Source of the DNA: an uncultured Merdimonas sp.
GTDB taxonomy: Bacteria > Bacillota > Clostridia > Lachnospirales > Lachnospiraceae
DNA length: 55,759 nucleotides
NCBI GenBank assembly: GCA_944378225.1
Contig: CALWGE010000010.1
Coordinates: 1 to 55,759 of the forward strand
Direction of reading: 5' to 3'
Both the position numbers and the translations under genes were made by a program. Position 1 is the first letter of the stretch, and each line of letters starts with the position of its first letter. The notes beneath the pieces were generated by a model. That model had not been told where the DNA came from. It saw only the letters and a program-made list of their open reading frames with translations, and ran no database searches. Below are positions 1-55,759 of this stretch, piece after piece.

Positions 1-3000
1 ATGCGGACAAGAACGTGTATGATTTTTCGATTTCCCCGGATAAAGATAAGAATGGATCTGTCATTTCCATATCCAATCAGCCGGACGGGACCTTTGGAGA
101 CCAGAGAGTGCTGGGGAAAATCAGTTTTACCAAGCAGGATCTGGAGGCAGAGGAATCTGTTCCCCAGGGAGACGCGCATTTAAACGGCGCGGTTTACCGG
201 CTGTATGCTGCGGAAGATATCCTGCATCCGGACCAGAGCGGCACGGTCCTTCACAAAAAGGATGAGGAAATCCGGGTCAGCTATGTGGGAGCCAAAGAGG
301 GTGTGCGTACTTACCGGCAGGATCCGGAAGGGACAGCCGTGATGGAAACCGGTTCCGGCTGTACCATTGTGGTCGAGGGGCTGGAGCTGGGAAGCTATTA
401 TCTGAAAGAGGAAGAAGCCAGTGAAGGCTATCTCGTGGACCCGAAACAGTATTCGTTTGAACTGACCTGGCAGGGAGAGAAGGTCCCGGAGGTGGAGATT
501 TCCGGGTATCCGGTTTATGAGCAGGTGAAAAAGCAGGCCCTGACCTTTTATAAGGTGACGGGTACCGACAATGCGGACAGGCTGGATCCTCTGGAGGGGG
601 CGAAGTTTTCCGTATATCTGGTATCCGATCTGGCAGAGGGAGCCTTTGCGGAGGTTTCAGATGAGGAACTGCCCCAGGCAGTCATGGATGCATACAGGGA
701 TCCTACAACTCTGGATTATTCCGCGTTCCGGCAGCTTCGGCCTGCCATTGTCTTTGATGAGGCAGACAGCGAAGATGTAAAGAGCGGCAGGCTTAAGAAG
801 ACTGTCACTTACAGCGACGGAACACGCTATGATATTTCAGACTATACGGATAATGAAAACGCCTACTTTGTGGCGGAACTTGAGAGTGATGCTAAGGGAA
901 TCGTAACAACGCCGAAGCTGCCTTACGGGCGCTATGTGGTAATCGAGACCACCGTACCGGAAAACCGGATTGCCACCCGGCCCTTCGTGATTCATGTGCA
1001 GGAGGACGGGGAGGACGGTACCGTGGACGGAGACGGACAGGGGAAGCCTCTTGAGGAGCTGGTGCTCCTGATGGACCGTCCGGTGACGGCCCTTGTGCGG
1101 ATTGAAAAGGTGGACAGTCAGAGTAAAAAGCCGGTATTGAAGGAAGGTGCGTCCTACCTCATTCGTGATGTGGACGGAGCCTGGTCTGATTATTATACCA
1201 AAGAGATGACCACAGCCCAGAAAAATGCTTATAAAGAAAAGTATGGAGATCTGGTGGTGCAGTACAGTCAGGGGGTATACCTTGGCACAGAAGCCCATCC
1301 CTATACCACGAAGTTCATTCCCGCGGAGGAGGATGAGACAGCAAATGTCTATATCGAGACGCCCCGGGAGCTTCCGGCAGGAACCTATGAACTTCAGGAA
1401 ATCTCTGCCCCGGAAGGCTATGTACTCCAGGGCCATGAGGGTGTGATTGCAAAGGATGAATCACTTAAGACCGGAAATAAAACCTATTATGAGACGGAAG
1501 AAAGCGGCAGGTGGAAAGAAACTCCCCAGGGAGTGACGCGGTTTGTGGTGTCATCCGGGGAAGCCGTTTATGACAGCAGCATTGGAGCCTACCTTGTCAC
1601 AGCCAGACAGCAGAACGATCCGGCAGTGGGTAAGATCTCCATCTATGCAGAAGGAGAGAAGCTGGTTTCTGCAGCCCAGGAGGGCAGCACCATTCTTACC
1701 CGTCTGGGGGATGCGCTCAGCCGGTTCTTCGGCTATGTGAAAGGTCTGATTGGCCTGGATGTGCCGGATGAACAGGGAATGACCGAGGCAGAGCTCAGTG
1801 AGTACCGGGACTACGTGTTTGCCTATGAACTGCAGCCCATAGAGGGGGCACAGTTTGAAATCCGGGCTGCGGAAGACATTTACAGTCCGGAGGGCGGAGC
1901 GAATGCAGAGTGTCTCTTTACAGAGGGCGAACTGGTGATGACACTGACTACAGACGCAGAAGGAAAGACCTGGACCGGGCAGGAGGACTGGGAAGGAACG
2001 GAAGTTGCAAAGGGACTGCCCCTTGGGAAGTATACCGTAACCCAGATATCAGCCGGAGAAGGCTTTGCCTTAAGCGAAGAAAACGCGAAGCCCAGGGAGA
2101 TTACAATTGTCTATGCGGGACAGGAGGTTCCGGTCATTTACCGGGATACTTCCTATACCAATCCCAGACAGAAGGTGAAGATCGCCATCGAAAAGCAGGA
2201 TCAGGAGACAGGAACGCCTCTTGCGGGAGCAGTCTTCGGACTCTATGCGGCAGAAGACATCCAGAATTACAAAGGAAAGACCGTGGTGAAGGCAGGAACG
2301 CTGCTTGCCACAGCAGAGACGACGGTTCAGACAGACGAATCCGGGAAGGAAAGGGTACAGAGCGCCATCTTTGCGCCGGATTTACCGCTGACACAGTATT
2401 ATGTGAAGGAACTGAAAGCGCCCTTTGGGTACGCCTCCGGCAATACGAGGATTGATGTGGACGCTTCCTGGCAGAGTGATCAGAGGGAAGCTCTGACCTT
2501 TACAGATACAGTGAAAAACGCGCCTATCCGGGTCCAGATTAATCTGATGGACTATTACACAGAGGTGGAGCTGGACGGAGCGCAGCTGACGGTTCTGGAC
2601 GAAGAGGGAAATCCCTTTACCACTTTCCTGACCGTGCATGAAGGAAATCCGGTGATTCAGGGACTGGAAACCGGAAAGACCTATACCTTAAAAGAACTGG
2701 TAAGCCGGGAGGGTTATCACCGGAATCTTTACATCCGGGAGGACTTTGAGACATCCAAAGAAGGAACCGAGCTTGAGAAAACCTATGCAGAAGAAAGCGG
2801 AGCAGTCTCCGATTCCATCCGGTTTACCGTGCTGGATACGAAAGAACTGCAGATTGTCAGCGTGTTCAATAAGCCTCTTCTGGGGGAACTGACTATCGAA
2901 AAGACAGGAGAAGAAGCCGTCGCTACAACGAGCACCACAGATGAGAACGGAAACCTTCTGGAAACTCCTGTTTATGAGATAAAAGGACTGCCGGGCGCGG

Positions 3001-6000
3001 AGTATGTGCTGCGGGCGAAAGAGGACATCGTGTATCCGGACGGCTATACAGGAACATTATTTGAGGCTGGTGCTGTGGTGCTGGATGAGTATGCAGACAT
3101 GAAAGAGTCAGGTATCAGTAGTTCTGGCAGTCAGGAGCTGATACTGAAGAATTATGAACTGGCGATTGTGGACAACACCGGCGAACTGGTGGATGTGAGT
3201 GGATATCTTGGCGTAAAGCATGAAAAAGACGCTTTCCAAGAAGAGATCGAGGCTTTCTATCAGGAGCATGGCTCTCAGACGGAGCGGCAGATTCCCTCCG
3301 AAGAGGAGATAAAAGCCAATGAAACACGGTTTGGCGGCACTCCGGTAAGCCGGGTGCTCCGCACCAATGAGGAGGGGCTGGTAAAGCTGACCGGACTGCC
3401 CACGGGAGAATACGAAGTGATTGAAGTAAAGGCTCCTGTTGGATATTACCGGGACAAGACTGCGTGTATACAGTCTGTCCGTGTGGCGGCGTCCGGAGAA
3501 TTGTCCGGGCAGCCGGAAGAAACTGTAACCGTGGAGGTGAAGTATGAAAACGCAAAGCAGGAAATCGAGACTCCTCCGGAACAGCCGGAGAAGCCGGACC
3601 CTATGGAAGTTATCTATCACCCGGCAGTGGAAGTTACGAAGCATGCGGACAAAGACATTTACGAACCGGGGGAGACGGTAGCCTATCAGATTGCCGTGAC
3701 CAATACCGGGGATGTGGAGCTTTCGAATGTCCGGGTGGATGACAGCCTGGCCGGCGGGCAGATCAAAGTGATTGATTCGCTGGCGGTGGGCGAGACCAAA
3801 GAATTTAGCTATGAATATGCAATACCGGAAGACGCGCTCCCTGGCAGCCGGATTGACAATATGGTTCAGGCAATCGGAATGCCGGTGATTCCTGACCCGG
3901 GAACGGATGCTTACGGGCAGCCGGTGACGGTAGACCCTTCCTCCTATACAGAGCCGGAGGATTCCGACCTGGAAAAGGTTTTTGTAAGAGGGGCTGAGAT
4001 TCTGGTGAAAAAGACGGCGGGCAAGCGCATGTACCGCCCGGGCGAGATGGCTGTTTATACCATCGAAGTCCTGAATCCGGGAACGCAGGAGCTGAAAAAT
4101 GTCCAGGTAAAGGATTCTCTGGGCGGAATTTTTGTGCTTACAAAAGCACAGAAAGAAGCGAAAGGGATTCGTGTCAATGAAGACGGAAGCCTGACTGTCG
4201 ATACGCTGGCTGCAGGTGGAAAAACCGTGCTTCGGTATGAATATGAGATTCCAAAAGACGCCAGAGCCGGAACGGTGGAAAATCTGGTTACCGCAGAAGG
4301 AGAGACAGACGACCCGGAAAAGCCGGTCCGTGATGAGGACGAGGAAATCATTCTGGTGCGGGATGCAGATATCACCATTACCAAGAAGGCAGACCGGCAG
4401 GTGTACCGGCCGGGCGAGACTGCCCATTATACCATTGTGGTGACCAATACGGGAAACTGCGGACTGACAGACGTGGCGGTGGAAGAACAGCTTCTGAAAG
4501 ACGGAAGCTTCGTGAGCAGCACAAAGGGAACTTTCTCAGGGGCAATGGCGCAGATCGGCGGACTTGCCATAGGGGAGAGCGTAGCGCTGACTTTTGACTA
4601 TGTCATTCCGGAGGATGAAAAGGCCGGAACTGCGCTGAAAAATATCGTAACGGTACAGGGAATTGCAGAACCGGCCGTTGACCCGGCTGTGCCGGAGCTC
4701 CCGGATGGAACGCCTAATTATCTGCCAAAGCAGCCGGTATCTGATCGGGATGAGGAGATTGTTTACGTGGAAACCGTGCCTGCAGGTATGGCAGTGGTCA
4801 AGTACAGCCTGGATGAAGGAATCCGGAGTGTACAGGCGGGAGCGGAGTTTACCCTGTATGCCGAAGAGGAGGTGAAGAATCTTCACGGGGTGGTGATTTA
4901 TGAAAAAGGACAGGAGATTGAGACAGCGGTTTCAGGAGAAAACGGCATTGCCCGGTTTGAGACAGACGTACCTGTCGGACGATACCGGATTGCGGAAACG
5001 AAGGCCCCTGCAGGCCATTACAGCAGCGGAAAGGAGATTATTTTTGAGGTAAATAAGGCAGAACACAATGACAATGTACATTATCTGTCTTTCCGGGACT
5101 ATGTGGAGAATGCTGTTACGGCAGTCCGGATCCGCCTGGTGGACGATATGACCGGAAATGAGCTGGCGGATGCCTCCCTGCAGATCACAGACCCTGCGGG
5201 AAATCCGATACAGGCATGGATCACCAGGGCGGACGGAGGCTATGTTGTGAAAGGACTTGAGCCGGACACCCAGTATACTATCACAGAGAATGTTCCAAGG
5301 ACAGGCTACCTTGTGAATTTTACAGGGGCTTCTGCTGTTTCAGGCAATGCGGTTCTGGGAGAACCCCAGGGGACACAGGTAAGCTTTATGCTTTCCGACG
5401 TAAGGACGGAAGTGACAGAAGACGGGAAAGCAGATAAGACATCCATTCCGGAGACAACAGAAATCATTCTGGAGAATCCCTTTATAACGGGAGAGGTACA
5501 GGTCAATAAGGACGGTGAGGTACTGGAGAGCTGGACTCTGACTGATAAGCTGGGAACCCTGGTGAAATCTGTCTTCCGCTATGGAAGAAAGGCTCTTTCA
5601 GGCGTGGAATTTACCGTAACCGCGGCGGAGGATATTTATCATCCGGATGGAGTGACCGGTCTGGTATTCCGGAAAGGCGATATCGTGGCGGAAAAAGTCA
5701 GGGGCATCCAAAGCCCGGCGGTGAAGCAGACAGACAGCCTGGGAATTGCAGAGTTTACAGGTCTGTATCCGGGAAGCTACGAGATTACAGAGACGGCGGC
5801 GCTTAATGGCTACATCCGGGATGCGGAGCCCAGAGCCTTTACGCTGGCCTGGGTGGACGGTTATACCGATCCGGTACCGGCTGCGGAAGGAATCCTGGAA
5901 TGGACAAACCCGAGACAGAAAATCCGGATAGAAGTAATGAAAACAGATTTGGAAACAGGAGAAACCTTATCGGGAGCCCTTATCGGACTGTATACAGAAG

Positions 6001-6908
6001 AGGATATCCAGAACGGAAAAGGCGATGTGATTGTCAGAAAGGGCACTCTTCTGGAAAGCAGTGAAACCGGAGAAGACGGACAGGCTGTGTTTGAGTCAGA
6101 CCTGCCGTTCGGGTACAGGTACGCAGTACAGGAACTGGCCGCGCCGGAAGGATACCGGCTTTCAGAGGAAAGACCGGGATTTGACTTTGACGAAAACGCA
6201 GAGAAAGGAGAGACTGCAAAAGTAAGCCTGCAGATAGAAGACCAGCCGGATGATGTGAGGATTGAAGTGAAGAAATCTGCGCCGGAAACGGTAAAAGAGC
6301 AGGAGAGCTTCTGGTATGTGATAGAGAAAGTCCGGAATGCGGGAAACTGTGCGGTAGACAACTTCACTCTGACAGATATGCTTCCGGAACAGGTGATACT
6401 CACAGAACTGCGGACGGGCGCCTTTACGGGACAGAAGGACGCAGACAGTTACAGCATCTGGTATCAGACCAACCAGAACGAAACGTACCGTTTGTGGAAA
6501 GATCAGATTCCGGCAGATACGGAGCAGAGGCTTCTGACAGCAGAGCTGGGACTGGAAGAAGGTGAAGAAGTAACGGCGTTTCAGTATCGGTTCGGGACTG
6601 TGAATAAGGGCTTTACGGAGCTGGAAAAACCGGAATATCTGGTACAGGTAAAGAAGGCAGATGATTTGAATATATTGGAAAACAGAGTGGTTCTGCAGGG
6701 GAATAAACAGGGAGTCAGCTACGCAGAAGAGGACAGGACGCAGACAGTTGTAGAAAAGCGGAAGGTGACCGAAACGGGGAAAAATCAGACTCCACAGAAG
6801 ACAGACAAGGTACCGACAGGGGACTACACCCGGATATCGTTTTATCTGATTTTGCTTGGCGCTGCACTGAGCGTTTTGCCTGTGATACTGTACAGGTACA
6901 AAAAATGA
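1..6908 (+). CDS. Giant cell-wall-anchored surface protein with CnaB/SpaA-like and DUF11-like modules (5' partial)
   Basis: The frame is open to the left edge, so the N-terminus and signal peptide are missing; about 2300 residues remain. At least eight modules share a G-A-x-F/Y-x-L-Y-A-A-E-D-I signature typical of SpaA/CnaB prealbumin-like pilin domains (near nt 190, 590, 1850, 2230, 2995, 4845, 5605, 5975). Three adjacent modules at about nt 3620-4770 begin with a K-x-A-D/G-K-x-x-Y-x-P-G-E-x-x-x-Y pattern and 'NTG', as in DUF11 repeats; a weaker one lies near nt 6260-6640. The C-terminus has a VPTGD sorting-like motif, a hydrophobic stretch and a YRYKK tail, so sortase anchoring is expected. 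CnaB domains usually form Lys-Asn isopeptide bonds. Likely an adhesin or pilus-type stalk protein (inference). No sortase or pilin partner is visible downstream; any cluster would lie to the left. Confidence 0.85.
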   Translation, partial: ADKNVYDFSISPDKDKNGSVISISNQPDGTFGDQRVLGKISFTKQDLEAEESVPQGDAHLNGAVYRLYAAEDILHPDQSGTVLHKKDEEIRVSYVGAKEGVRTYRQDPEGTAVMETGSGCTIVVEGLELGSYYLKEEEASEGYLVDPKQYSFELTWQGEKVPEVEISGYPVYEQVKKQALTFYKVTGTDNADRLDPLEGAKFSVYLVSDLAEGAFAEVSDEELPQAVMDAYRDPTTLDYSAFRQLRPAIVFDEADSEDVKSGRLKKTVTYSDGTRYDISDYTDNENAYFVAELESDAKGIVTTPKLPYGRYVVIETTVPENRIATRPFVIHVQEDGEDGTVDGDGQGKPLEELVLLMDRPVTALVRIEKVDSQSKKPVLKEGASYLIRDVDGAWSDYYTKEMTTAQKNAYKEKYGDLVVQYSQGVYLGTEAHPYTTKFIPAEEDETANVYIETPRELPAGTYELQEISAPEGYVLQGHEGVIAKDESLKTGNKTYYETEESGRWKETPQGVTRFVVSSGEAVYDSSIGAYLVTARQQNDPAVGKISIYAEGEKLVSAAQEGSTILTRLGDALSRFFGYVKGLIGLDVPDEQGMTEAELSEYRDYVFAYELQPIEGAQFEIRAAEDIYSPEGGANAECLFTEGELVMTLTTDAEGKTWTGQEDWEGTEVAKGLPLGKYTVTQISAGEGFALSEENAKPREITIVYAGQEVPVIYRDTSYTNPRQKVKIAIEKQDQETGTPLAGAVFGLYAAEDIQNYKGKTVVKAGTLLATAETTVQTDESGKERVQSAIFAPDLPLTQYYVKELKAPFGYASGNTRIDVDASWQSDQREALTFTDTVKNAPIRVQINLMDYYTEVELDGAQLTVLDEEGNPFTTFLTVHEGNPVIQGLETGKTYTLKELVSREGYHRNLYIREDFETSKEGTELEKTYAEESGAVSDSIRFTVLDTKELQIVSVFNKPLLGELTIEKTGEEAVATTSTTDENGNLLETPVYEIKGLPGAEYVLRAKEDIVYPDGYTGTLFEAGAVVLDEYADMKESGISSSGSQELILKNYELAIVDNTGELVDVSGYLGVKHEKDAFQEEIEAFYQEHGSQTERQIPSEEEIKANETRFGGTPVSRVLRTNEEGLVKLTGLPTGEYEVIEVKAPVGYYRDKTACIQSVRVAASGELSGQPEETVTVEVKYENAKQEIETPPEQPEKPDPMEVIYHPAVEVTKHADKDIYEPGETVAYQIAVTNTGDVELSNVRVDDSLAGGQIKVIDSLAVGETKEFSYEYAIPEDALPGSRIDNMVQAIGMPVIPDPGTDAYGQPVTVDPSSYTEPEDSDLEKVFVRGAEILVKKTAGKRMYRPGEMAVYTIEVLNPGTQELKNVQVKDSLGGIFVLTKAQKEAKGIRVNEDGSLTVDTLAAGGKTVLRYEYEIPKDARAGTVENLVTAEGETDDPEKPVRDEDEEIILVRDADITITKKADRQVYRPGETAHYTIVVTNTGNCGLTDVAVEEQLLKDGSFVSSTKGTFSGAMAQIGGLAIGESVALTFDYVIPEDEKAGTALKNIVTVQGIAEPAVDPAVPELPDGTPNYLPKQPVSDRDEEIVYVETVPAGMAVVKYSLDEGIRSVQAGAEFTLYAEEEVKNLHGVVIYEKGQEIETAVSGENGIARFETDVPVGRYRIAETKAPAGHYSSGKEIIFEVNKAEHNDNVHYLSFRDYVENAVTAVRIRLVDDMTGNELADASLQITDPAGNPIQAWITRADGGYVVKGLEPDTQYTITENVPRTGYLVNFTGASAVSGNAVLGEPQGTQVSFMLSDVRTEVTEDGKADKTSIPETTEIILENPFITGEVQVNKDGEVLESWTLTDKLGTLVKSVFRYGRKALSGVEFTVTAAEDIYHPDGVTGLVFRKGDIVAEKVRGIQSPAVKQTDSLGIAEFTGLYPGSYEITETAALNGYIRDAEPRAFTLAWVDGYTDPVPAAEGILEWTNPRQKIRIEVMKTDLETGETLSGALIGLYTEEDIQNGKGDVIVRKGTLLESSETGEDGQAVFESDLPFGYRYAVQELAAPEGYRLSEERPGFDFDENAEKGETAKVSLQIEDQPDDVRIEVKKSAPETVKEQESFWYVIEKVRNAGNCAVDNFTLTDMLPEQVILTELRTGAFTGQKDADSYSIWYQTNQNETYRLWKDQIPADTEQRLLTAELGLEEGEEVTAFQYRFGTVNKGFTELEKPEYLVQVKKADDLNILENRVVLQGNKQGVSYAEEDRTQTVVEKRKVTETGKNQTPQKTDKVPTGDYTRISFYLILLGAALSVLPVILYRYKK

Positions 6909-6936
6909 TTGACATTTCCTCTCTACTTGGTATGAT
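6909..6936 (+). promoter_or_regulatory. Promoter for the PfkB kinase / ROK regulator pair
   Basis: TTGACA at 6909-6914, a 16-nt spacer, and TATGAT at 6931-6936 preceded by TGG (extended -10). It begins right after the stop codon of the surface protein. No terminator is visible between the two genes, so some read-through is possible. Confidence 0.7.
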
Positions 6937-6945
6937 CTTATTAAA

Positions 6946-6957
6946 AATATGCATATT
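6946..6957. promoter_or_regulatory. 12-bp perfect palindrome at the transcription start (candidate operator)
   Basis: AATATGCATATT is a perfect palindrome starting 10 bases after the -10 hexamer, where a repressor would block transcription. The pair it precedes includes a ROK-family repressor, so autoregulation is plausible. AT-rich palindromes also arise by chance. Confidence 0.4.
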
Positions 6958-7017
6958 CCGGCTGAAGAGGCTTTGACTTTTCCAGAACCGGAAGGCGGGA
7001 GGAATACAGGAGGGACT

Positions 7018-7962
7018 ATGGATTTTATAACAATTGGTGAAATGGTGATTGATTTTATACCTGGACAGGAAGAAGCAAGCTATGTCAGAAATGCGGGCGG
7101 AGCTCCGGCAAATGTTGCAATTGCTGCAGCCAGAAATGGATTGGAATCCGGAATTTACTGCAAAGTGGGAGAGGATGATTTTGGAAAGTTTCTGCTGAAA
7201 ACTCTGCGCGATAACGGTGTAACTCCTCTTGCACCGGAAATGGCAAAGGATGCCATTACTACGATGGCGTTTGTCTCTCTGGATGAGAATAATGACAGGA
7301 GCTTTACCTTCGCCAGAAAGCCAGGTGCTGATATGATGCTGGACAAAAGCGAGATTAAAGATGAGGATCTGAAGACATGCCGGATTGTCCAGGCAGGATC
7401 CTGTTCCTTATCTGCAGGCAAGGCAGTGGAAGCTACAGAATATGCTATGCAGAGAGCGCATGAGCTTGGAAAGCTGGTGGGATTTGATATCAACTACCGT
7501 AATCTGATGTGGAATGATGATAAAGACGCCTGCACAAAGAAAGTACTTTCTATTCTGAAATATGTTGATTTTCTGAAGCTGTCTGAAGAAGAGATTGATA
7601 TGGTGGGCGGTCATGACAATATTTTGAATATCATGAAAGAATATGATATTGCAGTAGCGGTTCTTACACTGGGCGGAGGCGGTGCAGAGCTGTTCTATGA
7701 TGGACAGTCCTGTGAAGTTCCGGGATATCCGGTAGACAAAGTAGCAGATACAACAGGCGCAGGAGATGCGTTCTGGGGTGGTTTGCTGTCCTGCGTGCTG
7801 AATCAGGGCGTATCCTGCCGGAAGGATTTGAGCATGGATATTTTGAAATATGCGGTGAGATATGGCAATGTAAGCGGTTCTCTGTCAGTCCGTGAGAAAG
7901 GCGCTATTGCATCTCTTCCTACCAGAGAAAAGATTGAAAAATTTCTCTCCGAGAATGCTTAA
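7018..7962 (+). CDS. PfkB-family sugar kinase (fructokinase-like)
   Basis: 314 residues, the normal size for a ribokinase/fructokinase-type PfkB enzyme, which uses ATP to phosphorylate a sugar in the cytoplasm. The N-terminal G-G-A-P-x-N-V-A signature lies near residues 29-37. The C-terminal D-T-T-G-A-G-D-A-F motif is at 244-252, with Asp250 the expected catalytic base. The start at 7018 was chosen because AGGAGGG lies just upstream; an in-frame ATG at 6949 would have no ribosome site and lies in the promoter region. It is followed 3 nt later by a ROK regulator. Closest to ScrK-like fructokinases by eye; fructose, allulose or a related ketose are all possible substrates. Confidence 0.85.
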   Translation: MDFITIGEMVIDFIPGQEEASYVRNAGGAPANVAIAAARNGLESGIYCKVGEDDFGKFLLKTLRDNGVTPLAPEMAKDAITTMAFVSLDENNDRSFTFARKPGADMMLDKSEIKDEDLKTCRIVQAGSCSLSAGKAVEATEYAMQRAHELGKLVGFDINYRNLMWNDDKDACTKKVLSILKYVDFLKLSEEEIDMVGGHDNILNIMKEYDIAVAVLTLGGGGAELFYDGQSCEVPGYPVDKVADTTGAGDAFWGGLLSCVLNQGVSCRKDLSMDILKYAVRYGNVSGSLSVREKGAIASLPTREKIEKFLSENA

Positions 7963-7965
7963 GCC

Positions 7966-9141
7966 ATGTCCAGATCAGGTGTTAACAAAGACTATCTGAA
8001 AAAGAGAAACAGAGGACTGGTGCTTCAGCATATTGCAACGGAGCGTTGTATGTCCAGAGTAGAACTTGCCCGGGAGATGGGATTGACAAAAACAGGAATT
8101 TCTGCGATTGTCAATAAACTGCTCGAAAAAGGATATCTTACGGAAGCTGAGAAAGAAAAAGAAACGGAAGAAACCGCAAAAGAGCAGGGGAGAAGTCCGG
8201 TAAAGCTTGAGATTGGACCTGATTCACCCAAATATGCGGGCGTAGTTATGGGACGCGGATACGCAGAGGCGGTTCTGTGCGACCTTACTCTCAAGATGTA
8301 CAAATATGAGCGCGTGGAACGGGACTGGAGCGGTGCAGAAGAACTGATGGGAGCGGTTATCAGTCTTTTGGATCATATGTTGGAAGGCAGAGAGGATGTC
8401 ATCGGGATTGGTGTATCTACACCGGGACCGGTAGATGTGAAAAAAGGAAAGATTATTAACCCCGGTTACTTCCACGGTATTAAAAATGTATCTGTTACAG
8501 AGCCTTTAAGGAAAAAATACGGACTTCCTGTTTTTCTGGATCATGACGTACAGAGTCTGGCACTGCTGGAGCAGCTGTACGGAAGCGGCAGGGATTATCA
8601 GGATATGCTTGTAATAGGTGTGGACGAAGGCTTTGGAAGCGGCATTATAACAGGTGGACGACGTTTTGAAAGTAATTCAGGTTATCCCCCGGAGATAGGT
8701 CATGTGTCTATTGATCATCATGGAAATAAATGCAGCATGTGCGGTAATCTGGGATGTCTTGAGACCTATGTCGGGACAGAAGTGATTGAAAAAAAAGTAG
8801 AAGAGGTTCTGGGAAAGAAAAAAGATTATCAGGCAATCTGCAGAATGGATGATAACCCTAAGGTACGGGCGATTATGGAGGAAATGCTGGCGGATCTGTC
8901 CAGTGCTATTGTCAGTCTGGAGAATATTATGAATTTTGAAATTATTCTTTTGGGACTGGGAGGCGTATACTGGCCGGAACGATATCTTACAATCCTCGAG
9001 AATACAGTAAATGAGAGAAAATTCTCCAACAGAAAAACGCGGACACTGGTCAGAAAAGTAAGTTTTCTGGAAAAGGCGATGGTTCTTGGCGCTGTCTGCA
9101 ATGCAATAAACAAGACATTTGAAGGAGAATTACTGAGCTGA
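7966..9141 (+). CDS. ROK-family transcriptional repressor (NagC/XylR type)
   Basis: 391 residues. A winged helix-turn-helix occupies about residues 15-65 ('LAREMGLTKTGISAIVNKLL'), followed by a ROK sugar-binding domain with a Cys-x2-Cys-x4-Cys zinc motif near residues 256-263. This is the NagC/XylR/Mlc architecture: a DNA-binding repressor released by a sugar or sugar phosphate. The gene starts 3 nt after the kinase stop with almost no Shine-Dalgarno sequence, so it probably relies on translational coupling. Position suggests it controls the kinase pair, the downstream sugar operon (promoter 9405-9433), or both. The ligand is unknown. Confidence 0.85.
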   Translation: MSRSGVNKDYLKKRNRGLVLQHIATERCMSRVELAREMGLTKTGISAIVNKLLEKGYLTEAEKEKETEETAKEQGRSPVKLEIGPDSPKYAGVVMGRGYAEAVLCDLTLKMYKYERVERDWSGAEELMGAVISLLDHMLEGREDVIGIGVSTPGPVDVKKGKIINPGYFHGIKNVSVTEPLRKKYGLPVFLDHDVQSLALLEQLYGSGRDYQDMLVIGVDEGFGSGIITGGRRFESNSGYPPEIGHVSIDHHGNKCSMCGNLGCLETYVGTEVIEKKVEEVLGKKKDYQAICRMDDNPKVRAIMEEMLADLSSAIVSLENIMNFEIILLGLGGVYWPERYLTILENTVNERKFSNRKTRTLVRKVSFLEKAMVLGAVCNAINKTFEGELLS

Positions 9142-9161
9142 AAACAGCAGAAAAATAAGAT

Positions 9162-9208
9162 AAACAGGTTCTGACAAAAGAGTGAAATCATGTCAGAACC
9201 TGTTTTTG
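9162..9208 (+). terminator. Rho-independent terminator after the ROK regulator
   Basis: A perfect 15-bp stem (9162-9176 with 9191-9205), a 14-nt loop and a T tract. It separates the kinase/repressor unit from the main operon. Confidence 0.9.
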
Positions 9209-9404
9209 TATGGAGAGATACGGACAGAAATTCAGAGGCTGTTGATGAAATTAAAAATATTGGCTGTTCTGGCGAAAGAATAAACATGAACACAGCGTAA
9301 AACAGGAATGTCAATATCTGAGAATTCTGTTTGAAAGAAGATTGAGCAAAATACACAAAAAAATATTGAAAAATTGTGATAAATGTAAAAAATGATTGAT
9401 GATA

Positions 9405-9433
9405 TTGACAAGCGACACCAAAACGGTTATAGT
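9405..9433 (+). promoter_or_regulatory. Consensus promoter of the main sugar operon
   Basis: TTGACA at 9405-9410, a 17-nt spacer, and TATAGT at 9428-9433. This is the best promoter upstream of the genes from 9512 to 20537, all on the plus strand. Such a strong core promoter fits control by a repressor. Confidence 0.8.
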
Positions 9434-9511
9434 ATTTTTAGGTTAGTTAGTAAGGCGAATGCACTAATAGATTTTCAAGGCATAGCCATTTGGAACAGGA
9501 GACGGATGAAA

Positions 9512-10222
9512 ATGAAGGAAAACGTGTGGAAGAAGTCGTGCCATATATCTCCATCCATGATTACGCTGGATATGTGTAATCTGGAGCAGCAGTGCAGATT
9601 GATTGAAGAAGCCGGACTGGAGATGATCCATGTGGACATTCTGGACGGCCATTTCAGTCCGAGCATGCCGCTGGGACTGGATACGGTGAAACAGATTGCA
9701 AAAAAGACCAATCTGGAGCTGGAAGCACATGTCATGGTAAAAGATCCGCAGTTTTTTATCGATGAACTGATTGAAGCAGGGGTTTCTCAGATTGTGTTTC
9801 ACATAGAAACCTGCGATCATGTAGATGGAATGCTGAATTACATTCACAGTAAAGGGATTCGCGCAGGAGTAGCCCTGAAACCTTCTACACCGCTGTATGA
9901 ACTGGAGTATATTCTTGATAAATGTGATGCGGTTCTGCTGATGCTGATTAATCCTGGCTTTGCACAGGTGAAAGGCGAGGCGCAGACTCCGTATTCCGCC
10001 AGAAAGATTCGGGATCTTCATGAGATGATTCAGTCCAGAGGACTGAATACGAAAGTGATTCTTGACGGACGGATTTCTCCGGAAAATATTCGCACTTACG
10101 GTACATCCGGAGAGGCTAATATTTTTGTGGCAGGAAGCACATGTATCAGTAAAGAAGATCAGACGGGAAGCCTGAATAGTCTGAAAAATCTGGAGGATGA
10201 AATAAATGGGATATTACAGTGA
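9512..10222 (+). CDS. Ribulose-phosphate / allulose-6-phosphate 3-epimerase family protein
   Basis: 236 residues forming a ribulose-phosphate-binding TIM barrel. The family's metal and acid/base residues are visible: H40-x-D42 in 'HVDILDGHFSP', H73 in 'EAHVMV' and D185 in 'ILDGR'. Family members epimerise C3 of D-ribulose 5-phosphate or D-allulose 6-phosphate. Its place beside a ribose/allose-type transporter and a ROK kinase favours an AlsE-like role (inference). The start at 9512 gives a 9-nt gap from AGGAG (9498-9502); the ATG at 9506 is an alternative. The gene overlaps the next by 17 nt. Confidence 0.8.
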   Translation: MKENVWKKSCHISPSMITLDMCNLEQQCRLIEEAGLEMIHVDILDGHFSPSMPLGLDTVKQIAKKTNLELEAHVMVKDPQFFIDELIEAGVSQIVFHIETCDHVDGMLNYIHSKGIRAGVALKPSTPLYELEYILDKCDAVLLMLINPGFAQVKGEAQTPYSARKIRDLHEMIQSRGLNTKVILDGRISPENIRTYGTSGEANIFVAGSTCISKEDQTGSLNSLKNLEDEINGILQ

Positions 10223-10778
10223 GCATTATAATCAGACAGTAAAGGATGTGCTTGGAGAGATTGACAGAGCTCTGGGGGCTGTAGACCAGGAAACGGTAGA
10301 GCGTTTTGTGGATGCTGTATTGAAAGCGGATCAGGTATATTTTGTGGGCGTTGGAAGAGTGCTTCTTTCCCTGCAGGCTATCTGTAAAAGACTGGCTCAT
10401 CTGGGGATTAAAACTCATTATGTAGGAGAAATCACTGAGCCGGCAATCACAGAAAATGATCTTCTTATAGTAGGATCGGGAAGCGGCGGCTCTCTGTTCC
10501 CGCTGGGAATTGCAAAAAAAGCACATACGATTGGAGCAAAAATCGTACATATCGGTTCTAATCCGAACAGTGAAATGAAGGATTTATGCGAGTTCATGGT
10601 ACGCATACCGGTAAGAACCAAGAACTATCTGGAAGATGAGATTGATTCCATTCAGCCGATGACATCCCTGTTTGAGCAGAGCCTTCTGCTTTTCGGAGAT
10701 GTGGTGGCAAAGATGATTATCGACGAGCGTGGACTGGATATGAAGAGTTTGTGGAGATATCACGCAAATCTCGAGTGA
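10206..10778 (+). CDS. SIS-domain sugar-phosphate isomerase (6-phospho-3-hexuloisomerase-like)
   Basis: 190 residues, one SIS domain covering nearly the whole protein. 'GVGRVLLSLQAICKRLAHLG' (from about residue 48) and the Gly/Ser-rich 'GSGSGGS' loop (about 90-96) match the HxlB/PHI group, which interconverts 3-hexulose 6-phosphate and fructose 6-phosphate. No hexulose-phosphate synthase partner is evident unless the preceding barrel protein takes that role. It may instead isomerise the aldose/ketose phosphate of this operon's sugar. The start overlaps the epimerase gene by 17 nt (GGAG-like site inside the upstream gene), so the two are probably translated together. Confidence 0.75.
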   Translation: MGYYSEHYNQTVKDVLGEIDRALGAVDQETVERFVDAVLKADQVYFVGVGRVLLSLQAICKRLAHLGIKTHYVGEITEPAITENDLLIVGSGSGGSLFPLGIAKKAHTIGAKIVHIGSNPNSEMKDLCEFMVRIPVRTKNYLEDEIDSIQPMTSLFEQSLLLFGDVVAKMIIDERGLDMKSLWRYHANLE

Positions 10779-10796
10779 CGAAAGAGGAAGACAGCG

Positions 10797-11852
10797 ATGG
10801 ATGTGAATCTGATGAAATATTGCGGAAGCCTTCAGCAGCTGGTATATGCACGCCCCATTACTTATAAAGAAGGCCGTGCGGAACATTTGAATGCTATCGA
10901 AGCAAAATGTGGAGATTTGTTTTTTCATGCGGCAGCAGATAAGGCTCTGGATATTACGGATTTAACGTATAAGGGAATGAACATGACATTTCTGGCCAAG
11001 CCGGGACTGGAAGGAAGAAACCAGTATGATACCAATGGTCAGGAAGCTCAGAGAAGTATCATGGGCGGTCTGTTTTTCACCTGCGGACTTGAAAATATAT
11101 GCGCTCCCTGTACGATAGACGGAAAAGACTATCCTATGCATGGAAGAATGCGCACCACTCCTGCAGAGCATGTATGCACGGATGTGGTTACGGAGGGCGA
11201 TGAAGTTCGCCTGGTAATTTCCGGAGAAATGCGGGAAGCAGAACTGTTTGGAGAAAACATGGTGCTCCGCAGAAAAATTGAAAGTGTGTTGGGTGAAAAC
11301 AGCATTATTGTAACGGATGAGATAGAAAATCAGGCGTTTCGTCCTGAACCGCTGATGCTGCTGTATCACTGCAATATGGGCTATCCTTTCCTGAATGAGA
11401 ACTGCAGATTGTATGTACCATCTGTAAAAGTAACAGGAAGAGAAGAGTTTTCAGAAAAGCACGTGTCAGACTGGGATAAGATAGATTCTCCGAAAGATAA
11501 TGAACCGGAATATGTCTTTATTCATGATATGAAGACGGATAAAAATCTGGACACCATGGTTCTGGTAGCAAATCACGAACTGAATGTGGGACTTGTGATT
11601 TCATTTAATCAGAAGAATCTTCCTTATTTCATGGAGTGGAAGTCCATGGCTTCAGGTGATTACGTTCTGGGACTGGAGCCTTCGAATTCCAGTGTATATG
11701 GCAAGACGTATCATATCGAAAATGACAGTGTTCATTATCTGCAGCCTTTTGAAAAGGAAACAAATACACTGAAGTTTTCCATAATAGAAGGAAAAGAAAA
11801 ACTGGAAGAAATCATTGCAAAAATTAACGCGCTGAAAGCGCAGGAGGAGTAA
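10797..11852 (+). CDS. DUF4432-like aldose-1-epimerase-fold protein
   Basis: 351 residues with the galactose-mutarotase-like look: all-beta pattern, 'YPMHGR' near residue 115 and a late Glu/Pro region 'LGLEPSNSSVYG'. It fits the DUF4432 group, found in sugar operons and thought to bind or mutarotate free sugars. No signal peptide, so cytoplasmic. It sits between the SIS isomerase and the lyxose-isomerase-like gene and probably prepares the anomer used by the kinase or isomerase (inference). AAGAGGAAG upstream serves as ribosome site. Confidence 0.65.
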   Translation: MDVNLMKYCGSLQQLVYARPITYKEGRAEHLNAIEAKCGDLFFHAAADKALDITDLTYKGMNMTFLAKPGLEGRNQYDTNGQEAQRSIMGGLFFTCGLENICAPCTIDGKDYPMHGRMRTTPAEHVCTDVVTEGDEVRLVISGEMREAELFGENMVLRRKIESVLGENSIIVTDEIENQAFRPEPLMLLYHCNMGYPFLNENCRLYVPSVKVTGREEFSEKHVSDWDKIDSPKDNEPEYVFIHDMKTDKNLDTMVLVANHELNVGLVISFNQKNLPYFMEWKSMASGDYVLGLEPSNSSVYGKTYHIENDSVHYLQPFEKETNTLKFSIIEGKEKLEEIIAKINALKAQEE

Positions 11853-11856
11853 TAAA

Positions 11857-12540
11857 ATGAAAAGATCTGAGATTAATGCAGTTATCAAAAAATTTGAAGC
11901 GCTGCTGGCAGAGTATAAATTTGCGCTGCCCCCGTATTTAAGCTTCACTCCCGAGGAATGGGCTGAGAAGGGTCATGAGTATGATGAGATTCGTGACAAT
12001 GCTCTCGGATGGGACGTAACAGATTACGGCGAGGGACACTTTGATACACTGGGACTGGCCCTGATTACCATCCGCAATGGAAACGTACATAATCCCAAGT
12101 ATAAAAAACCTTACGCAGAGAAAATCATGATGTGCGATTCCGGTCAGGTATCTCCGATGCATTTCCACTGGAACAAGATGGAAGACATCATTAACCGCGG
12201 CGGAAACGATATCATTTTCACATTCTATAATGCAGATCCGGAAACAGGAGAGTATCTGGATACCGACGTTCTGATTTGCCAGGACGGAAGACAGTATACA
12301 ATGCCGGCAGGAAGCAAGGTGACGCTTCATCCGGGAGAGAGCATGACTCTTTATCCGTATCTGTATCATGAATTCATCATTCCGGAAGGCGGTCCGTCTC
12401 TGATTGGAGAGGTTTCCATGACAAATGATGACAATACGGACAACCGGTTCAAGAATCCTCTTGGAAGATATCCGTCTATTGAAGAGGATGAGCCGCCCTA
12501 TCGTCTGCTCTGCACCGAATATCCGGCAGCGAAGGATTGA
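11857..12540 (+). CDS. D-lyxose ketol-isomerase family protein (cupin)
   Basis: 227 residues, the size of characterised D-lyxose isomerases such as Bacillus YdaE and the E. coli O157 enzyme. The cupin metal site is visible: H102-F-H104 and E109 in 'MHFHWNKMEDIINRGG', with H171 in 'LYHEF'. These Mn-dependent enzymes interconvert D-lyxose/D-xylulose and D-mannose/D-fructose. It starts 4 nt after the previous stop, with GGAGG as ribosome site. No xylulokinase (FGGY family) is present in the window, which argues for a hexose or for a PfkB enzyme acting on the ketose product. Confidence 0.8.
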   Translation: MKRSEINAVIKKFEALLAEYKFALPPYLSFTPEEWAEKGHEYDEIRDNALGWDVTDYGEGHFDTLGLALITIRNGNVHNPKYKKPYAEKIMMCDSGQVSPMHFHWNKMEDIINRGGNDIIFTFYNADPETGEYLDTDVLICQDGRQYTMPAGSKVTLHPGESMTLYPYLYHEFIIPEGGPSLIGEVSMTNDDNTDNRFKNPLGRYPSIEEDEPPYRLLCTEYPAAKD

Positions 12541-12652
12541 GTAACAGGAAAGCGCATGCTATAAGGAAAACTGGTAACAGGAAAGTGTATACTCCTGCGA
12601 GGGAGTATTAAAAAATACACTCAAAAAATTTTTATCTAGGAGGATGAAAAAG
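12541..12652 (+). promoter_or_regulatory. Leader of the binding-protein gene: direct repeats and hairpin
   Basis: The 12-mer GTAACAGGAAAG occurs at 12541-12552 and again at 12574-12585, 33 bp apart (about three helical turns). It is followed by a hairpin (ATACTCC 12589-12595 with GGAGTAT 12602-12608) and a longer-range pair GTGTAT/ATACAC (12585-12590 with 12615-12620). Such leaders can act as an operator, a processing site or an mRNA stabiliser that raises binding-protein output. Confidence 0.5.
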
Positions 12653-13711
12653 ATGAAAAAGAGAATTCTGGCTGCATTGTTTGCAGCAGCAATGGTTGCT
12701 TCTCTGACTGCTTGCGGTGGCGGAAATGACGCTGCTACAGATACTGCAGCTGAGACAACTGAGGAGACCACAGAGGATGCAGCTGCTACAGAGGAGACAG
12801 CAGATGCTGCAGGAGAGACCAAGGATCTTTCTGAACTGAAGCTGGCTTTCATCGTAGGTACTGAGAATGACGCATTCTATCAGAGCGTTGAAGAGGGTAT
12901 CGTTGCACAGTGCGAAGCTCTTGGAATTCCGGAGCCGACTCTGGCAGACCAGCAGCTGGACGGAAACATCTGCTCTGACCTGATTAACAACTATGTTGCA
13001 GCAGGATATGATGCAGTTGCTCTTTCTGCAAATGACCCGGCAGGAACCATGCCTGCAATTCAGGCTGCTAACGAGCAGGGTGTAGAGATCTTCACCTTTG
13101 ACTGTACTCTGGATGACGAGTATCTGGATCAGTATGTTGCATTCGTAGGATCCAACAACTACGCAGGTGGTGTTACTGCTGGTGAGTACATCGCAGAGCA
13201 TGCTCCGGAAGGATCTACTGTAGGCTGCATTACCTACGCTTCTGCACAGTCCACAAGAGACCGTCAGGCTGGTTTCGAGGAGACTATTCAGGCTGCTATC
13301 GACGGCGGCAAGGATCTGACTCTTATCGAGTCTCAGGATGCTGACAACGATCAGGCAAAGGCTTCTGATATCATGCAGAACCTGATTACTCAGTACGGCG
13401 ATGACCTTTCCTACATCTTCGTAGTAGGTGACCCGACTGGTTACGGCGCTCTGGCTTCCATCCAGTCTGCTGGCGCAAGCACCAAGATTGTTGGATTTGA
13501 CGCTGGACAGACCGCATGTGAGTACATCGCAGATCCGGAAGTAGGAAAGATTTGGGAAGCTGAAGTTGCTCAGAACCCGGTTGGAATCGGTTCCGGTATC
13601 GTAGACAAGATTGCTGAGTACTTCCAGACTGGCGCTGTAGCAGGCGAGCAGAAAGACCTTATCGAGTGTGAGCTTGTAACTGCTGAGAACGTAGCAGATT
13701 ATCTTAACTAA
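12653..13711 (+). CDS. Sugar ABC transporter substrate-binding lipoprotein (ribose type)
   Basis: 352 residues. The signal peptide ends in the lipobox L-T-A-C with Cys21 as the lipidation site, followed by a Thr/Glu/Ala-rich linker (about 25-60) and a periplasmic-binding-protein type 1 fold (Peripla_BP_4, RbsB/AlsB/XylF-like). It captures the sugar outside the membrane for the ATPase and permease encoded next. The start at 12653 is preferred over ATG 12644 because TAGGAGG ends at 12643: 9 nt spacing against none. Codon choice is biased towards GCT/GTT/TCT-type codons compared with its neighbours, as expected for high expression. A partial terminator follows. Confidence 0.9.
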   Translation: MKKRILAALFAAAMVASLTACGGGNDAATDTAAETTEETTEDAAATEETADAAGETKDLSELKLAFIVGTENDAFYQSVEEGIVAQCEALGIPEPTLADQQLDGNICSDLINNYVAAGYDAVALSANDPAGTMPAIQAANEQGVEIFTFDCTLDDEYLDQYVAFVGSNNYAGGVTAGEYIAEHAPEGSTVGCITYASAQSTRDRQAGFEETIQAAIDGGKDLTLIESQDADNDQAKASDIMQNLITQYGDDLSYIFVVGDPTGYGALASIQSAGASTKIVGFDAGQTACEYIADPEVGKIWEAEVAQNPVGIGSGIVDKIAEYFQTGAVAGEQKDLIECELVTAENVADYLN

Positions 13712-13759
13712 GTAATACGAAAAATAAACGGACTAAGTGTTAAATTGGTCTGAAGAAGG

Positions 13760-13794
13760 GAGGGCCGGATACAGGAAATCCGGTCCTCTTTTTA
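13760..13794 (+). terminator. Intra-operon terminator after the binding-protein gene
   Basis: AGGGCCGGAT (13761-13770) pairs with ATCCGGTCCT (13778-13787, one G-U pair), followed by CTTTTTAAAC. It lies between the binding protein and the ATPase, an arrangement that usually makes the binding protein more abundant than the membrane complex. Confidence 0.7.
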
Positions 13795-13823
13795 AACAAA
13801 AATAAAGGAAATGGAGGACAGAT

Positions 13824-15335
13824 ATGGAACCGGTCTTACAGGTAAAGAATATTGCCAAGGAATTTCCGGGCGTTAAAGCGCTGGAGGATATCAGCATAGA
13901 TTTTTACCCGGGTGAGTGCCATGCTCTGGTTGGTGAGAACGGCGCCGGAAAATCTACGCTGATTAAAATCATCGCTTCGATTTACAAGCCTACAAGAGGC
14001 GAAGTGATGCTGGACGGAAAGGTATGTAATTTCAAGACCCCGAAGGACGCTCTGGATGCCGGAATCGCTGTTATCCAGCAGGAGACTTCCATAGCTCCGC
14101 ATCTGACTGTAGCCGAGAACATCTATCTGGGATGCGAGCCGAGACAGAAGAACGGATTGCTGGATCGCAAAAAGATGGAGGCTGATGCGCAGGCCGTATT
14201 GGATGAGATGGGACTTGAGATTGATGCGCATACACTTTGCTCCACACTGACTGCCGCACAGCTGCAGATGGTGGAAATTGCAAAGGTTATTTCAAAACAC
14301 GCAAAGGTGGTAGTATTGGATGAGCCCACCTCGTCACTTTCTGAGAAAGAGATAGATTCTCTTTTTGAGCAGGTGCGCAAGATGAAGGCTGCAAACACCA
14401 CGATGATTTATGTAACCCATCGTATGGCGGAGCTGTCCATTATCTGTGAAAGATGTTCCATTTTCCGTGATGGTCTTAAGGTTGCGGAATATATGATTAA
14501 GGATGTAGATGAGCAGACCATCGTAAACAGCATGGTTGGCCGTGAGCTGGGAGCTTTCGTGAAACCTGAGCATACTGCCAAGGAAGAGGTTCTTCGTGTT
14601 GAAAATCTCTGCCAGAAAGGTAAGTTCGAAAATGTAAGTTTCCATGCAAATGCAGGTGAGATTGTAGCTTTCTCCGGACTGGTAGGAGCAGGACGTACGG
14701 AAGTTATGGAAGCAATCTTTGGAGCAACCAAGCTGACATCCGGAAAAGTATTTCTGAATGGAGAAGAAGTACATATTAAGAATCCGGCGGATGCGATTCG
14801 CCGCGGAATCGGACTTGCTACGGAAGACCGTCGTCGTACAGGACTTCTTCTTAAGAAAGATATTGAAGAAAACATTGCCCTTCCGAACCTTCCGTTCCAT
14901 GCAAAAAATGGTTTTGTAAACGTTCCCTGGGAGAAACAGACCAGTGAGGAATATATGGGCAAGCTGAAAATCAAGGCGCCGAATATTCAGACGCTTTGCC
15001 TGAACCTTTCAGGTGGAAATCAGCAGAAGGTTATCCTTTCCAAATGGCTGGCAGCGGGCGTAAAACTGTTGATCCTTGACGAGCCTACAAAGGGTATCGA
15101 CGTAAATGCAAGAGCAGAGTTCTACACCTTGATGGATGAATTTGTGGAAGCCGGCGGATCTATTATCATGGTATCCTCAGACATGCCGGAGATTATCAAG
15201 GTGGCTGACAGAGCTTATGTTATGTCAGAAGGACGTCTGACAGGAGAACTGACACGCAGCGAGATTACAGAGCTGAACCTGATTTCTCTTGCAAACCCCG
15301 TTACTGATGGTTCCGACAAAAAGAAGGCAAAATAA
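13824..15335 (+). CDS. Sugar ABC transporter ATPase (RbsA/MglA/AlsA-like, two nucleotide-binding domains)
   Basis: 503 residues with two fused ATP-binding cassettes, the standard layout for this importer class. The first has Walker A GENGAGKST at 37-45 and Walker B LDEPT. The second has the degenerate P-loop GLVGAGRTE, LSGGNQQK near 395 and LDEPTKGID near 418. The first signature reads LTAAQLQMVE rather than LSxxQ, a small deviation in the expected position. It powers uptake together with the binding protein upstream and the permease downstream. GGAGG lies just before the start. Confidence 0.92.
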   Translation: MEPVLQVKNIAKEFPGVKALEDISIDFYPGECHALVGENGAGKSTLIKIIASIYKPTRGEVMLDGKVCNFKTPKDALDAGIAVIQQETSIAPHLTVAENIYLGCEPRQKNGLLDRKKMEADAQAVLDEMGLEIDAHTLCSTLTAAQLQMVEIAKVISKHAKVVVLDEPTSSLSEKEIDSLFEQVRKMKAANTTMIYVTHRMAELSIICERCSIFRDGLKVAEYMIKDVDEQTIVNSMVGRELGAFVKPEHTAKEEVLRVENLCQKGKFENVSFHANAGEIVAFSGLVGAGRTEVMEAIFGATKLTSGKVFLNGEEVHIKNPADAIRRGIGLATEDRRRTGLLLKKDIEENIALPNLPFHAKNGFVNVPWEKQTSEEYMGKLKIKAPNIQTLCLNLSGGNQQKVILSKWLAAGVKLLILDEPTKGIDVNARAEFYTLMDEFVEAGGSIIMVSSDMPEIIKVADRAYVMSEGRLTGELTRSEITELNLISLANPVTDGSDKKKAK

Positions 15336-15414
15336 GCCGGACTGCAAGTGGGATGTAATCATCAGAACAGACCATAGTAAATGAATCTTTATGTAGAGAG
15401 AGGAAAAAAAGGAA

Positions 15415-16401
15415 ATGAAAAAAGGGAATGTAAAACAGTTAATCACTGATAATATTGTTGTAGTGGTACTGGTACTTCTTGTTATCGGATTTTCTATCGG
15501 AAACAGTACCTTCTTAAAAACGGCAAATGTTATTAACCTGTTCGGCCAGATGTGTCTGAATGCTCTTCTGGCAACCGGACTTACCTATGTAATTATTCTG
15601 GGCGGTATCGATATCAGCGTTGGTTCTTCCATGGCTATCACTGGTATCCTGGCAGCACAGGCAGTGCTGGCTACAGGCGTACAGTCTACCCTTGCATGTA
15701 TGGCAATTTCTATTCTGGTAGGACTTGTAGCAGGAGCTGTTATCGGTCTTTTCATCGGCTGGCTGATCGCTTACAGAGGACTGGTTCCCATGATTTGTAC
15801 CCTGGCTCTGATGCAGGCCTTCCGTGGACTTGCCTATATCATCTCCGGCGGCGGCCCTGTTTACGGTCTTCCGAATGGATTCTCCGTACTGGGTGCAGGT
15901 CGTCTGATTAAGACAGAAGGTTTCAAGACGGGTATTATTCCGGTTATCGTAATCTTTACAGTTATCGTAGTTGTGATTTTCCATATTATTCTGACAAAGA
16001 CCGTATTTGGCCGTCACGTATTTGCAGTAGGTTCCAACTCTTCTGTGGCACATATGTGTGGTATTGATACAAAGCTGGTAACTCTGAAGTGCCACATGAT
16101 CTGTGGAATTACAGCAGGTCTGGCAGGTATCGTAGCTGCTTCCAAGGTAAATAACGGACACCCGAATACTGGTGATGGTTATGAGATGTATGCTATCGCA
16201 GCAACCGTTCTTGGAGGAACTTCTCTTTCCGGTGGTACTGGTTCTGTAGCAAGAGCAATGTTTGGATGCGCTATCATCGCAGTTATCAATAATGGTATGA
16301 CCCTGATGGAAATCTCCGCTTACTGGCAGAAGGTTGTAATCGGTGTAATCATTATTCTGGCAGTTATGCTTGACATGGCTCAGAAGAAAAAATCTGAATA
16401 A
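15415..16401 (+). CDS. Sugar ABC transporter permease (RbsC/AlsC-like)
   Basis: 328 residues, strongly hydrophobic, with 8-10 membrane segments. It carries the conserved 'GGIDISVGS' stretch (near residue 63) and the C-terminal 'VLGGTSLSGGTGSV' loop seen in BPD_transp_2 permeases of the ribose/allose/xylose family. It forms the membrane channel with the preceding ATPase. AGGAAAAAAAGG precedes the start after a 79-nt gap. Confidence 0.92.
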   Translation: MKKGNVKQLITDNIVVVVLVLLVIGFSIGNSTFLKTANVINLFGQMCLNALLATGLTYVIILGGIDISVGSSMAITGILAAQAVLATGVQSTLACMAISILVGLVAGAVIGLFIGWLIAYRGLVPMICTLALMQAFRGLAYIISGGGPVYGLPNGFSVLGAGRLIKTEGFKTGIIPVIVIFTVIVVVIFHIILTKTVFGRHVFAVGSNSSVAHMCGIDTKLVTLKCHMICGITAGLAGIVAASKVNNGHPNTGDGYEMYAIAATVLGGTSLSGGTGSVARAMFGCAIIAVINNGMTLMEISAYWQKVVIGVIIILAVMLDMAQKKKSE

Positions 16402-16427
16402 AATATAAAGTAAATGGGCTGGTACAT

Positions 16428-17396
16428 ATGAGACACTTTTTGATTATCGATATTGGCGGAACAAAAACAACAGCTGTTGTATTCAATGACCAGGGAGAGC
16501 CTGTTACTGACTTTATCGTAAAAAGCTCCAGAACCTACGAAGGCGAAAATGCAGTATTTCAGAATACCATAGAGCTGGCATATCAGGTGCTGGAAGAGGC
16601 AGGAATGAAAAAAGAGGATATTGTGGGCGTAGGCGTAGCCGCGCCCGGTCCTCTGGATTACAGGACAGGCCTGATTCTGGATGTTCCCATGATGGGATGG
16701 AAGAATTTCCCGTTGGGAGAACGGCTGCGGAAAGAATTTGGTGTTCCTGTTTATGTAGAAAATGATGGAAATCTGGGAGCGCTTGCCGAGGCCAATGTAG
16801 GCGTGGCAAAGGGAGAGAACGTGGTTCTCTATCAGACAATCAGCACAGGCTGCGGCGGCGGAATCGCTATTGGCGGAGAGATTTTCCATGGTCATTCCGG
16901 CTTTGCAGGTGAATTTGGTCATGTATCCATTAATTTTGCAGGTCCAAAATGCGGCTGCGGAGGCAGCGGCTGTTTTGAACTGTATGCGTCAGGAACAGCC
17001 GTAAATAATCGCATGAAACGCGATATGAGATGTGGAATCAAATCACTGGCTTTTGAAGCTGTTGATTATGATCCGGAGAAGATAAACGGAAAAATTCTGA
17101 GTGACGCAGCAGAGCAGGGCGATCCTTATGCAATCAGTATGCTGCAGCAGGAAGGCTATTATATCGGAGTTGGTCTGTCCAATCTTTTTAACCTGTTTGA
17201 TCCGGACGTTATCGTACTTGCCGGCGGTATGGTAAAGGCAGGAAGATACTTCTGGTATAACATGATGAATGAGATCCACAGACATACCTGTTTCCAGGTA
17301 GACGAGGACAGAATCCGCGTATCAGAGCTGAATGATAAAGTGGTTGCCTATGGAGCCTATGTTATGGTGAAAAAGGCTATCGATGGGAAACTGTAA
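16428..17396 (+). CDS. ROK-family sugar kinase (glucokinase/allokinase type)
   Basis: 322 residues. The ATP-binding D8-I-G-G-T-K13 motif is at the N-terminus, GEFGH near 161-165, and the zinc motif C-x-C-G-x-x-G-C near 176-184. Unlike the protein at 7966-9141 it has no helix-turn-helix, so it is an enzyme that phosphorylates an aldohexose at C6. E. coli AlsK (allose kinase) and glucokinases belong to this family; sequence alone does not settle the substrate. It starts 26 nt after the permease stop. Confidence 0.85.
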   Translation: MRHFLIIDIGGTKTTAVVFNDQGEPVTDFIVKSSRTYEGENAVFQNTIELAYQVLEEAGMKKEDIVGVGVAAPGPLDYRTGLILDVPMMGWKNFPLGERLRKEFGVPVYVENDGNLGALAEANVGVAKGENVVLYQTISTGCGGGIAIGGEIFHGHSGFAGEFGHVSINFAGPKCGCGGSGCFELYASGTAVNNRMKRDMRCGIKSLAFEAVDYDPEKINGKILSDAAEQGDPYAISMLQQEGYYIGVGLSNLFNLFDPDVIVLAGGMVKAGRYFWYNMMNEIHRHTCFQVDEDRIRVSELNDKVVAYGAYVMVKKAIDGKL

Positions 17397-17459
17397 AGCG
17401 CAGCAAAGCTGTTGTGTGTTGGGGAAACGCAGAGAAAGTGATTGAAAAGGAGAATTGAT

Positions 17460-18398
17460 ATGCCATTATTAACAATGAAACAGATTATGGCCGATTCTGT
17501 AAGACTTGCAACGTCTGCAGATGCAAAGCCGGAAGACAGATATGCAGTAGGAGCTTTTAACTTCAGCACAATTCCGGAGATGGTGGGAATTGTAGAAGGT
17601 GCCAGAGAGAAGAACGCACCTGTCATTCTGATGGCTTCTCTGGGAGCTATTAAGTACATTGGTTCCCTGGAACTGATTGCAGAGACTGCAAAGGGTATTG
17701 CCAAGACCTATCCTGAAGTTCCGATTTGCCTTCACCTGGATCATGCAACAGATCTTGAGCAGATTAAGCAGGCAGTTGTTGCCGGATTTACTAATGTTAT
17801 GATTGATGCTTCTCAGGAAGATTTCGAGACTAATATTGCTAAATCAAAGGAGATTGCTGACTTTGCACATAAGCACAGCCCCTACGGCATTAACGGATGC
17901 TCCGTAGAAGCAGAGCTGGGAATGCTGGCAGGCCATGAGGACAATATCCATGTGGAAGAGTCCGGAAAGGCTTATACAGATCCCGCACTGGTAGCAGAGT
18001 TTGTAGAGAAGACAGGAATCGATGCTCTTGCAATCGCAATCGGAACAGCGCATGGTTTCTATAAGGCAGCTCCGGAAATCCGTTTTGACCTTCTGGAGGA
18101 GATCCGCAGCAAGACAGATGTTGCTCTGGTTCTTCATGGAGGAACCGGTGTTCCGGATGACGATTTCCGCAAATGTGTTGCTATGGGTATGAGTAAGATC
18201 AATGTGGGAACCGGACTGAAGAAAGTATATACTGATGCAGTAAGAGAAGCAATCAAGACACTTCCCGAGACTGAGTATGATCCCCGTAAGATCGCAGGAC
18301 CGGGACGGAAAGCGATTGCAGCTGAGATTGCATCCAAGAGTGATCTGTTTAACTGCTCCGGAAAAGCACCGGCAGTTTTAAGAAGTATTTATCAGTAA
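17460..18398 (+). CDS. Class II ketose-bisphosphate aldolase (fructose/tagatose-bisphosphate type)
   Basis: 312 residues. Zinc and catalytic residues of class II aldolases are visible: D94 and H95 in 'HLDHATD', H198 in 'GTAHGFY' and H226 in 'LHGGTG', plus the C-terminal 'INVGTGLK' phosphate-binding loop. It cleaves a ketose 1,6-bisphosphate or 1-phosphate to dihydroxyacetone phosphate and an aldehyde. With two PfkB kinases in the locus this allows conversion to triose phosphates inside the operon's own pathway. ATG 17460 follows AAAAGGAG; an in-frame TTG at 17442 lacks a ribosome site. Confidence 0.88.
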   Translation: MPLLTMKQIMADSVRLATSADAKPEDRYAVGAFNFSTIPEMVGIVEGAREKNAPVILMASLGAIKYIGSLELIAETAKGIAKTYPEVPICLHLDHATDLEQIKQAVVAGFTNVMIDASQEDFETNIAKSKEIADFAHKHSPYGINGCSVEAELGMLAGHEDNIHVEESGKAYTDPALVAEFVEKTGIDALAIAIGTAHGFYKAAPEIRFDLLEEIRSKTDVALVLHGGTGVPDDDFRKCVAMGMSKINVGTGLKKVYTDAVREAIKTLPETEYDPRKIAGPGRKAIAAEIASKSDLFNCSGKAPAVLRSIYQ

Positions 18399-18495
18399 AA
18401 AGAACCGGGGCAGATAGTTTCATGACCAGATAATGGAACAGGGAATTATCTGCCTTCCCTGTTTTACAGCATTCACAGAAAGAGAGGTTACAGTT

Positions 18496-18921
18496 ATGCT
18501 TACACAGTATGTGGACGGATATCAGCATATCGGAATTCCCACAGACGATATAGAAAAAACCGCGAAGTTTTATCTGGGCCTGGGATTCAAACTGAAATGG
18601 GAAACCACCTATGGAGGAAACCCGGTCAAGTTTTTTGAGTGGGGAGACATTATTATTGAGACTTATGAAAAGGATGGCGGAGCCTCCAATACAATCGGAG
18701 CTATTGATCACATTGCTCTGAACTGCACTGACATTGTAGCTTGTGTAAAAGAACTGAAGGAAGAAGGCTATGAGTTCCGTGAGGGACCGGCATTTCTGCC
18801 TTACTGGGAGCACGGTGTGGAGTATGTGACCATTCTGGGACCGAATCAGGAAATTGTGGAGTTTATTCAGAAGTTTAAGTCTGAAGAAGAAAAAGAAAAG
18901 GCGGTGAAAGCACTTGGCTGA
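18496..18921 (+). CDS. VOC-superfamily (glyoxalase-like) protein
   Basis: 141 residues with paired beta-alpha-beta-beta-beta modules: 'HIGIPTDDIEKTAKFYLGLGF' at about 11-31, a second half starting 'IDHIALNCTDI' and a terminal 'DFE/VEF'-type metal Glu in 'QEIVEFIQ'. Glyoxalase/bleomycin-resistance/dioxygenase superfamily. In a sugar operon it may act on a keto-sugar or detoxify methylglyoxal from triose phosphates; both are guesses. AGAGAGG precedes ATG 18496; a longer in-frame ATG at 18433 has no ribosome site. It overlaps the next gene by 8 nt. Confidence 0.7.
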   Translation: MLTQYVDGYQHIGIPTDDIEKTAKFYLGLGFKLKWETTYGGNPVKFFEWGDIIIETYEKDGGASNTIGAIDHIALNCTDIVACVKELKEEGYEFREGPAFLPYWEHGVEYVTILGPNQEIVEFIQKFKSEEEKEKAVKALG

Positions 18922-19879
18922 GATTTGGACGATGGGAGAAACCCTGGTAGAGATTATGAGAACAGAAGTAGATAAGCCGCTGAATGAGACAGCCCTGTTT
19001 TCAGGACCGTATCCGTCCGGTTCTTCTGCCATTATGATTTCTACCGTGGCAAGAATGGGCCATAGCTGTGGTATTATTTCCGGAGTAGGAAAGGATGGAT
19101 TTGGCGAGTGCATGCTGAATCGTCTGAAGAAGGACGGTGTTGATGTATCAAAGGTGCTTGTGGATCCGGACGGCTCTACAGCCTGTGCATTTGTGGCTTA
19201 TGATAATCAGGGAGATCGCAGATATCTCTTCCACTGGGATGAGACTCCGGCTACCAAGGCTGTAATGCCGGATGTAACAGAACCTTCACTGAAAGAAGCA
19301 AAATATTTCCACGTGATGGGCTGTGCGCTGACTGCAAAGCTGAACTACGGTTGGGAAATTGTGAAGACTGCAAGAGCAATGAAGGCTCAGGGAACCAAGA
19401 TCAGTTTTGATCCCAATGTTCGTACAGAGCATCTGACAAACCCCAGCAAGAGCAAGGAATCCTTTGAGATTATCAATGCTATTCTGGAAATTACCAGCCT
19501 CTTTGCGCCCGGACTGGATGAATTGAAACTTCTTACCGGGCTGGATGATGTGGAAGCGGCTGTAAAGAAATGCTTTGAAAATCCGAATCTGGAGATTCTG
19601 ATGCTGAAGATGGGCTCCAAGGGATCCAGAATCTATACCCGGGACGGACAGGTGATAGAGCAGGGACTGTATAAAGTAGAATCTGTGGATCCGACCGGAG
19701 CGGGAGATACTTCTATCGGAGCTTTCCTCTGTGCTCTGCTGGAAGGAAAGAGTATGAAAGAATGTGCCGAGATTGCAGCAGCGGCAGGCGCATTGAACGT
19801 AGCGGCTTTTGGTCCCATGGAAGGAAAAATAAGTCCGGAAAACGTGCAGGCAATGCGCGACGGGACTTTCCGGTTTTAG
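18914..19879 (+). CDS. PfkB-family sugar (phospho)kinase
   Basis: 321 residues with a ribokinase-type fold. The C-terminal D-P-T-G-A-G-D signature is at 259-265 and Asp265 is the likely base. The TTG start at 18914 overlaps the VOC gene by 8 nt and gives the family-typical N-terminus 'IWTMGETLVEIMR'; the first ATG (18932) would cut the first beta strand. The nucleotide-site motif differs from the kinase at 7018, so the two are not recent duplicates. Possible roles: second phosphorylation before the aldolase, or phosphorylation of a ketose. Confidence 0.83.
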   Translation: MAEIWTMGETLVEIMRTEVDKPLNETALFSGPYPSGSSAIMISTVARMGHSCGIISGVGKDGFGECMLNRLKKDGVDVSKVLVDPDGSTACAFVAYDNQGDRRYLFHWDETPATKAVMPDVTEPSLKEAKYFHVMGCALTAKLNYGWEIVKTARAMKAQGTKISFDPNVRTEHLTNPSKSKESFEIINAILEITSLFAPGLDELKLLTGLDDVEAAVKKCFENPNLEILMLKMGSKGSRIYTRDGQVIEQGLYKVESVDPTGAGDTSIGAFLCALLEGKSMKECAEIAAAAGALNVAAFGPMEGKISPENVQAMRDGTFRF

Positions 19880-19889
19880 GTACAGAAAT

Positions 19890-20537
19890 ATGAAAAGAGA
19901 ATTTCCAAATCCCCGGACATTGCTGATTTTTACAGGGGGGCCCGGCACAGGAAAGAGCGGAACAGCTCAGCGTTTCCTGAATTATCTGGGCAATGATGAG
20001 ATTGTAAAGATCAGTTATGATCAGATCAAAGAAAAGAACTGGGATATTTTCGGCTTTGACAATGCAGAGCAGAAGGACAGACTGAATTGGTTCAGTCTGG
20101 AGGAATTTTATCTTACGATTCAGAAGAAAATGTGGGAAAACAAGACGATTCTCATAGAATATCCTTTTTATCAGAGGCACAAACCCAAGCTGCAGGAACT
20201 TTTGGATGAGTCAGGGTATGACGCGGTTACCATCTGCCTGTATACAGACATGGAGACAGTATACCGCAGAGGAGCAAAGCGTGATAATACGGAAGATCGT
20301 CATCCCGGCCATTTACTGAATCAATATCATATTGAGACCTATACGCCGAAGCAGCTGGAGTCCGTGGACAGGATTGCCCCTTCTTTTGAAGAATTTACGG
20401 CAGGTATTGCCCATAAAGAATATAATATTGATCTGGGGCTTGACATCCTGGTTGACGTGACAGACTTCAGCACAGTCAGCTATGAAGAAATTTACCGCAG
20501 AATTGCAGACTATCAGGAAAAGAAACAGAATTCCTGA
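19890..20537 (+). CDS. P-loop kinase-like protein (AAA_33 type) at the operon end
   Basis: 215 residues. Walker A is G16-G-P-G-T-G-K-S23, and 'TILIEYPFYQ' near residue 87 may be the Walker B strand. Architecture resembles small P-loop kinases of the gluconate-kinase/AAA_33 group, which phosphorylate small molecules. It lies 10 nt after the PfkB gene and before a terminator, so it is the last gene of the sugar operon. A role as a further sugar kinase is possible but not shown. Confidence 0.6.
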   Translation: MKREFPNPRTLLIFTGGPGTGKSGTAQRFLNYLGNDEIVKISYDQIKEKNWDIFGFDNAEQKDRLNWFSLEEFYLTIQKKMWENKTILIEYPFYQRHKPKLQELLDESGYDAVTICLYTDMETVYRRGAKRDNTEDRHPGHLLNQYHIETYTPKQLESVDRIAPSFEEFTAGIAHKEYNIDLGLDILVDVTDFSTVSYEEIYRRIADYQEKKQNS

Positions 20538-20551
20538 CATCATGAATGCAG

Positions 20552-20604
20552 AAAAAGAGTGCCGTTCAGTCATTCGTTCATAATGACTGAACGGCACTCT
20601 TGTG
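20552..20604. terminator. Bidirectional terminator between the sugar operon and asnA
   Basis: A perfect 20-bp stem (20555-20574 with 20582-20601) and a 7-nt loop between two convergent genes. The T tract is on the minus strand (AAAAAG at 20552-20557 on plus), so it best serves asnA, but the stem can stop both. Confidence 0.88.
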
Positions 20605-20645
20605 TCGGATGCAGCAGGAGAGTACTGCTGAAAATAATGAAAATA

Positions 20646-21656
20646 TTACAGGAGATTAATTCCATACCGTGCGGCTTTTTCACGTACTTCATCAGGCCAG
20701 ATAGAAACCTGTACTTCTCCAATATGTGCCTTTCGGAGATAGAACATGCAGATACGGGACTGACCGATGCCGCCGCCCACTGTGTAGGGAAGTTTTTTCT
20801 CCAGAATTGCTTTCTGGAAAGGCAGTTCTGCGCGTTCCTCACAGCCGGCCAGTTTCAGCTGACGGGCCAGGGAATCCTCGTCAACACGGATACCCATGGA
20901 AGACAGCTCCAGAGCATGACCAAGAACCGGATACCAGACAATGATGTCACCATTCAGATGCCAGTCATCATAATCCGGAGCACGGCCGTCATGCGGTTTC
21001 CCATCTATGAGTTTGTCGCCGATTTCCATCAGGAAGACAGCTCCTTTTTCCTGTGCAATCAGATCTTCGCGCTCTTTTGGAGTTTTATCCGGATAGAGAT
21101 TTGCAAGTTCCTGTGTAGTAATGAAGAAAATATCCTTGGGGAGCAGTTCTTCAATGTAATCGTACTGAATAGACATATATTTTTCTGTCTTTTTCAGTGC
21201 TTTGTATACTTTTCGTACGGTATCCTTGAGATATTCCACATTCCGATCTTCTTTGAGAAGAATTTTTTCCCAGTCCCACTGATCTACATAGATAGAATGG
21301 ATATTGTCTGTGTCTTCATCACGGCGGATAGCGCTCATATCCGTATAGAGACCTTCGCCAATATGAAATCCGTACTGTTTCAGGGCGTAACGTTTCCATT
21401 TCGCCAGGGAATGGACGATTTCTGCCGGTCTGTCATTCTGTTCTTTGATTCCGAAAGTGACAGGGCGCTCTACTCCGTTCAGATTATCATTCAGGCCGGA
21501 TTCCGGCGTTACAAAAAGAGGAGCAGAGACACGGAGCAGATAAAGCTGTTCAGCCAGAGCCTTCTGAAAAAAGTCTTTCACTGTTTTAATAGCAACCTGT
21601 GTGTCATAGAGACTTAGTTCCGACTTGTAATCGGGAGGTATGTACAGATGATCCAT
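20646..21656 (-). CDS. asnA: Aspartate-ammonia ligase (asparagine synthetase A)
   Basis: 336 residues, the normal length of AsnA. It makes free L-asparagine from aspartate, ammonia and ATP in the cytoplasm. The class II synthetase-like core is visible: 'VSAPLFV', 'RPVTFGIKE', 'DMSAIRRDE', 'SIYVDQWDWE' and the C-terminal 'GGGIGQSR' motif. An AGGAG site precedes the ATG. It is divergent from the T-box/aspS2-gatCAB unit, so two routes to asparagine lie back to back. Confidence 0.95.
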   Translation of the reverse strand: MDHLYIPPDYKSELSLYDTQVAIKTVKDFFQKALAEQLYLLRVSAPLFVTPESGLNDNLNGVERPVTFGIKEQNDRPAEIVHSLAKWKRYALKQYGFHIGEGLYTDMSAIRRDEDTDNIHSIYVDQWDWEKILLKEDRNVEYLKDTVRKVYKALKKTEKYMSIQYDYIEELLPKDIFFITTQELANLYPDKTPKEREDLIAQEKGAVFLMEIGDKLIDGKPHDGRAPDYDDWHLNGDIIVWYPVLGHALELSSMGIRVDEDSLARQLKLAGCEERAELPFQKAILEKKLPYTVGGGIGQSRICMFYLRKAHIGEVQVSIWPDEVREKAARYGINLL

Positions 21657-21865
21657 AATAGTTTACTCCTGTTCCTTTTAGTCTGACGGGTATAGGGGCG
21701 TCTCTGCTTTGAAAGCAGCTGTGAACTGTCCGGACTCCCGTCCTGAGCGAAAAATTTTCGGTGTCTGAGACTGCCGGGCAAAAGATTTCGGGAATCTTCC
21801 GGGAACTTTGAAAAACCCTTGAAATCCTGTAAAATCTATGCTACATTTCTCGCATATATTAAAAT
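21657..21865 (-). promoter_or_regulatory. Structured 5' leader of asnA
   Basis: About 200 nt between asnA and the divergent T-box promoter with several inverted repeats: GACGGG (21685-21690) with CCCGTC (21737-21742) enclosing CTGCTT/AAGCAG (21704-21718), a CGAAAA/TTTTCG hairpin (21749-21761) and AGATT/AATCT (21784-21797). No T-box motif is present on this strand and I recognise no known riboswitch. It may be an unassigned attenuator or only a long leader. Confidence 0.35.
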
Positions 21866-21877
21866 TATACTATAAGT

Positions 21878-22207
21878 AAATGCAAAGAACAAGACTCGGA
21901 TCTTCAGAGGCCGACAGGAATTGGGCGTCACCGACTGAGAGCGCCCATGGGAAGAGGAGATTAGCTGCTGAGCGCAGAGTGGAGCAGTGTACGGGAACAC
22001 TTGGGAGCAGATCAGCTGAACAGCCACTGATTTTCAGAAATGTGCAAGTAGGCTGGTACGGCAGTCACCGTTACAGACAAGAGTGGGAAAGCAGTATGAT
22101 ATCTGTACAGAATGCTTTCCAATGCGGGTGGTACCGCGGGATTTTTATAAATTATGAGATAAAGACCCCGTCCCGGAAGTTTATTCCGGGATGAGGTCTT
22201 TTTTATA
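21878..22207 (+). promoter_or_regulatory. T-box riboswitch ahead of aspS2-gatCAB
   Basis: The conserved T-box core GCGGGTGGTACCGCGG is at 22124-22139. Upstream are Stem III arms GGAAAGCA/TGCTTTCC (22086-22120) and a Stem I distal hairpin (GGGCG...CGCCC, 21923-21945). Downstream is a terminator stem. T-box leaders bind uncharged tRNA and allow read-through when it accumulates. By alignment with glyQS-type leaders the best specifier candidate is AAC followed by A (21996-21999), meaning Asn, which suits the genes; this assignment is tentative. A TATACT -10 lies at 21866-21871. Confidence 0.9.
22162..22206 (+). terminator. T-box-controlled terminator
   Basis: AAGACC...GGTCTT outer stem with an inner TCCCGGAA/TTCCGGGA stem, followed by TTTTTTAT. 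It forms the off state of the T-box leader. Confidence 0.9.
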
Positions 22208-22257
22208 TGCCGGCAGCATCAGAAAGAATCTCCCGGAACAGAAAGGAGCCAGAGCAT

Positions 22258-23589
22258 ATGGAATTTATGACAGGAATCAGAGAAAAGGAGATGGCAGATC
22301 TGAAGTCTGTGATCGCGGAAGATGCAGAAGGAAAACAGGTCAGGACAGAGGGAACCATTCATACTATCCGTGATATGGGAGAAGTTGCATTTGTGATTTT
22401 AAGACGGCGTGATGGTCTTCTGCAGTGTGTATATGAAGAGGGCGCTGCAGGGTTCGAACTGAAGGATCTGAAAGAAGGGGCCAGTGTACGGGTAGAAGGT
22501 ACGATTCGCAAAGAGGCAAGAGCGCCTCACGGAGTAGAGCTTTGCATGTGCAATGTATGGATACTGTCTGAGCCGGCAGCGCCCCTTCCGCTGGCAGTTT
22601 CCAAGTGGAAGCTGAACACATCTCTGGAGACAAAACTGAATATGCGGCCGGTATCTTTAAGAAATATCCGGGAAAGGGCAAAATTCCGGATTCAGGAAGG
22701 AATTGTCCGCGGTTTCCGCGACTTCCTTTATGAGCAGGGATTCACGGAGATTCATACGCCAAAGATTGGAGCAAAGGGAGCGGAAGGCGGCTCCAATCTG
22801 TTCCGCCTGGATTATTTTCATCATCCTGCAGTGCTGGCTCAGAGCCCTCAGTTCTACAAGCAGATGATGGTTGGCGTTTTTGACCGGGTTTTTGAGACGG
22901 GACCTGTATTCCGGGCAGAAAAACATAATACCAAGCGGCATCTGAATGAATATACCAGCCTGGACCTGGAGATGGGGTATATTGACGGCTTTGAAGATAT
23001 TATGGCTATGGAGACAGAATTTCTGCAGTATATGCTGGCTTTGCTGGAACGGGAATATGCTCCGGAGCTGAAGATTCTTGATATTACTCTGCCAAAGGCA
23101 GACCGGATTCCGGCAGTTCGTTTTGATGAAGCCAAAAGGCTTGCATCCGAGAAATACGGACGCAGAATCCGGAATCCTTACGATCTGGAACCTGAAGAGG
23201 AGGCGCTGATCGGACGTTATTTCAAGGAAGAATATGGTTCAGATTTTGTGTTTGTCACCCACTATCCTTCAAAAAAGCGTCCCTTTTACGCCATGGATGA
23301 TCCGGCAGATCCCAAATTCACTTTAAGCTTTGACCTTCTGTACGATGGCCTGGAAATTACCACAGGCGGTCAGCGAATTCATGATTATGACATGCTGCTT
23401 GCGAAAATAGCGGCACGCGGCATGACAGAAGAAGGAATGGAACAGTATCTGGATGCGTTCAAATACGGCATGCCTCCCCATGGAGGACTGGGAATCGGAC
23501 TGGAGCGTCTGACAATGAAGCTGGCAGGAGAAGACAATGTTCGGGAAACAACGCTGTTCCCCCGTGATTTGAGCAGACTGACGCCTTAG
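22258..23589 (+). CDS. aspS2: Archaeal-type aspartyl-tRNA synthetase, probably non-discriminating
   Basis: 443 residues, class IIb. An N-terminal OB-fold anticodon domain (about 20-110) is followed by the catalytic core with motif 2 'FRAEKHNTKRHLNEY' near 218 and motif 3 'GLGIGLERL' near 410. The short, insertion-free form is the archaeal/AspS2 type, not the ~590-residue bacterial AspRS. Next to gatCAB and behind a T-box it most likely charges both tRNA(Asp) and tRNA(Asn) with Asp (established for such pairs; non-discrimination here is inferred). ATG 22258 follows AAGGAG by 9 nt; an upstream ATG at 22207 lies in the terminator tail. Confidence 0.88.
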   Translation: MEFMTGIREKEMADLKSVIAEDAEGKQVRTEGTIHTIRDMGEVAFVILRRRDGLLQCVYEEGAAGFELKDLKEGASVRVEGTIRKEARAPHGVELCMCNVWILSEPAAPLPLAVSKWKLNTSLETKLNMRPVSLRNIRERAKFRIQEGIVRGFRDFLYEQGFTEIHTPKIGAKGAEGGSNLFRLDYFHHPAVLAQSPQFYKQMMVGVFDRVFETGPVFRAEKHNTKRHLNEYTSLDLEMGYIDGFEDIMAMETEFLQYMLALLEREYAPELKILDITLPKADRIPAVRFDEAKRLASEKYGRRIRNPYDLEPEEEALIGRYFKEEYGSDFVFVTHYPSKKRPFYAMDDPADPKFTLSFDLLYDGLEITTGGQRIHDYDMLLAKIAARGMTEEGMEQYLDAFKYGMPPHGGLGIGLERLTMKLAGEDNVRETTLFPRDLSRLTP

Positions 23590-23623
23590 ACTGCTGTGGA
23601 AAGAGAGAAAAAGGAGACAGAAA

Positions 23624-23920
23624 ATGGGAAAAATCATTACAGATGAAATGATTGATTATGTAAGTATTCTGGCGAAGCTTAATCTTTCAGACAGTGAAAA
23701 AAAAGCTGCCGGGAAAGATATGGAAAGAATGCTGGAGTATATAGATATGCTGAATGAGCTGAATACAGACGGAGTAGAGCCTATGACGCATATTTTTCCT
23801 ATCAGCAATGTGTTTCGGGAAGACAGAGAAGAAAACGGGGACAGCAGGGAAAAGATGCTTGAGAACGCACCGGAAGCAAGAGATGGAATGTATCGGGTGC
23901 CAAAGACCGTAGAACAGTAA
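23624..23920 (+). CDS. gatC: Asp/Glu-tRNA amidotransferase subunit C
   Basis: 98 residues, normal for GatC. 'AKLNLSDSEKK' near the start and 'VEPMTHIFPISNVFREDR' in the middle are family hallmarks. GatC clamps GatA and GatB together in the GatCAB complex, which converts Asp-tRNA(Asn) and Glu-tRNA(Gln) to the amide forms. AAGGAG precedes the ATG; the gene lies 34 nt after aspS2. Confidence 0.93.
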   Translation: MGKIITDEMIDYVSILAKLNLSDSEKKAAGKDMERMLEYIDMLNELNTDGVEPMTHIFPISNVFREDREENGDSREKMLENAPEARDGMYRVPKTVEQ

Positions 23921-23972
23921 GCTGGCAGTACAGCGGACTGTCCGGGAAAACAGAAAGAACAGGAGGCATCAG

Positions 23973-25457
23973 ATGGAATTAATGGAAATGACAGCTGCAA
24001 GGCTGGGAGAAGAAATTCAGGCAGGAACAATTACAGCAGTGCAGGCTGCAGAGGCTGCGCTGAACAGGATAAAAGAAAAAGACAAGGAATTGAACTGTTT
24101 TATAACGGTGGAGGAAGAAGCGGCCCTGGAAAAGGCCGCCGCCGTTCAGAAAAAAATAGAATCCGGAGAGCTTTCCGGTCCTCTGGCCGGGGTTCCGATT
24201 GCAGTAAAAGACAATATCTGTACAGAAGGACTGCGGACCACCTGCGCATCAGCCATGCTGAACGATTTTGTCCCGCCCTATTCTGCTGAGGCAGTAAAAA
24301 AGCTGGAGAAAGCGGGAATGGTTATCATTGGAAAGACCAACATGGATGAGTTTGCCATGGGAAGTACGACAGAGACTTCTTTCTTTGGCCCCACCCGCAA
24401 TCCATGGGATCTGGAACGGGTTCCGGGCGGATCTTCCGGCGGATCGTGCGCTGCCGTGGCAGCAGGGGAATGCAGCTGTGCTCTTGGATCTGATACTGGA
24501 GGGTCTATTCGGCAGCCAAGCTCTTTCTGCGGTGTAACAGGATTGAAACCCACCTATGGCACAGTATCCAGATATGGACTGATTGCCTATGGTTCTTCTC
24601 TGGACCAGATTGGACCGATTGCCAGGGATGTGACAGATTGTGCTCTGCTTCTTGAGGCGATTGCTTCGCATGATAAAAAGGACAGCACTTCCATGCCGCG
24701 GGAAGAGTATGATTTTTCATCGGCCCTTCAGAAGGATGTGAAGGGACTGAAAATCGGTATCCCCAGAGATTATTTTGGAGAAGGCCTGGATCCGGAAGTG
24801 GCGGAAGCAGTACGAAAAGCGGCAGATATTCTGAAGGAGCATGGAGCCTGTGTGGAGGAATTCGATCTGAGTCTGGTAGAATATGCGATTCCGGCCTATT
24901 ATGTAATTGCTTCTGCGGAAGCCAGCTCGAATCTGGCCCGCTTTGACGGAGTAAAATACGGGTATCGGACACAGGAATTTGAAGGGCTTCATGATATGTA
25001 TAAAAAATCCCGCTCAGAAGGATTTGGCGAAGAAGTAAAACGTCGTATTATGCTGGGGTCTTTCGTATTAAGTTCCGGTTATTATGATGCTTATTATCTG
25101 AAAGCGCTTCGCACGAAAGCTCTGATTCGCAAGGCCTTTGACCGGGCCTTTGAAAAATATGATGTGATTCTCGGACCGGCGGCTCCGTCCACGGCGCCCC
25201 GTCTGGGAGATTCTTTAAAGGATCCGCTGAAAATGTATCTGGGTGATGTTTACACAGTATCAGCAAATCTGGCGGGACTTCCGGGGATCTGTCTGCCCTG
25301 CGGACTGGACGGCAAGGGGTTGCCCATTGGCTTGCAGCTGCTGGGAGACTGTTTCCAGGAGAAAAAGATTCTGAGGGCTGCTTATACTTATGAGTGCGTC
25401 CGCGGGCAGTTTTATCAGCCGGAAAGCAGCAGAAAAGAAGGGGGTGTAAGGTTATGA
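23973..25457 (+). CDS. gatA: Asp/Glu-tRNA amidotransferase subunit A (amidase)
   Basis: 494 residues, full length. The amidase-signature catalytic triad is intact: K79 in 'AVKDNI', S154 in 'GGSSGGS' and S178 in 'GSDTGGSIRQP', the same numbering as Staphylococcus GatA. This subunit releases ammonia from glutamine for the transamidation done by GatB. Its TGA overlaps the gatB ATG by 4 nt (ATGA). Confidence 0.96.
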   Translation: MELMEMTAARLGEEIQAGTITAVQAAEAALNRIKEKDKELNCFITVEEEAALEKAAAVQKKIESGELSGPLAGVPIAVKDNICTEGLRTTCASAMLNDFVPPYSAEAVKKLEKAGMVIIGKTNMDEFAMGSTTETSFFGPTRNPWDLERVPGGSSGGSCAAVAAGECSCALGSDTGGSIRQPSSFCGVTGLKPTYGTVSRYGLIAYGSSLDQIGPIARDVTDCALLLEAIASHDKKDSTSMPREEYDFSSALQKDVKGLKIGIPRDYFGEGLDPEVAEAVRKAADILKEHGACVEEFDLSLVEYAIPAYYVIASAEASSNLARFDGVKYGYRTQEFEGLHDMYKKSRSEGFGEEVKRRIMLGSFVLSSGYYDAYYLKALRTKALIRKAFDRAFEKYDVILGPAAPSTAPRLGDSLKDPLKMYLGDVYTVSANLAGLPGICLPCGLDGKGLPIGLQLLGDCFQEKKILRAAYTYECVRGQFYQPESSRKEGGVRL

Positions 25458-26887
25458 GCAGACAGTATGAAACGGTAATAGGTCTGGAAGTTCATGTGGA
25501 GCTGGCCACACAGACAAAAATTTTCTGTGCCTGCAGTACGGCATTTGGAGGAGAACCTAACACGCATACCTGTCCGGTATGCACCGGCATGCCCGGCGCG
25601 CTTCCTGTTCTGAATAAGAAAGTGGTCGAGTATGCCATGGCGGTAGGTCTGGCTACGAACTGTAAGATTACCCGTCACTGTAAATTTGACCGGAAGAACT
25701 ATTTTTATCCGGATAATCCACAGAATTATCAGATTTCTCAGCTTTATGCCCCCATTTGCCGAAATGGATATGTAGAAATTGAAACAGAAAGCGGCAGCAA
25801 GAAAATAGGAATTCATGAGATTCATATGGAAGAGGATGCAGGAAAACTGATTCATGATGAGTGGGAGGACTGCTCTCTGGTGGATTATAACCGAAGCGGA
25901 GTACCGCTGATCGAAATTGTATCCGAACCGGACATGCGAAGCGCTGAGGAGGTTATCGCATATCTTGATAAGCTCAGACTGATCATTCAGTACCTGGGCG
26001 CTTCGGACTGTCGTCTGCAGGAAGGCTCCATGAGAGCGGACGTGAATCTGTCTGTGCGCGAAGCAGGTGCCAGAGAATTCGGAACCCGCACGGAGATGAA
26101 AAACCTGAACTCATTCAAAGCAATTGCCCGTGCGATTGAAGGAGAAAGAGCGCGGCAGATAGAACTTCTGGAAGAAGGAAAACAGGTGGTACAGGAGACA
26201 AGGCGCTGGGATGACAACAAAGAAGCGTCCCATGCCATGCGTTCCAAAGAGGATGCCAGGGATTACCGTTATTTCCCGGAACCGGATTTACCGCCCGTGG
26301 ATATCAGTGAGGAATGGATAGAGGAAGTCCGTTCCCGCCAGCCGGAGCTTCGTACGGAAAAACTGCTTCGCTATCAGAAAGAATTTGGCATTCCGCAGTA
26401 TGATGCAGAGCTCCTTACAGAATCGCGGAAAATGGCTGAACTTTTTGAGGCAGCAGCGGCTATCTGCGGAAATCCCAAGAAAGTGAGCAACTGGCTGATG
26501 GTAGATACCATGCGACTGCTGAAAGAAAACGGACAGGAGCCGGAAGAACTGAATATTTCTCCGGAATATCTGGCTAAGCTTGTCGAACTGACAGATTCAG
26601 GAGCAATTAACAGTTCCGTAGCCAGAAAAGTATTCCGTCATATTTTTTATGAAAACATGGATCCCGAAAAATATATAGAAGAAAAGGGATTAAAAACAGT
26701 GAATGATGAGAGCGCCCTGCGGGAAACCATAAAACGAATCCTGGAAGAAAATCCTAAATCTGTTTCAGATTACAGAAATGGAAAAGAAAAAGCACTTGGT
26801 TTTCTGGTAGGCCAGACAATGAAAGAGATGAAGGGAAAAGCAAATCCGGAGATGGTGAACCGGATTCTGAAGGAACTGCTGCAGTGA
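25454..26887 (+). CDS. gatB: Asp/Glu-tRNA amidotransferase subunit B
   Basis: 477 residues, full length, with the cradle domain 'GLEVHVEL' at the N-terminus, the zinc-type Cys pattern (C-x-C ... C-x-x-C near residues 25-45) and a C-terminal helical/YqeY tail domain. It binds the mischarged tRNA, activates it with ATP and amidates it. The start at 25454 gives the classic ATGA overlap with gatA and has AAGGGGG upstream. Confidence 0.96.
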   Translation: MSRQYETVIGLEVHVELATQTKIFCACSTAFGGEPNTHTCPVCTGMPGALPVLNKKVVEYAMAVGLATNCKITRHCKFDRKNYFYPDNPQNYQISQLYAPICRNGYVEIETESGSKKIGIHEIHMEEDAGKLIHDEWEDCSLVDYNRSGVPLIEIVSEPDMRSAEEVIAYLDKLRLIIQYLGASDCRLQEGSMRADVNLSVREAGAREFGTRTEMKNLNSFKAIARAIEGERARQIELLEEGKQVVQETRRWDDNKEASHAMRSKEDARDYRYFPEPDLPPVDISEEWIEEVRSRQPELRTEKLLRYQKEFGIPQYDAELLTESRKMAELFEAAAAICGNPKKVSNWLMVDTMRLLKENGQEPEELNISPEYLAKLVELTDSGAINSSVARKVFRHIFYENMDPEKYIEEKGLKTVNDESALRETIKRILEENPKSVSDYRNGKEKALGFLVGQTMKEMKGKANPEMVNRILKELLQ

Positions 26888-26907
26888 AGTATTTTTAGGG
26901 GTATACA

Positions 26908-26936
26908 TTGACATTTGCCGAATGTTTCATTACACT
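26908..26936 (+). promoter_or_regulatory. Promoter upstream of the amidohydrolase
   Basis: TTGACA (26908-26913), a 17-nt spacer, TACACT (26931-26936). It starts 20 nt after gatB, so the next gene has its own promoter. Confidence 0.7.
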
Positions 26937-26967
26937 GGGAATATCCAGAAAAAAGGAGTGAATACCG

Positions 26968-27843
26968 GTGTTTGGGGAATGTCATGCCCATATTATTATG
27001 AATGGGAAAAATTATAAAGAAGCAGTAAGTCTGCACAGGAATGGCGTCTGCGAAGAAGCTGTCCGGAAAAATTTCCGGGACTGGCAGCAGGCAGGCGTCA
27101 CCTTTATCAGGGACGGCGGAGATGCCCTGGGTGTTTCTGCCAGAGCCCGGGAGATTGCGCCGGAGTACGGAATTGATTACCGGACTCCGGTGTTTGCGAT
27201 CCATAAAAAAGGTCATTATGGCGGGATTGTGGGGCATGCGTTTGGCGACAGGATGGAGTACCGTGAACTGGTGCTGCACGCCAGGCGGGAAGGAGCCGAC
27301 TTTATTAAAATTATGATCAGCGGACTGATGGAATTCGATCAGTACGGCGTGCTCAGCGAAGCAGGCCTGTCCGGGGAAGAAATCAGGGAAATGATAGAAG
27401 TCGCTCATGATATGGGAATGAAAGTCATGGCTCACGGAAATGGGGACGGACCGGCCAGAGCTGCCATTCTGGCAGAGGTGGATACCCTGGAGCATGGGAA
27501 CTACCTGGAAAAAGATACCCTTGATATGCTGGCTGACAGTCGTACGATTTGGGTACCGACTCTTGCTCCCACCGGAAATCTTCTGGGATGCGGGCGTTAT
27601 CCGGATCAGCAGATACAGAAAATTCTCCGAAGACAGATGGAATGCGTTCGCTATGTCTTTGACAGAGGAGGGCGTCTGGGACTGGGCAGTGATGCGGGTG
27701 CCTACCTTGTTCCGCACGGCCAGGGGCTTCTGGATGAGTATGCATGGATGAAACAGGCTGTAGGGCCGGAACATGTATCAGAGCTTGACAGAAGGCTGGA
27801 AGAGTCAGAAAACTGGATCAAAAAAGAGATGAAGCATCCGTAG
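26968..27843 (+). CDS. Small amidohydrolase-superfamily protein
   Basis: 291 residues. H-A-H near the N-terminus ('CHAHII'), a Lys in 'FIKIMISG' near 115, 'MAHGNG' and 'LEHGNYL' around 150-175 and 'LGSDAG' near 240 are the metal and catalytic positions of TIM-barrel amidohydrolases. The flanking beta-sandwich seen in most family members is missing, so it is a compact form. The substrate is unknown. The GTG start at 26968 is supported by AAGGAG 9 nt upstream. A terminator overlaps its 3' end. Confidence 0.75.
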   Translation: MFGECHAHIIMNGKNYKEAVSLHRNGVCEEAVRKNFRDWQQAGVTFIRDGGDALGVSARAREIAPEYGIDYRTPVFAIHKKGHYGGIVGHAFGDRMEYRELVLHARREGADFIKIMISGLMEFDQYGVLSEAGLSGEEIREMIEVAHDMGMKVMAHGNGDGPARAAILAEVDTLEHGNYLEKDTLDMLADSRTIWVPTLAPTGNLLGCGRYPDQQIQKILRRQMECVRYVFDRGGRLGLGSDAGAYLVPHGQGLLDEYAWMKQAVGPEHVSELDRRLEESENWIKKEMKHP

Positions 27844-27860
27844 GTCTTCATCTCTTTTGA
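27822..27860 (+). terminator. Terminator overlapping the end of the amidohydrolase gene
   Basis: 13-bp stem AAAAGAGATGAAG (27822-27834) with CTTCATCTCTTTT (27846-27858), 11-nt loop, T-rich end. Confidence 0.8.
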
Positions 27861-27905
27861 GAGGAATTTTTCTGTATGTACTGTGCGCGGGAGAGATTGA
27901 GAGAC

Positions 27906-28364
27906 CTATAGTTCTTCCCGGCAGAAATAGCAGCTGTAATTTTTAGGATCTGAACGTTTAGGGATCAGATTATCAGCTCCGCAATAGCCGCAGCGGCAGA
28001 CCTGTTTTCCTTCCGGGACAGGCATCCATTCCTCGTATCGTTCTCCTGCATTGGGGGCAGGGCGGTAAGACTTTGACGGTTCTACGAAGGTTCGTGTTTC
28101 CGGTGTCTCATTCACAGAGGAACGAACAGTGTTTTTTTCATTTCCTTTCTTCGGTGAAAAGAGTTTCCGCTCTTCCTTTGGTCTCTGTTTTGACTTTTTG
28201 GGAGTCTGTTTTGGTGGCTGGACGGAATGAGAGGAAGAGGACGGGGCTGTCGACGGAGCTTTCTGGCCGGCCATGAAAGGCGGAGTCTGACGTGTCTGTC
28301 CTTTCTTTTTATTACTTTGAGTTACCGCAATTATGATAATGATAAATATAATAATTTCCAACAC
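27906..28364 (-). CDS. Membrane-anchored zinc-ribbon protein of unknown function
   Basis: 152 residues. One very hydrophobic N-terminal segment (residues 2-14, Ile-rich) is followed by a long basic, Ser/Pro/Lys-rich low-complexity linker (about 18-115). The C-terminus has a zinc ribbon, C-x-x-C (about 126-129) and C-x-x-C (about 146-149). The ribbon probably faces the cytoplasm. The GTG start at 28364 is backed by AAGGAG 12 nt upstream. I do not recognise a family; it resembles zinc-ribbon proteins scattered in Lachnospiraceae. It is divergent from truA. Confidence 0.7.
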   Translation of the reverse strand: MLEIIIFIIIIIAVTQSNKKKGQTRQTPPFMAGQKAPSTAPSSSSHSVQPPKQTPKKSKQRPKEERKLFSPKKGNEKNTVRSSVNETPETRTFVEPSKSYRPAPNAGERYEEWMPVPEGKQVCRCGYCGADNLIPKRSDPKNYSCYFCREEL

Positions 28365-28457
28365 AGCTGTAATTCACTCCTTCATAAATAAAATAGCAGC
28401 AAGATAATCTATACGTCTTATGATACACGATAATCGGGAAAAGGGGAAGGAAATTTT

Positions 28458-29201
28458 ATGAGAAACCTAAAGCTGGTGCTGCGGTACGACGGCAGCCGGT
28501 ACAGTGGATGGCAGAGTCAGAAACATGACGAAAATACAATACAGGGACGGCTGACTGTTCTCCTGGAGCGTCTGCTTGGAGAAACGATCGAACTGGCCGG
28601 GTCAGGACGTACGGATGCAGGCGTTCATGCTCTGGGGCAGGTGGCGAATTTCAGAACAAAGTCCGATATTGCCTGCGAAAAACTTTTTGCAGAATTAAAC
28701 CGATATCTTCCGGAGGATATTGCAGTTGTATCTGTACAGGAAGTTCCGTTCCGGTTTCACAGCAGACTGAATGCAGTCCGCAAAACATACCGGTATAGAA
28801 TCTGGAACAGTCCGGTTCATAATGTATTTGAACGCAAATATGTGTATGCTCTGGAGGAAGCGCTGGATGAAGAGGCCATGAGACAGGCGGCTGCGAATCT
28901 TTGCGGTACTCATGATTTCCGTGCGTTCAGTTCTTATCGGCGAACAAAGAAATCTACAGTCCGGACATTGGAGAATATCACCATAGAACGGCAGGGGTCA
29001 GAGCTGATACTGACCTTTACCGGGGACGGATTTCTGTATCATATGGTACGAATCCTTACGGGTACATTGATTGAAGTCGGACTTCATAAAAAGAACGCAG
29101 GAGAAATAAAGGAAATTCTTGCATCTCAGGATAGAGAGCGCGCCGGATTTACAGCTCCTGCCCAGGGCCTCTGCCTTGTGTGTGTAGAGTACGGAAACTG
29201 A
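28458..29201 (+). CDS. truA: tRNA pseudouridine(38-40) synthase
   Basis: 247 residues, normal for TruA. The catalytic Asp is D53 in 'GRTDAGVHA', and 'YRYRIWN', 'HDFRAFSS' and 'FLYHMVRILTGTL' are conserved family motifs. It isomerises uridines 38-40 in the anticodon arm of many tRNAs. GGGGAAGGAAA upstream gives the ribosome site. It is usually the last gene of the energy-coupling ecfA-ecfT-truA set; here it stands alone. Confidence 0.95.
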   Translation: MRNLKLVLRYDGSRYSGWQSQKHDENTIQGRLTVLLERLLGETIELAGSGRTDAGVHALGQVANFRTKSDIACEKLFAELNRYLPEDIAVVSVQEVPFRFHSRLNAVRKTYRYRIWNSPVHNVFERKYVYALEEALDEEAMRQAAANLCGTHDFRAFSSYRRTKKSTVRTLENITIERQGSELILTFTGDGFLYHMVRILTGTLIEVGLHKKNAGEIKEILASQDRERAGFTAPAQGLCLVCVEYGN

Positions 29202-29212
29202 GCATTTATACA

Positions 29213-29255
29213 CCTTTTTCTGAATCCTGTATATGATATAGTATTCAGAAAAAGG
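29213..29255. repeat. Perfect 13-bp inverted repeat covering part of the ribosome site
   Basis: CCTTTTTCTGAAT (29213-29225) and ATTCAGAAAAAGG (29243-29255) are perfect inverted copies 17 nt apart. The right arm includes the first part of AAAGGAGG, the ribosome site of the next gene. The loop contains TATGAT and TATAGT, so the element could be an operator around a promoter or an RNA hairpin hiding the ribosome site. Confidence 0.6.
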
Positions 29256-29265
29256 AGGATATTTT

Positions 29266-30291
29266 ATGAAAAGGAAACCGTCTGTCCTGCTGACATTGAC
29301 GCTGACCATACTTGGTATGGCAGTTCTGTGTACAGGAGCGTCCGGCTGCAGCAGGGAACGCAGTCAGGGGAAGGAGCTGACAGAAGTCACCCTTAATGAG
29401 GTGGCCCATTCCATTTTCTACGCGCCGCAGTATGTGGCCATAGAAAATGGCTATTTTGAGGAAGAAGGAATTGATCTGCAGCTGATCACCGGATTTGGTG
29501 CAGATAAAACCATGGCAGCTGTTCTTTCAGGAGAAGCTGATATCGGTTTTATGGGTTCAGAGGCATCTATCTATGTGTACAGCCAGAACCCGGATGATTA
29601 CATTGTGAACTTTGCCCAGCTGACACAGCGTGCCGGGAATTTTCTGGTAGCACGAACCCCCATGGAGAATTTTCAATGGCAGGATCTCCGGGGAAAATCC
29701 ATTCTCGGAGGACGCAAGGGCGGTATGCCCCAGATGGTATTTGAATATATATTGAAAAAGAATAATCTTGACCCTGCTACGGATATGGAAATTAATCAGG
29801 GAATTGATTTTGGTTCTACAGCGGCAGCTTTTTCAGGCGGTCAGGGGGATTTTACCGTGGAATTTGAGCCTGGAGCGACTACTCTGGAAAAAGAAGGCGC
29901 CGGTTATGTGGTTGCGTCGCTGGGAGTGGATTCCGGTTATGTACCTTACACAGCTTACAGTGCCCGTGCAAGCTTCCTGGAACAAAATCCGCAACTGATA
30001 CAGGGCTTTGTCAATGCTCTTCAGAAGGGAATGGACTATGTGCAGACCCACGCTCCGGAAGAGATTGCGGAAGTAATTGCTCCCCAGTTCAAGGAAACAG
30101 AGCTGGAGGATATTACGACCATTGTAACCCGCTATTATGAACAGGATACCTGGAAGGAAAATCTGATTTTTGAGGAAGACAGTTTTACACTTTTGCAGGA
30201 TATTCTGGATGAAGCCGGTGAACTGGAAGAGAGAGTGCCGTATGAGGATCTGGTGACGGTGGAATTTGCAGAAAAAGCGGCTGCTCAGTAA
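29266..30291 (+). CDS. ABC transporter substrate-binding lipoprotein (SsuA/ThiY/NMT1-like), orphan
   Basis: 341 residues. Signal peptide with a lipobox ending at Cys28 (A-S-G-C). The mature part has the NMT1/TauA/SsuA fold: 'FYAPQYVAIENGYFEEEGIDL' and 'GEADIGFMGSEASI' are typical of binding proteins for nitrate, sulfonate, taurine or pyrimidine precursors. No permease or ATPase gene is nearby, so it must use a distant complex or have lost it. Substrate not determined. Confidence 0.85.
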   Translation: MKRKPSVLLTLTLTILGMAVLCTGASGCSRERSQGKELTEVTLNEVAHSIFYAPQYVAIENGYFEEEGIDLQLITGFGADKTMAAVLSGEADIGFMGSEASIYVYSQNPDDYIVNFAQLTQRAGNFLVARTPMENFQWQDLRGKSILGGRKGGMPQMVFEYILKKNNLDPATDMEINQGIDFGSTAAAFSGGQGDFTVEFEPGATTLEKEGAGYVVASLGVDSGYVPYTAYSARASFLEQNPQLIQGFVNALQKGMDYVQTHAPEEIAEVIAPQFKETELEDITTIVTRYYEQDTWKENLIFEEDSFTLLQDILDEAGELEERVPYEDLVTVEFAEKAAAQ

Positions 30292-30314
30292 ACAAAAAGA
30301 AAATGTATAAAAGA

Positions 30315-30362
30315 AAAAATGCGCTGCGGAATAATCACACGATATCCGCAGTGCATTTTTAG
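30315..30362. terminator. Bidirectional terminator between convergent genes
   Basis: AAAAATGCGCTGCGGA (30315-30330) pairs with TCCGCAGTGCATTTTT (30345-30360, one G-U pair), with A and T tracts on both sides, so it works in both directions. Confidence 0.88.
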
Positions 30363-30364
30363 GG

Positions 30365-31879
30365 TTAATTTTTCTGTATGGTATATTCGTCCAAAACTTC
30401 CCAGGTGTCTACCTGATAGGCGCGCATGTGGAGTTCGGTATCAGTTACATCAAAACGCAGGGCCATGGGAGCATAGGGCTGCAGCATGTTTACAGTGCGG
30501 ATTTCCGCTTCGGGTTCGTGGTACAGGCAGCCGCTGGAGGTGCTGCTGGTGATATAAAGTGTTCCTTCCGGATTCACGGCGGTAGAACCGGAGGTATAAG
30601 AATAATCCGGCAGGGTTTCGCACAGTCCGTTTACGAAGGCTGTCCGGGAATATACGTGATCGTGGGCTCCCAGAATGAGGTCAATATCATTGGAATCCGC
30701 AATGCGGGCCAGATATTCCTTGCAGTCTGTGTGGGAACGGACGGAAGCCGGATAGGCAGGGAAATGCTGTGCCACGATGCGCCACCGGGTATCCGGATGC
30801 TCCGAGACGATTTGCGCAACATACTGTTCCTGAACGGCGCTGCCCTGGCTGGTGCTGCTGTTCAGGACAATGAACAGAACATCTCCACGGATAAAATAGT
30901 AATTACCATCCTGGTCGTACTGGCTCTGACCGGTGGAGGAGCGGTTGGGAACATTAAAATGTTCGAAGAAATAGGGGGCGGCCGGATGCCCGTTCTCTTC
31001 CATAGAGACTGAGTTTGGCACGTCATGGTTTCCGGCAGCAGGGGCCAGCGGGATATGGTACAGAGCCAGGTGGTCAAGAAACATATTGTAATGTTCTTCG
31101 CTTCCATAGTCGGCTACCTGATCTCCCAGATGAAACAGGAAGGAGGCTTCCGGAACATAGGAGGTCAGCCTGGTAAGTACGCTGTCCCATCGTTCCGCTG
31201 TGACAGAAGGATCCTCCATATCGGACTGTCCAATCTGTGCGTCTGATGTGACAAGAAAAGTGAGAGTTTCCGGATTTTCTTCAGGGCACTGATAAGAGTA
31301 TTCCGGCGACCATGCTTCTTCATTTCCTACCTGGTATTGATAAGAAGCGCCTGGTGTCAGATCCTGCGCCACGGCTTTGTTAACATAATATCCGGGGACA
31401 GTGGAAGACGCCTTGCATTCTGATGAAAAAGAAACTGTCTGTCCGGATGCAGTGTCAGTCAGGCGTACCTGTCCCTGCTTTGCGCTGGGAGAAAGCCAGT
31501 TAAAACGCAGCTCGGTTTCTGAAGAGCCCACTTCCATGGACAGATCACGGATGGCAGTTGTGTTCAGAAGGGGAGCGCTTGAGTAGTCCGGAAGAAAGCT
31601 TTCTTTTTGCTTGTCGGCGGAAAGTTCCGGGGTGTCTGTTTCAGATACCGTACTCTCTGAAATTCCTTCTTCAGAGCCATTTCCAGTATTTTCTGCAGAA
31701 ACTGAGCCATTGCTGTCAGAAGATTCTGAGGCAGCTGTGGATTCCTCCTGTGTGTTATCTGGTTTTGCAGAACCGGAATCCAGAAGACCCGCAGCCTTCC
31801 AGAGGGCCAGAACGGCCAGAAGTATCAGCACAACAGCTGCAACCCATATGCGGGTATGATTTCTGTTTGTTTTTTTCAT
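30365..31879 (-). CDS. Membrane-anchored metallophosphoesterase (purple acid phosphatase-like)
   Basis: 504 residues. An N-terminal membrane anchor (about 11-31) leads to an acidic Ser/Glu/Thr-rich linker (about 35-95), a fibronectin-like N-terminal phosphatase domain (about 105-200) and a calcineurin-like core. Metal motifs are in order: 'TSDAQIG', 'LGDQVAD', 'AGNHDV', 'AQHFP' and 'GAHDHVYSR'. It should act outside the cell on phosphate esters or on wall/lipid phosphates; substrate unknown. TAGGAGG precedes the ATG; a likely promoter has TATACT (31905-31910, minus strand). Confidence 0.88.
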   Translation of the reverse strand: MKKTNRNHTRIWVAAVVLILLAVLALWKAAGLLDSGSAKPDNTQEESTAASESSDSNGSVSAENTGNGSEEGISESTVSETDTPELSADKQKESFLPDYSSAPLLNTTAIRDLSMEVGSSETELRFNWLSPSAKQGQVRLTDTASGQTVSFSSECKASSTVPGYYVNKAVAQDLTPGASYQYQVGNEEAWSPEYSYQCPEENPETLTFLVTSDAQIGQSDMEDPSVTAERWDSVLTRLTSYVPEASFLFHLGDQVADYGSEEHYNMFLDHLALYHIPLAPAAGNHDVPNSVSMEENGHPAAPYFFEHFNVPNRSSTGQSQYDQDGNYYFIRGDVLFIVLNSSTSQGSAVQEQYVAQIVSEHPDTRWRIVAQHFPAYPASVRSHTDCKEYLARIADSNDIDLILGAHDHVYSRTAFVNGLCETLPDYSYTSGSTAVNPEGTLYITSSTSSGCLYHEPEAEIRTVNMLQPYAPMALRFDVTDTELHMRAYQVDTWEVLDEYTIQKN

Positions 31880-31956
31880 GATATTCCTCCTAAAAGATTT
31901 CCATAGTATACCATAAAAATATAGGGATAGAAAGAAATCTGAAGAAGAATTAAGAA

Positions 31957-31985
31957 TTGTATTTCCTCAGAACAGAGCCTATAAT
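31957..31985 (+). promoter_or_regulatory. Promoter of the PHP phosphatase gene
   Basis: TTGTAT (31957-31962), 17-nt spacer, TATAAT (31980-31985). Confidence 0.75.
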
Positions 31986-32046
31986 AGAATGGAAACAGAA
32001 CGAAGACAGAACAACAGGATGACAAGCAGAGAACAGGAGAAACAGT

Positions 32047-32772
32047 ATGATAAGAGATGTGATGGATACGCATACACATACACTGGCAAGCGGTCATGCA
32101 TACAGTACAATTCGGGAAAACGCAGCTGCAGCAGCAAAGAAGGGACTGCAGCTTCTGGCCATTACCGAACATGCACCTCGTATGGTGGGGAGCAGTCAGG
32201 CTATTTATTTCCAGAATCTGAAGGTGATAGATCGGCATGCCTTTGATGTGGAACTTATGATGGGAGTGGAACTGAACATTCTGGATGATAAGGGAACAGT
32301 GGATCTGACGGAAGGAACTTTAAGACAGATGGATCTGGCTATTGCCAGTCTTCATATTCCCTGCATTACTCCCGGAAGCAGAGAATATAATACGCAGGCA
32401 TGCCTGAATGCCATAAAAAATCCTTTTGTGCATATACTGGGACATCCGGATGATCCGAGATATCCGCTGGATTATCGCGCAATTGTACAGGGAGCGAAGA
32501 AATATGGAGCCATACTGGAATTGAATGAGAGCTCCCTGCGTCCGGAAGGTTCCCGAAAAAATGCAAGACCTCAGGATGAGGAAATGCTGCGACTGTGTAT
32601 GGAATATGAAGTTCCTGTTGTTATCGGAAGCGACGCACATGTGGATACAGATGTGGGACGCCATGATCTGGCACACGCACTTTTGGAGGAACTTGGTTTT
32701 CCGGAAAAACTTATCATAAATACTTCTGCGGAAAAATTGAAATACGCTGTCAGGAAGAAAAGCGGACAATGA
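32047..32772 (+). CDS. PHP-domain phosphatase (YcdX-like)
   Basis: 241 residues. The PHP metal-binding motifs are visible: D-x-H-x-H near residue 7-11 ('DTHTHT'), H16/H18 region 'SGHAYS', 'ITEHAP', 'GVELNI', 'LGHPDDPRY' and 'IGSDAHV'. This trinuclear-metal family hydrolyses small phosphoesters. Upstream AGGAG fits ATG 32047. Confidence 0.87.
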   Translation: MIRDVMDTHTHTLASGHAYSTIRENAAAAAKKGLQLLAITEHAPRMVGSSQAIYFQNLKVIDRHAFDVELMMGVELNILDDKGTVDLTEGTLRQMDLAIASLHIPCITPGSREYNTQACLNAIKNPFVHILGHPDDPRYPLDYRAIVQGAKKYGAILELNESSLRPEGSRKNARPQDEEMLRLCMEYEVPVVIGSDAHVDTDVGRHDLAHALLEELGFPEKLIINTSAEKLKYAVRKKSGQ

Positions 32773-32829
32773 ATTTAATAAAAAATCAGATTAAAATGTG
32801 AAAAAACAGGAAATATATTCTGTGATTTC

Positions 32830-32858
32830 TGGACTTTAAAATTTTACTGTGTTAAAAT
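32830..32858 (+). promoter_or_regulatory. Candidate promoter of the YerC-like gene
   Basis: TGGACT (32830-32835), 17-nt spacer, TAAAAT (32853-32858). Confidence 0.5.
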
Positions 32859-32931
32859 ACGGATAGGCCTTTTGCATTTGCAAAGAAACAAAGATATAAA
32901 TTTTCAGAACAGAGAATCAAAGGAGAGAACC

Positions 32932-33228
32932 GTGAACAGAAAGATTAGGACAGAAGCTGTGGATTTTTTGTTTGATGCGATTTTAAGTCTGAAAAACAAA
33001 GAGGAATGCTACACATTTTTTGAAGATGTCTGCACGATTAACGAGCTGCTTTCGCTGTCGCAGCGATTTGAAGTAGCCAAAATGCTGCGGGAACAGAAGA
33101 CATATCTGGAGATTGCTGAAAAGACGGGGGCATCTACCGCAACCATCAGCAGGGTTAACCGCTCATTGAATTATGGAAATGACGGCTATGATATGGTCTT
33201 CGAACGACTGGAACAGCGAAAAGACTGA
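32932..33228 (+). CDS. YerC/YecD-type TrpR-related DNA-binding protein
   Basis: 98 residues with a TrpR-like helix-turn-helix: 'QRFEVAKMLREQKTYLEIAEKTG' and 'STATISRVNRSLNYG'. YerC/YecD proteins resemble the tryptophan repressor but lack a proven tryptophan role. GTG 32932 follows AAAGGAGAG; a longer in-frame start upstream lacks one. Confidence 0.85.
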   Translation: MNRKIRTEAVDFLFDAILSLKNKEECYTFFEDVCTINELLSLSQRFEVAKMLREQKTYLEIAEKTGASTATISRVNRSLNYGNDGYDMVFERLEQRKD

Positions 33229-33248
33229 AAACAGAATTCCGATATGGA

Positions 33249-33278
33249 AAAAAAGGCGCTCACAGGAGCGCCTTTTTC
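33249..33278. terminator. Bidirectional terminator
   Basis: 12-bp stem AAAAAGGCGCTC (33250-33261) with GAGCGCCTTTTT (33266-33277) and a 4-nt loop. It serves the YerC-like gene and overlaps the end of the minus-strand methyltransferase. Confidence 0.9.
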
Positions 33279-34132
33279 AGTTCCCGGATAAAGTCGGGGG
33301 TTGTACCGCAGCAGCCGCCGAGAATGGAGGCGCCTGCCTGATGCAGAACTTTCATATGGCGGGCAAATTCTTCAGCTTCCATATGATATACGGATTCTCC
33401 CGTTTCACTGATGGAGGGCATACCGGCATTGGGTTTGGCAATTACCGGTATGTTAACGCGGCTGCGGATACCGGCAATGACAGCTTCCAGCTGATCCGGA
33501 CCGGTAGAACAGTTGCACCCCACAGCTGCGGCCCCCATAGCCTCCAGTTCTTCTGCTGCGTCATAGATATTTCCGCCGAAAAACAGGCTGCCGTCAGATT
33601 CAATGGTCATAGTGCAGAAAACAGGCAGTTCACAGACGGAGGCTGCCGCGTCGAGAATTACCATGGTTTCATTGGAAGCAAGCATGGTCTCAGCTACCAG
33701 CAAATCCACGCCTGCCTCTGCCAGATAAGAGATCTGCTCACGATAGGCTTCATAAAGAGTTTCGTAAGACATGGGTCCCATAGGCTCCATCATTTTTCCG
33801 GTCGTAGTCAGATCTCCCGCCACCAGAGCGCGTCCATCAGCCGCTTTTTTACTCAAAGCAACAAGAGATTTGTTCAGGGATTCCGTTTCATCTGCCAGAC
33901 CGTGTTCTCTGAGACTCACGCGGTTTGCCATAAAAGTAGGTGCATAGATGATGTCAGAGCCCGCTTCTGTATAAGCTTTCTGGAGCTGCAGCAGAACATC
34001 CGGATGCTCAGCAACCCATTTTTCAGTACAGGTGCCCCGGGGCATGCCGGCATGCATCAGATTGGATCCTGTGGCGCCATCGAGAATGAGGGGACCTTTT
34101 TTCAGTCTGTCAAGAAGTTCCTGTTTTGTCAT
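33260..34132 (-). CDS. Homocysteine S-methyltransferase domain protein
   Basis: 290 residues, a single Hcy-binding TIM barrel as in the first domain of MetH. 'ILDGATGSNL' is the N-terminal motif; the zinc ligands are Cys in 'VGCNCSTGP' (about 207) and the Cys pair in 'LGGCCGTTP' (about 273-274). It probably moves a methyl group to homocysteine. Free-standing proteins of this size either use S-methylmethionine/SAM or work with separate cobalamin partners; none is seen nearby. Confidence 0.85.
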   Translation of the reverse strand: MTKQELLDRLKKGPLILDGATGSNLMHAGMPRGTCTEKWVAEHPDVLLQLQKAYTEAGSDIIYAPTFMANRVSLREHGLADETESLNKSLVALSKKAADGRALVAGDLTTTGKMMEPMGPMSYETLYEAYREQISYLAEAGVDLLVAETMLASNETMVILDAAASVCELPVFCTMTIESDGSLFFGGNIYDAAEELEAMGAAAVGCNCSTGPDQLEAVIAGIRSRVNIPVIAKPNAGMPSISETGESVYHMEAEEFARHMKVLHQAGASILGGCCGTTPDFIRELKKALL

Positions 34133-34199
34133 GCCATTTCCTCGCGTTTTCTTTTTGATTTGCTTTAGTATAGTATAAAAACAGAAGAATGAAAACCCC

Positions 34200-34228
34200 T
34201 TGCCAGAAAAAATGGCTTATGATACAAT
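34200..34228 (+). promoter_or_regulatory. Promoter of rnpB
   Basis: TTGCCA (34200-34205), 17-nt spacer, TACAAT (34223-34228), placing the start close to the RNase P RNA. Confidence 0.75.
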
Positions 34229-34243
34229 AAAGAACCGTAAAAT

Positions 34244-34586
34244 GCAGGTAAGGCAGGTGTTCGCGGCTGACAGGACCGAAAGGGGTCAGGTGAGGAAAGT
34301 CCGGGCTCCACAGGGCAGGACGCCGGATAACGTCCGGTGGAGGTAACTCCAAGGAAAGTGCAACAGAAATATACCGCCAGGAAACTGGTAAGGGTGGAAG
34401 GGCAGTGTAAGAGACTACCGCCCGCCTGGTAACAGGCGGGGCATATGTAAACCCCGTCCGGAGCAAGACCGAAACGAGACATAAGCCTGCCCGGCTGTCT
34501 CAGGTAGGTTGCTTGACTCTGCCGGTAACGGCAGAGCTGGATAGATGAACACCCACGACATAACCCGGCTTATCGCTTTGCCTGCA
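34244..34586 (+). ncRNA. rnpB: RNase P RNA (class A)
   Basis: The universally conserved blocks are present in order: GAGGAAAGTCCGGGCTCC (CR-I), ACAGAAATATACCGCC, the CCGGAGCAAGACC region, and GATAGATGAACACCC with ACCCGGCTTAT (CR-V). The P1 helix closes between GCAGGTAAG (34244) and CTTTGCCTGC (to 34585). It is the catalytic RNA that trims tRNA 5' ends. End points are good to a few bases. Confidence 0.95.
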
Positions 34587-34592
34587 AAAGAA

Positions 34593-34634
34593 GGACTCCC
34601 CAGAGTTTTTTGAAACCCTGGAGAGTCTTTTTTC
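34593..34634 (+). terminator. Terminator of rnpB
   Basis: GACTCCCCAG pairs with CTGGAGAGTC (one mismatch), followed by TTTTTT. Confidence 0.8.
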
Positions 34635-34691
34635 TGTCGGTTTATAAATATGATTTGGAAGTATTGCTTTGGTACAGAAGATTACAGAAGT

Positions 34692-35075
34692 TTAATCTTC
34701 AAATGCAGCATCGTCCGGGTCATCATACCGATCGGCGCCGATATCCTGGGTATTCAGAGTTCTTCGCTTCATGCGCTGTTCCTCCGATTGTTCCAGAATG
34801 AAGTCCTTGATAGTCCGGGCATTTTTTATATGAAGAAGTTCAAGTCTTGGGTGGGTGGTGTCCCCGGTGCTGCAGACAACCGTTCCCAGACCAAAAATAC
34901 GCTCTGCAAGACTGGTATTCAGTGTGACGTCCTGAATCTTGTACATATAACAGTCGTTTTCCTTCCGATTCAGAAAACCCTCGTCTATGGTAACCAAATC
35001 TTCTTTTACCGTATAGGTGGTGAAGGTAAAAGGAAGTCCAAAGAGTGGCCAGCGTTTACGTTCCTTAAATTCCAT
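34692..35075 (-). CDS. PH-domain (bPH2-like) protein
   Basis: 127 residues. The first ~80 residues resemble a bacterial PH/DUF304 domain ('[31 protein letters not shown]' region), and the tail is Glu/Arg-rich. It has no clear membrane span. Function unknown. The ATG at 35075 follows AAGGAGAG by 6 nt; the longer in-frame start at 35135 has no site. Confidence 0.7.
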
Positions 35076-35189
35076 CCTAATCTCTCCTTCCCGCGGACAT
35101 TCGGTCCGCGTTGTACGACCAGTCGGTTCCGGCACAGGGGATCAGCCGGGAGTTCCTGTTTTTGTCTATAAAAAGTATAAATATATTTG

Positions 35190-35218
35190 TTGAAATTGTA
35201 AAGGTTTTGATGTAACAT
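35190..35218 (+). promoter_or_regulatory. Candidate promoter of pyrBI
   Basis: TTGAAA (35190-35195), 17-nt spacer, TAACAT (35213-35218). The leader carries a CCGGAT/ATCCGG hairpin (35242-35271) with no T tract. Confidence 0.5.
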
Positions 35219-35300
35219 AGTACAGGAAAATGTTCCGGGCCGGATATATGGGATATTCGGAGATCCGGAAAGTTGACAGAGAACAAAGTGGGAGGTAATT

Positions 35301-36218
35301 ATGAGACATCTTATGAGCCCGCTGGATTTTTCCGTGGAAGAGCAGGAGCGCCTGCTTGATCTGGCCGCAGATATTGAGAAAAATCCTGCAAAATATGCGC
35401 ATGCCTGTGACGGAAAGGTTCTGGCGACTTTGTTTTATGAGCCGAGTACAAGAACGAGATTAAGTTTCGAGTCCGCCATGATTCATCTGGGAGGACAGGT
35501 CTTAGGCTTCTCCAGTGCGGCATCCAGTTCCGCATCCAAAGGAGAAAGTGTTTCCGATACGATTCGTATGATTTCCTGTTATGCTGACATATGTGCCATG
35601 CGCCATCCCAAAGAAGGAGCGCCGATGGTAGCTACAGCCGTTTCTTCTATTCCTGTAATTAATGCAGGTGACGGCGGACACCAGCACCCCACGCAGACTC
35701 TTACCGATCTGATGACCATTCGTTCCCTGAAAGGACGCCTGAATCATCTGACGATTGGCCTGTGCGGTGATCTGAAATTTGGACGTACCGTACATTCTCT
35801 GATTAAAGCGCTGGTACGTTATGATGATATCAGCTTCGTATGCATTTCTCCGGAGGAACTCCGCCTGCCGGATTATATACGGGAAGATGTTCTGGAGGCA
35901 AACGGAAAATCATACCAGGAGGTAGAGCGTCTGGAGGATGTGATTGGAAATCTGGATCTGCTTTACATGACCAGAGTACAGAGAGAGCGTTTCTTCAATG
36001 AAGAGGACTATGTACGCCTGAAAGATTTCTATATTCTGGATAAGAAGAAAATGAAACTTGCCAAATCTGATATGCTGGTACTTCATCCGCTTCCCAGAGT
36101 AAATGAAATTTCCGTAGAAGTGGATAATGATCCGAGAGCTGCGTACTTTAAGCAGGTCCAGTATGGAGTATATGTCCGTATGGCCCTGATTCTCACACTA
36201 CTGGAGGTGACCGTATAA
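35301..36218 (+). CDS. pyrB: Aspartate carbamoyltransferase catalytic chain
   Basis: 305 residues, typical for PyrB. The carbamoyl-phosphate site '[12 protein letters not shown]' (about 50-61), 'HPTQTLTDL' and 'HPLPR' motifs are intact. It performs the committed step of pyrimidine synthesis. The stop codon overlaps the pyrI start by one base (TAATG), so the two chains are co-translated. Confidence 0.96.
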
Positions 36219-36658
36219 TGGCAAAAAGCGTACTGAATGTAGGACGGATTTCCGAAGGCTTTGTTCTGGATCATATTCAGGCCGGAAAAAGCATGGAAAT
36301 TTATAAGTATCTGAATCTGGATAAGCTGGATTGTACTGTGGCCATTATCAAGAATGCCCGCAGTGCCAAGATGGGCGTAAAGGATATTATGAAAATCGAA
36401 TGTCCGATCGATTACATCGATTTGGATGTTCTGGGATTCATTGACCATAACATTACGGTTAATATTGTAAAGGATGATGAGGTGGTAGAGAAATCTACGC
36501 TGACTCTTCCCAAAGAGATCCGGAATATTGTAAAATGTAAGAATCCCCGCTGTATTACATCTATCGAGCAGGAGCTTGATCAGGTATTTATTCTGACAGA
36601 TCCGCGCAAGGAAGTATACCGCTGCAAATACTGCGAGGAAAAGTATAAGAGAAAATAA
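36218..36658 (+). CDS. pyrI: Aspartate carbamoyltransferase regulatory chain
   Basis: 146 residues. The N-terminal allosteric domain is followed by the zinc domain with C-x4-C and C-x2-C ligands (about 108, 113, 136, 139). It confers nucleotide control on PyrB. The rest of the pyrimidine pathway is not in this window. Confidence 0.95.
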   Translation: MAKSVLNVGRISEGFVLDHIQAGKSMEIYKYLNLDKLDCTVAIIKNARSAKMGVKDIMKIECPIDYIDLDVLGFIDHNITVNIVKDDEVVEKSTLTLPKEIRNIVKCKNPRCITSIEQELDQVFILTDPRKEVYRCKYCEEKYKRK

Positions 36659-36979
36659 CTGAATTTTTGGCAGTATGATTGAAAAAGCAAGGAGCTGATG
36701 CAAACAGGTGAAATTATCATCTGCGGAGCAGAGGCTCCTTTGTTTTAATTTCAGACATAAAATCAGGATGCCTGTTTTCAGGCATCCTGCAGTTATTGTG
36801 AGGGAGTGGGGCTTTCTTTTGGAAAGCCCCTGAGTGTTATGAATGAAATACTGATATGTGTTCCTGCTACGATATATACTATATCAGAGAATTAAGTCTA
36901 AACTGTGTACAGACTCTAAAAAAAGTATAATCAGGATTAAGAATTTCTTAGGGAAACGGAAAGAAAACCGGAAGACGGC
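36659..36979. other. Intergenic region with three hairpins between convergent pyrI and the racemase gene
   Basis: No gene seen in 320 bases. Hairpins: AAGGAGC/GCTCCTT (36689-36740) with a TTGTTTTAATTT tail, likely the pyrBI terminator. CAGGATGCCTG-TTTT-CAGGCATCCTG (36764-36789), T-rich on the minus side, a terminator candidate for the van operon. GGGGCTTTC/GAAAGCCCC (36808-36830), without a T tract. Confidence 0.65.
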
Positions 36980-38131
36980 TTATATCTCTCTGATATGCAG
37001 TCTGCAGAGAAGTTCGTTTGTGATAGTATCTGCCTTTTCAGCCATTTCTTCGGCCCGAAGAGTTTGATGACCCTGTGAGCCAAGAAAAGTCACTATGTCG
37101 CCGGGGCGTGCTTCCGGTATGCCGGTTACATCGATAATAAGCTGATCCATGCAGATGTTTCCGATGACGTGAGTGCGGCGATCCCGGACCAGGACGGGAA
37201 GATTTTTTCCGGACAGGCTGCGGGGCAGTCCGTCGGCGTAGCCGATAGTTACTGCTGCCGCGCGCATAGGGGTGTCTGCCTGAAAATGACGTCCGTAGCT
37301 TACAGTTTCACCCGATTTTAAATCCCGGATTGAGGAGATCCGTGCACGGAGAGAGAGAACGGGTTTCAGCGGCACGCGTTCCAGCAGTTGTTTATCCGGA
37401 CTGCTCAATACTCCATACATGGCAATACCGAAACGGGCATAATCCATGGACAAATCCGGATAATTCAGGACACCATAGCTGCTCTGCAGATGAAGCTTTC
37501 CCGGATCACAGCCCTTTTCCCGCAGAAGCTCCGCTGTGCGGAGAAAAGAGGAGATCTGCATTCTGGTAAAAAGAATATCATCAATATCCCGGCTGTCCGC
37601 TGCGCACAGGTGAGAATACATGCCAAGAATGCGAAGTCCTGGCAGGGAAAAGAGAGAGGACAGTGCCTCAATGTGTTCTGCGCGCTCTCCCAGTCTGTGC
37701 ATTCCGGTATCGATTTTCAGATGGACCTTGACGGGGTAGGGAGCAGAAGCATTCAGAGCTCTTGCATGAGCGCAGTCAACTGCTGTCTGTATCAGATCAT
37801 TGGCAGTCAGAAGATATGCTTCCTGGGGAGGCGTATAGCCCAGAACCAGAATTTCGCCCTGAATTCCGGCCTGACGCAGCTCTGTACCTTCCTGCACGGT
37901 AGCCACAGCGAAGGCACGTATACCGATCCGGTTCAGCCAGGAGGCTACAGGTACTGCGCCATGACCGTAGGCGTCAGCCTTTACCACTGCCATAAAAGTA
38001 CAGTTTTCGGGCAGAAGAGATGAGAGATGTTCCACATTCCATTTCAGATTTTCATAGTTCAGTTCTTTCCAGGCCCGTCGTTCCGGCATAAGCCGGACGA
38101 TCATGGCATCGGAACTGATTTTTGTGATCAT
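36980..38131 (-). CDS. vanTr: VanT racemase part: alanine-racemase-like serine racemase
   Basis: 383 residues. PLP-binding K51 lies in 'VVKADAYGHG', and 'SYGRHF' and 'TIGYADGLPR' carry the other conserved alanine-racemase residues. Its place as the last gene of a vanG-vanXY cluster, directly after a membrane acyltransferase, says it supplies D-Ser for the D-Ala-D-Ser ligase. In VanG and C. difficile clusters the two parts are one ~700-residue protein; in the Enterococcus VanL cluster they are split into vanTm and vanTr. Here the gene has its own AGGAGG 7 nt before the ATG, so the split looks functional. A housekeeping Alr role cannot be excluded. Confidence 0.85.
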   Translation of the reverse strand: MITKISSDAMIVRLMPERRAWKELNYENLKWNVEHLSSLLPENCTFMAVVKADAYGHGAVPVASWLNRIGIRAFAVATVQEGTELRQAGIQGEILVLGYTPPQEAYLLTANDLIQTAVDCAHARALNASAPYPVKVHLKIDTGMHRLGERAEHIEALSSLFSLPGLRILGMYSHLCAADSRDIDDILFTRMQISSFLRTAELLREKGCDPGKLHLQSSYGVLNYPDLSMDYARFGIAMYGVLSSPDKQLLERVPLKPVLSLRARISSIRDLKSGETVSYGRHFQADTPMRAAAVTIGYADGLPRSLSGKNLPVLVRDRRTHVIGNICMDQLIIDVTGIPEARPGDIVTFLGSQGHQTLRAEEMAEKADTITNELLCRLHIREI

Positions 38132-38155
38132 AAAATTTCCTCCTGTTCATTGTAT

Positions 38156-39277
38156 TTATGAGGTTATGTTTATCCGCTTTCTGCGGATAAAATCCAACAG
38201 TACAGCCAGCAGCCAGGCACCTGCAAAGGAAGAAACCGCCACTGCCAGAAAGTGCAGAAGACTGTTTTCGACAAACAGGTCAAGGCTGGTTACTCCGGCG
38301 AATCCCCGGACCAGAATCAGGAAGAGCGGATGCAGCAGATAGATAAAAAGCGGAAGATCTGCCGGGAGCCGTTTCATTGGATCCGGACCCTGAACATCCA
38401 GCAGAATGCAGAACAGAAAATACATCAGCGGGACGAGTGTCAGATACATGCTGTCATGTCTCGGAACATCCAGAATTTTCAATGTAATGCCTTCTGTCAG
38501 AAACAGGGCAGAACAGATAGCAAAGCCTGCCAGTTTAAGAGAAAAGCATGGGGGATATTGCCCGGGAAGAGAGATGGTTCTTTCGGGTTTTTCTGCCTTC
38601 CCTAAGGCCTGATACTGCAGGAAAATCACATAACCCAGCATCAGGAAAACCGGTGTGAAAAACAGGCCGTTTCGTGTATAGCTGGAAATGTGAAAAATCC
38701 CCTGATACAGTTTTTGAATAAAAGAACCATCTTTCAGGAAGCCATAATAGCTGTCTCCGGGCAGACCCATCATATACAGAAGAAGAGAAAGAATGCAGAC
38801 GGCTTTCACAGGCAGGTATCTGAGTCCTGTCCATACGATGGCGAAACCCAGCAGCAGAGCAGGCAGATACCAGAGGTGATAAAAGGTTCCGTCCATAAAA
38901 ATCATTTTCAGAACCTTTCCGGGGCCGGCATCCCGAAACTGTCCGGCATAGAGATTTACAGGAAGATACAGGACTATGGATACAAGATAAATGAGGCCGA
39001 TACGTTTCAGATAGAGCAGACCGCGGTGTGTGTCAGCCAGTGCTTTTGGCAGTACAAAAAAACCGGTTACCATAAAGAAGAAGGGTACGGCAGTGCGGGC
39101 AAGGATCCGGGTCAGAACGAAGTCCGCTTCCGGGTTCAGGGAAGTCAGAGGTGATGTATGAATCATGATGACAAAGAGGGCAGCCAGCAGCTTAAAACAG
39201 TTTATACCTGGATAGATATGTTTTCGGGCTGCTGCCTGCCCCGGAACTGCAGCACCCGTCTTTTTCTGTATCGTCAT
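38156..39277 (-). CDS. vanTm: VanT membrane part: acyltransferase-3 family protein
   Basis: 373 residues with about ten membrane segments and the acyltransferase_3 N-terminus ('FKLLAALFVIMIHTSP', where the His is typical). This matches the N-terminal half of VanT, thought to move serine across or to the membrane. It ends 24 nt before the racemase gene. AAAGGAG precedes the start. Other acyltransferase-3 proteins O-acetylate surface sugars, but the operon context supports VanTm. Confidence 0.8.
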   Translation of the reverse strand: MTIQKKTGAAVPGQAAARKHIYPGINCFKLLAALFVIMIHTSPLTSLNPEADFVLTRILARTAVPFFFMVTGFFVLPKALADTHRGLLYLKRIGLIYLVSIVLYLPVNLYAGQFRDAGPGKVLKMIFMDGTFYHLWYLPALLLGFAIVWTGLRYLPVKAVCILSLLLYMMGLPGDSYYGFLKDGSFIQKLYQGIFHISSYTRNGLFFTPVFLMLGYVIFLQYQALGKAEKPERTISLPGQYPPCFSLKLAGFAICSALFLTEGITLKILDVPRHDSMYLTLVPLMYFLFCILLDVQGPDPMKRLPADLPLFIYLLHPLFLILVRGFAGVTSLDLFVENSLLHFLAVAVSSFAGAWLLAVLLDFIRRKRINITS

Positions 39278-39300
39278 ACCAGATTTTTCTCCTTTCCACG

Positions 39301-40053
39301 TTATTTCCAGAGTGTGACAATGCAGCCTCCTGTGTTGGTGCCCGAAACCTGGAAGGGAAGGCTGGATGGCAGCGTCAGAGTAACAGAGCCGTCCTGCGGA
39401 TCTGTTTTCTGATAAAATATTTCAAAACTTTTATTCAGAATGCTGATTTCAAGGTGTTTTCCTACGGATGGGAACAGACTCAGATAATCTATGTATTCCT
39501 CAAGACAGAGGTTGTGCAGCTTCATGATTGCAGCGTGGGGAGTTCCTACATAGCGGAAATGCCAGGGCTCTGCTGCAATTCCGGTGATACCCTCTCTGTC
39601 TTCCGGATATCGTTCTACAAACCCATAGGAAATCATTTTTTCCCGAAACTGTTCGCAGATACCATCACGTGGGAAAAAGGGGCGGATAAAGTCTACAGGC
39701 TGCTGATTGAGGGACAGATCTATGGCAAGCCCTGTCTGATGTTCGCTGCAGTCAGGCAGCGCTACATATTTTCCTGTAAAATCCGCTCCGTTTTCTGCCA
39801 GAGAAGAAGCGTAGATCTGTTTCTGCTCTGTGAGCGTCCGGTAGCCGCTGACCGGAAGCAGGGAGGAGGCGCATCCCAGAGCTTTAAAGAGATTTTCCAG
39901 CACAAGAGCAGTCCGTCGTTCCAGAAGAATTCCGGAGTCCAGGAAGGGGGTCAGTCTTTCCGGAGCCACACACTCAGGAAGAGGATGACGGGCATTTACG
40001 AGGAGCAGACTGCCCCGGTTCAGGGCAGCCTGTGTCAGAGTGATCGTCTTCAT
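39301..40053 (-). CDS. vanXY: D,D-peptidase VanXY type (peptidase M15B)
   Basis: 250 residues without signal peptide or membrane span, as expected for a cytoplasmic VanXY. Zinc site: H105 and D112 in 'SEHQTGLAID' and E162/H165 in 'EPWH'. It hydrolyses D-Ala-D-Ala dipeptide and the terminal D-Ala of pentapeptide precursors, removing the vancomycin target. It overlaps vanG by 4 nt (ATGA), so the two are tightly coupled. Confidence 0.88.
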   Translation of the reverse strand: MKTITLTQAALNRGSLLLVNARHPLPECVAPERLTPFLDSGILLERRTALVLENLFKALGCASSLLPVSGYRTLTEQKQIYASSLAENGADFTGKYVALPDCSEHQTGLAIDLSLNQQPVDFIRPFFPRDGICEQFREKMISYGFVERYPEDREGITGIAAEPWHFRYVGTPHAAIMKLHNLCLEEYIDYLSLFPSVGKHLEISILNKSFEIFYQKTDPQDGSVTLTLPSSLPFQVSGTNTGGCIVTLWK

Positions 40054-41117
40054 GGCTCCACCGCCAGACGGATCAGGGCATCCACAATTTCTTCAAAAGT
40101 CATGCCGATGCCTTTCAGCATGCTTGGGTAACGGCTGTGTGTGGTGAAGCCGGGAATTGTGTTTACTTCGTTGAAAACAATCCTCTTGTCCGGAGTCAGA
40201 AACATGTCCACCCGGGCAAATCCTTTACAGGACAGAATGCGGTAAATACGGGCAGCTGTTTCCCTGATACGTTCTGCTGTCTCAGCATCGATACGGGCCG
40301 GACAGTGAATGCGGGATGTTTTGAGGGTGTACTTTTCCGTATAGTCAAAAAATCCGGAAGAAAGTTCTATTTCATCTACTTCTCCGATGATAAGGTTTCC
40401 GTTTCCGAGAATTGCGCAGCCCGCTTCAAATCCGGGGACAGCTTCTTCAACCAGTACCGAATCATCATGTACAAAAGCCTGACTGATGGCTTTGTCCAGT
40501 TCTGCGGGGGTCTCGATCCGGGTGATGCCAAAGGATGAACCGGCCTTTACAGGTTTGACAAACAATGGATAACGCAGATGCTCTGTCATGGAAAATTCTT
40601 CAGCTTCTGTGGGCATTCGACGGAAAAGTACGGATTTTGGAACTTCAATGCCATCCAGGTTTACCAATGTATGTGCCAGATGCTTGTCCATTCCGAGAAC
40701 GGAAGCTTCCATGCCGCAGCCTGCCACAGGCAGACCGGCAAGCTCGCACAGTCCCTGTATTGTTCCATCTTCACCGTTCTTGCCGTGCAGTACCGGAAAT
40801 ACGGCGTCCAGACGAACAAGTTCCACGCCGCCTGTGCGCAGAATCAGAAGTCCGTGATCCGTGCGGTTAGGAGAAAGCATGGCCGGAAGACAGTCAGCGG
40901 AAGCCCAGGTATCTTCGGGAATTCTGTCAATATCGCCTTCATAGCTGAGCCAGGTTCCTTCTCTGGTGATTCCTACAAGATGTATTTCATACTTTTCCTG
41001 ATTCAAATGTGTAATTACAGAATAGGCAGACTGAAGAGATACTTCATATTCTGTTGAGCAGCCGCCGAAAAGAATCGCAACGGCAGTTTTATCTTTTGCT
41101 GTGTTTGTACTCATCAT
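40050..41117 (-). CDS. vanG: D-Ala-D-Ser ligase, VanG type
   Basis: 355 residues, D-Ala-D-X ligase fold of ATP-grasp enzymes. 'GGCSTEYEVSLQSA', 'VFPVLHGKNGEDGT' and 'IELSSGFFDYTEKYTLK' closely match what I recall of VanG; the EKYTLK omega-loop is that of Ser-type ligases. It joins D-Ala to D-Ser so the cell wall ends in D-Ser, with lower vancomycin affinity. Start at 41117 (a second ATG at 41114), with AAAGGA upstream. Expected to be controlled from the promoter at 41143-41196. Confidence 0.92.
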   Translation of the reverse strand: MMSTNTAKDKTAVAILFGGCSTEYEVSLQSAYSVITHLNQEKYEIHLVGITREGTWLSYEGDIDRIPEDTWASADCLPAMLSPNRTDHGLLILRTGGVELVRLDAVFPVLHGKNGEDGTIQGLCELAGLPVAGCGMEASVLGMDKHLAHTLVNLDGIEVPKSVLFRRMPTEAEEFSMTEHLRYPLFVKPVKAGSSFGITRIETPAELDKAISQAFVHDDSVLVEEAVPGFEAGCAILGNGNLIIGEVDEIELSSGFFDYTEKYTLKTSRIHCPARIDAETAERIRETAARIYRILSCKGFARVDMFLTPDKRIVFNEVNTIPGFTTHSRYPSMLKGIGMTFEEIVDALIRLAVEP

Positions 41118-41142
41118 AATTTCATTCCTTTCTAACAGTTAC

Positions 41143-41196
41143 AGTATAAGATGGGTCAGTGACAGAACAGTGACTATTCTGTGACAATTCTGTCAT
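41143..41196 (-). promoter_or_regulatory. vanG promoter with four-repeat operator (probable VanR site)
   Basis: On the minus strand TATACT lies at 41148-41143. Upstream, GTCAC occurs three times at exact 11-bp spacing (plus-strand GTGAC at 41159, 41170, 41181), and a fourth, degenerate copy starts at 41192. The array covers the -35 region expected near 41166-41171, where the sequence is poor. Tandem repeats over a weak -35 are the usual binding pattern of OmpR-family activators such as VanR. Confidence 0.7.
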
Positions 41197-41223
41197 TTCA
41201 AGTGTACTGGTGTATGTTCGTGA

Positions 41224-41275
41224 AAAAAGGCCGGCGGCCGCAGCGGGAAACCCGCGCCGGCTGTCCGGCCTTTTT
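41224..41275. terminator. Terminator between vanS and vanG
   Basis: GC-rich stem AAAAAGGCCGG...CCGGCCTTTTT with an inner GCGGG/CCCGC pair. It separates the regulatory vanRS unit from the resistance genes and has A/T tracts on both sides. Confidence 0.82.
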
Positions 41276-41364
41276 ACCCGTCCGTTTTATTGTAACGGGG
41301 AAAAAGAAATGATGTCTGTAGATTTCGTGATGAGAGGCTTAAGAAAAACTTGCGAAGTGTTTAG

Positions 41365-42510
41365 TTATTTCGAAACTGCAGGAAGACAGATTGTAAATAC
41401 GGTTCCTTCTTCACCGCTTGAAGCGGAGATGGTTCCCTGATGCGCTGTGACAATTTCTTTTGCTATGGCAAGTCCAAGTCCTGCACCTCCCGTAGCAGAA
41501 GAACGCGCTGAATCCAGACGATAAAATTTTTCAAAAATAGCGTTCAGCTGTTCCGGAGGAATCTGCGGTCCCTGGTTGGTAAAAGTAATGCAGACAGTTT
41601 TCTGTTCCTGCTGCGCGTGAATTTCTATTACTGTGTTGGGATAGCTGTAAGCGGCGGCGTTTTTCAGAATATTATTGAATACACGGGCCAGCTTGTCGGG
41701 ATCGCCGTATAAAATCAGGTCCTCCGGTACATCCAGGTGGACAGATTTTCCGCCGGGTGTCAGAATCGGATAAAATTCTTCCGCCATCTGCATCAGCATA
41801 TACGAGAGATGGATATTTTCCCGGTTCAGAGGTATGCTTTGCAGATTGAAACGGGTGATTTCAAAAAATTCATTGATGAGCTGCTCCAGACGATAAGCCT
41901 TGTCCAGTGTGATGGAAAGGTATTTGGCCCGCTGCTCCAGAGGAAGATCCGGGGCCTCTTTCATAAGTTCCAGATAACCGATGACTGAGGTAAGAGGCGT
42001 ACGGATATCGTGAGCCAGATAAACTACCAGATCATTTTTCCGCTGTTCTGCTTCCCGTGCTTCCCGCTCTCTTTTTTCCAGAATGGTTTTGGATTCATTC
42101 AGCTTCAGCTCCAGAAATCCCATTTCCGGAGAAAGCGTAATGAGCTCTGTTTTTTCATCCAGAAGGGCGTCGCAGCCTGCTGAAATTTCATCAAAATATT
42201 CCCTGACCCAGCGCAGGGAAAAGCGGAACACAATAATCAGAGAAATGATAATTGCCCCGGCAATGATATTGTCCAGATGGTCGCGGAAGGTAGCTTCATA
42301 AATATAAAGAGCATCCGAATAATCCAGATGAAAAACTCCTGTCAGAAAAGCTACCACTGCGTCTCCGAAGCGTCCGCGGATCAGTTCACGAAGCAGAAAA
42401 ATGGCTCCGATAGAGATCAGAACCAGAGACAGCATTTTCCGTGTCATTTTTCTTTCAAACAGCACATAGCTGCTTTTTCGTCTTATGTTTTTTTCGTTAT
42501 TCTCATTCAA
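41365..42510 (-). CDS. vanS: VanS-type sensor histidine kinase
   Basis: 381 residues. Two membrane segments (about 25-41 and 82-98) enclose a short extracellular loop, followed by a HAMP-like linker, the phospho-accepting H167 in 'YLAHDIRTPL' and a HATPase domain ending in 'GLGLAIAKEIV'. The short loop fits VanS proteins of D-Ser clusters. It overlaps vanR by 8 nt. Confidence 0.85.
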   Translation of the reverse strand: MNENNEKNIRRKSSYVLFERKMTRKMLSLVLISIGAIFLLRELIRGRFGDAVVAFLTGVFHLDYSDALYIYEATFRDHLDNIIAGAIIISLIIVFRFSLRWVREYFDEISAGCDALLDEKTELITLSPEMGFLELKLNESKTILEKREREAREAEQRKNDLVVYLAHDIRTPLTSVIGYLELMKEAPDLPLEQRAKYLSITLDKAYRLEQLINEFFEITRFNLQSIPLNRENIHLSYMLMQMAEEFYPILTPGGKSVHLDVPEDLILYGDPDKLARVFNNILKNAAAYSYPNTVIEIHAQQEQKTVCITFTNQGPQIPPEQLNAIFEKFYRLDSARSSATGGAGLGLAIAKEIVTAHQGTISASSGEEGTVFTICLPAVSK

Positions 42511-43201
42511 TTTTGTATCCTACTCCCCATACAGTTTTAATATATCTGGGCTTTTCACTGGAATCATGCATTTTTTCCCGCAGATGGCGGATGTGCACCA
42601 TAATGGTGTTGTTGTTGCTGCTATAGTATTTTTCTCCCCAGACGTCATAGAACAGACGGTCAGAGCTTACAACTTCTCCGCGGTTTTTACAGAGACTCCA
42701 GAGAATGGAAAATTCCGTGGGAGTCAGAGACAGTGGCTTTTCATCCAGCGTACAGGTGTGATCCCGCTTGTTTATAACAAGCCCTGAAATTGTAATGCAG
42801 TCCTGATCCTCTTCTTTGGCGGCAGTATTATATTTGGTAAAACGGCGCAGCTGTGCCTTGACCCGGGCGATGAGTTCCAGTGGTCGGAAAGGTTTGGTCA
42901 TGTAGTCATCTGCCCCCAGGGTGAGTCCGGTGATTTTATCGATCTCCTCATCCTTGGCTGTGAGCATGATGATCGGAAAGTTCTGATTTTCCCGGATTTT
43001 CTGGCAGATAGTAAAACCGCTCATATCCGGCAGCATCACATCCAGTACAGCCAGATCCGGAGTCTCCTGTCCGAGCCAGTCCAGAGCATCGGTTCCGTTG
43101 TAAAATTTGTGTACTTCATAGGATTCGTTGGTAAGATATAGTTCAATCAGATCGGCGATTTCTTTTTCGTCGTCAACTACTAAGATTTTTGCTTCGGTCA
43201 T
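42503..43201 (-). CDS. vanR: VanR-type OmpR-family response regulator
   Basis: 232 residues: a receiver domain with acidic pocket D10-D11, phospho-acceptor D54 in 'VLDVMLPD' and Lys near 103, then a winged-helix DNA-binding domain ending in 'TVWGVGYKIE'. It should be activated by the neighbouring kinase and bind the repeats at 41159-41196. Confidence 0.88.
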   Translation of the reverse strand: MTEAKILVVDDEKEIADLIELYLTNESYEVHKFYNGTDALDWLGQETPDLAVLDVMLPDMSGFTICQKIRENQNFPIIMLTAKDEEIDKITGLTLGADDYMTKPFRPLELIARVKAQLRRFTKYNTAAKEEDQDCITISGLVINKRDHTCTLDEKPLSLTPTEFSILWSLCKNRGEVVSSDRLFYDVWGEKYYSSNNNTIMVHIRHLREKMHDSSEKPRYIKTVWGVGYKIE

Positions 43202-43382
43202 TGCAATCCCCCGTTTTTATCTTTCAGGCACCCGGGAAAACGATTACGGATGCCGCAGTGTCTGGTTCCATGCAGTCTGCTTATGAAAGGAGTCTTTCAG
43301 ACTCCGTACACGACGCCACAACTGCCAACATCAGTATAACAGAAAACGGCGGAAAAAAGTTAAAAGTTTTGTGTCTAAAATC
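43202..43382 (-). promoter_or_regulatory. Leader/promoter region of vanRS
   Basis: No gene seen. On the minus strand a TTATACT -10-like box lies near 43332-43338 without a good -35, so an activator may be needed. A GGAGTCT-TTC-AGACTCC hairpin is at 43286-43302. The GTCAC repeats seen before vanG are not found here. Confidence 0.4.
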
Positions 43383-43805
43383 TTAAGAAGATATAAAGTT
43401 TTCATTGCATCTGCGAAGAGAACCGCGCTGAAGCAGCTTTTCATATAACAGGCCTGTCAGAAACCATAAGGGGGCATAGTCCAGCCGTATCACACCGCGG
43501 ACGTTAAAACGTGACCGGCTGTAATCCCAGGGGCACATATTATGCTCTTTCAGCAGACTTCCGGTAACGAATTCTGCAAGAAAGATGAAGCACGTATAGA
43601 CCAGTCCCCGTTTCCAGAAGGCAGTTCCTTTCATAACGTGGGAAATCGGGGATAAAAAGGCGGCCATTCCATAAATAGGAAACATCCAGATGGAAGAGCG
43701 CCCCTCCAGTTTCATCTGCCGGCGTCGGAATGAGAGAAAGCCGGTCCAGAAAATCTCCAGACACCAGCCGGTCAGACCGCAGAGAATAAATTTGTTTTTC
43801 ATCAT
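43383..43805 (-). CDS. Small polytopic membrane protein (ABC_trans_CmpB / putative ABC type IV family)
   Basis: 140 residues with about four membrane segments; 'GLTGWCLEIFW' and 'EFVTGSLLKE' together with a 'WDYS' motif are typical of the CmpB-like family common in Clostridia. Function unknown. The TTG at 43823 also opens the frame but would put the start almost on the TATAAT box (43834-43839, minus strand); ATG 43805 or 43802 gives the usual family N-terminus. No clear ribosome site is seen for any of them. Confidence 0.65.
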   Translation of the reverse strand: MMKNKFILCGLTGWCLEIFWTGFLSFRRRQMKLEGRSSIWMFPIYGMAAFLSPISHVMKGTAFWKRGLVYTCFIFLAEFVTGSLLKEHNMCPWDYSRSRFNVRGVIRLDYAPLWFLTGLLYEKLLQRGSLRRCNENFISS

Positions 43806-43882
43806 ATAAAAAGCATGTACCAAACTGATAAAAATTATACTGCGACAGAAAAAGAGGTGTACAGGTTTGAAAAGGATTTTTC

Positions 43883-43911
43883 TTGACGGTACGGTATGGC
43901 TGATGTAAAAT
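43883..43911 (+). promoter_or_regulatory. Promoter of the HEPN-like gene
   Basis: TTGACG (43883-43888), 17-nt spacer, TAAAAT (43906-43911). Confidence 0.65.
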
Positions 43912-43935
43912 GAAGCATGTACATAGGAGGAGCCT

Positions 43936-44403
43936 ATGGGATTTATGCGGTCTTACAAACACCTGGATAATTTATGCAGAGATATGAATGGATTAGGCGT
44001 TACCGGTTATATACTGGATATGGAAGAGATAAAAAATGCAGGTTTTTATGTTTCGGGTTGGGAAGAGGACTATCGGAGATTAAAGAGATATCGTCATATT
44101 CGCAATCAGATTGCTCATGAAAATGACGCAGACGAAGAAAATATGTGTTCTGCTGGGGATGCTCAGTGGATTGAGGATTTTTATCAAAGTATTCTGGAAC
44201 AGGCAGATCCGTTGGCAGTATATTACAGAAAATACCGGGAACAGAGAAAAACTCTTGCTGCATTGGGTGTTTATAATACATCATCTGAAAATGGGAACTG
44301 GTATAAATCAGAAAAGGACAGTAAGAAATTATCTGCTGTACTTCTTTTGCTGTTCGTGTTAATTATGATGTTGGTATTGTTTTTGTTGTTTTTTCCTGTT
44401 TGA
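43936..44403 (+). CDS. Tail-anchored protein with a HEPN-like R-x4-H motif
   Basis: 155 residues. The N-terminal ~100 residues are helical and contain 'RHIRNQIAHEN' (about 53-63), where R-N-x-x-x-H fits the R-x4-6-H signature of HEPN ribonuclease-type domains. A hydrophobic segment of about 22 residues (131-153) ends the protein, so it is likely anchored by its tail with the domain in the cytoplasm. GGAGGAG precedes the ATG. Name and function are not known to me; the HEPN link rests on the motif alone. Confidence 0.6.
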   Translation: MGFMRSYKHLDNLCRDMNGLGVTGYILDMEEIKNAGFYVSGWEEDYRRLKRYRHIRNQIAHENDADEENMCSAGDAQWIEDFYQSILEQADPLAVYYRKYREQRKTLAALGVYNTSSENGNWYKSEKDSKKLSAVLLLLFVLIMMLVLFLLFFPV

Positions 44404-44436
44404 TTTCGGGGAAAACGCAGATAAAAAATGAAATTT

Positions 44437-44516
<80 letters not shown>

Positions 44517-44520
44517 TCAC

Positions 44521-44567
44521 ATCGAGTGTTCATAACGGATTTCAGTTATGAACACTTGATTTTTTTG
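44521..44567 (+). terminator. Terminator after tRNA-Leu
   Basis: 16-bp stem (44521-44536 with 44545-44560, one G-U pair), 8-nt loop and TTTTTT. Confidence 0.9.
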
Positions 44568-44661
44568 TATCAATCGGTTTTCTCAATATGTATGGAGCAG
44601 GTGTCACGCCTGCTCCTTTGCTCTATGCGGACTTGGTGATATACTTGACCGCAACGCCCTT

Positions 44662-45040
44662 TCAGGCATCCGGTTTGTAGTTTTCTCCGCGTTCCGGAAG
44701 CTCTATGATCCCGATAAACTTGTAGTGAATCACGAACCGCTGGCTTCTGTTTTTGCCTGTTCCTTCCATTTCATAGACCGTGATTTTATCGAACAGTTCC
44801 CGCAGCATAGGTGCAGTCAGCGTTTCCATCTCCATAAACTGTCTTACTGTCCGAATAAATTGCTTCTTGTTCTGCTGCATGGTATCAATAGAATTGAGTT
44901 TCTCACGAAGTTTGGAAATCCTGCTTTTCAGTTCCATACGCTCAACCTCATACTTGTGAAATAGCTGCATAAACCACACTCGTCCATCATCTTTTCCGGT
45001 TGCGTTATCTTCGTACAGCTTTTTATAATGGGAAAAAACT
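44662..45040 (-). pseudogene. 3' remnant of a large serine recombinase (TndX/TnpX type)
   Basis: The frame encodes the C-terminal coiled region and DUF4368-like end of transposon-type large serine recombinases: 'YKKLYEDNATGKDDGR', 'LTAPMLRELFDKITVYE' and 'RFVIHYKFIGII'. It reads back to about 45040, where it runs into a T-rich stretch and a hairpin (45059-45078) rather than the catalytic domain. The ~350-residue catalytic part is gone. It shows that an integrative element once sat beside tRNA-Leu. Confidence 0.8.
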
Positions 45041-45045
45041 GAAAA

Positions 45046-45078
45046 AGCAAAAAGAATAGCCCGCCGGTTTTGACGGGC
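45046..45078 (-). terminator. Stranded minus-strand terminator
   Basis: GCCCG/CGGGC hairpin (45059-45078) followed on the minus strand by TATTCTTTTTGCTTTTT. No gene now lies upstream of it on that strand, so it probably belonged to a deleted gene. Confidence 0.5.
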
Positions 45079-45215
45079 ATACTTTCGATATTAAAAATAT
45101 AATCCATTTCCCAAAATGCAGCGAACCTATACATATCGGTTGAATAATTTACCGAAAATTACTATAATAAAACATAACATTATGGATTTTGTCGTTTATC
45201 GGGAGATTATATGTT

Positions 45216-45443
45216 ATGGCAATCGGTTATAAAAGGCTATGGAAACTGCTGATAGATAAAGATATGAAGAAAAAAGATCTGGAACAGGCGGCGGGCATCA
45301 GTCATTACACCATTGGAAAATTGAACCGTGGTGACAATGTCACTACTGAGGTGCTGGCAAAAATTTGCATTGCTCTTGATTGTACAATGAATGATATTAT
45401 GGAGAACATTCCGGAGCAAACGGATAAGACAACGAAGGAATAA
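45216..45443 (+). CDS. XRE-family regulator (HTH_26 type)
   Basis: 75 residues, one Cro/C1-type helix-turn-helix: 'KKKDLEQAAGISHYTIGKLNRGDNVTTEVLAKIC'. Common as a small regulator in mobile elements and next to restriction genes. It ends 2 nt before the hsdM remnant, so it once controlled that system. GGGAG lies 10 nt before ATG 45216; a longer reading from 45189 lacks a site. Confidence 0.85.
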   Translation: MAIGYKRLWKLLIDKDMKKKDLEQAAGISHYTIGKLNRGDNVTTEVLAKICIALDCTMNDIMENIPEQTDKTTKE

Positions 45444-45445
45444 CA

Positions 45446-46067
45446 ATGGTACGGACAGCAAAACCGAAAAAAGAAGTATCTATGGAGGAAGCACTCTGGA
45501 AAAATGCGGATAAGTTTCGTGGTTCGGTAGAGCCTGCGGAGTATAAGTATGTTGTCCTGAGCCTGTTTTTTCTGAAATTCGCCGGTGATATATTTGACGT
45601 GCAGAAGAAAATGATTGCAAAGCAGTACGGCGAAAAATTTATGGACACGGTGGCATTCTACACGAAGGACAATGTTTTCTACCTGCCGGAGGAAAGCCGC
45701 TGGTCCTATCTTATGGAAAAGGCCAAGCAGGACGATATTGCCCTGAAAATAGATACTGCTCTTTATACGATTGAGAAAAAACAATCCGGCGCTGAAAGGC
45801 GTTCTGCCGGACAACTATTATTCTCGTCTGCATATCGACACAACAAAGCTTGCTTCCCTGCCGGACGCGATCAACCGTATCAACACCGACGATAAAAAGA
45901 ATGACATTTGGATACTGAAAAAAACAAAAAGGCCCGTGTTGTGGAGTAGAACGGACAGCTCAAGTGTTACTGTGACAGAGAGCGGGAAATTCTCTTTATG
46001 GATTTGCGTACAGGGGCAGTCCCTACGAGAAAAAGTCCAAAGCAGAGTTGAAGAATTAAGCCGTTAA
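45446..46067 (+). pseudogene. Frameshifted and truncated type I restriction methylase (hsdM)
   Basis: The first frame encodes the HsdM N-terminal helical domain ('LWKNADKFRGSVEPAEYKYV', 'LSLFFLKF'). At the A6 run 45776-45781 the match moves to another frame ('PALKGVLPDNYYSRLHIDTTK'); one A fewer restores the frame. Homology stops after about residue 150; the sequence that follows is unrelated debris, and the SAM-binding NPPY domain is missing. No hsdS or hsdR is present. Confidence 0.82.
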
Positions 46068-46098
46068 ATTATCATTTAATCACAAAAGGAGAAAAACT

Positions 46099-46836
46099 AT
46101 GGCAAAAATTAGTGTTGATATTGAGAATATTAAAAAGGGTTTACATAATATTGGGTATGAAATCAGTGACTGCATTCAAAGAGAAAACAACGGTATAAAC
46201 TGGCAGTTAAAATTCAATAACAGCGGAGCCATTGTAACAATTTACGATTCAAATAAAATGAAGAATTCTGTCGTAAATGGAAAACCTGATGATGGAGAAA
46301 AAGAAAAATTAAAAGAAATTGTAGAGGGACTTAAATGCAACGAATTAGTAATAGATCCATTGAATTCGGAAATTGTTGACTTAATCCGAGCACGAAAAGA
46401 AGATTATTTTTATGACTTTAAGCAGATACCACATCAGGATAAAGAGAGCTTACTTCACGATATTTTATGTCTTTCAAATAATGTTGAAAATAAGGACGCA
46501 TATCTGATACTAGGAGTTGCAGATGACTATTCGGTAGTTGGAGTAGATGATAGTATAAAATCAAATAATATTTTTGATTTTCTCAAAACACTAAGTTTTG
46601 CAGGTGATAAGGTGCCGGAGATTTCTGTGTTTGAATTGTTTTATACATATAAGAAAATCGTCGTAATTAAATGTAAAAGGTCAAAGAATGTTCCATTTTA
46701 CTTGACAAAGAGATATAAGGGAATTAATGATCATCAAATTTATACTCGTGTTGGAGACACAAATACTCCTAAAAATGGTCATGCGAATTATAGTGATGTA
46801 GAAAAATTATGGAAGATTCATTTTAGTGAGGAGTGA
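46099..46836 (+). CDS. AlbA_2 (Schlafen-like) domain protein
   Basis: 245 residues. 'EDYFYDFKQIPHQDKESLLHDILCLSNN' (about 108-135) and 'AYLILGVADDYSVVGVDDS' are the AlbA_2/Schlafen motif set. The first ~80 residues look like a small separate domain. AlbA_2 proteins bind nucleic acids and often sit in defence or mobile regions; the function here is unknown. Base composition is clearly AT-richer than the housekeeping genes, a sign of transfer. AAAAGGAG precedes the ATG. Appears intact. Confidence 0.75.
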   Translation: MAKISVDIENIKKGLHNIGYEISDCIQRENNGINWQLKFNNSGAIVTIYDSNKMKNSVVNGKPDDGEKEKLKEIVEGLKCNELVIDPLNSEIVDLIRARKEDYFYDFKQIPHQDKESLLHDILCLSNNVENKDAYLILGVADDYSVVGVDDSIKSNNIFDFLKTLSFAGDKVPEISVFELFYTYKKIVVIKCKRSKNVPFYLTKRYKGINDHQIYTRVGDTNTPKNGHANYSDVEKLWKIHFSEE

Positions 46837-47026
46837 CTACTACGCGGAACTTTCTGTTATATTTTCATGCTTGGAAAGTGTGGATATTTCGACAACTTAT
46901 GCTATAATTCTTCAGGAAAGTATCAGATTCAGAGTTAGGCATTCCAGGGATTTTTTTGCTATAACGAGAGGAAGTGCCGCTCAACCATCTATTTTGATGA
47001 TTTTGCGACACTCCTGATAGATTCAA
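46837..47026. other. AT-rich tail of the island up to tRNA-Gly
   Basis: No gene can be supported. A TGC-TATAAT extended -10 box (46900-46908) is on the plus strand. At about 46962-47020 one frame reads as a short protein-like stretch ('CRSTIYFDDFATLLID'), perhaps debris of a lost gene. Confidence 0.4.
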
Positions 47027-47097
47027 AGCAGATAACGGGAATCGAACCCGCCTCTCCAGCTTGGGAAGCTAGCGTTCTACCGATGAACTATATCTGC
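47027..47097 (-). tRNA. tRNA-Gly (anticodon CCC)
   Basis: On the minus strand: acceptor GCAGATA/TATCTGC with discriminator U, anticodon stem CTAGC/GCTGG around TTCCCAA (anticodon CCC), T loop TTCGATT. CCA is not encoded. 71 nt. Confidence 0.93.
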
Positions 47098-47492
47098 ATA
47101 ATTTCTCTGCGTGAGAGATTTTTAATGAATTTATTATAGCATACCTGGCAGAGAAATCAAGAAGAAAAGAAAAACCGTCCGGTCTCCCGGACGGCTTTCC
47201 TTTTCTTATGAGGGGGGAGATAGTGATGTCTTATCAACTATCTGTGCTTTATTATAATGTCCAAATGTGTTCAAAGTATGTCCATTTTCTAAATTAACCA
47301 TAAAAAAAGAGCGTAAAACTTAAAAAAACCTTAAGAGAATCGAAAATCAACCGTTAGGATTGGAAAAAAACAACGGGACATGGTATAATACCTTCAGCTA
47401 ACAGACGGCATATGAAGCCTGAAAGACAGAAGGGAAAAGCAAGGCGATAAAGCCTGTCTGGAAAAGGAAAGACGCCGGGAGGAGGAAGAAAG
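47098..47492. other. Intergenic region: tRNA-Gly promoter, terminator, operon promoter
   Basis: A tRNA-Gly promoter on the minus strand: TTGATT (47160-47155), 16-nt spacer, TGC-TATAAT (47138-47133). It is flanked by an inverted repeat ATTTCTCTGC (47101-47110) / GCAGAGAAAT (47148-47157). A CCGTCCGG/CCGGACGG terminator lies at 47171-47204. No gene is seen from 47205 to 47355. Confidence 0.6.
47360..47389 (+). promoter_or_regulatory. Promoter of the aldose-epimerase/murE/priA operon
   Basis: TTGGAA (47360-47365), 18-nt spacer and TATAAT (47384-47389) with an extended TGG. Confidence 0.75.
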
Positions 47493-48371
47493 ATGGAACA
47501 GATAAGAGTGTTGGAAAATGAAAAACTGAGAATTCAGGTGAACGATGACGGGGCGGAGCTCTGCAGTATTTATGATAAGAGCAGAGGCAGGGAGGCACTG
47601 TGGACTGCAGATCCGGCATTTTGGGCGCGTCATGCGCCGGTACTCTTTCCGTTTGTTGGAAAAGTAAACGGCGGATATTATACATATGAAGGAAAGCAGT
47701 ATCCCATGGGGCAGCACGGTTTTGCCAGAGACAGAAAATTTGAGTGTGTGGGAGAAGGAGAAAGTTATGTGACGCACAGACTGAAAGCTGATGAGGAAAG
47801 CCGGAAAGTATATCCTTTTGATTTTGTTCTGGAGATTACACATAGAATAGAAGGAAATCGTGTTACTGTAGAATGGACAGTGGAAAATCCGGGTGAAAAG
47901 CAGATGTATTTTTCCATCGGCGGTCATCCGGGTTTCTGTGTGACAAAACAGGAAGGATGCCGTCTGATTTTTGACGGGCAGGACAGTCTGGAGAGAGTAT
48001 CGATTGATCTGGAAGCTGCGGCTGTGGATGCAGAACATCCGGAGATTCTGACGCTGGAGAAAGGCGCATATTATGTGGATAGACATACTTTTGATAAGGA
48101 TGCGCTGATCTTTGACCATGGACAGGTGAAAAAGGTGAGCCTTGCGAATACAGACGGTACAAATCTGGTGACCATGCTCTGCCCGGACGCATTGAGCGTG
48201 GGTATCTGGGCACCTGCAGGCGGAGAGGCGCCGTTTATCTGTCTGGAACCCTGGATAGGAAGATGTGATAATGTGGGATTTGCCGGCGAACTGAAAGATA
48301 AATTTGACGTGCAGAGCCTGGAGCCGGGAAAGAGTTTCCGGACAGCATATGATATTTTGATTGGAGAATAA
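47493..48371 (+). CDS. Aldose 1-epimerase family protein (LacX-like)
   Basis: 292 residues, galactose-mutarotase fold. 'ARHAPVLFPFVGKV' and 'MGQHGFARDRKF' near residues 48-85 and 'FSIGGHPGF' (the His pair of the active site) are visible, with the late Glu in 'CLEPWIG'. It interconverts sugar anomers; the LacX group has no settled substrate. It differs clearly from the DUF4432 protein at 10797. GGGAGGAGG precedes the ATG. First gene of the operon. Confidence 0.85.
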   Translation: MEQIRVLENEKLRIQVNDDGAELCSIYDKSRGREALWTADPAFWARHAPVLFPFVGKVNGGYYTYEGKQYPMGQHGFARDRKFECVGEGESYVTHRLKADEESRKVYPFDFVLEITHRIEGNRVTVEWTVENPGEKQMYFSIGGHPGFCVTKQEGCRLIFDGQDSLERVSIDLEAAAVDAEHPEILTLEKGAYYVDRHTFDKDALIFDHGQVKKVSLANTDGTNLVTMLCPDALSVGIWAPAGGEAPFICLEPWIGRCDNVGFAGELKDKFDVQSLEPGKSFRTAYDILIGE

Positions 48372-48376
48372 TAGGA

Positions 48377-49846
48377 ATGAGAGCAGCAAGAGAACTGCTG
48401 AAGGACCTGAAGTATGAGGTTATAAGCGGCAGTGTTGACGTAAATGTAAATGAACTGATTTATAATACCAAGATGGTTTCCAAAGAATGCATGTTTGTAT
48501 GCATTAAAGGCGCAGTGTTTGACAGCCATGATATGGCCGCGGACGCTGCGGCCAACGGTGCTGTAGTCATTGTGGCAGAACGGCCGGTAGATGTGCCGGC
48601 GGATATCTGTGTGGTTCTGGTGAAAGATACGCGGTATGCTCTGGCATTGATTTCAGCCGCTTATTTTGGATATCCGGCCAGAAAGCTGAAGACTATCGGA
48701 ATCACGGGAACAAAGGGAAAAACCACCACGACATTTCTGATTCGTTCTATTCTGGAACATGCCGGAATACGTACCGGACTTATCGGAACCATTGAGACTA
48801 TCATTGGAGACAGGCATATTCCCGCCAGCAATACGACACCGGAATCCTATGCCATACAGCAGTATTTTGCAGCTATGGTGGAAGCAGGCTGTCAGGTGGC
48901 GGTCATGGAGGTTTCTTCCCAGGGACTGAAGCTTCACCGGACGGCAGGAATCCTTTTTGATATCGGAATCTTTACAAATCTGGCCCCGGATCATATCGGT
49001 CCCAATGAACATGACAGTTTTGAAGAATATCTGGAATGTAAGAGCCGCCTGTTCCGCCAGTGCCGGACGGGAATCGTGAATCTGGACGACAGTCATTGTG
49101 CACAGATCCTGGAAGGACATACCTGTGATGTAGAGACCTATGGATTTTCGGAACAGGCGGATCTGCGCGCGTCTGATGTAAAACTGGTGAACCGTCCGGG
49201 ATTTCTGGGAGTGGACTACCATGTGTCGGGACTTGTTAATATGGACGCGGAGATTGATATGCCAGGCCGTTTCAGCGTCTACAATTCTCTGGTGGCCATC
49301 GCAGTATGCTGGCATTTTGAGATCGCAAAAGAGGATGTACTGGCGGCGCTGGAAGCAGCCCAGACAAAGGGGCGTATTGAGAAAGTGAAAGTGTCTGACG
49401 ACTTTACACTGCTCATTGATTATGCGCACAATGCCATGAGTCTGGAGAGCCTTCTGACTACTTTGAAAGAGTATCATCCCAGGCGGCTGGTGTGCCTGTT
49501 TGGCTGCGGAGGCAACCGTTCGCGGCTTCGCCGGTTTGAAATGGGCGAGGTTTCAGGGCGTCTGGCGGATCTGACAGTGATTACTTCAGACAATCCGCGT
49601 TACGAGGAGCCTCAGGCAATCATTGATGATATCCGGACAGGAATCGAAAAGACAGACGGAAAATATGTGGAGATTATCGATCGCAAGGAGGCGATCCGTT
49701 ACGTAATAGAACATGGACAGCCGGGAGATGTGATTGTACTGGCCGGAAAAGGGCACGAGGATTATCAGGAAATCAAAGGCGTCAAATACCCGATGGATGA
49801 GCGGGTACTGATTCGGGAAGTTCTGGAGGAGCTTGAACAGAAGTGA
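48377..49846 (+). CDS. murE: UDP-MurNAc-tripeptide synthetase (meso-DAP-adding)
   Basis: 489 residues. ATP site G-T-K-G-K-T-T-T near 113-120, the carbamylated-Lys region 'CKSRLFRQC', and 'SDNPRYEEP' near 410, where DNPR is the motif of enzymes that add meso-diaminopimelate rather than lysine. Cytoplasmic peptidoglycan precursor synthesis. It starts 5 nt after the epimerase gene and overlaps priA by 4 nt. Confidence 0.94.
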   Translation: MRAARELLKDLKYEVISGSVDVNVNELIYNTKMVSKECMFVCIKGAVFDSHDMAADAAANGAVVIVAERPVDVPADICVVLVKDTRYALALISAAYFGYPARKLKTIGITGTKGKTTTTFLIRSILEHAGIRTGLIGTIETIIGDRHIPASNTTPESYAIQQYFAAMVEAGCQVAVMEVSSQGLKLHRTAGILFDIGIFTNLAPDHIGPNEHDSFEEYLECKSRLFRQCRTGIVNLDDSHCAQILEGHTCDVETYGFSEQADLRASDVKLVNRPGFLGVDYHVSGLVNMDAEIDMPGRFSVYNSLVAIAVCWHFEIAKEDVLAALEAAQTKGRIEKVKVSDDFTLLIDYAHNAMSLESLLTTLKEYHPRRLVCLFGCGGNRSRLRRFEMGEVSGRLADLTVITSDNPRYEEPQAIIDDIRTGIEKTDGKYVEIIDRKEAIRYVIEHGQPGDVIVLAGKGHEDYQEIKGVKYPMDERVLIREVLEELEQK

Positions 49847-52098
49847 AATACGCCAATGTAATCGTTGATATTTCCCTGGAAAAACTGGATCGAACTTTTC
49901 AGTATCGTGTGCCGGAGAAGCTGGAAACTTCTCTGGAAGTGGGGATGCAGGTAGTCGTTCCTTTTGGAAACGGCAGCCGCAGACTGACGGCCTATGTGGT
50001 GGAGCTGACAGACGAATGCCAGTGGGAACCGGGACGGATGAAGGAGATCCTGGACATTGCGGAAAAGGGAATCGCGCTGGAAGGCCAGCTGATTGCTCTG
50101 GCATCCTGGATGCGTCGTGTGTATGGTTCTACCATGAATCAGGCTCTGAAAACCGTGCTTCCTGTCCGGCGCAGCGTGCAGGAGCGTGTACGCCGCCGCC
50201 TTGTACTGGCTGTTTCTCAGGAAGAAGCAGGCGAATACGGGGAAATGCTGAAGAGGAAGAATCAGAAAGCGAGGTTTCGTCTGCTGAATGCCCTTCTGGA
50301 GGCAGACAGAGAGGGAGAAGGTCTGGATTATACCAGGGCACAGAAAGAACTGGGAATTACAGCTCAGACAGTAAAAAGCCTGGAGGAAGCCGGACTGCTG
50401 CGGGTGGAAACAGACACCGTGTGGCGCAATCCCGTAAATCTGTGCGAAAAGGAACAGAATCAGATAACACTTTATGAAGCACAGAGAGCAGCAGTGGACG
50501 ATATTCTTTCCCGGACTGCACGGGGCGACAGAAGGCCTGCATTAATTCATGGGGTTACCGGAAGCGGAAAGACAGAGATTTATATGGAACTGATTGCCGC
50601 AGTTCTTGCTCAGGGAAAGCAGGCAATTGTACTGATTCCGGAGATTGCCCTGACTTTTCAGACTGTTCTGCGGTTTTACCGGCGTTTTGGCTCTCTGGTA
50701 TCGATTATGCATTCCCGGCTGTCTGCCGGAGAACGCTACGATCAGTTCGAAAGAGCCAGAAAAGGTCAGGTCCGGGTCATGATAGGTCCGAGATCAGCTC
50801 TGTTTACACCTTTCGAACATCTTGGCATCATTATTATTGACGAGGAACATGAGGCGAGCTATAAGAGCGAAACAGTTCCCAGGTATCATGCGAGGGAGAC
50901 GGCTGTTGAGCGTGCGCGTATGAGCGAAGCGTTTGTAGTGCTCGGCTCTGCAACACCTTCCGTGGATTCCTACGAAAAAGCCAGAAATGGGGAATATCAG
51001 CTGTATGAACTGCCGATGCGCGTTCCGGGACGTGAACTTCCGGATACGGAAATCGTGGATCTGCGGGAAGAGCTTCGAATGGGGAACCGTTCGATTTTCA
51101 GCGCACGGCTCAGAGAATTGATGAAGGAGCGGCTCGCGAAGAAGCAGCAGATTATGCTCTTTCTGAACCGTCGGGGCTATGCGGGCTTTGTTTCTTGCAG
51201 AGCATGCGGACATGTGATAAAATGTCCACATTGTGATGTGGCTCTGTCCGTCCATAGCGGAGGACGTATGATCTGTCATTACTGCGGATACCGGCAGCCG
51301 ACGGTAAAAAAATGTCCGTCCTGCGGATCTGTTTATATTGGAGCCTTCCGTGCGGGAACACAGCAGGTGGCAGAAATGGCACAGAAGGAGTTCCCCGGAG
51401 CACGGGTACTGCGCATGGATTTTGATACGACGAAGCAGAAGGGCGGCCATGAAAAGATTCTGGAAACATTTGCCCGCCATGAGGCTGATATCCTGGTGGG
51501 GACGCAGATGATTGTGAAAGGCCATGATTTTCCCGATGTGACGCTGGTGGGAATTCTGGCAGCGGATTTGTCTCTCTATGCCGGAGATTACCGGGCTTCA
51601 GAGAGGACTTTTCAGCTTCTGACTCAGGCTGCCGGGAGGGCCGGCCGCGGTTCAGAGAAAGGCATCGCTGTTATACAGACATACAGCCCGGAGCATTACA
51701 GTGTGCGTGCTGCTGCTTCTCAGGATTACGGGGAATTTTTTCAGCAGGAAATGGCGTACAGGCGTCTGATGCATTATCCGCCGGCTGCTCATCTGATGGC
51801 GCTTTATCTGATGTCAGAGAGCGAGGAAGAGCTGGACAGGGGAGCGGCGCTTCTGAAAAAGGAAGTTGACATGGCGGTAAAGGAACGGGGAAGCGGGCAG
51901 AATATCCAGATTATCGGCCCTGCAGATGCGGGACTTGCAAAACTGAAGGATATGTATCGGAAAGTGTTGTATCTGAAATCAGCAGATTTATCAGCACTGC
52001 TGTCCCTGAGAGAATATATGGAGCGGGAGCTTATCCGGGAGGAGAAACTTTCAGCTTTGAATATACAATTTGACATGGATCCTGTAAATCCATTCTGA
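49843..52098 (+). CDS. priA: Primosomal protein N' (replication restart helicase)
   Basis: 751 residues. N-terminal 3'-DNA-binding domain, helicase core with Walker A 'GVTGSGKTEIY' (about 236-246) and DEEH box, and zinc site of eight Cys ('CRACGHVIKCPHC' and 'CHYCGYRQPTVKKCPSC'). It unwinds stalled forks and reloads the replisome. GTG start at 49843 shares GTGA with the murE stop. Confidence 0.96.
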   Translation: MKYANVIVDISLEKLDRTFQYRVPEKLETSLEVGMQVVVPFGNGSRRLTAYVVELTDECQWEPGRMKEILDIAEKGIALEGQLIALASWMRRVYGSTMNQALKTVLPVRRSVQERVRRRLVLAVSQEEAGEYGEMLKRKNQKARFRLLNALLEADREGEGLDYTRAQKELGITAQTVKSLEEAGLLRVETDTVWRNPVNLCEKEQNQITLYEAQRAAVDDILSRTARGDRRPALIHGVTGSGKTEIYMELIAAVLAQGKQAIVLIPEIALTFQTVLRFYRRFGSLVSIMHSRLSAGERYDQFERARKGQVRVMIGPRSALFTPFEHLGIIIIDEEHEASYKSETVPRYHARETAVERARMSEAFVVLGSATPSVDSYEKARNGEYQLYELPMRVPGRELPDTEIVDLREELRMGNRSIFSARLRELMKERLAKKQQIMLFLNRRGYAGFVSCRACGHVIKCPHCDVALSVHSGGRMICHYCGYRQPTVKKCPSCGSVYIGAFRAGTQQVAEMAQKEFPGARVLRMDFDTTKQKGGHEKILETFARHEADILVGTQMIVKGHDFPDVTLVGILAADLSLYAGDYRASERTFQLLTQAAGRAGRGSEKGIAVIQTYSPEHYSVRAAASQDYGEFFQQEMAYRRLMHYPPAAHLMALYLMSESEEELDRGAALLKKEVDMAVKERGSGQNIQIIGPADAGLAKLKDMYRKVLYLKSADLSALLSLREYMERELIREEKLSALNIQFDMDPVNPF

Positions 52099-52122
52099 TA
52101 ATGATATGGGAGGAAATAGACT

Positions 52123-52605
52123 ATGGCTATCAGAAATATCAGAGAACTGGGAGATGATATTCTCCGAAAAAACTGCCGCGAGGTAAAAGAGATGACACCT
52201 CGCCTGATTGAGCTGATTCAGGATATGTATGATACAATGTATGAAGCTCAGGGTGTGGGGCTGGCGGCTCCGCAGGTGGGAATTCTGAAGAGAATTGTTG
52301 TGATCGATGTGGGGGGCGAACCCTATACCATGATTAATCCGAGAATCCTGGAAACGGGAGGAGAGCAGACCGGGAGTGAGGGCTGCTTAAGTGTTCCGGG
52401 AAAGGCCGGCATGGTAACACGCCCTAATTACGTGAAGGCAGAAGCGTGGAATGAAAAGATGGAGCGTTACGAGATAGAAGGAGAAGGACTCCTGGCCCGG
52501 GCCATCTGCCATGAACTGGATCATCTGGACGGGGTAATGTATGTGGATAAGGTAGAAGGCGAACTTTATGAGACAGAGTTTGCCGGAGATGAAGACGAGG
52601 AGTGA
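52123..52605 (+). CDS. def: Peptide deformylase
   Basis: 160 residues. All three motifs are intact: 'GVGLAAPQVG' (about 45), 'EGCLSVPG' (Cys metal ligand, about 88) and 'HELDHLDG' (about 130). It removes the formyl group from new proteins. GGGAGG upstream; the stop overlaps the ribosome site of fmt. Confidence 0.96.
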   Translation: MAIRNIRELGDDILRKNCREVKEMTPRLIELIQDMYDTMYEAQGVGLAAPQVGILKRIVVIDVGGEPYTMINPRILETGGEQTGSEGCLSVPGKAGMVTRPNYVKAEAWNEKMERYEIEGEGLLARAICHELDHLDGVMYVDKVEGELYETEFAGDEDEE

Positions 52606-52609
52606 GAGC

Positions 52610-53542
52610 ATGAAACTTATTTTTATGGGAACCCCTGACTTTTCCGTGGGAACACTGGAAGCTCTGGTTGAGGCCGGACATGAGATTACCCTGGTGGTAT
52701 CACAGCCGGACAAACCAAAAGGACGTGGCCATGAAATGATGCCTACTCCGGTGAAGGAAGCGGCGATGAAGCATGGGCTGAATGTATTTCAACCCAAAAA
52801 ACTGCGGGATCCGGAGACTGTGAAGGTACTGGAAGATACGCCTGCGGATGCAATTGTTGTGATTGCCTTTGGTCAGATTGTACCTCCGTCCATACTTCAT
52901 ATGAAAAAATACGGATGCATTAATGTGCATGGATCGCTCCTTCCGAAATACCGGGGAGCAGCCCCCATTCAGTGGGCGGTTATTGACGGCGAGAAGGAAA
53001 GCGGCGTGACTATCATGCAGATGGATGAAGGACTGGATACAGGGGATATGCTGTTGAAAGGTTCTGTTGTACTGGATGAAAAAGAGACAAGCGGAAGCCT
53101 CTTTGACAAACTGTCTGCTCTGGGAGCCTCTCTTTGTGTGGAAGCTCTGGAAAAGCTGGAAAAGGGCGAGCTGCAGGCTGAAAAACAGGGGGAGTCTCCC
53201 ACAGAATATGCCTGTATGCTTACCAAGGAGATGGGCGAGCTGGATTTTTCCAGAAGCGCTGTTGTACTTGAGCGTCTGATTCGGGGACTGAATCCATGGC
53301 CCAGCGCATACACGAGGCTTGGAGATAAAACCTTGAAAATATGGTCGGCAGATGTATGTGAAAGAAAAAATCCGGATGCAGTACCGGGAGAAATTACGGA
53401 AGTGACAAAACAGAATTTTTCTGTATGCTGCGGTGAGGGGGATCTGACAATTACGGAGCTTCAGCTTCAGGGAAAGAAGCGAATGGATGCTGCGTCATTC
53501 CTGCGCGGATATCATCTGGAAGCTGGCATGAAGCTGGGATAA
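52610..53542 (+). CDS. fmt: Methionyl-tRNA formyltransferase
   Basis: 310 residues. 'FMGTPDFS' at the start, 'VHGSLLPKYRGAAPIQWAV' (catalytic Asn/His region near 106-125) and 'MDEGLDTGDML' are conserved; a C-terminal anticodon-like domain follows. It formylates initiator tRNA, the counterpart of def. GAGGAG 8 nt upstream supports ATG 52610 over earlier in-frame starts inside def. Confidence 0.96.
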   Translation: MKLIFMGTPDFSVGTLEALVEAGHEITLVVSQPDKPKGRGHEMMPTPVKEAAMKHGLNVFQPKKLRDPETVKVLEDTPADAIVVIAFGQIVPPSILHMKKYGCINVHGSLLPKYRGAAPIQWAVIDGEKESGVTIMQMDEGLDTGDMLLKGSVVLDEKETSGSLFDKLSALGASLCVEALEKLEKGELQAEKQGESPTEYACMLTKEMGELDFSRSAVVLERLIRGLNPWPSAYTRLGDKTLKIWSADVCERKNPDAVPGEITEVTKQNFSVCCGEGDLTITELQLQGKKRMDAASFLRGYHLEAGMKLG

Positions 53543-53608
53543 ACGGAACACAATAACAATACGGAGAACAAAAAATGTTCTCACACAAAAACGAAGGAGC
53601 TGATAAGT

Positions 53609-54319
53609 ATGCCATACGGTTATTATTATTACCCCATGTTTGATCCTACCTATATTCTTGTTCTGATTGGTGTGATTATTTCCCTCTGGGCGTCTGCAAA
53701 AGTAAAAACTACTTATGCAAAATACAGTCGTGTACGCAGTATGTCCGGAATGACGGGAGCCCAGGCTGCAGAGAGGATTCTGCATTCGGCAGGAATCTAT
53801 GATGTGCGAATAGAGCATGTGGCAGGAAATCTGACGGACCATTACGATCCCAGAAGCAGGGTTCTGCGTCTTTCTGACGCTGTCTATGGTTCTGCTTCTG
53901 TGGCTGCCATTGGTGTGGCGGCTCATGAGTGCGGTCATGCCGTTCAGGATCAAAAGGATTATGCGCCTTTGCGTATTCGAAATTCACTGGTGCCGGTGGC
54001 AAATTTCGGAACTATGGCAGCCTGGCCCATTATTATCATTGGTCTGATTTTCGGAAGCAGCAGCTTTCTGATTAATCTTGGAATTCTTCTGTTCTCACTG
54101 GGTGTTCTGTTCCAGCTGGTTACGCTGCCGGTAGAATTTGATGCATCAAATCGGGCAGTGCAGATGCTGGGAAATCAGGGCATTCTCTATGGAGACGAAG
54201 TTGTCCAGACAAGAAAAGTATTAAATGCGGCAGCCATGACATATGTGGCAGCAGCGGCAGCTTCCATCCTGTCTCTCCTTCGGCTGTTGATTCTGTTTGG
54301 AGGAAGAGATCGTGACTAA
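53609..54319 (+). CDS. YugP-type zinc-dependent membrane protease
   Basis: 236 residues. An N-terminal membrane segment (about 8-30), the metal site H-E-x-x-H in 'AAHECGHAVQ' (about 108-117) and two or three C-terminal membrane segments. This is the neutral zinc metallopeptidase (Peptidase_Mx/YugP) family that typically sits between fmt and rsmB in Clostridia. Substrate unknown. AAGGAG precedes the ATG. Confidence 0.88.
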   Translation: MPYGYYYYPMFDPTYILVLIGVIISLWASAKVKTTYAKYSRVRSMSGMTGAQAAERILHSAGIYDVRIEHVAGNLTDHYDPRSRVLRLSDAVYGSASVAAIGVAAHECGHAVQDQKDYAPLRIRNSLVPVANFGTMAAWPIIIIGLIFGSSSFLINLGILLFSLGVLFQLVTLPVEFDASNRAVQMLGNQGILYGDEVVQTRKVLNAAAMTYVAAAAASILSLLRLLILFGGRDRD

Positions 54320-55706
54320 GGGAACGGATATCCGGGAGCTGGCGCTTGGCGTACTGCTGGAAATCGAAGCAGGAGATGAGTACAGCCATATTGCTTTACG
54401 GAATGTGTTGGAAAAATATCAGTATCTGGAAAAACAGGAGCGCTCTTTTCTGACCCGGCTTGTGGAAGGAACACTGGAACGAAAGATTTGGATTGACTAT
54501 GTGATAGATCAGTTCTCAAGTGTAAAAGTAAAGAAACAAAAACCTGTGATTCGTGAGATTCTGCGCATGTCTGTTTATCAGCTGCAGTTTATGGACAGTG
54601 TTCCTGATTCGGCAGTCTGTAACGAGGCCGTAAAACTGGCTCAGAAAAAGGGATTCCGTCAGCTGAAGGGCTTTGTTAACGGGGTTCTGCGGAATATTGC
54701 AAGAAAACTTCCGGAGATGACTTTCCCTCCAGAAAAGGAACCTCTGCGGTATCTGTCAGTCCGGTATTCCATGCCGGAATGGATTGTGGAAGACTGGATG
54801 AAAGCATATGGTCAGGAAACGGCGGAGAAGATGCTGGCATCCTGCTATGAAGAAAGATCCACAGTTATTCGTGTGAATCAGAACAGGATTGCTCCGGAAG
54901 AACTGAAAGAGCAGCTTGAAAAGAGGGGCGTCTCGGTGAAACGGGCGCCTTATCTGGACTGTGCCCTTGCAATAGAGAATTACGATTATCTGGGAGGTTT
55001 ACCGGAATTTCGGGAAGGACTGTTTCAGGTGCAGGATGTAAGTTCTATGCTGGCCGTAGAAGCGGCAGGAGTAAGACCGGGAGATTACTGCATGGATATC
55101 TGTGCTGCTCCCGGAGGGAAAAGTCTGTTTCTGGCAGAAAAAACCGGGGTCGAAGGAATTGTGGACGCCAGAGATCTGACAGAATATAAAGCGGCCATGA
55201 TTCGTGAAAATGCAGAACGTCTGGGAATGGGAAATATCCGAATATCAGTGAGAGATGCCTCTGTGCCGGATCCGGATTCTGAAGGGAAGGCGGATGTACT
55301 GATTGCAGATCTGCCCTGTTCAGGACTGGGAGTTATGGGGAAAAAGACAGATCTGAAATACCGGATGAGCCGGGAGCAGCAGAACGAGCTGGCAGCGCTT
55401 CAGAAAAAGATACTGAGCGTCGCTCAGGCATGTGTAAAGCCGGGGGGAATTCTGGTGTACAGTACCTGTACTGTCAGCAGGGCTGAAAATGAAGAAAATG
55501 TATCCTGGTTTCTGGAGAATTTTCCTTATGAGCCCGTTTCTCTTCAGGGATGTCTGCCCGGGGAACTGGAAGAACATTTTCCGGAATCCTTTGCCGGAGA
55601 ACAGCCTGAGGATACCATGAAGCAGGGATTTCTGCAGCTTTTGCCGGGAATACATGCATGCGATGGCTTTTTTATTGCTAAATTTAGAAGAAAAAACGGA
55701 CAATAA
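54312..55706 (+). CDS. rsmB: 16S rRNA m5C967 methyltransferase
   Basis: 464 residues. N-terminal NusB-like RNA-binding domain (about 1-130), then a Rossmann methyltransferase with SAM loop 'DICAAPGGKS' (about 263-272) and catalytic Cys pairs in 'DLPCSGLGV' (near 336) and 'YSTCTVS' (near 385). GTG 54312, 8 nt after GGAGG, gives an 8-nt overlap with the protease gene; the TTG at 54297 lies inside the ribosome site. Confidence 0.94.
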   Translation: MTKGTDIRELALGVLLEIEAGDEYSHIALRNVLEKYQYLEKQERSFLTRLVEGTLERKIWIDYVIDQFSSVKVKKQKPVIREILRMSVYQLQFMDSVPDSAVCNEAVKLAQKKGFRQLKGFVNGVLRNIARKLPEMTFPPEKEPLRYLSVRYSMPEWIVEDWMKAYGQETAEKMLASCYEERSTVIRVNQNRIAPEELKEQLEKRGVSVKRAPYLDCALAIENYDYLGGLPEFREGLFQVQDVSSMLAVEAAGVRPGDYCMDICAAPGGKSLFLAEKTGVEGIVDARDLTEYKAAMIRENAERLGMGNIRISVRDASVPDPDSEGKADVLIADLPCSGLGVMGKKTDLKYRMSREQQNELAALQKKILSVAQACVKPGGILVYSTCTVSRAENEENVSWFLENFPYEPVSLQGCLPGELEEHFPESFAGEQPEDTMKQGFLQLLPGIHACDGFFIAKFRRKNGQ

Positions 55707-55712
55707 ATCGTT

Positions 55713-55759
55713 ATGGAAGAAAAAGATATCAAGTCTCTTACCCGGGAGGAATTGAGGGA
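55713..55759 (+). CDS. rlmN: Start of a probable RlmN 23S rRNA methyltransferase (3' cut by window end)
   Basis: Only about 15 residues are visible ('MEEKDIKSLTREELR'). The I-K/R-S-L-T-x-E-E-L pattern is the usual RlmN N-terminus, and rlmN follows rsmB in many Clostridia. The radical-SAM core lies outside the window. The ribosome site is weak. Confidence 0.6.
   Translation, partial: MEEKDIKSLTREELR

What the first reader, a model, noticed from the sequence alone, without database searches (positions are those of the whole stretch)
36980..43201. VanG-type glycopeptide-resistance cluster with VanT split into two genes
Gene order vanR-vanS-(terminator)-vanG-vanXY-vanTm-vanTr is read directly. 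The ligase is VanG-like, yet the serine racemase is two genes with separate ribosome sites, an arrangement I know from the Enterococcus VanL cluster rather than VanG. No vanW, vanY or vanU and no mobility genes lie close by, and flanks are housekeeping genes, so it may be an old resident cluster of a gut anaerobe. Whether it gives resistance is not known.
Basis: partly seen in the sequence, partly recalled or inferred. Interest (0 to 1): 0.75.

Follow-up and report, generated by a model that had tools for sequence, protein, structure and literature searches.

The report
VanG cluster with split serine racemase
This is a long-resident set of genes, probably of a gut bacterium, that likely lets it end its cell-wall building blocks in D-serine, the change that weakens vancomycin binding, and its serine racemase is made as two proteins, which gives a handle on the unexplained membrane half.

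Summary
In detail: vanR, vanS, terminator, vanG, vanXY, vanTm, vanTr on the minus strand.

The split is not exceptional. Of 397 family genomes searched, 69 have the ligase; of 61 with a linked VanTm, 34 are fused, 25 separate, 2 odd. In the window's genus the ligase is in 16 of 16 genomes, and Tm and Tr are separate in the window and 14 of 14 testable loci: an old resident.

Most interesting is VanTm, whose role is recorded as open. Over 63 sequences most TmAT/AT3 acyl-CoA-site positions are kept, fused or split, but TMH3 RxxR is not. Its model matches HGSNAT, weakly. Some clusters lack VanTm; one genome has it in an unlinked vanR-vanS-vanTm unit. The racemase keeps a VanTG-type Asn in 68 of 68 sequences covering it. 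Resistance is untested.

The parts
42503..43201 (-). vanR, OmpR-type response regulator
   Evidence: 390.6 bits to NCBIfam vanR_ACDEGLN, cut-off 350; Response_reg + Trans_reg_C
41365..42510 (-). vanS, histidine kinase (TTG start, overlaps vanR)
   Evidence: 392.9 bits to NCBIfam HK_VanS_ACDEFG, cut-off 400, i.e. just under; HisKA + HATPase_c
41224..41275 (-). terminator between regulatory and resistance operons
   Evidence: fold -40.5 kcal/mol, z -4.84
41159..41185 (-). three GTCAC direct repeats with an 11-bp period, probable VanR-type activator site
   Evidence: three GTCA(C/T) at the same spacing in 14 of 15 fetched loci of the genus; which protein binds is inferred
41143..41148 (-). TATACT, probable -10 of the resistance promoter
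   Evidence: sequence and alignment; inferred
40050..41117 (-). vanG, D-Ala--D-Ser ligase
   Evidence: 549.9 bits to NCBIfam VanG, cut-off 495; nearest solved structure 4fu0; EKY motif; apart from Ddl in the tree
39301..40053 (-). vanXY, D,D-dipeptidase/D,D-carboxypeptidase
   Evidence: VanY Pfam; nearest solved structure 4f78; best NCBIfam model vanXY_G at 224.2 bits, under its cut-off of 500
38156..39277 (-). vanTm, separate membrane part of VanT (AT3/PF01757)
   Evidence: AlphaFold2 pLDDT 89.4, pTM 0.89; TmAT motif positions
36980..38131 (-). vanTr, separate serine racemase catalytic subunit
   Evidence: 506.4 bits to NCBIfam vanT-G-Cterm, cut-off 460; nearest solved structure 4ecl; Asn372 where Alr has Tyr
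36764..36789 (.). hairpin between the convergent pyrI and vanTr, probable shared terminator
   Evidence: inferred

Best explanation
A chromosomal, genus-resident VanG-family cluster that rebuilds peptidoglycan stems to end in D-Ala-D-Ser. VanS senses cell-wall attack and phosphorylates VanR, which activates the promoter between vanS and vanG. VanTr turns L-Ser into D-Ser, VanG joins D-Ala to D-Ser, VanXY removes D-Ala-D-Ala dipeptide and the terminal D-Ala, and MurF adds the new dipeptide. VanTm is a separately made AT3-family membrane protein that works beside the racemase; it either feeds it L-Ser or is an acyltransferase of the cell surface. Shown here: the genes, their families, specificity residues, conserved promoter repeats and the genus-wide split. 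Inferred from the known VanC/VanG pathway: the enzyme activities, VanR binding, inducibility and any resistance.
For: Curated NCBIfam cut-offs passed for VanG, VanT-G catalytic and VanR. Nearest solved structures of G, XY and Tr are 4fu0, 4f78 and 4ecl. Ligase tree (window, 27 of the 80 relatives, 2 plasmid vanG, 3 D-Lac ligases, 4 Ddl) puts the window with the vanG rows, all Van rows being separated from Ddl (99/97), with EKY in all 30 vanG-type rows and in none of the 7 others. Racemase Asn in 68 of 68 aligned sequences that cover the position (2 of 70 have a gap), own Alr has Tyr. Separate Ddl and Alr. Ligase in 16 of 16 genus genomes, own included, one of them partial at a contig end, with conserved order and flanks. 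Triple GTCA(C/T) repeat in window and 14 of 15 genus loci.
Against: VanXY and VanS fall under their curated cut-offs (224.2 vs 500; 392.9 vs 400). In the ligase tree the vanG rows against the D-Lac rows have only 65/94 support, and three Ddl rows, the genome's own among them, sit on very long branches. No phenotype or transcript data exist here. One genus locus (L115) lacks the promoter repeats. van-labelled genes need not give resistance: Blautia producta DSM 2950 carried vanTG and other CARD-labelled van genes yet was vancomycin-sensitive (PMC8146736, passages); in C. difficile the role of vanG was disputed, and evolved vanT mutations could not be shown to cause resistance, although vanRS mutations that derepress the cluster lower susceptibility (PMC11326576, passages). 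VanTG may also racemise Ala (recalled).
Confidence: 0.85

Rival explanations
1. VanTm is an L-serine permease that channels substrate to the racemase; the AT3 likeness is only ancestral scaffold.
For: The published proposal, cited as such in PMC9558356 and used in PMC6182600. VanTm was linked to the ligase in 61 of 62 family genomes that had both. The TMH3 RxxR motif of acyltransferases is not kept; position 92 is basic in 59 of 62 and the other basic positions vary.
Against: TMH1 His, FxxxxG and TMH9 Tyr of the acyl-CoA site are invariant where present, and the TMH1 basic residue is R or K in 62 of 62. The six best Foldseek matches are HGSNAT, an acetyl-CoA transferase (probability 0.77-0.99); no other match among the 50 shown of 192 exceeds 0.14. 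Weaker VanTm-like hits in four genomes lie in loci of which three show glycosyltransferase-like frames (labels are mine from reading the frames).
Confidence: 0.45
2. Ordinary housekeeping D-Ala metabolism: the ligase is a Ddl and the racemase the cell's Alr.
For: Same protein superfamilies.
Against: Separate Ddl (C18) and Alr (C17) exist; ligase and racemase carry the D-Ser-type residues.
Confidence: 0.03
3. A recently acquired mobile resistance cluster.
For: DUF4368, hsdM and AlbA_2 frames between tRNA-Leu and tRNA-Gly next door; elsewhere in the family a vanG cluster lies near a large serine-recombinase-like frame (L131, by reading). The ligase is patchy in the family (69 of 397).
Against: Ligase in all 16 genus genomes; same gene order in the fetched loci and pyrI beyond vanTr in 8 of 15; the closest ligase outside the genus among the 80 loci is 64% identical.
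Confidence: 0.05
4. The cluster is expressed but serves something other than vancomycin resistance, such as response to cell-wall stress or D-Ser use in its habitat.
For: Genus-wide presence; van-labelled genes without resistance in Blautia producta; disputed value of vanG in C. difficile.
Against: VanRS, the D-Ser ligase and VanXY match the resistance design; no direct test here.
Confidence: 0.3

Closest known systems
Enterococcus faecalis VanG operon (BM4518)
   Same: VanG ligase, VanXY, VanT catalytic domain, separate regulatory and resistance operons, three tandem activator repeats at the resistance promoter (PMC4405338, passages)
   Different: No vanY or vanW beside it, no vanU in the operon, VanT split, repeat sequence differs from the published VanR-G consensus
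Enterococcus faecalis VanL cluster
   Same: Membrane and racemase halves as two genes, vanTm and vanTr (names seen in a figure legend of PMC11597547; the link to VanL is from NCBIfam model names, and recall)
   Different: Ligase is VanG, not VanL (549.9 vs 289.6 bits; VanL cut-off 750)
Clostridioides difficile vanG cluster
   Same: vanRS plus vanG, vanXY, vanT in a gut anaerobe (PMC11326576, passages)
   Different: VanT there has AT3 and racemase in one protein (PMC12423673, passages; that its example Q186I3 is the C. difficile protein is recalled)
TmAT/AT3 acyltransferases (OafB, HGSNAT)
   Same: VanTm is Pfam PF01757 with an all-helical predicted fold, TMH1 His, FxxxxG, TMH9 Tyr
   Different: TMH3 RxxR not kept; TMH1 Arg is Lys in 13 of 62, window included; activity untested

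Membership tests
VanG-type D-Ala-D-Ser cluster | Ligase of the VanG family | tested here: met
   549.9 bits, cut-off 495; tree
VanG-type D-Ala-D-Ser cluster | VanXY D,D-peptidase | tested here: inconclusive
   Nearest solved structure is 4f78, with SEHQTGLAID and EPWHFRYVG aligned, but 224.2 bits against a cut-off of 500 and 205.1 against 250
VanG-type D-Ala-D-Ser cluster | Serine racemase catalytic domain with Asn at the specificity site | tested here: met
   506.4 bits, cut-off 460; Asn372. Functional meaning of this Asn (Asn696 of VanTG) is recalled
VanG-type D-Ala-D-Ser cluster | VanR and VanS | tested here: inconclusive
   VanR 390.6 bits over its cut-off of 350; VanS 392.9 just under 400
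Enterococcal vanG operon sensu stricto | vanU before vanRS, vanY and vanW before vanG | tested here: not met
   None between vanR and vanG; VanU-like frame only at 45189-45443, 76.4 bits of 150; VanW domain only on another contig; VanY not searched genome-wide
Enterococcal vanG operon sensu stricto | VanT as one protein | tested here: not met
   Separate frames in window and 14 of 14 genus loci
VanG-type D-Ala-D-Ser cluster | Makes D-Ala-D-Ser precursors on glycopeptide exposure | not testable with these tools
   needs enzyme assay and mass spectrometry
VanL cluster | VanL ligase | tested here: not met
   289.6 bits, cut-off 750
Housekeeping Ddl/Alr | Only Ddl and Alr of the genome | tested here: not met
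   second Ddl and second Alr found
TmAT/AT3 acyltransferase (VanTm) | TMH1 DxxRx10H | tested here: inconclusive
   In the family H 62 of 62, R or K 62 of 62 (K in 13), D 59 of 62; the window itself reads N26xxK29x10H40, i.e. only the His unchanged
TmAT/AT3 acyltransferase (VanTm) | TMH2 FxxxxG and TMH9 Tyr | tested here: met
   62 of 62 and 63 of 63
TmAT/AT3 acyltransferase (VanTm) | TMH3 RxxR | tested here: not met
   position 92 basic in 59 of 62, other basic positions variable
TmAT/AT3 acyltransferase (VanTm) | Acyl transfer activity | not testable with these tools
   needs assay

The most novel reading that the evidence does not exclude
VanTm is not a serine permease but an acyl-CoA-dependent transmembrane acyltransferase that VanRS regulates as its own module: made as a free protein in this genus, sitting in an unlinked vanR-vanS-vanTm unit in one genome, and lost in some lineages. 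It would carry an acyl group across the membrane onto the new wall, in the boldest form onto the D-Ser hydroxyl of D-Ala-D-Ser stems, adding a second layer against glycopeptide binding.
Probability: 0.3. Interest if true: 0.75.

Novelty: new variant of a known kind. Interest (0 to 1): 0.42.

Why it matters
Two papers of the held library say the AT3 half of VanT has no established role (PMC9558356, passages; PMC12423673, passages). A genus in which that half is a separate protein, beside relatives in which it is fused, absent or unlinked, lets the two halves be removed and assayed one at a time. It also shows a D-Ser-type cluster as a standing part of one genus (16 of 16 genomes; a member is titled Merdimonas, which NCBI places in Lachnospiraceae), which bears on where such genes come from.

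Tried and rejected
Housekeeping Ddl/Alr: rejected. Frameshift artefact for the split: rejected. Recent mobile import: unlikely. One single origin of the split: not favoured, since on the racemase tree of 70 sequences the split label needs at least 6 changes (2 forced by starred branches) and racemase-only needs 10, which is no fewer than shuffled labels; direction of change cannot be told. That tree was a quick one with 23 of 68 inner branches open. Rows dropped before it: of 73 loci with a racemase (window included), 3 with incomplete racemases (L012, L013, L070).

Led nowhere: paper searches on split VanT with VanG (of the 20 papers listed only two reviews held vanTm and vanTr; none); on vanG in gut commensals (listings, from which I opened passages only); Merdimonas with vancomycin (listing only); ligase in phage records (22 records, all under 60% identity, not followed). 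No VanC, VanE, VanL or VanN sequence was put in the ligase tree; for those I rely on NCBIfam scores. A second AlphaFold job was not used.

Results against the acyltransferase reading: RxxR not kept; the window's own TMH1 motif has lost Asp and Arg (N, K); Foldseek E-values weak (best 0.056, none under 0.001); the test that 4 of 7 literature-named positions fall among 31 strictly invariant ones of 343 gives P 0.0016, but my mapping of the TMH3 and TMH6 positions is by eye. Conserved residues may be structural.

Racemase-only genomes: 9 of the 11 such loci were searched with the VanTm profile; 7 had no hit at 1e-5, 1 (L073) only a weak AT3 hit, 1 (L059) a strong VanTm on another contig; three genomes that should have it (L014, L021, window) rang. 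L053 and L070 were not searched. Completeness of these genomes is not told. In L018 the racemase frame keeps a weak VanTm-like stretch (18.5 bits), so there the loss looks partial.

Full report
WHAT IS THERE. Six intact frames on the minus strand in the order vanR, vanS, terminator, vanG, vanXY, vanTm, vanTr. NCBIfam cut-offs are passed by the ligase (VanG 549.9 of 495), the racemase (vanT-G-Cterm 506.4 of 460) and VanR (390.6 of 350); VanS is just under (392.9 of 400), VanXY well under (224.2 of 500), and VanTm under both VanT models it matches (239.1 of 900, 152.5 of 675). Nearest solved structures are 4fu0 for the ligase, 4f78 for VanXY and 4ecl for the racemase. I recall these as VanG, VanXYG and the VanTG catalytic domain of E. 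faecalis; the printed molecule names are generic.

SUBSTRATE RESIDUES. The ligase carries FFDYTEKYTL; EKY is present in all 30 vanG-type rows of the tree and in none of the three D-Lac ligases or four Ddl (27 of the 80 relatives were given to that tree). In it the vanG rows sit on one side of a branch (65/94 support only), and all Van rows are separated from Ddl (99/97); three Ddl rows are on long branches. The racemase has Asn372 where Geobacillus-type Alr (1bd0; organism recalled) has Tyr; Asn is found in 68 of 68 of the aligned racemases that cover the position (2 of 70 have a gap there), and the genome's own Alr has Tyr. That this Asn sets serine specificity is recalled from work on VanTG (Asn696); the paper was not held.

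HOUSEKEEPING TEST. A second Ddl lies on contig 18 and a second Alr on contig 17.

HOW OLD. The ligase is in 16 of 16 genomes of the genus, own included. Of 15 loci fetched, 14 hold both vanTm and vanTr, and in all 14 they are separate frames, -50 to +185 nt apart by alignment. Gene order is kept in the loci that are not cut; pyrI lies beyond vanTr in 8 of 15 (in L106 2.9 kb away), the CmpB-like frame beyond vanR in 12 of 15, up to 5 kb away, and tRNA-Leu in 6 of 15. The closest named relative is a contig titled uncultured Merdimonas sp. (L005, 90%), a genus of Lachnospiraceae; gut origin is inferred from that name. In the wider family 69 of 397 genomes have the ligase at 1e-100, so it is patchy there.

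HOW COMMON IS THE SPLIT. In the family sample, 62 of the 69 ligase genomes also have VanTm, 61 of them linked: 34 fused, 25 separate, 2 odd; 7 lack it; 3 genomes have only weaker VanTm-like hits and no ligase. Among the 80 relatives: 39 fused, 22 split, 11 racemase only, 1 VanTm only, 7 neither (several at contig ends) (its printed tally of 23 split includes the window). On the racemase tree of 70 the split label needs at least 6 changes, shuffled mean 19.0. The window and its four genus relatives there are one split clade (99).

VANTM. Pfam calls it Acyl_transf_3. Mean column identity is 39% over 59 sequences. Over 63 sequences the positions named for the TmAT superfamily in PMC12423673 (passages) read: TMH1 Asp 59 of 62, Arg/Lys 62 of 62 (Lys in 13), His 62 of 62, FxxxxG 62 of 62, TMH9 Tyr 63 of 63; RxxR is not kept. 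The pattern is alike in fused and split forms, although three split forms (window, L005, L027) have lost the Asp. AlphaFold2 gives pLDDT 89.4, pTM 0.89. Foldseek's six best PDB matches are all HGSNAT (probability 0.77-0.99, E 0.056-0.42); none reaches 0.001. The role of this half is stated as unknown in PMC9558356 and unconsidered in PMC12423673, the proposal being L-Ser transport.

VANTM COMES AND GOES. Of 11 racemase-only loci, the genomes of 9 were searched with the VanTm profile: 7 had nothing, 1 only a weak AT3 hit, 1 a strong VanTm on another contig. In that one (L125) vanTm lies 41 nt behind vanS in a vanR-vanS-vanTm set (VanR 61%, VanS 46%, VanTm 38% identical to the window's), while the 21 kb around that genome's vanG-vanTr (L059) show neither vanR nor vanS, nor vanXY. 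The same place appears as G323, 91% complete and 1% contaminated, so a binning error is possible but not indicated. Six of these genomes were searched for the racemase, and each has another Alr-like gene.

CONTROL. Between vanS and vanG three GTCA(C/T) repeats at exactly 11 bp stand in the window and 14 of 15 genus loci, followed by a TATACT-like box. A scan of the loci then held gave 38 matches, many of them copies of the same place, just before vanG except one in L072 about 950 bp before it; as the loci are centred on the cluster, this is not a genome-wide test. Tandem 11-bp sites suit an OmpR-class regulator, but the sequence is not the published VanR-G consensus; the binder is inferred.

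VERDICT. A real, intact, old VanG-family cluster. The split is a common variant rather than a curiosity. Its value is as a clean way to test what the AT3 half of VanT does. I found no paper describing VanG with split VanT (in a library that lacks most subscription papers), though NCBI's model name 'VanT catalytic subunit' suggests curators have met it. On re-checking, only details changed; the odds are as first set.

Noticed in passing
window 44436-47097: Remnant island between tRNA-Leu and tRNA-Gly: DUF4368 fragment, HTH_26 frame, HsdM N-terminal fragment and AlbA_2 frame.
   Followed up: partly
window 45189-45443: Small XRE frame resembling VanU (76.4 bits, cut-off 150), directly before the hsdM fragment.
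   Followed up: partly
window about 41285-41380 and upstream of vanR at about 43385: A second conserved block with CTTAAG or close to it and, further on, a TACAAT/TATACT-like box, shared by the vanS 3' region and many vanR upstream regions of the genus (CTTAAG itself upstream of vanR in 12 of 15 examined, window included); in the vanS-vanG gap it lies before the terminator, so its purpose is unclear.
   Followed up: partly
L125 6026-8899: Unlinked vanR-vanS-vanTm unit in a genome whose vanG-vanTr lies on another contig.
   Followed up: partly
L126 5893-8765 and L131 4142-10048: One genome has a second vanXY-vanTm-vanTr set away from its full cluster; the full cluster lies about 2 kb from a large serine-recombinase-like frame (that label by reading).
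   Followed up: no
L045 2933-5132: vanG followed by vanTm with no vanTr found nearby.
   Followed up: no
L127, L128, L129, L130: Distant VanTm-like AT3 frames (24-29% identity to the window's), three of the four loci with glycosyltransferase-like frames nearby (labels by reading).
   Followed up: no
window 34245-34588: Bacterial RNase P class A RNA.
   Followed up: no
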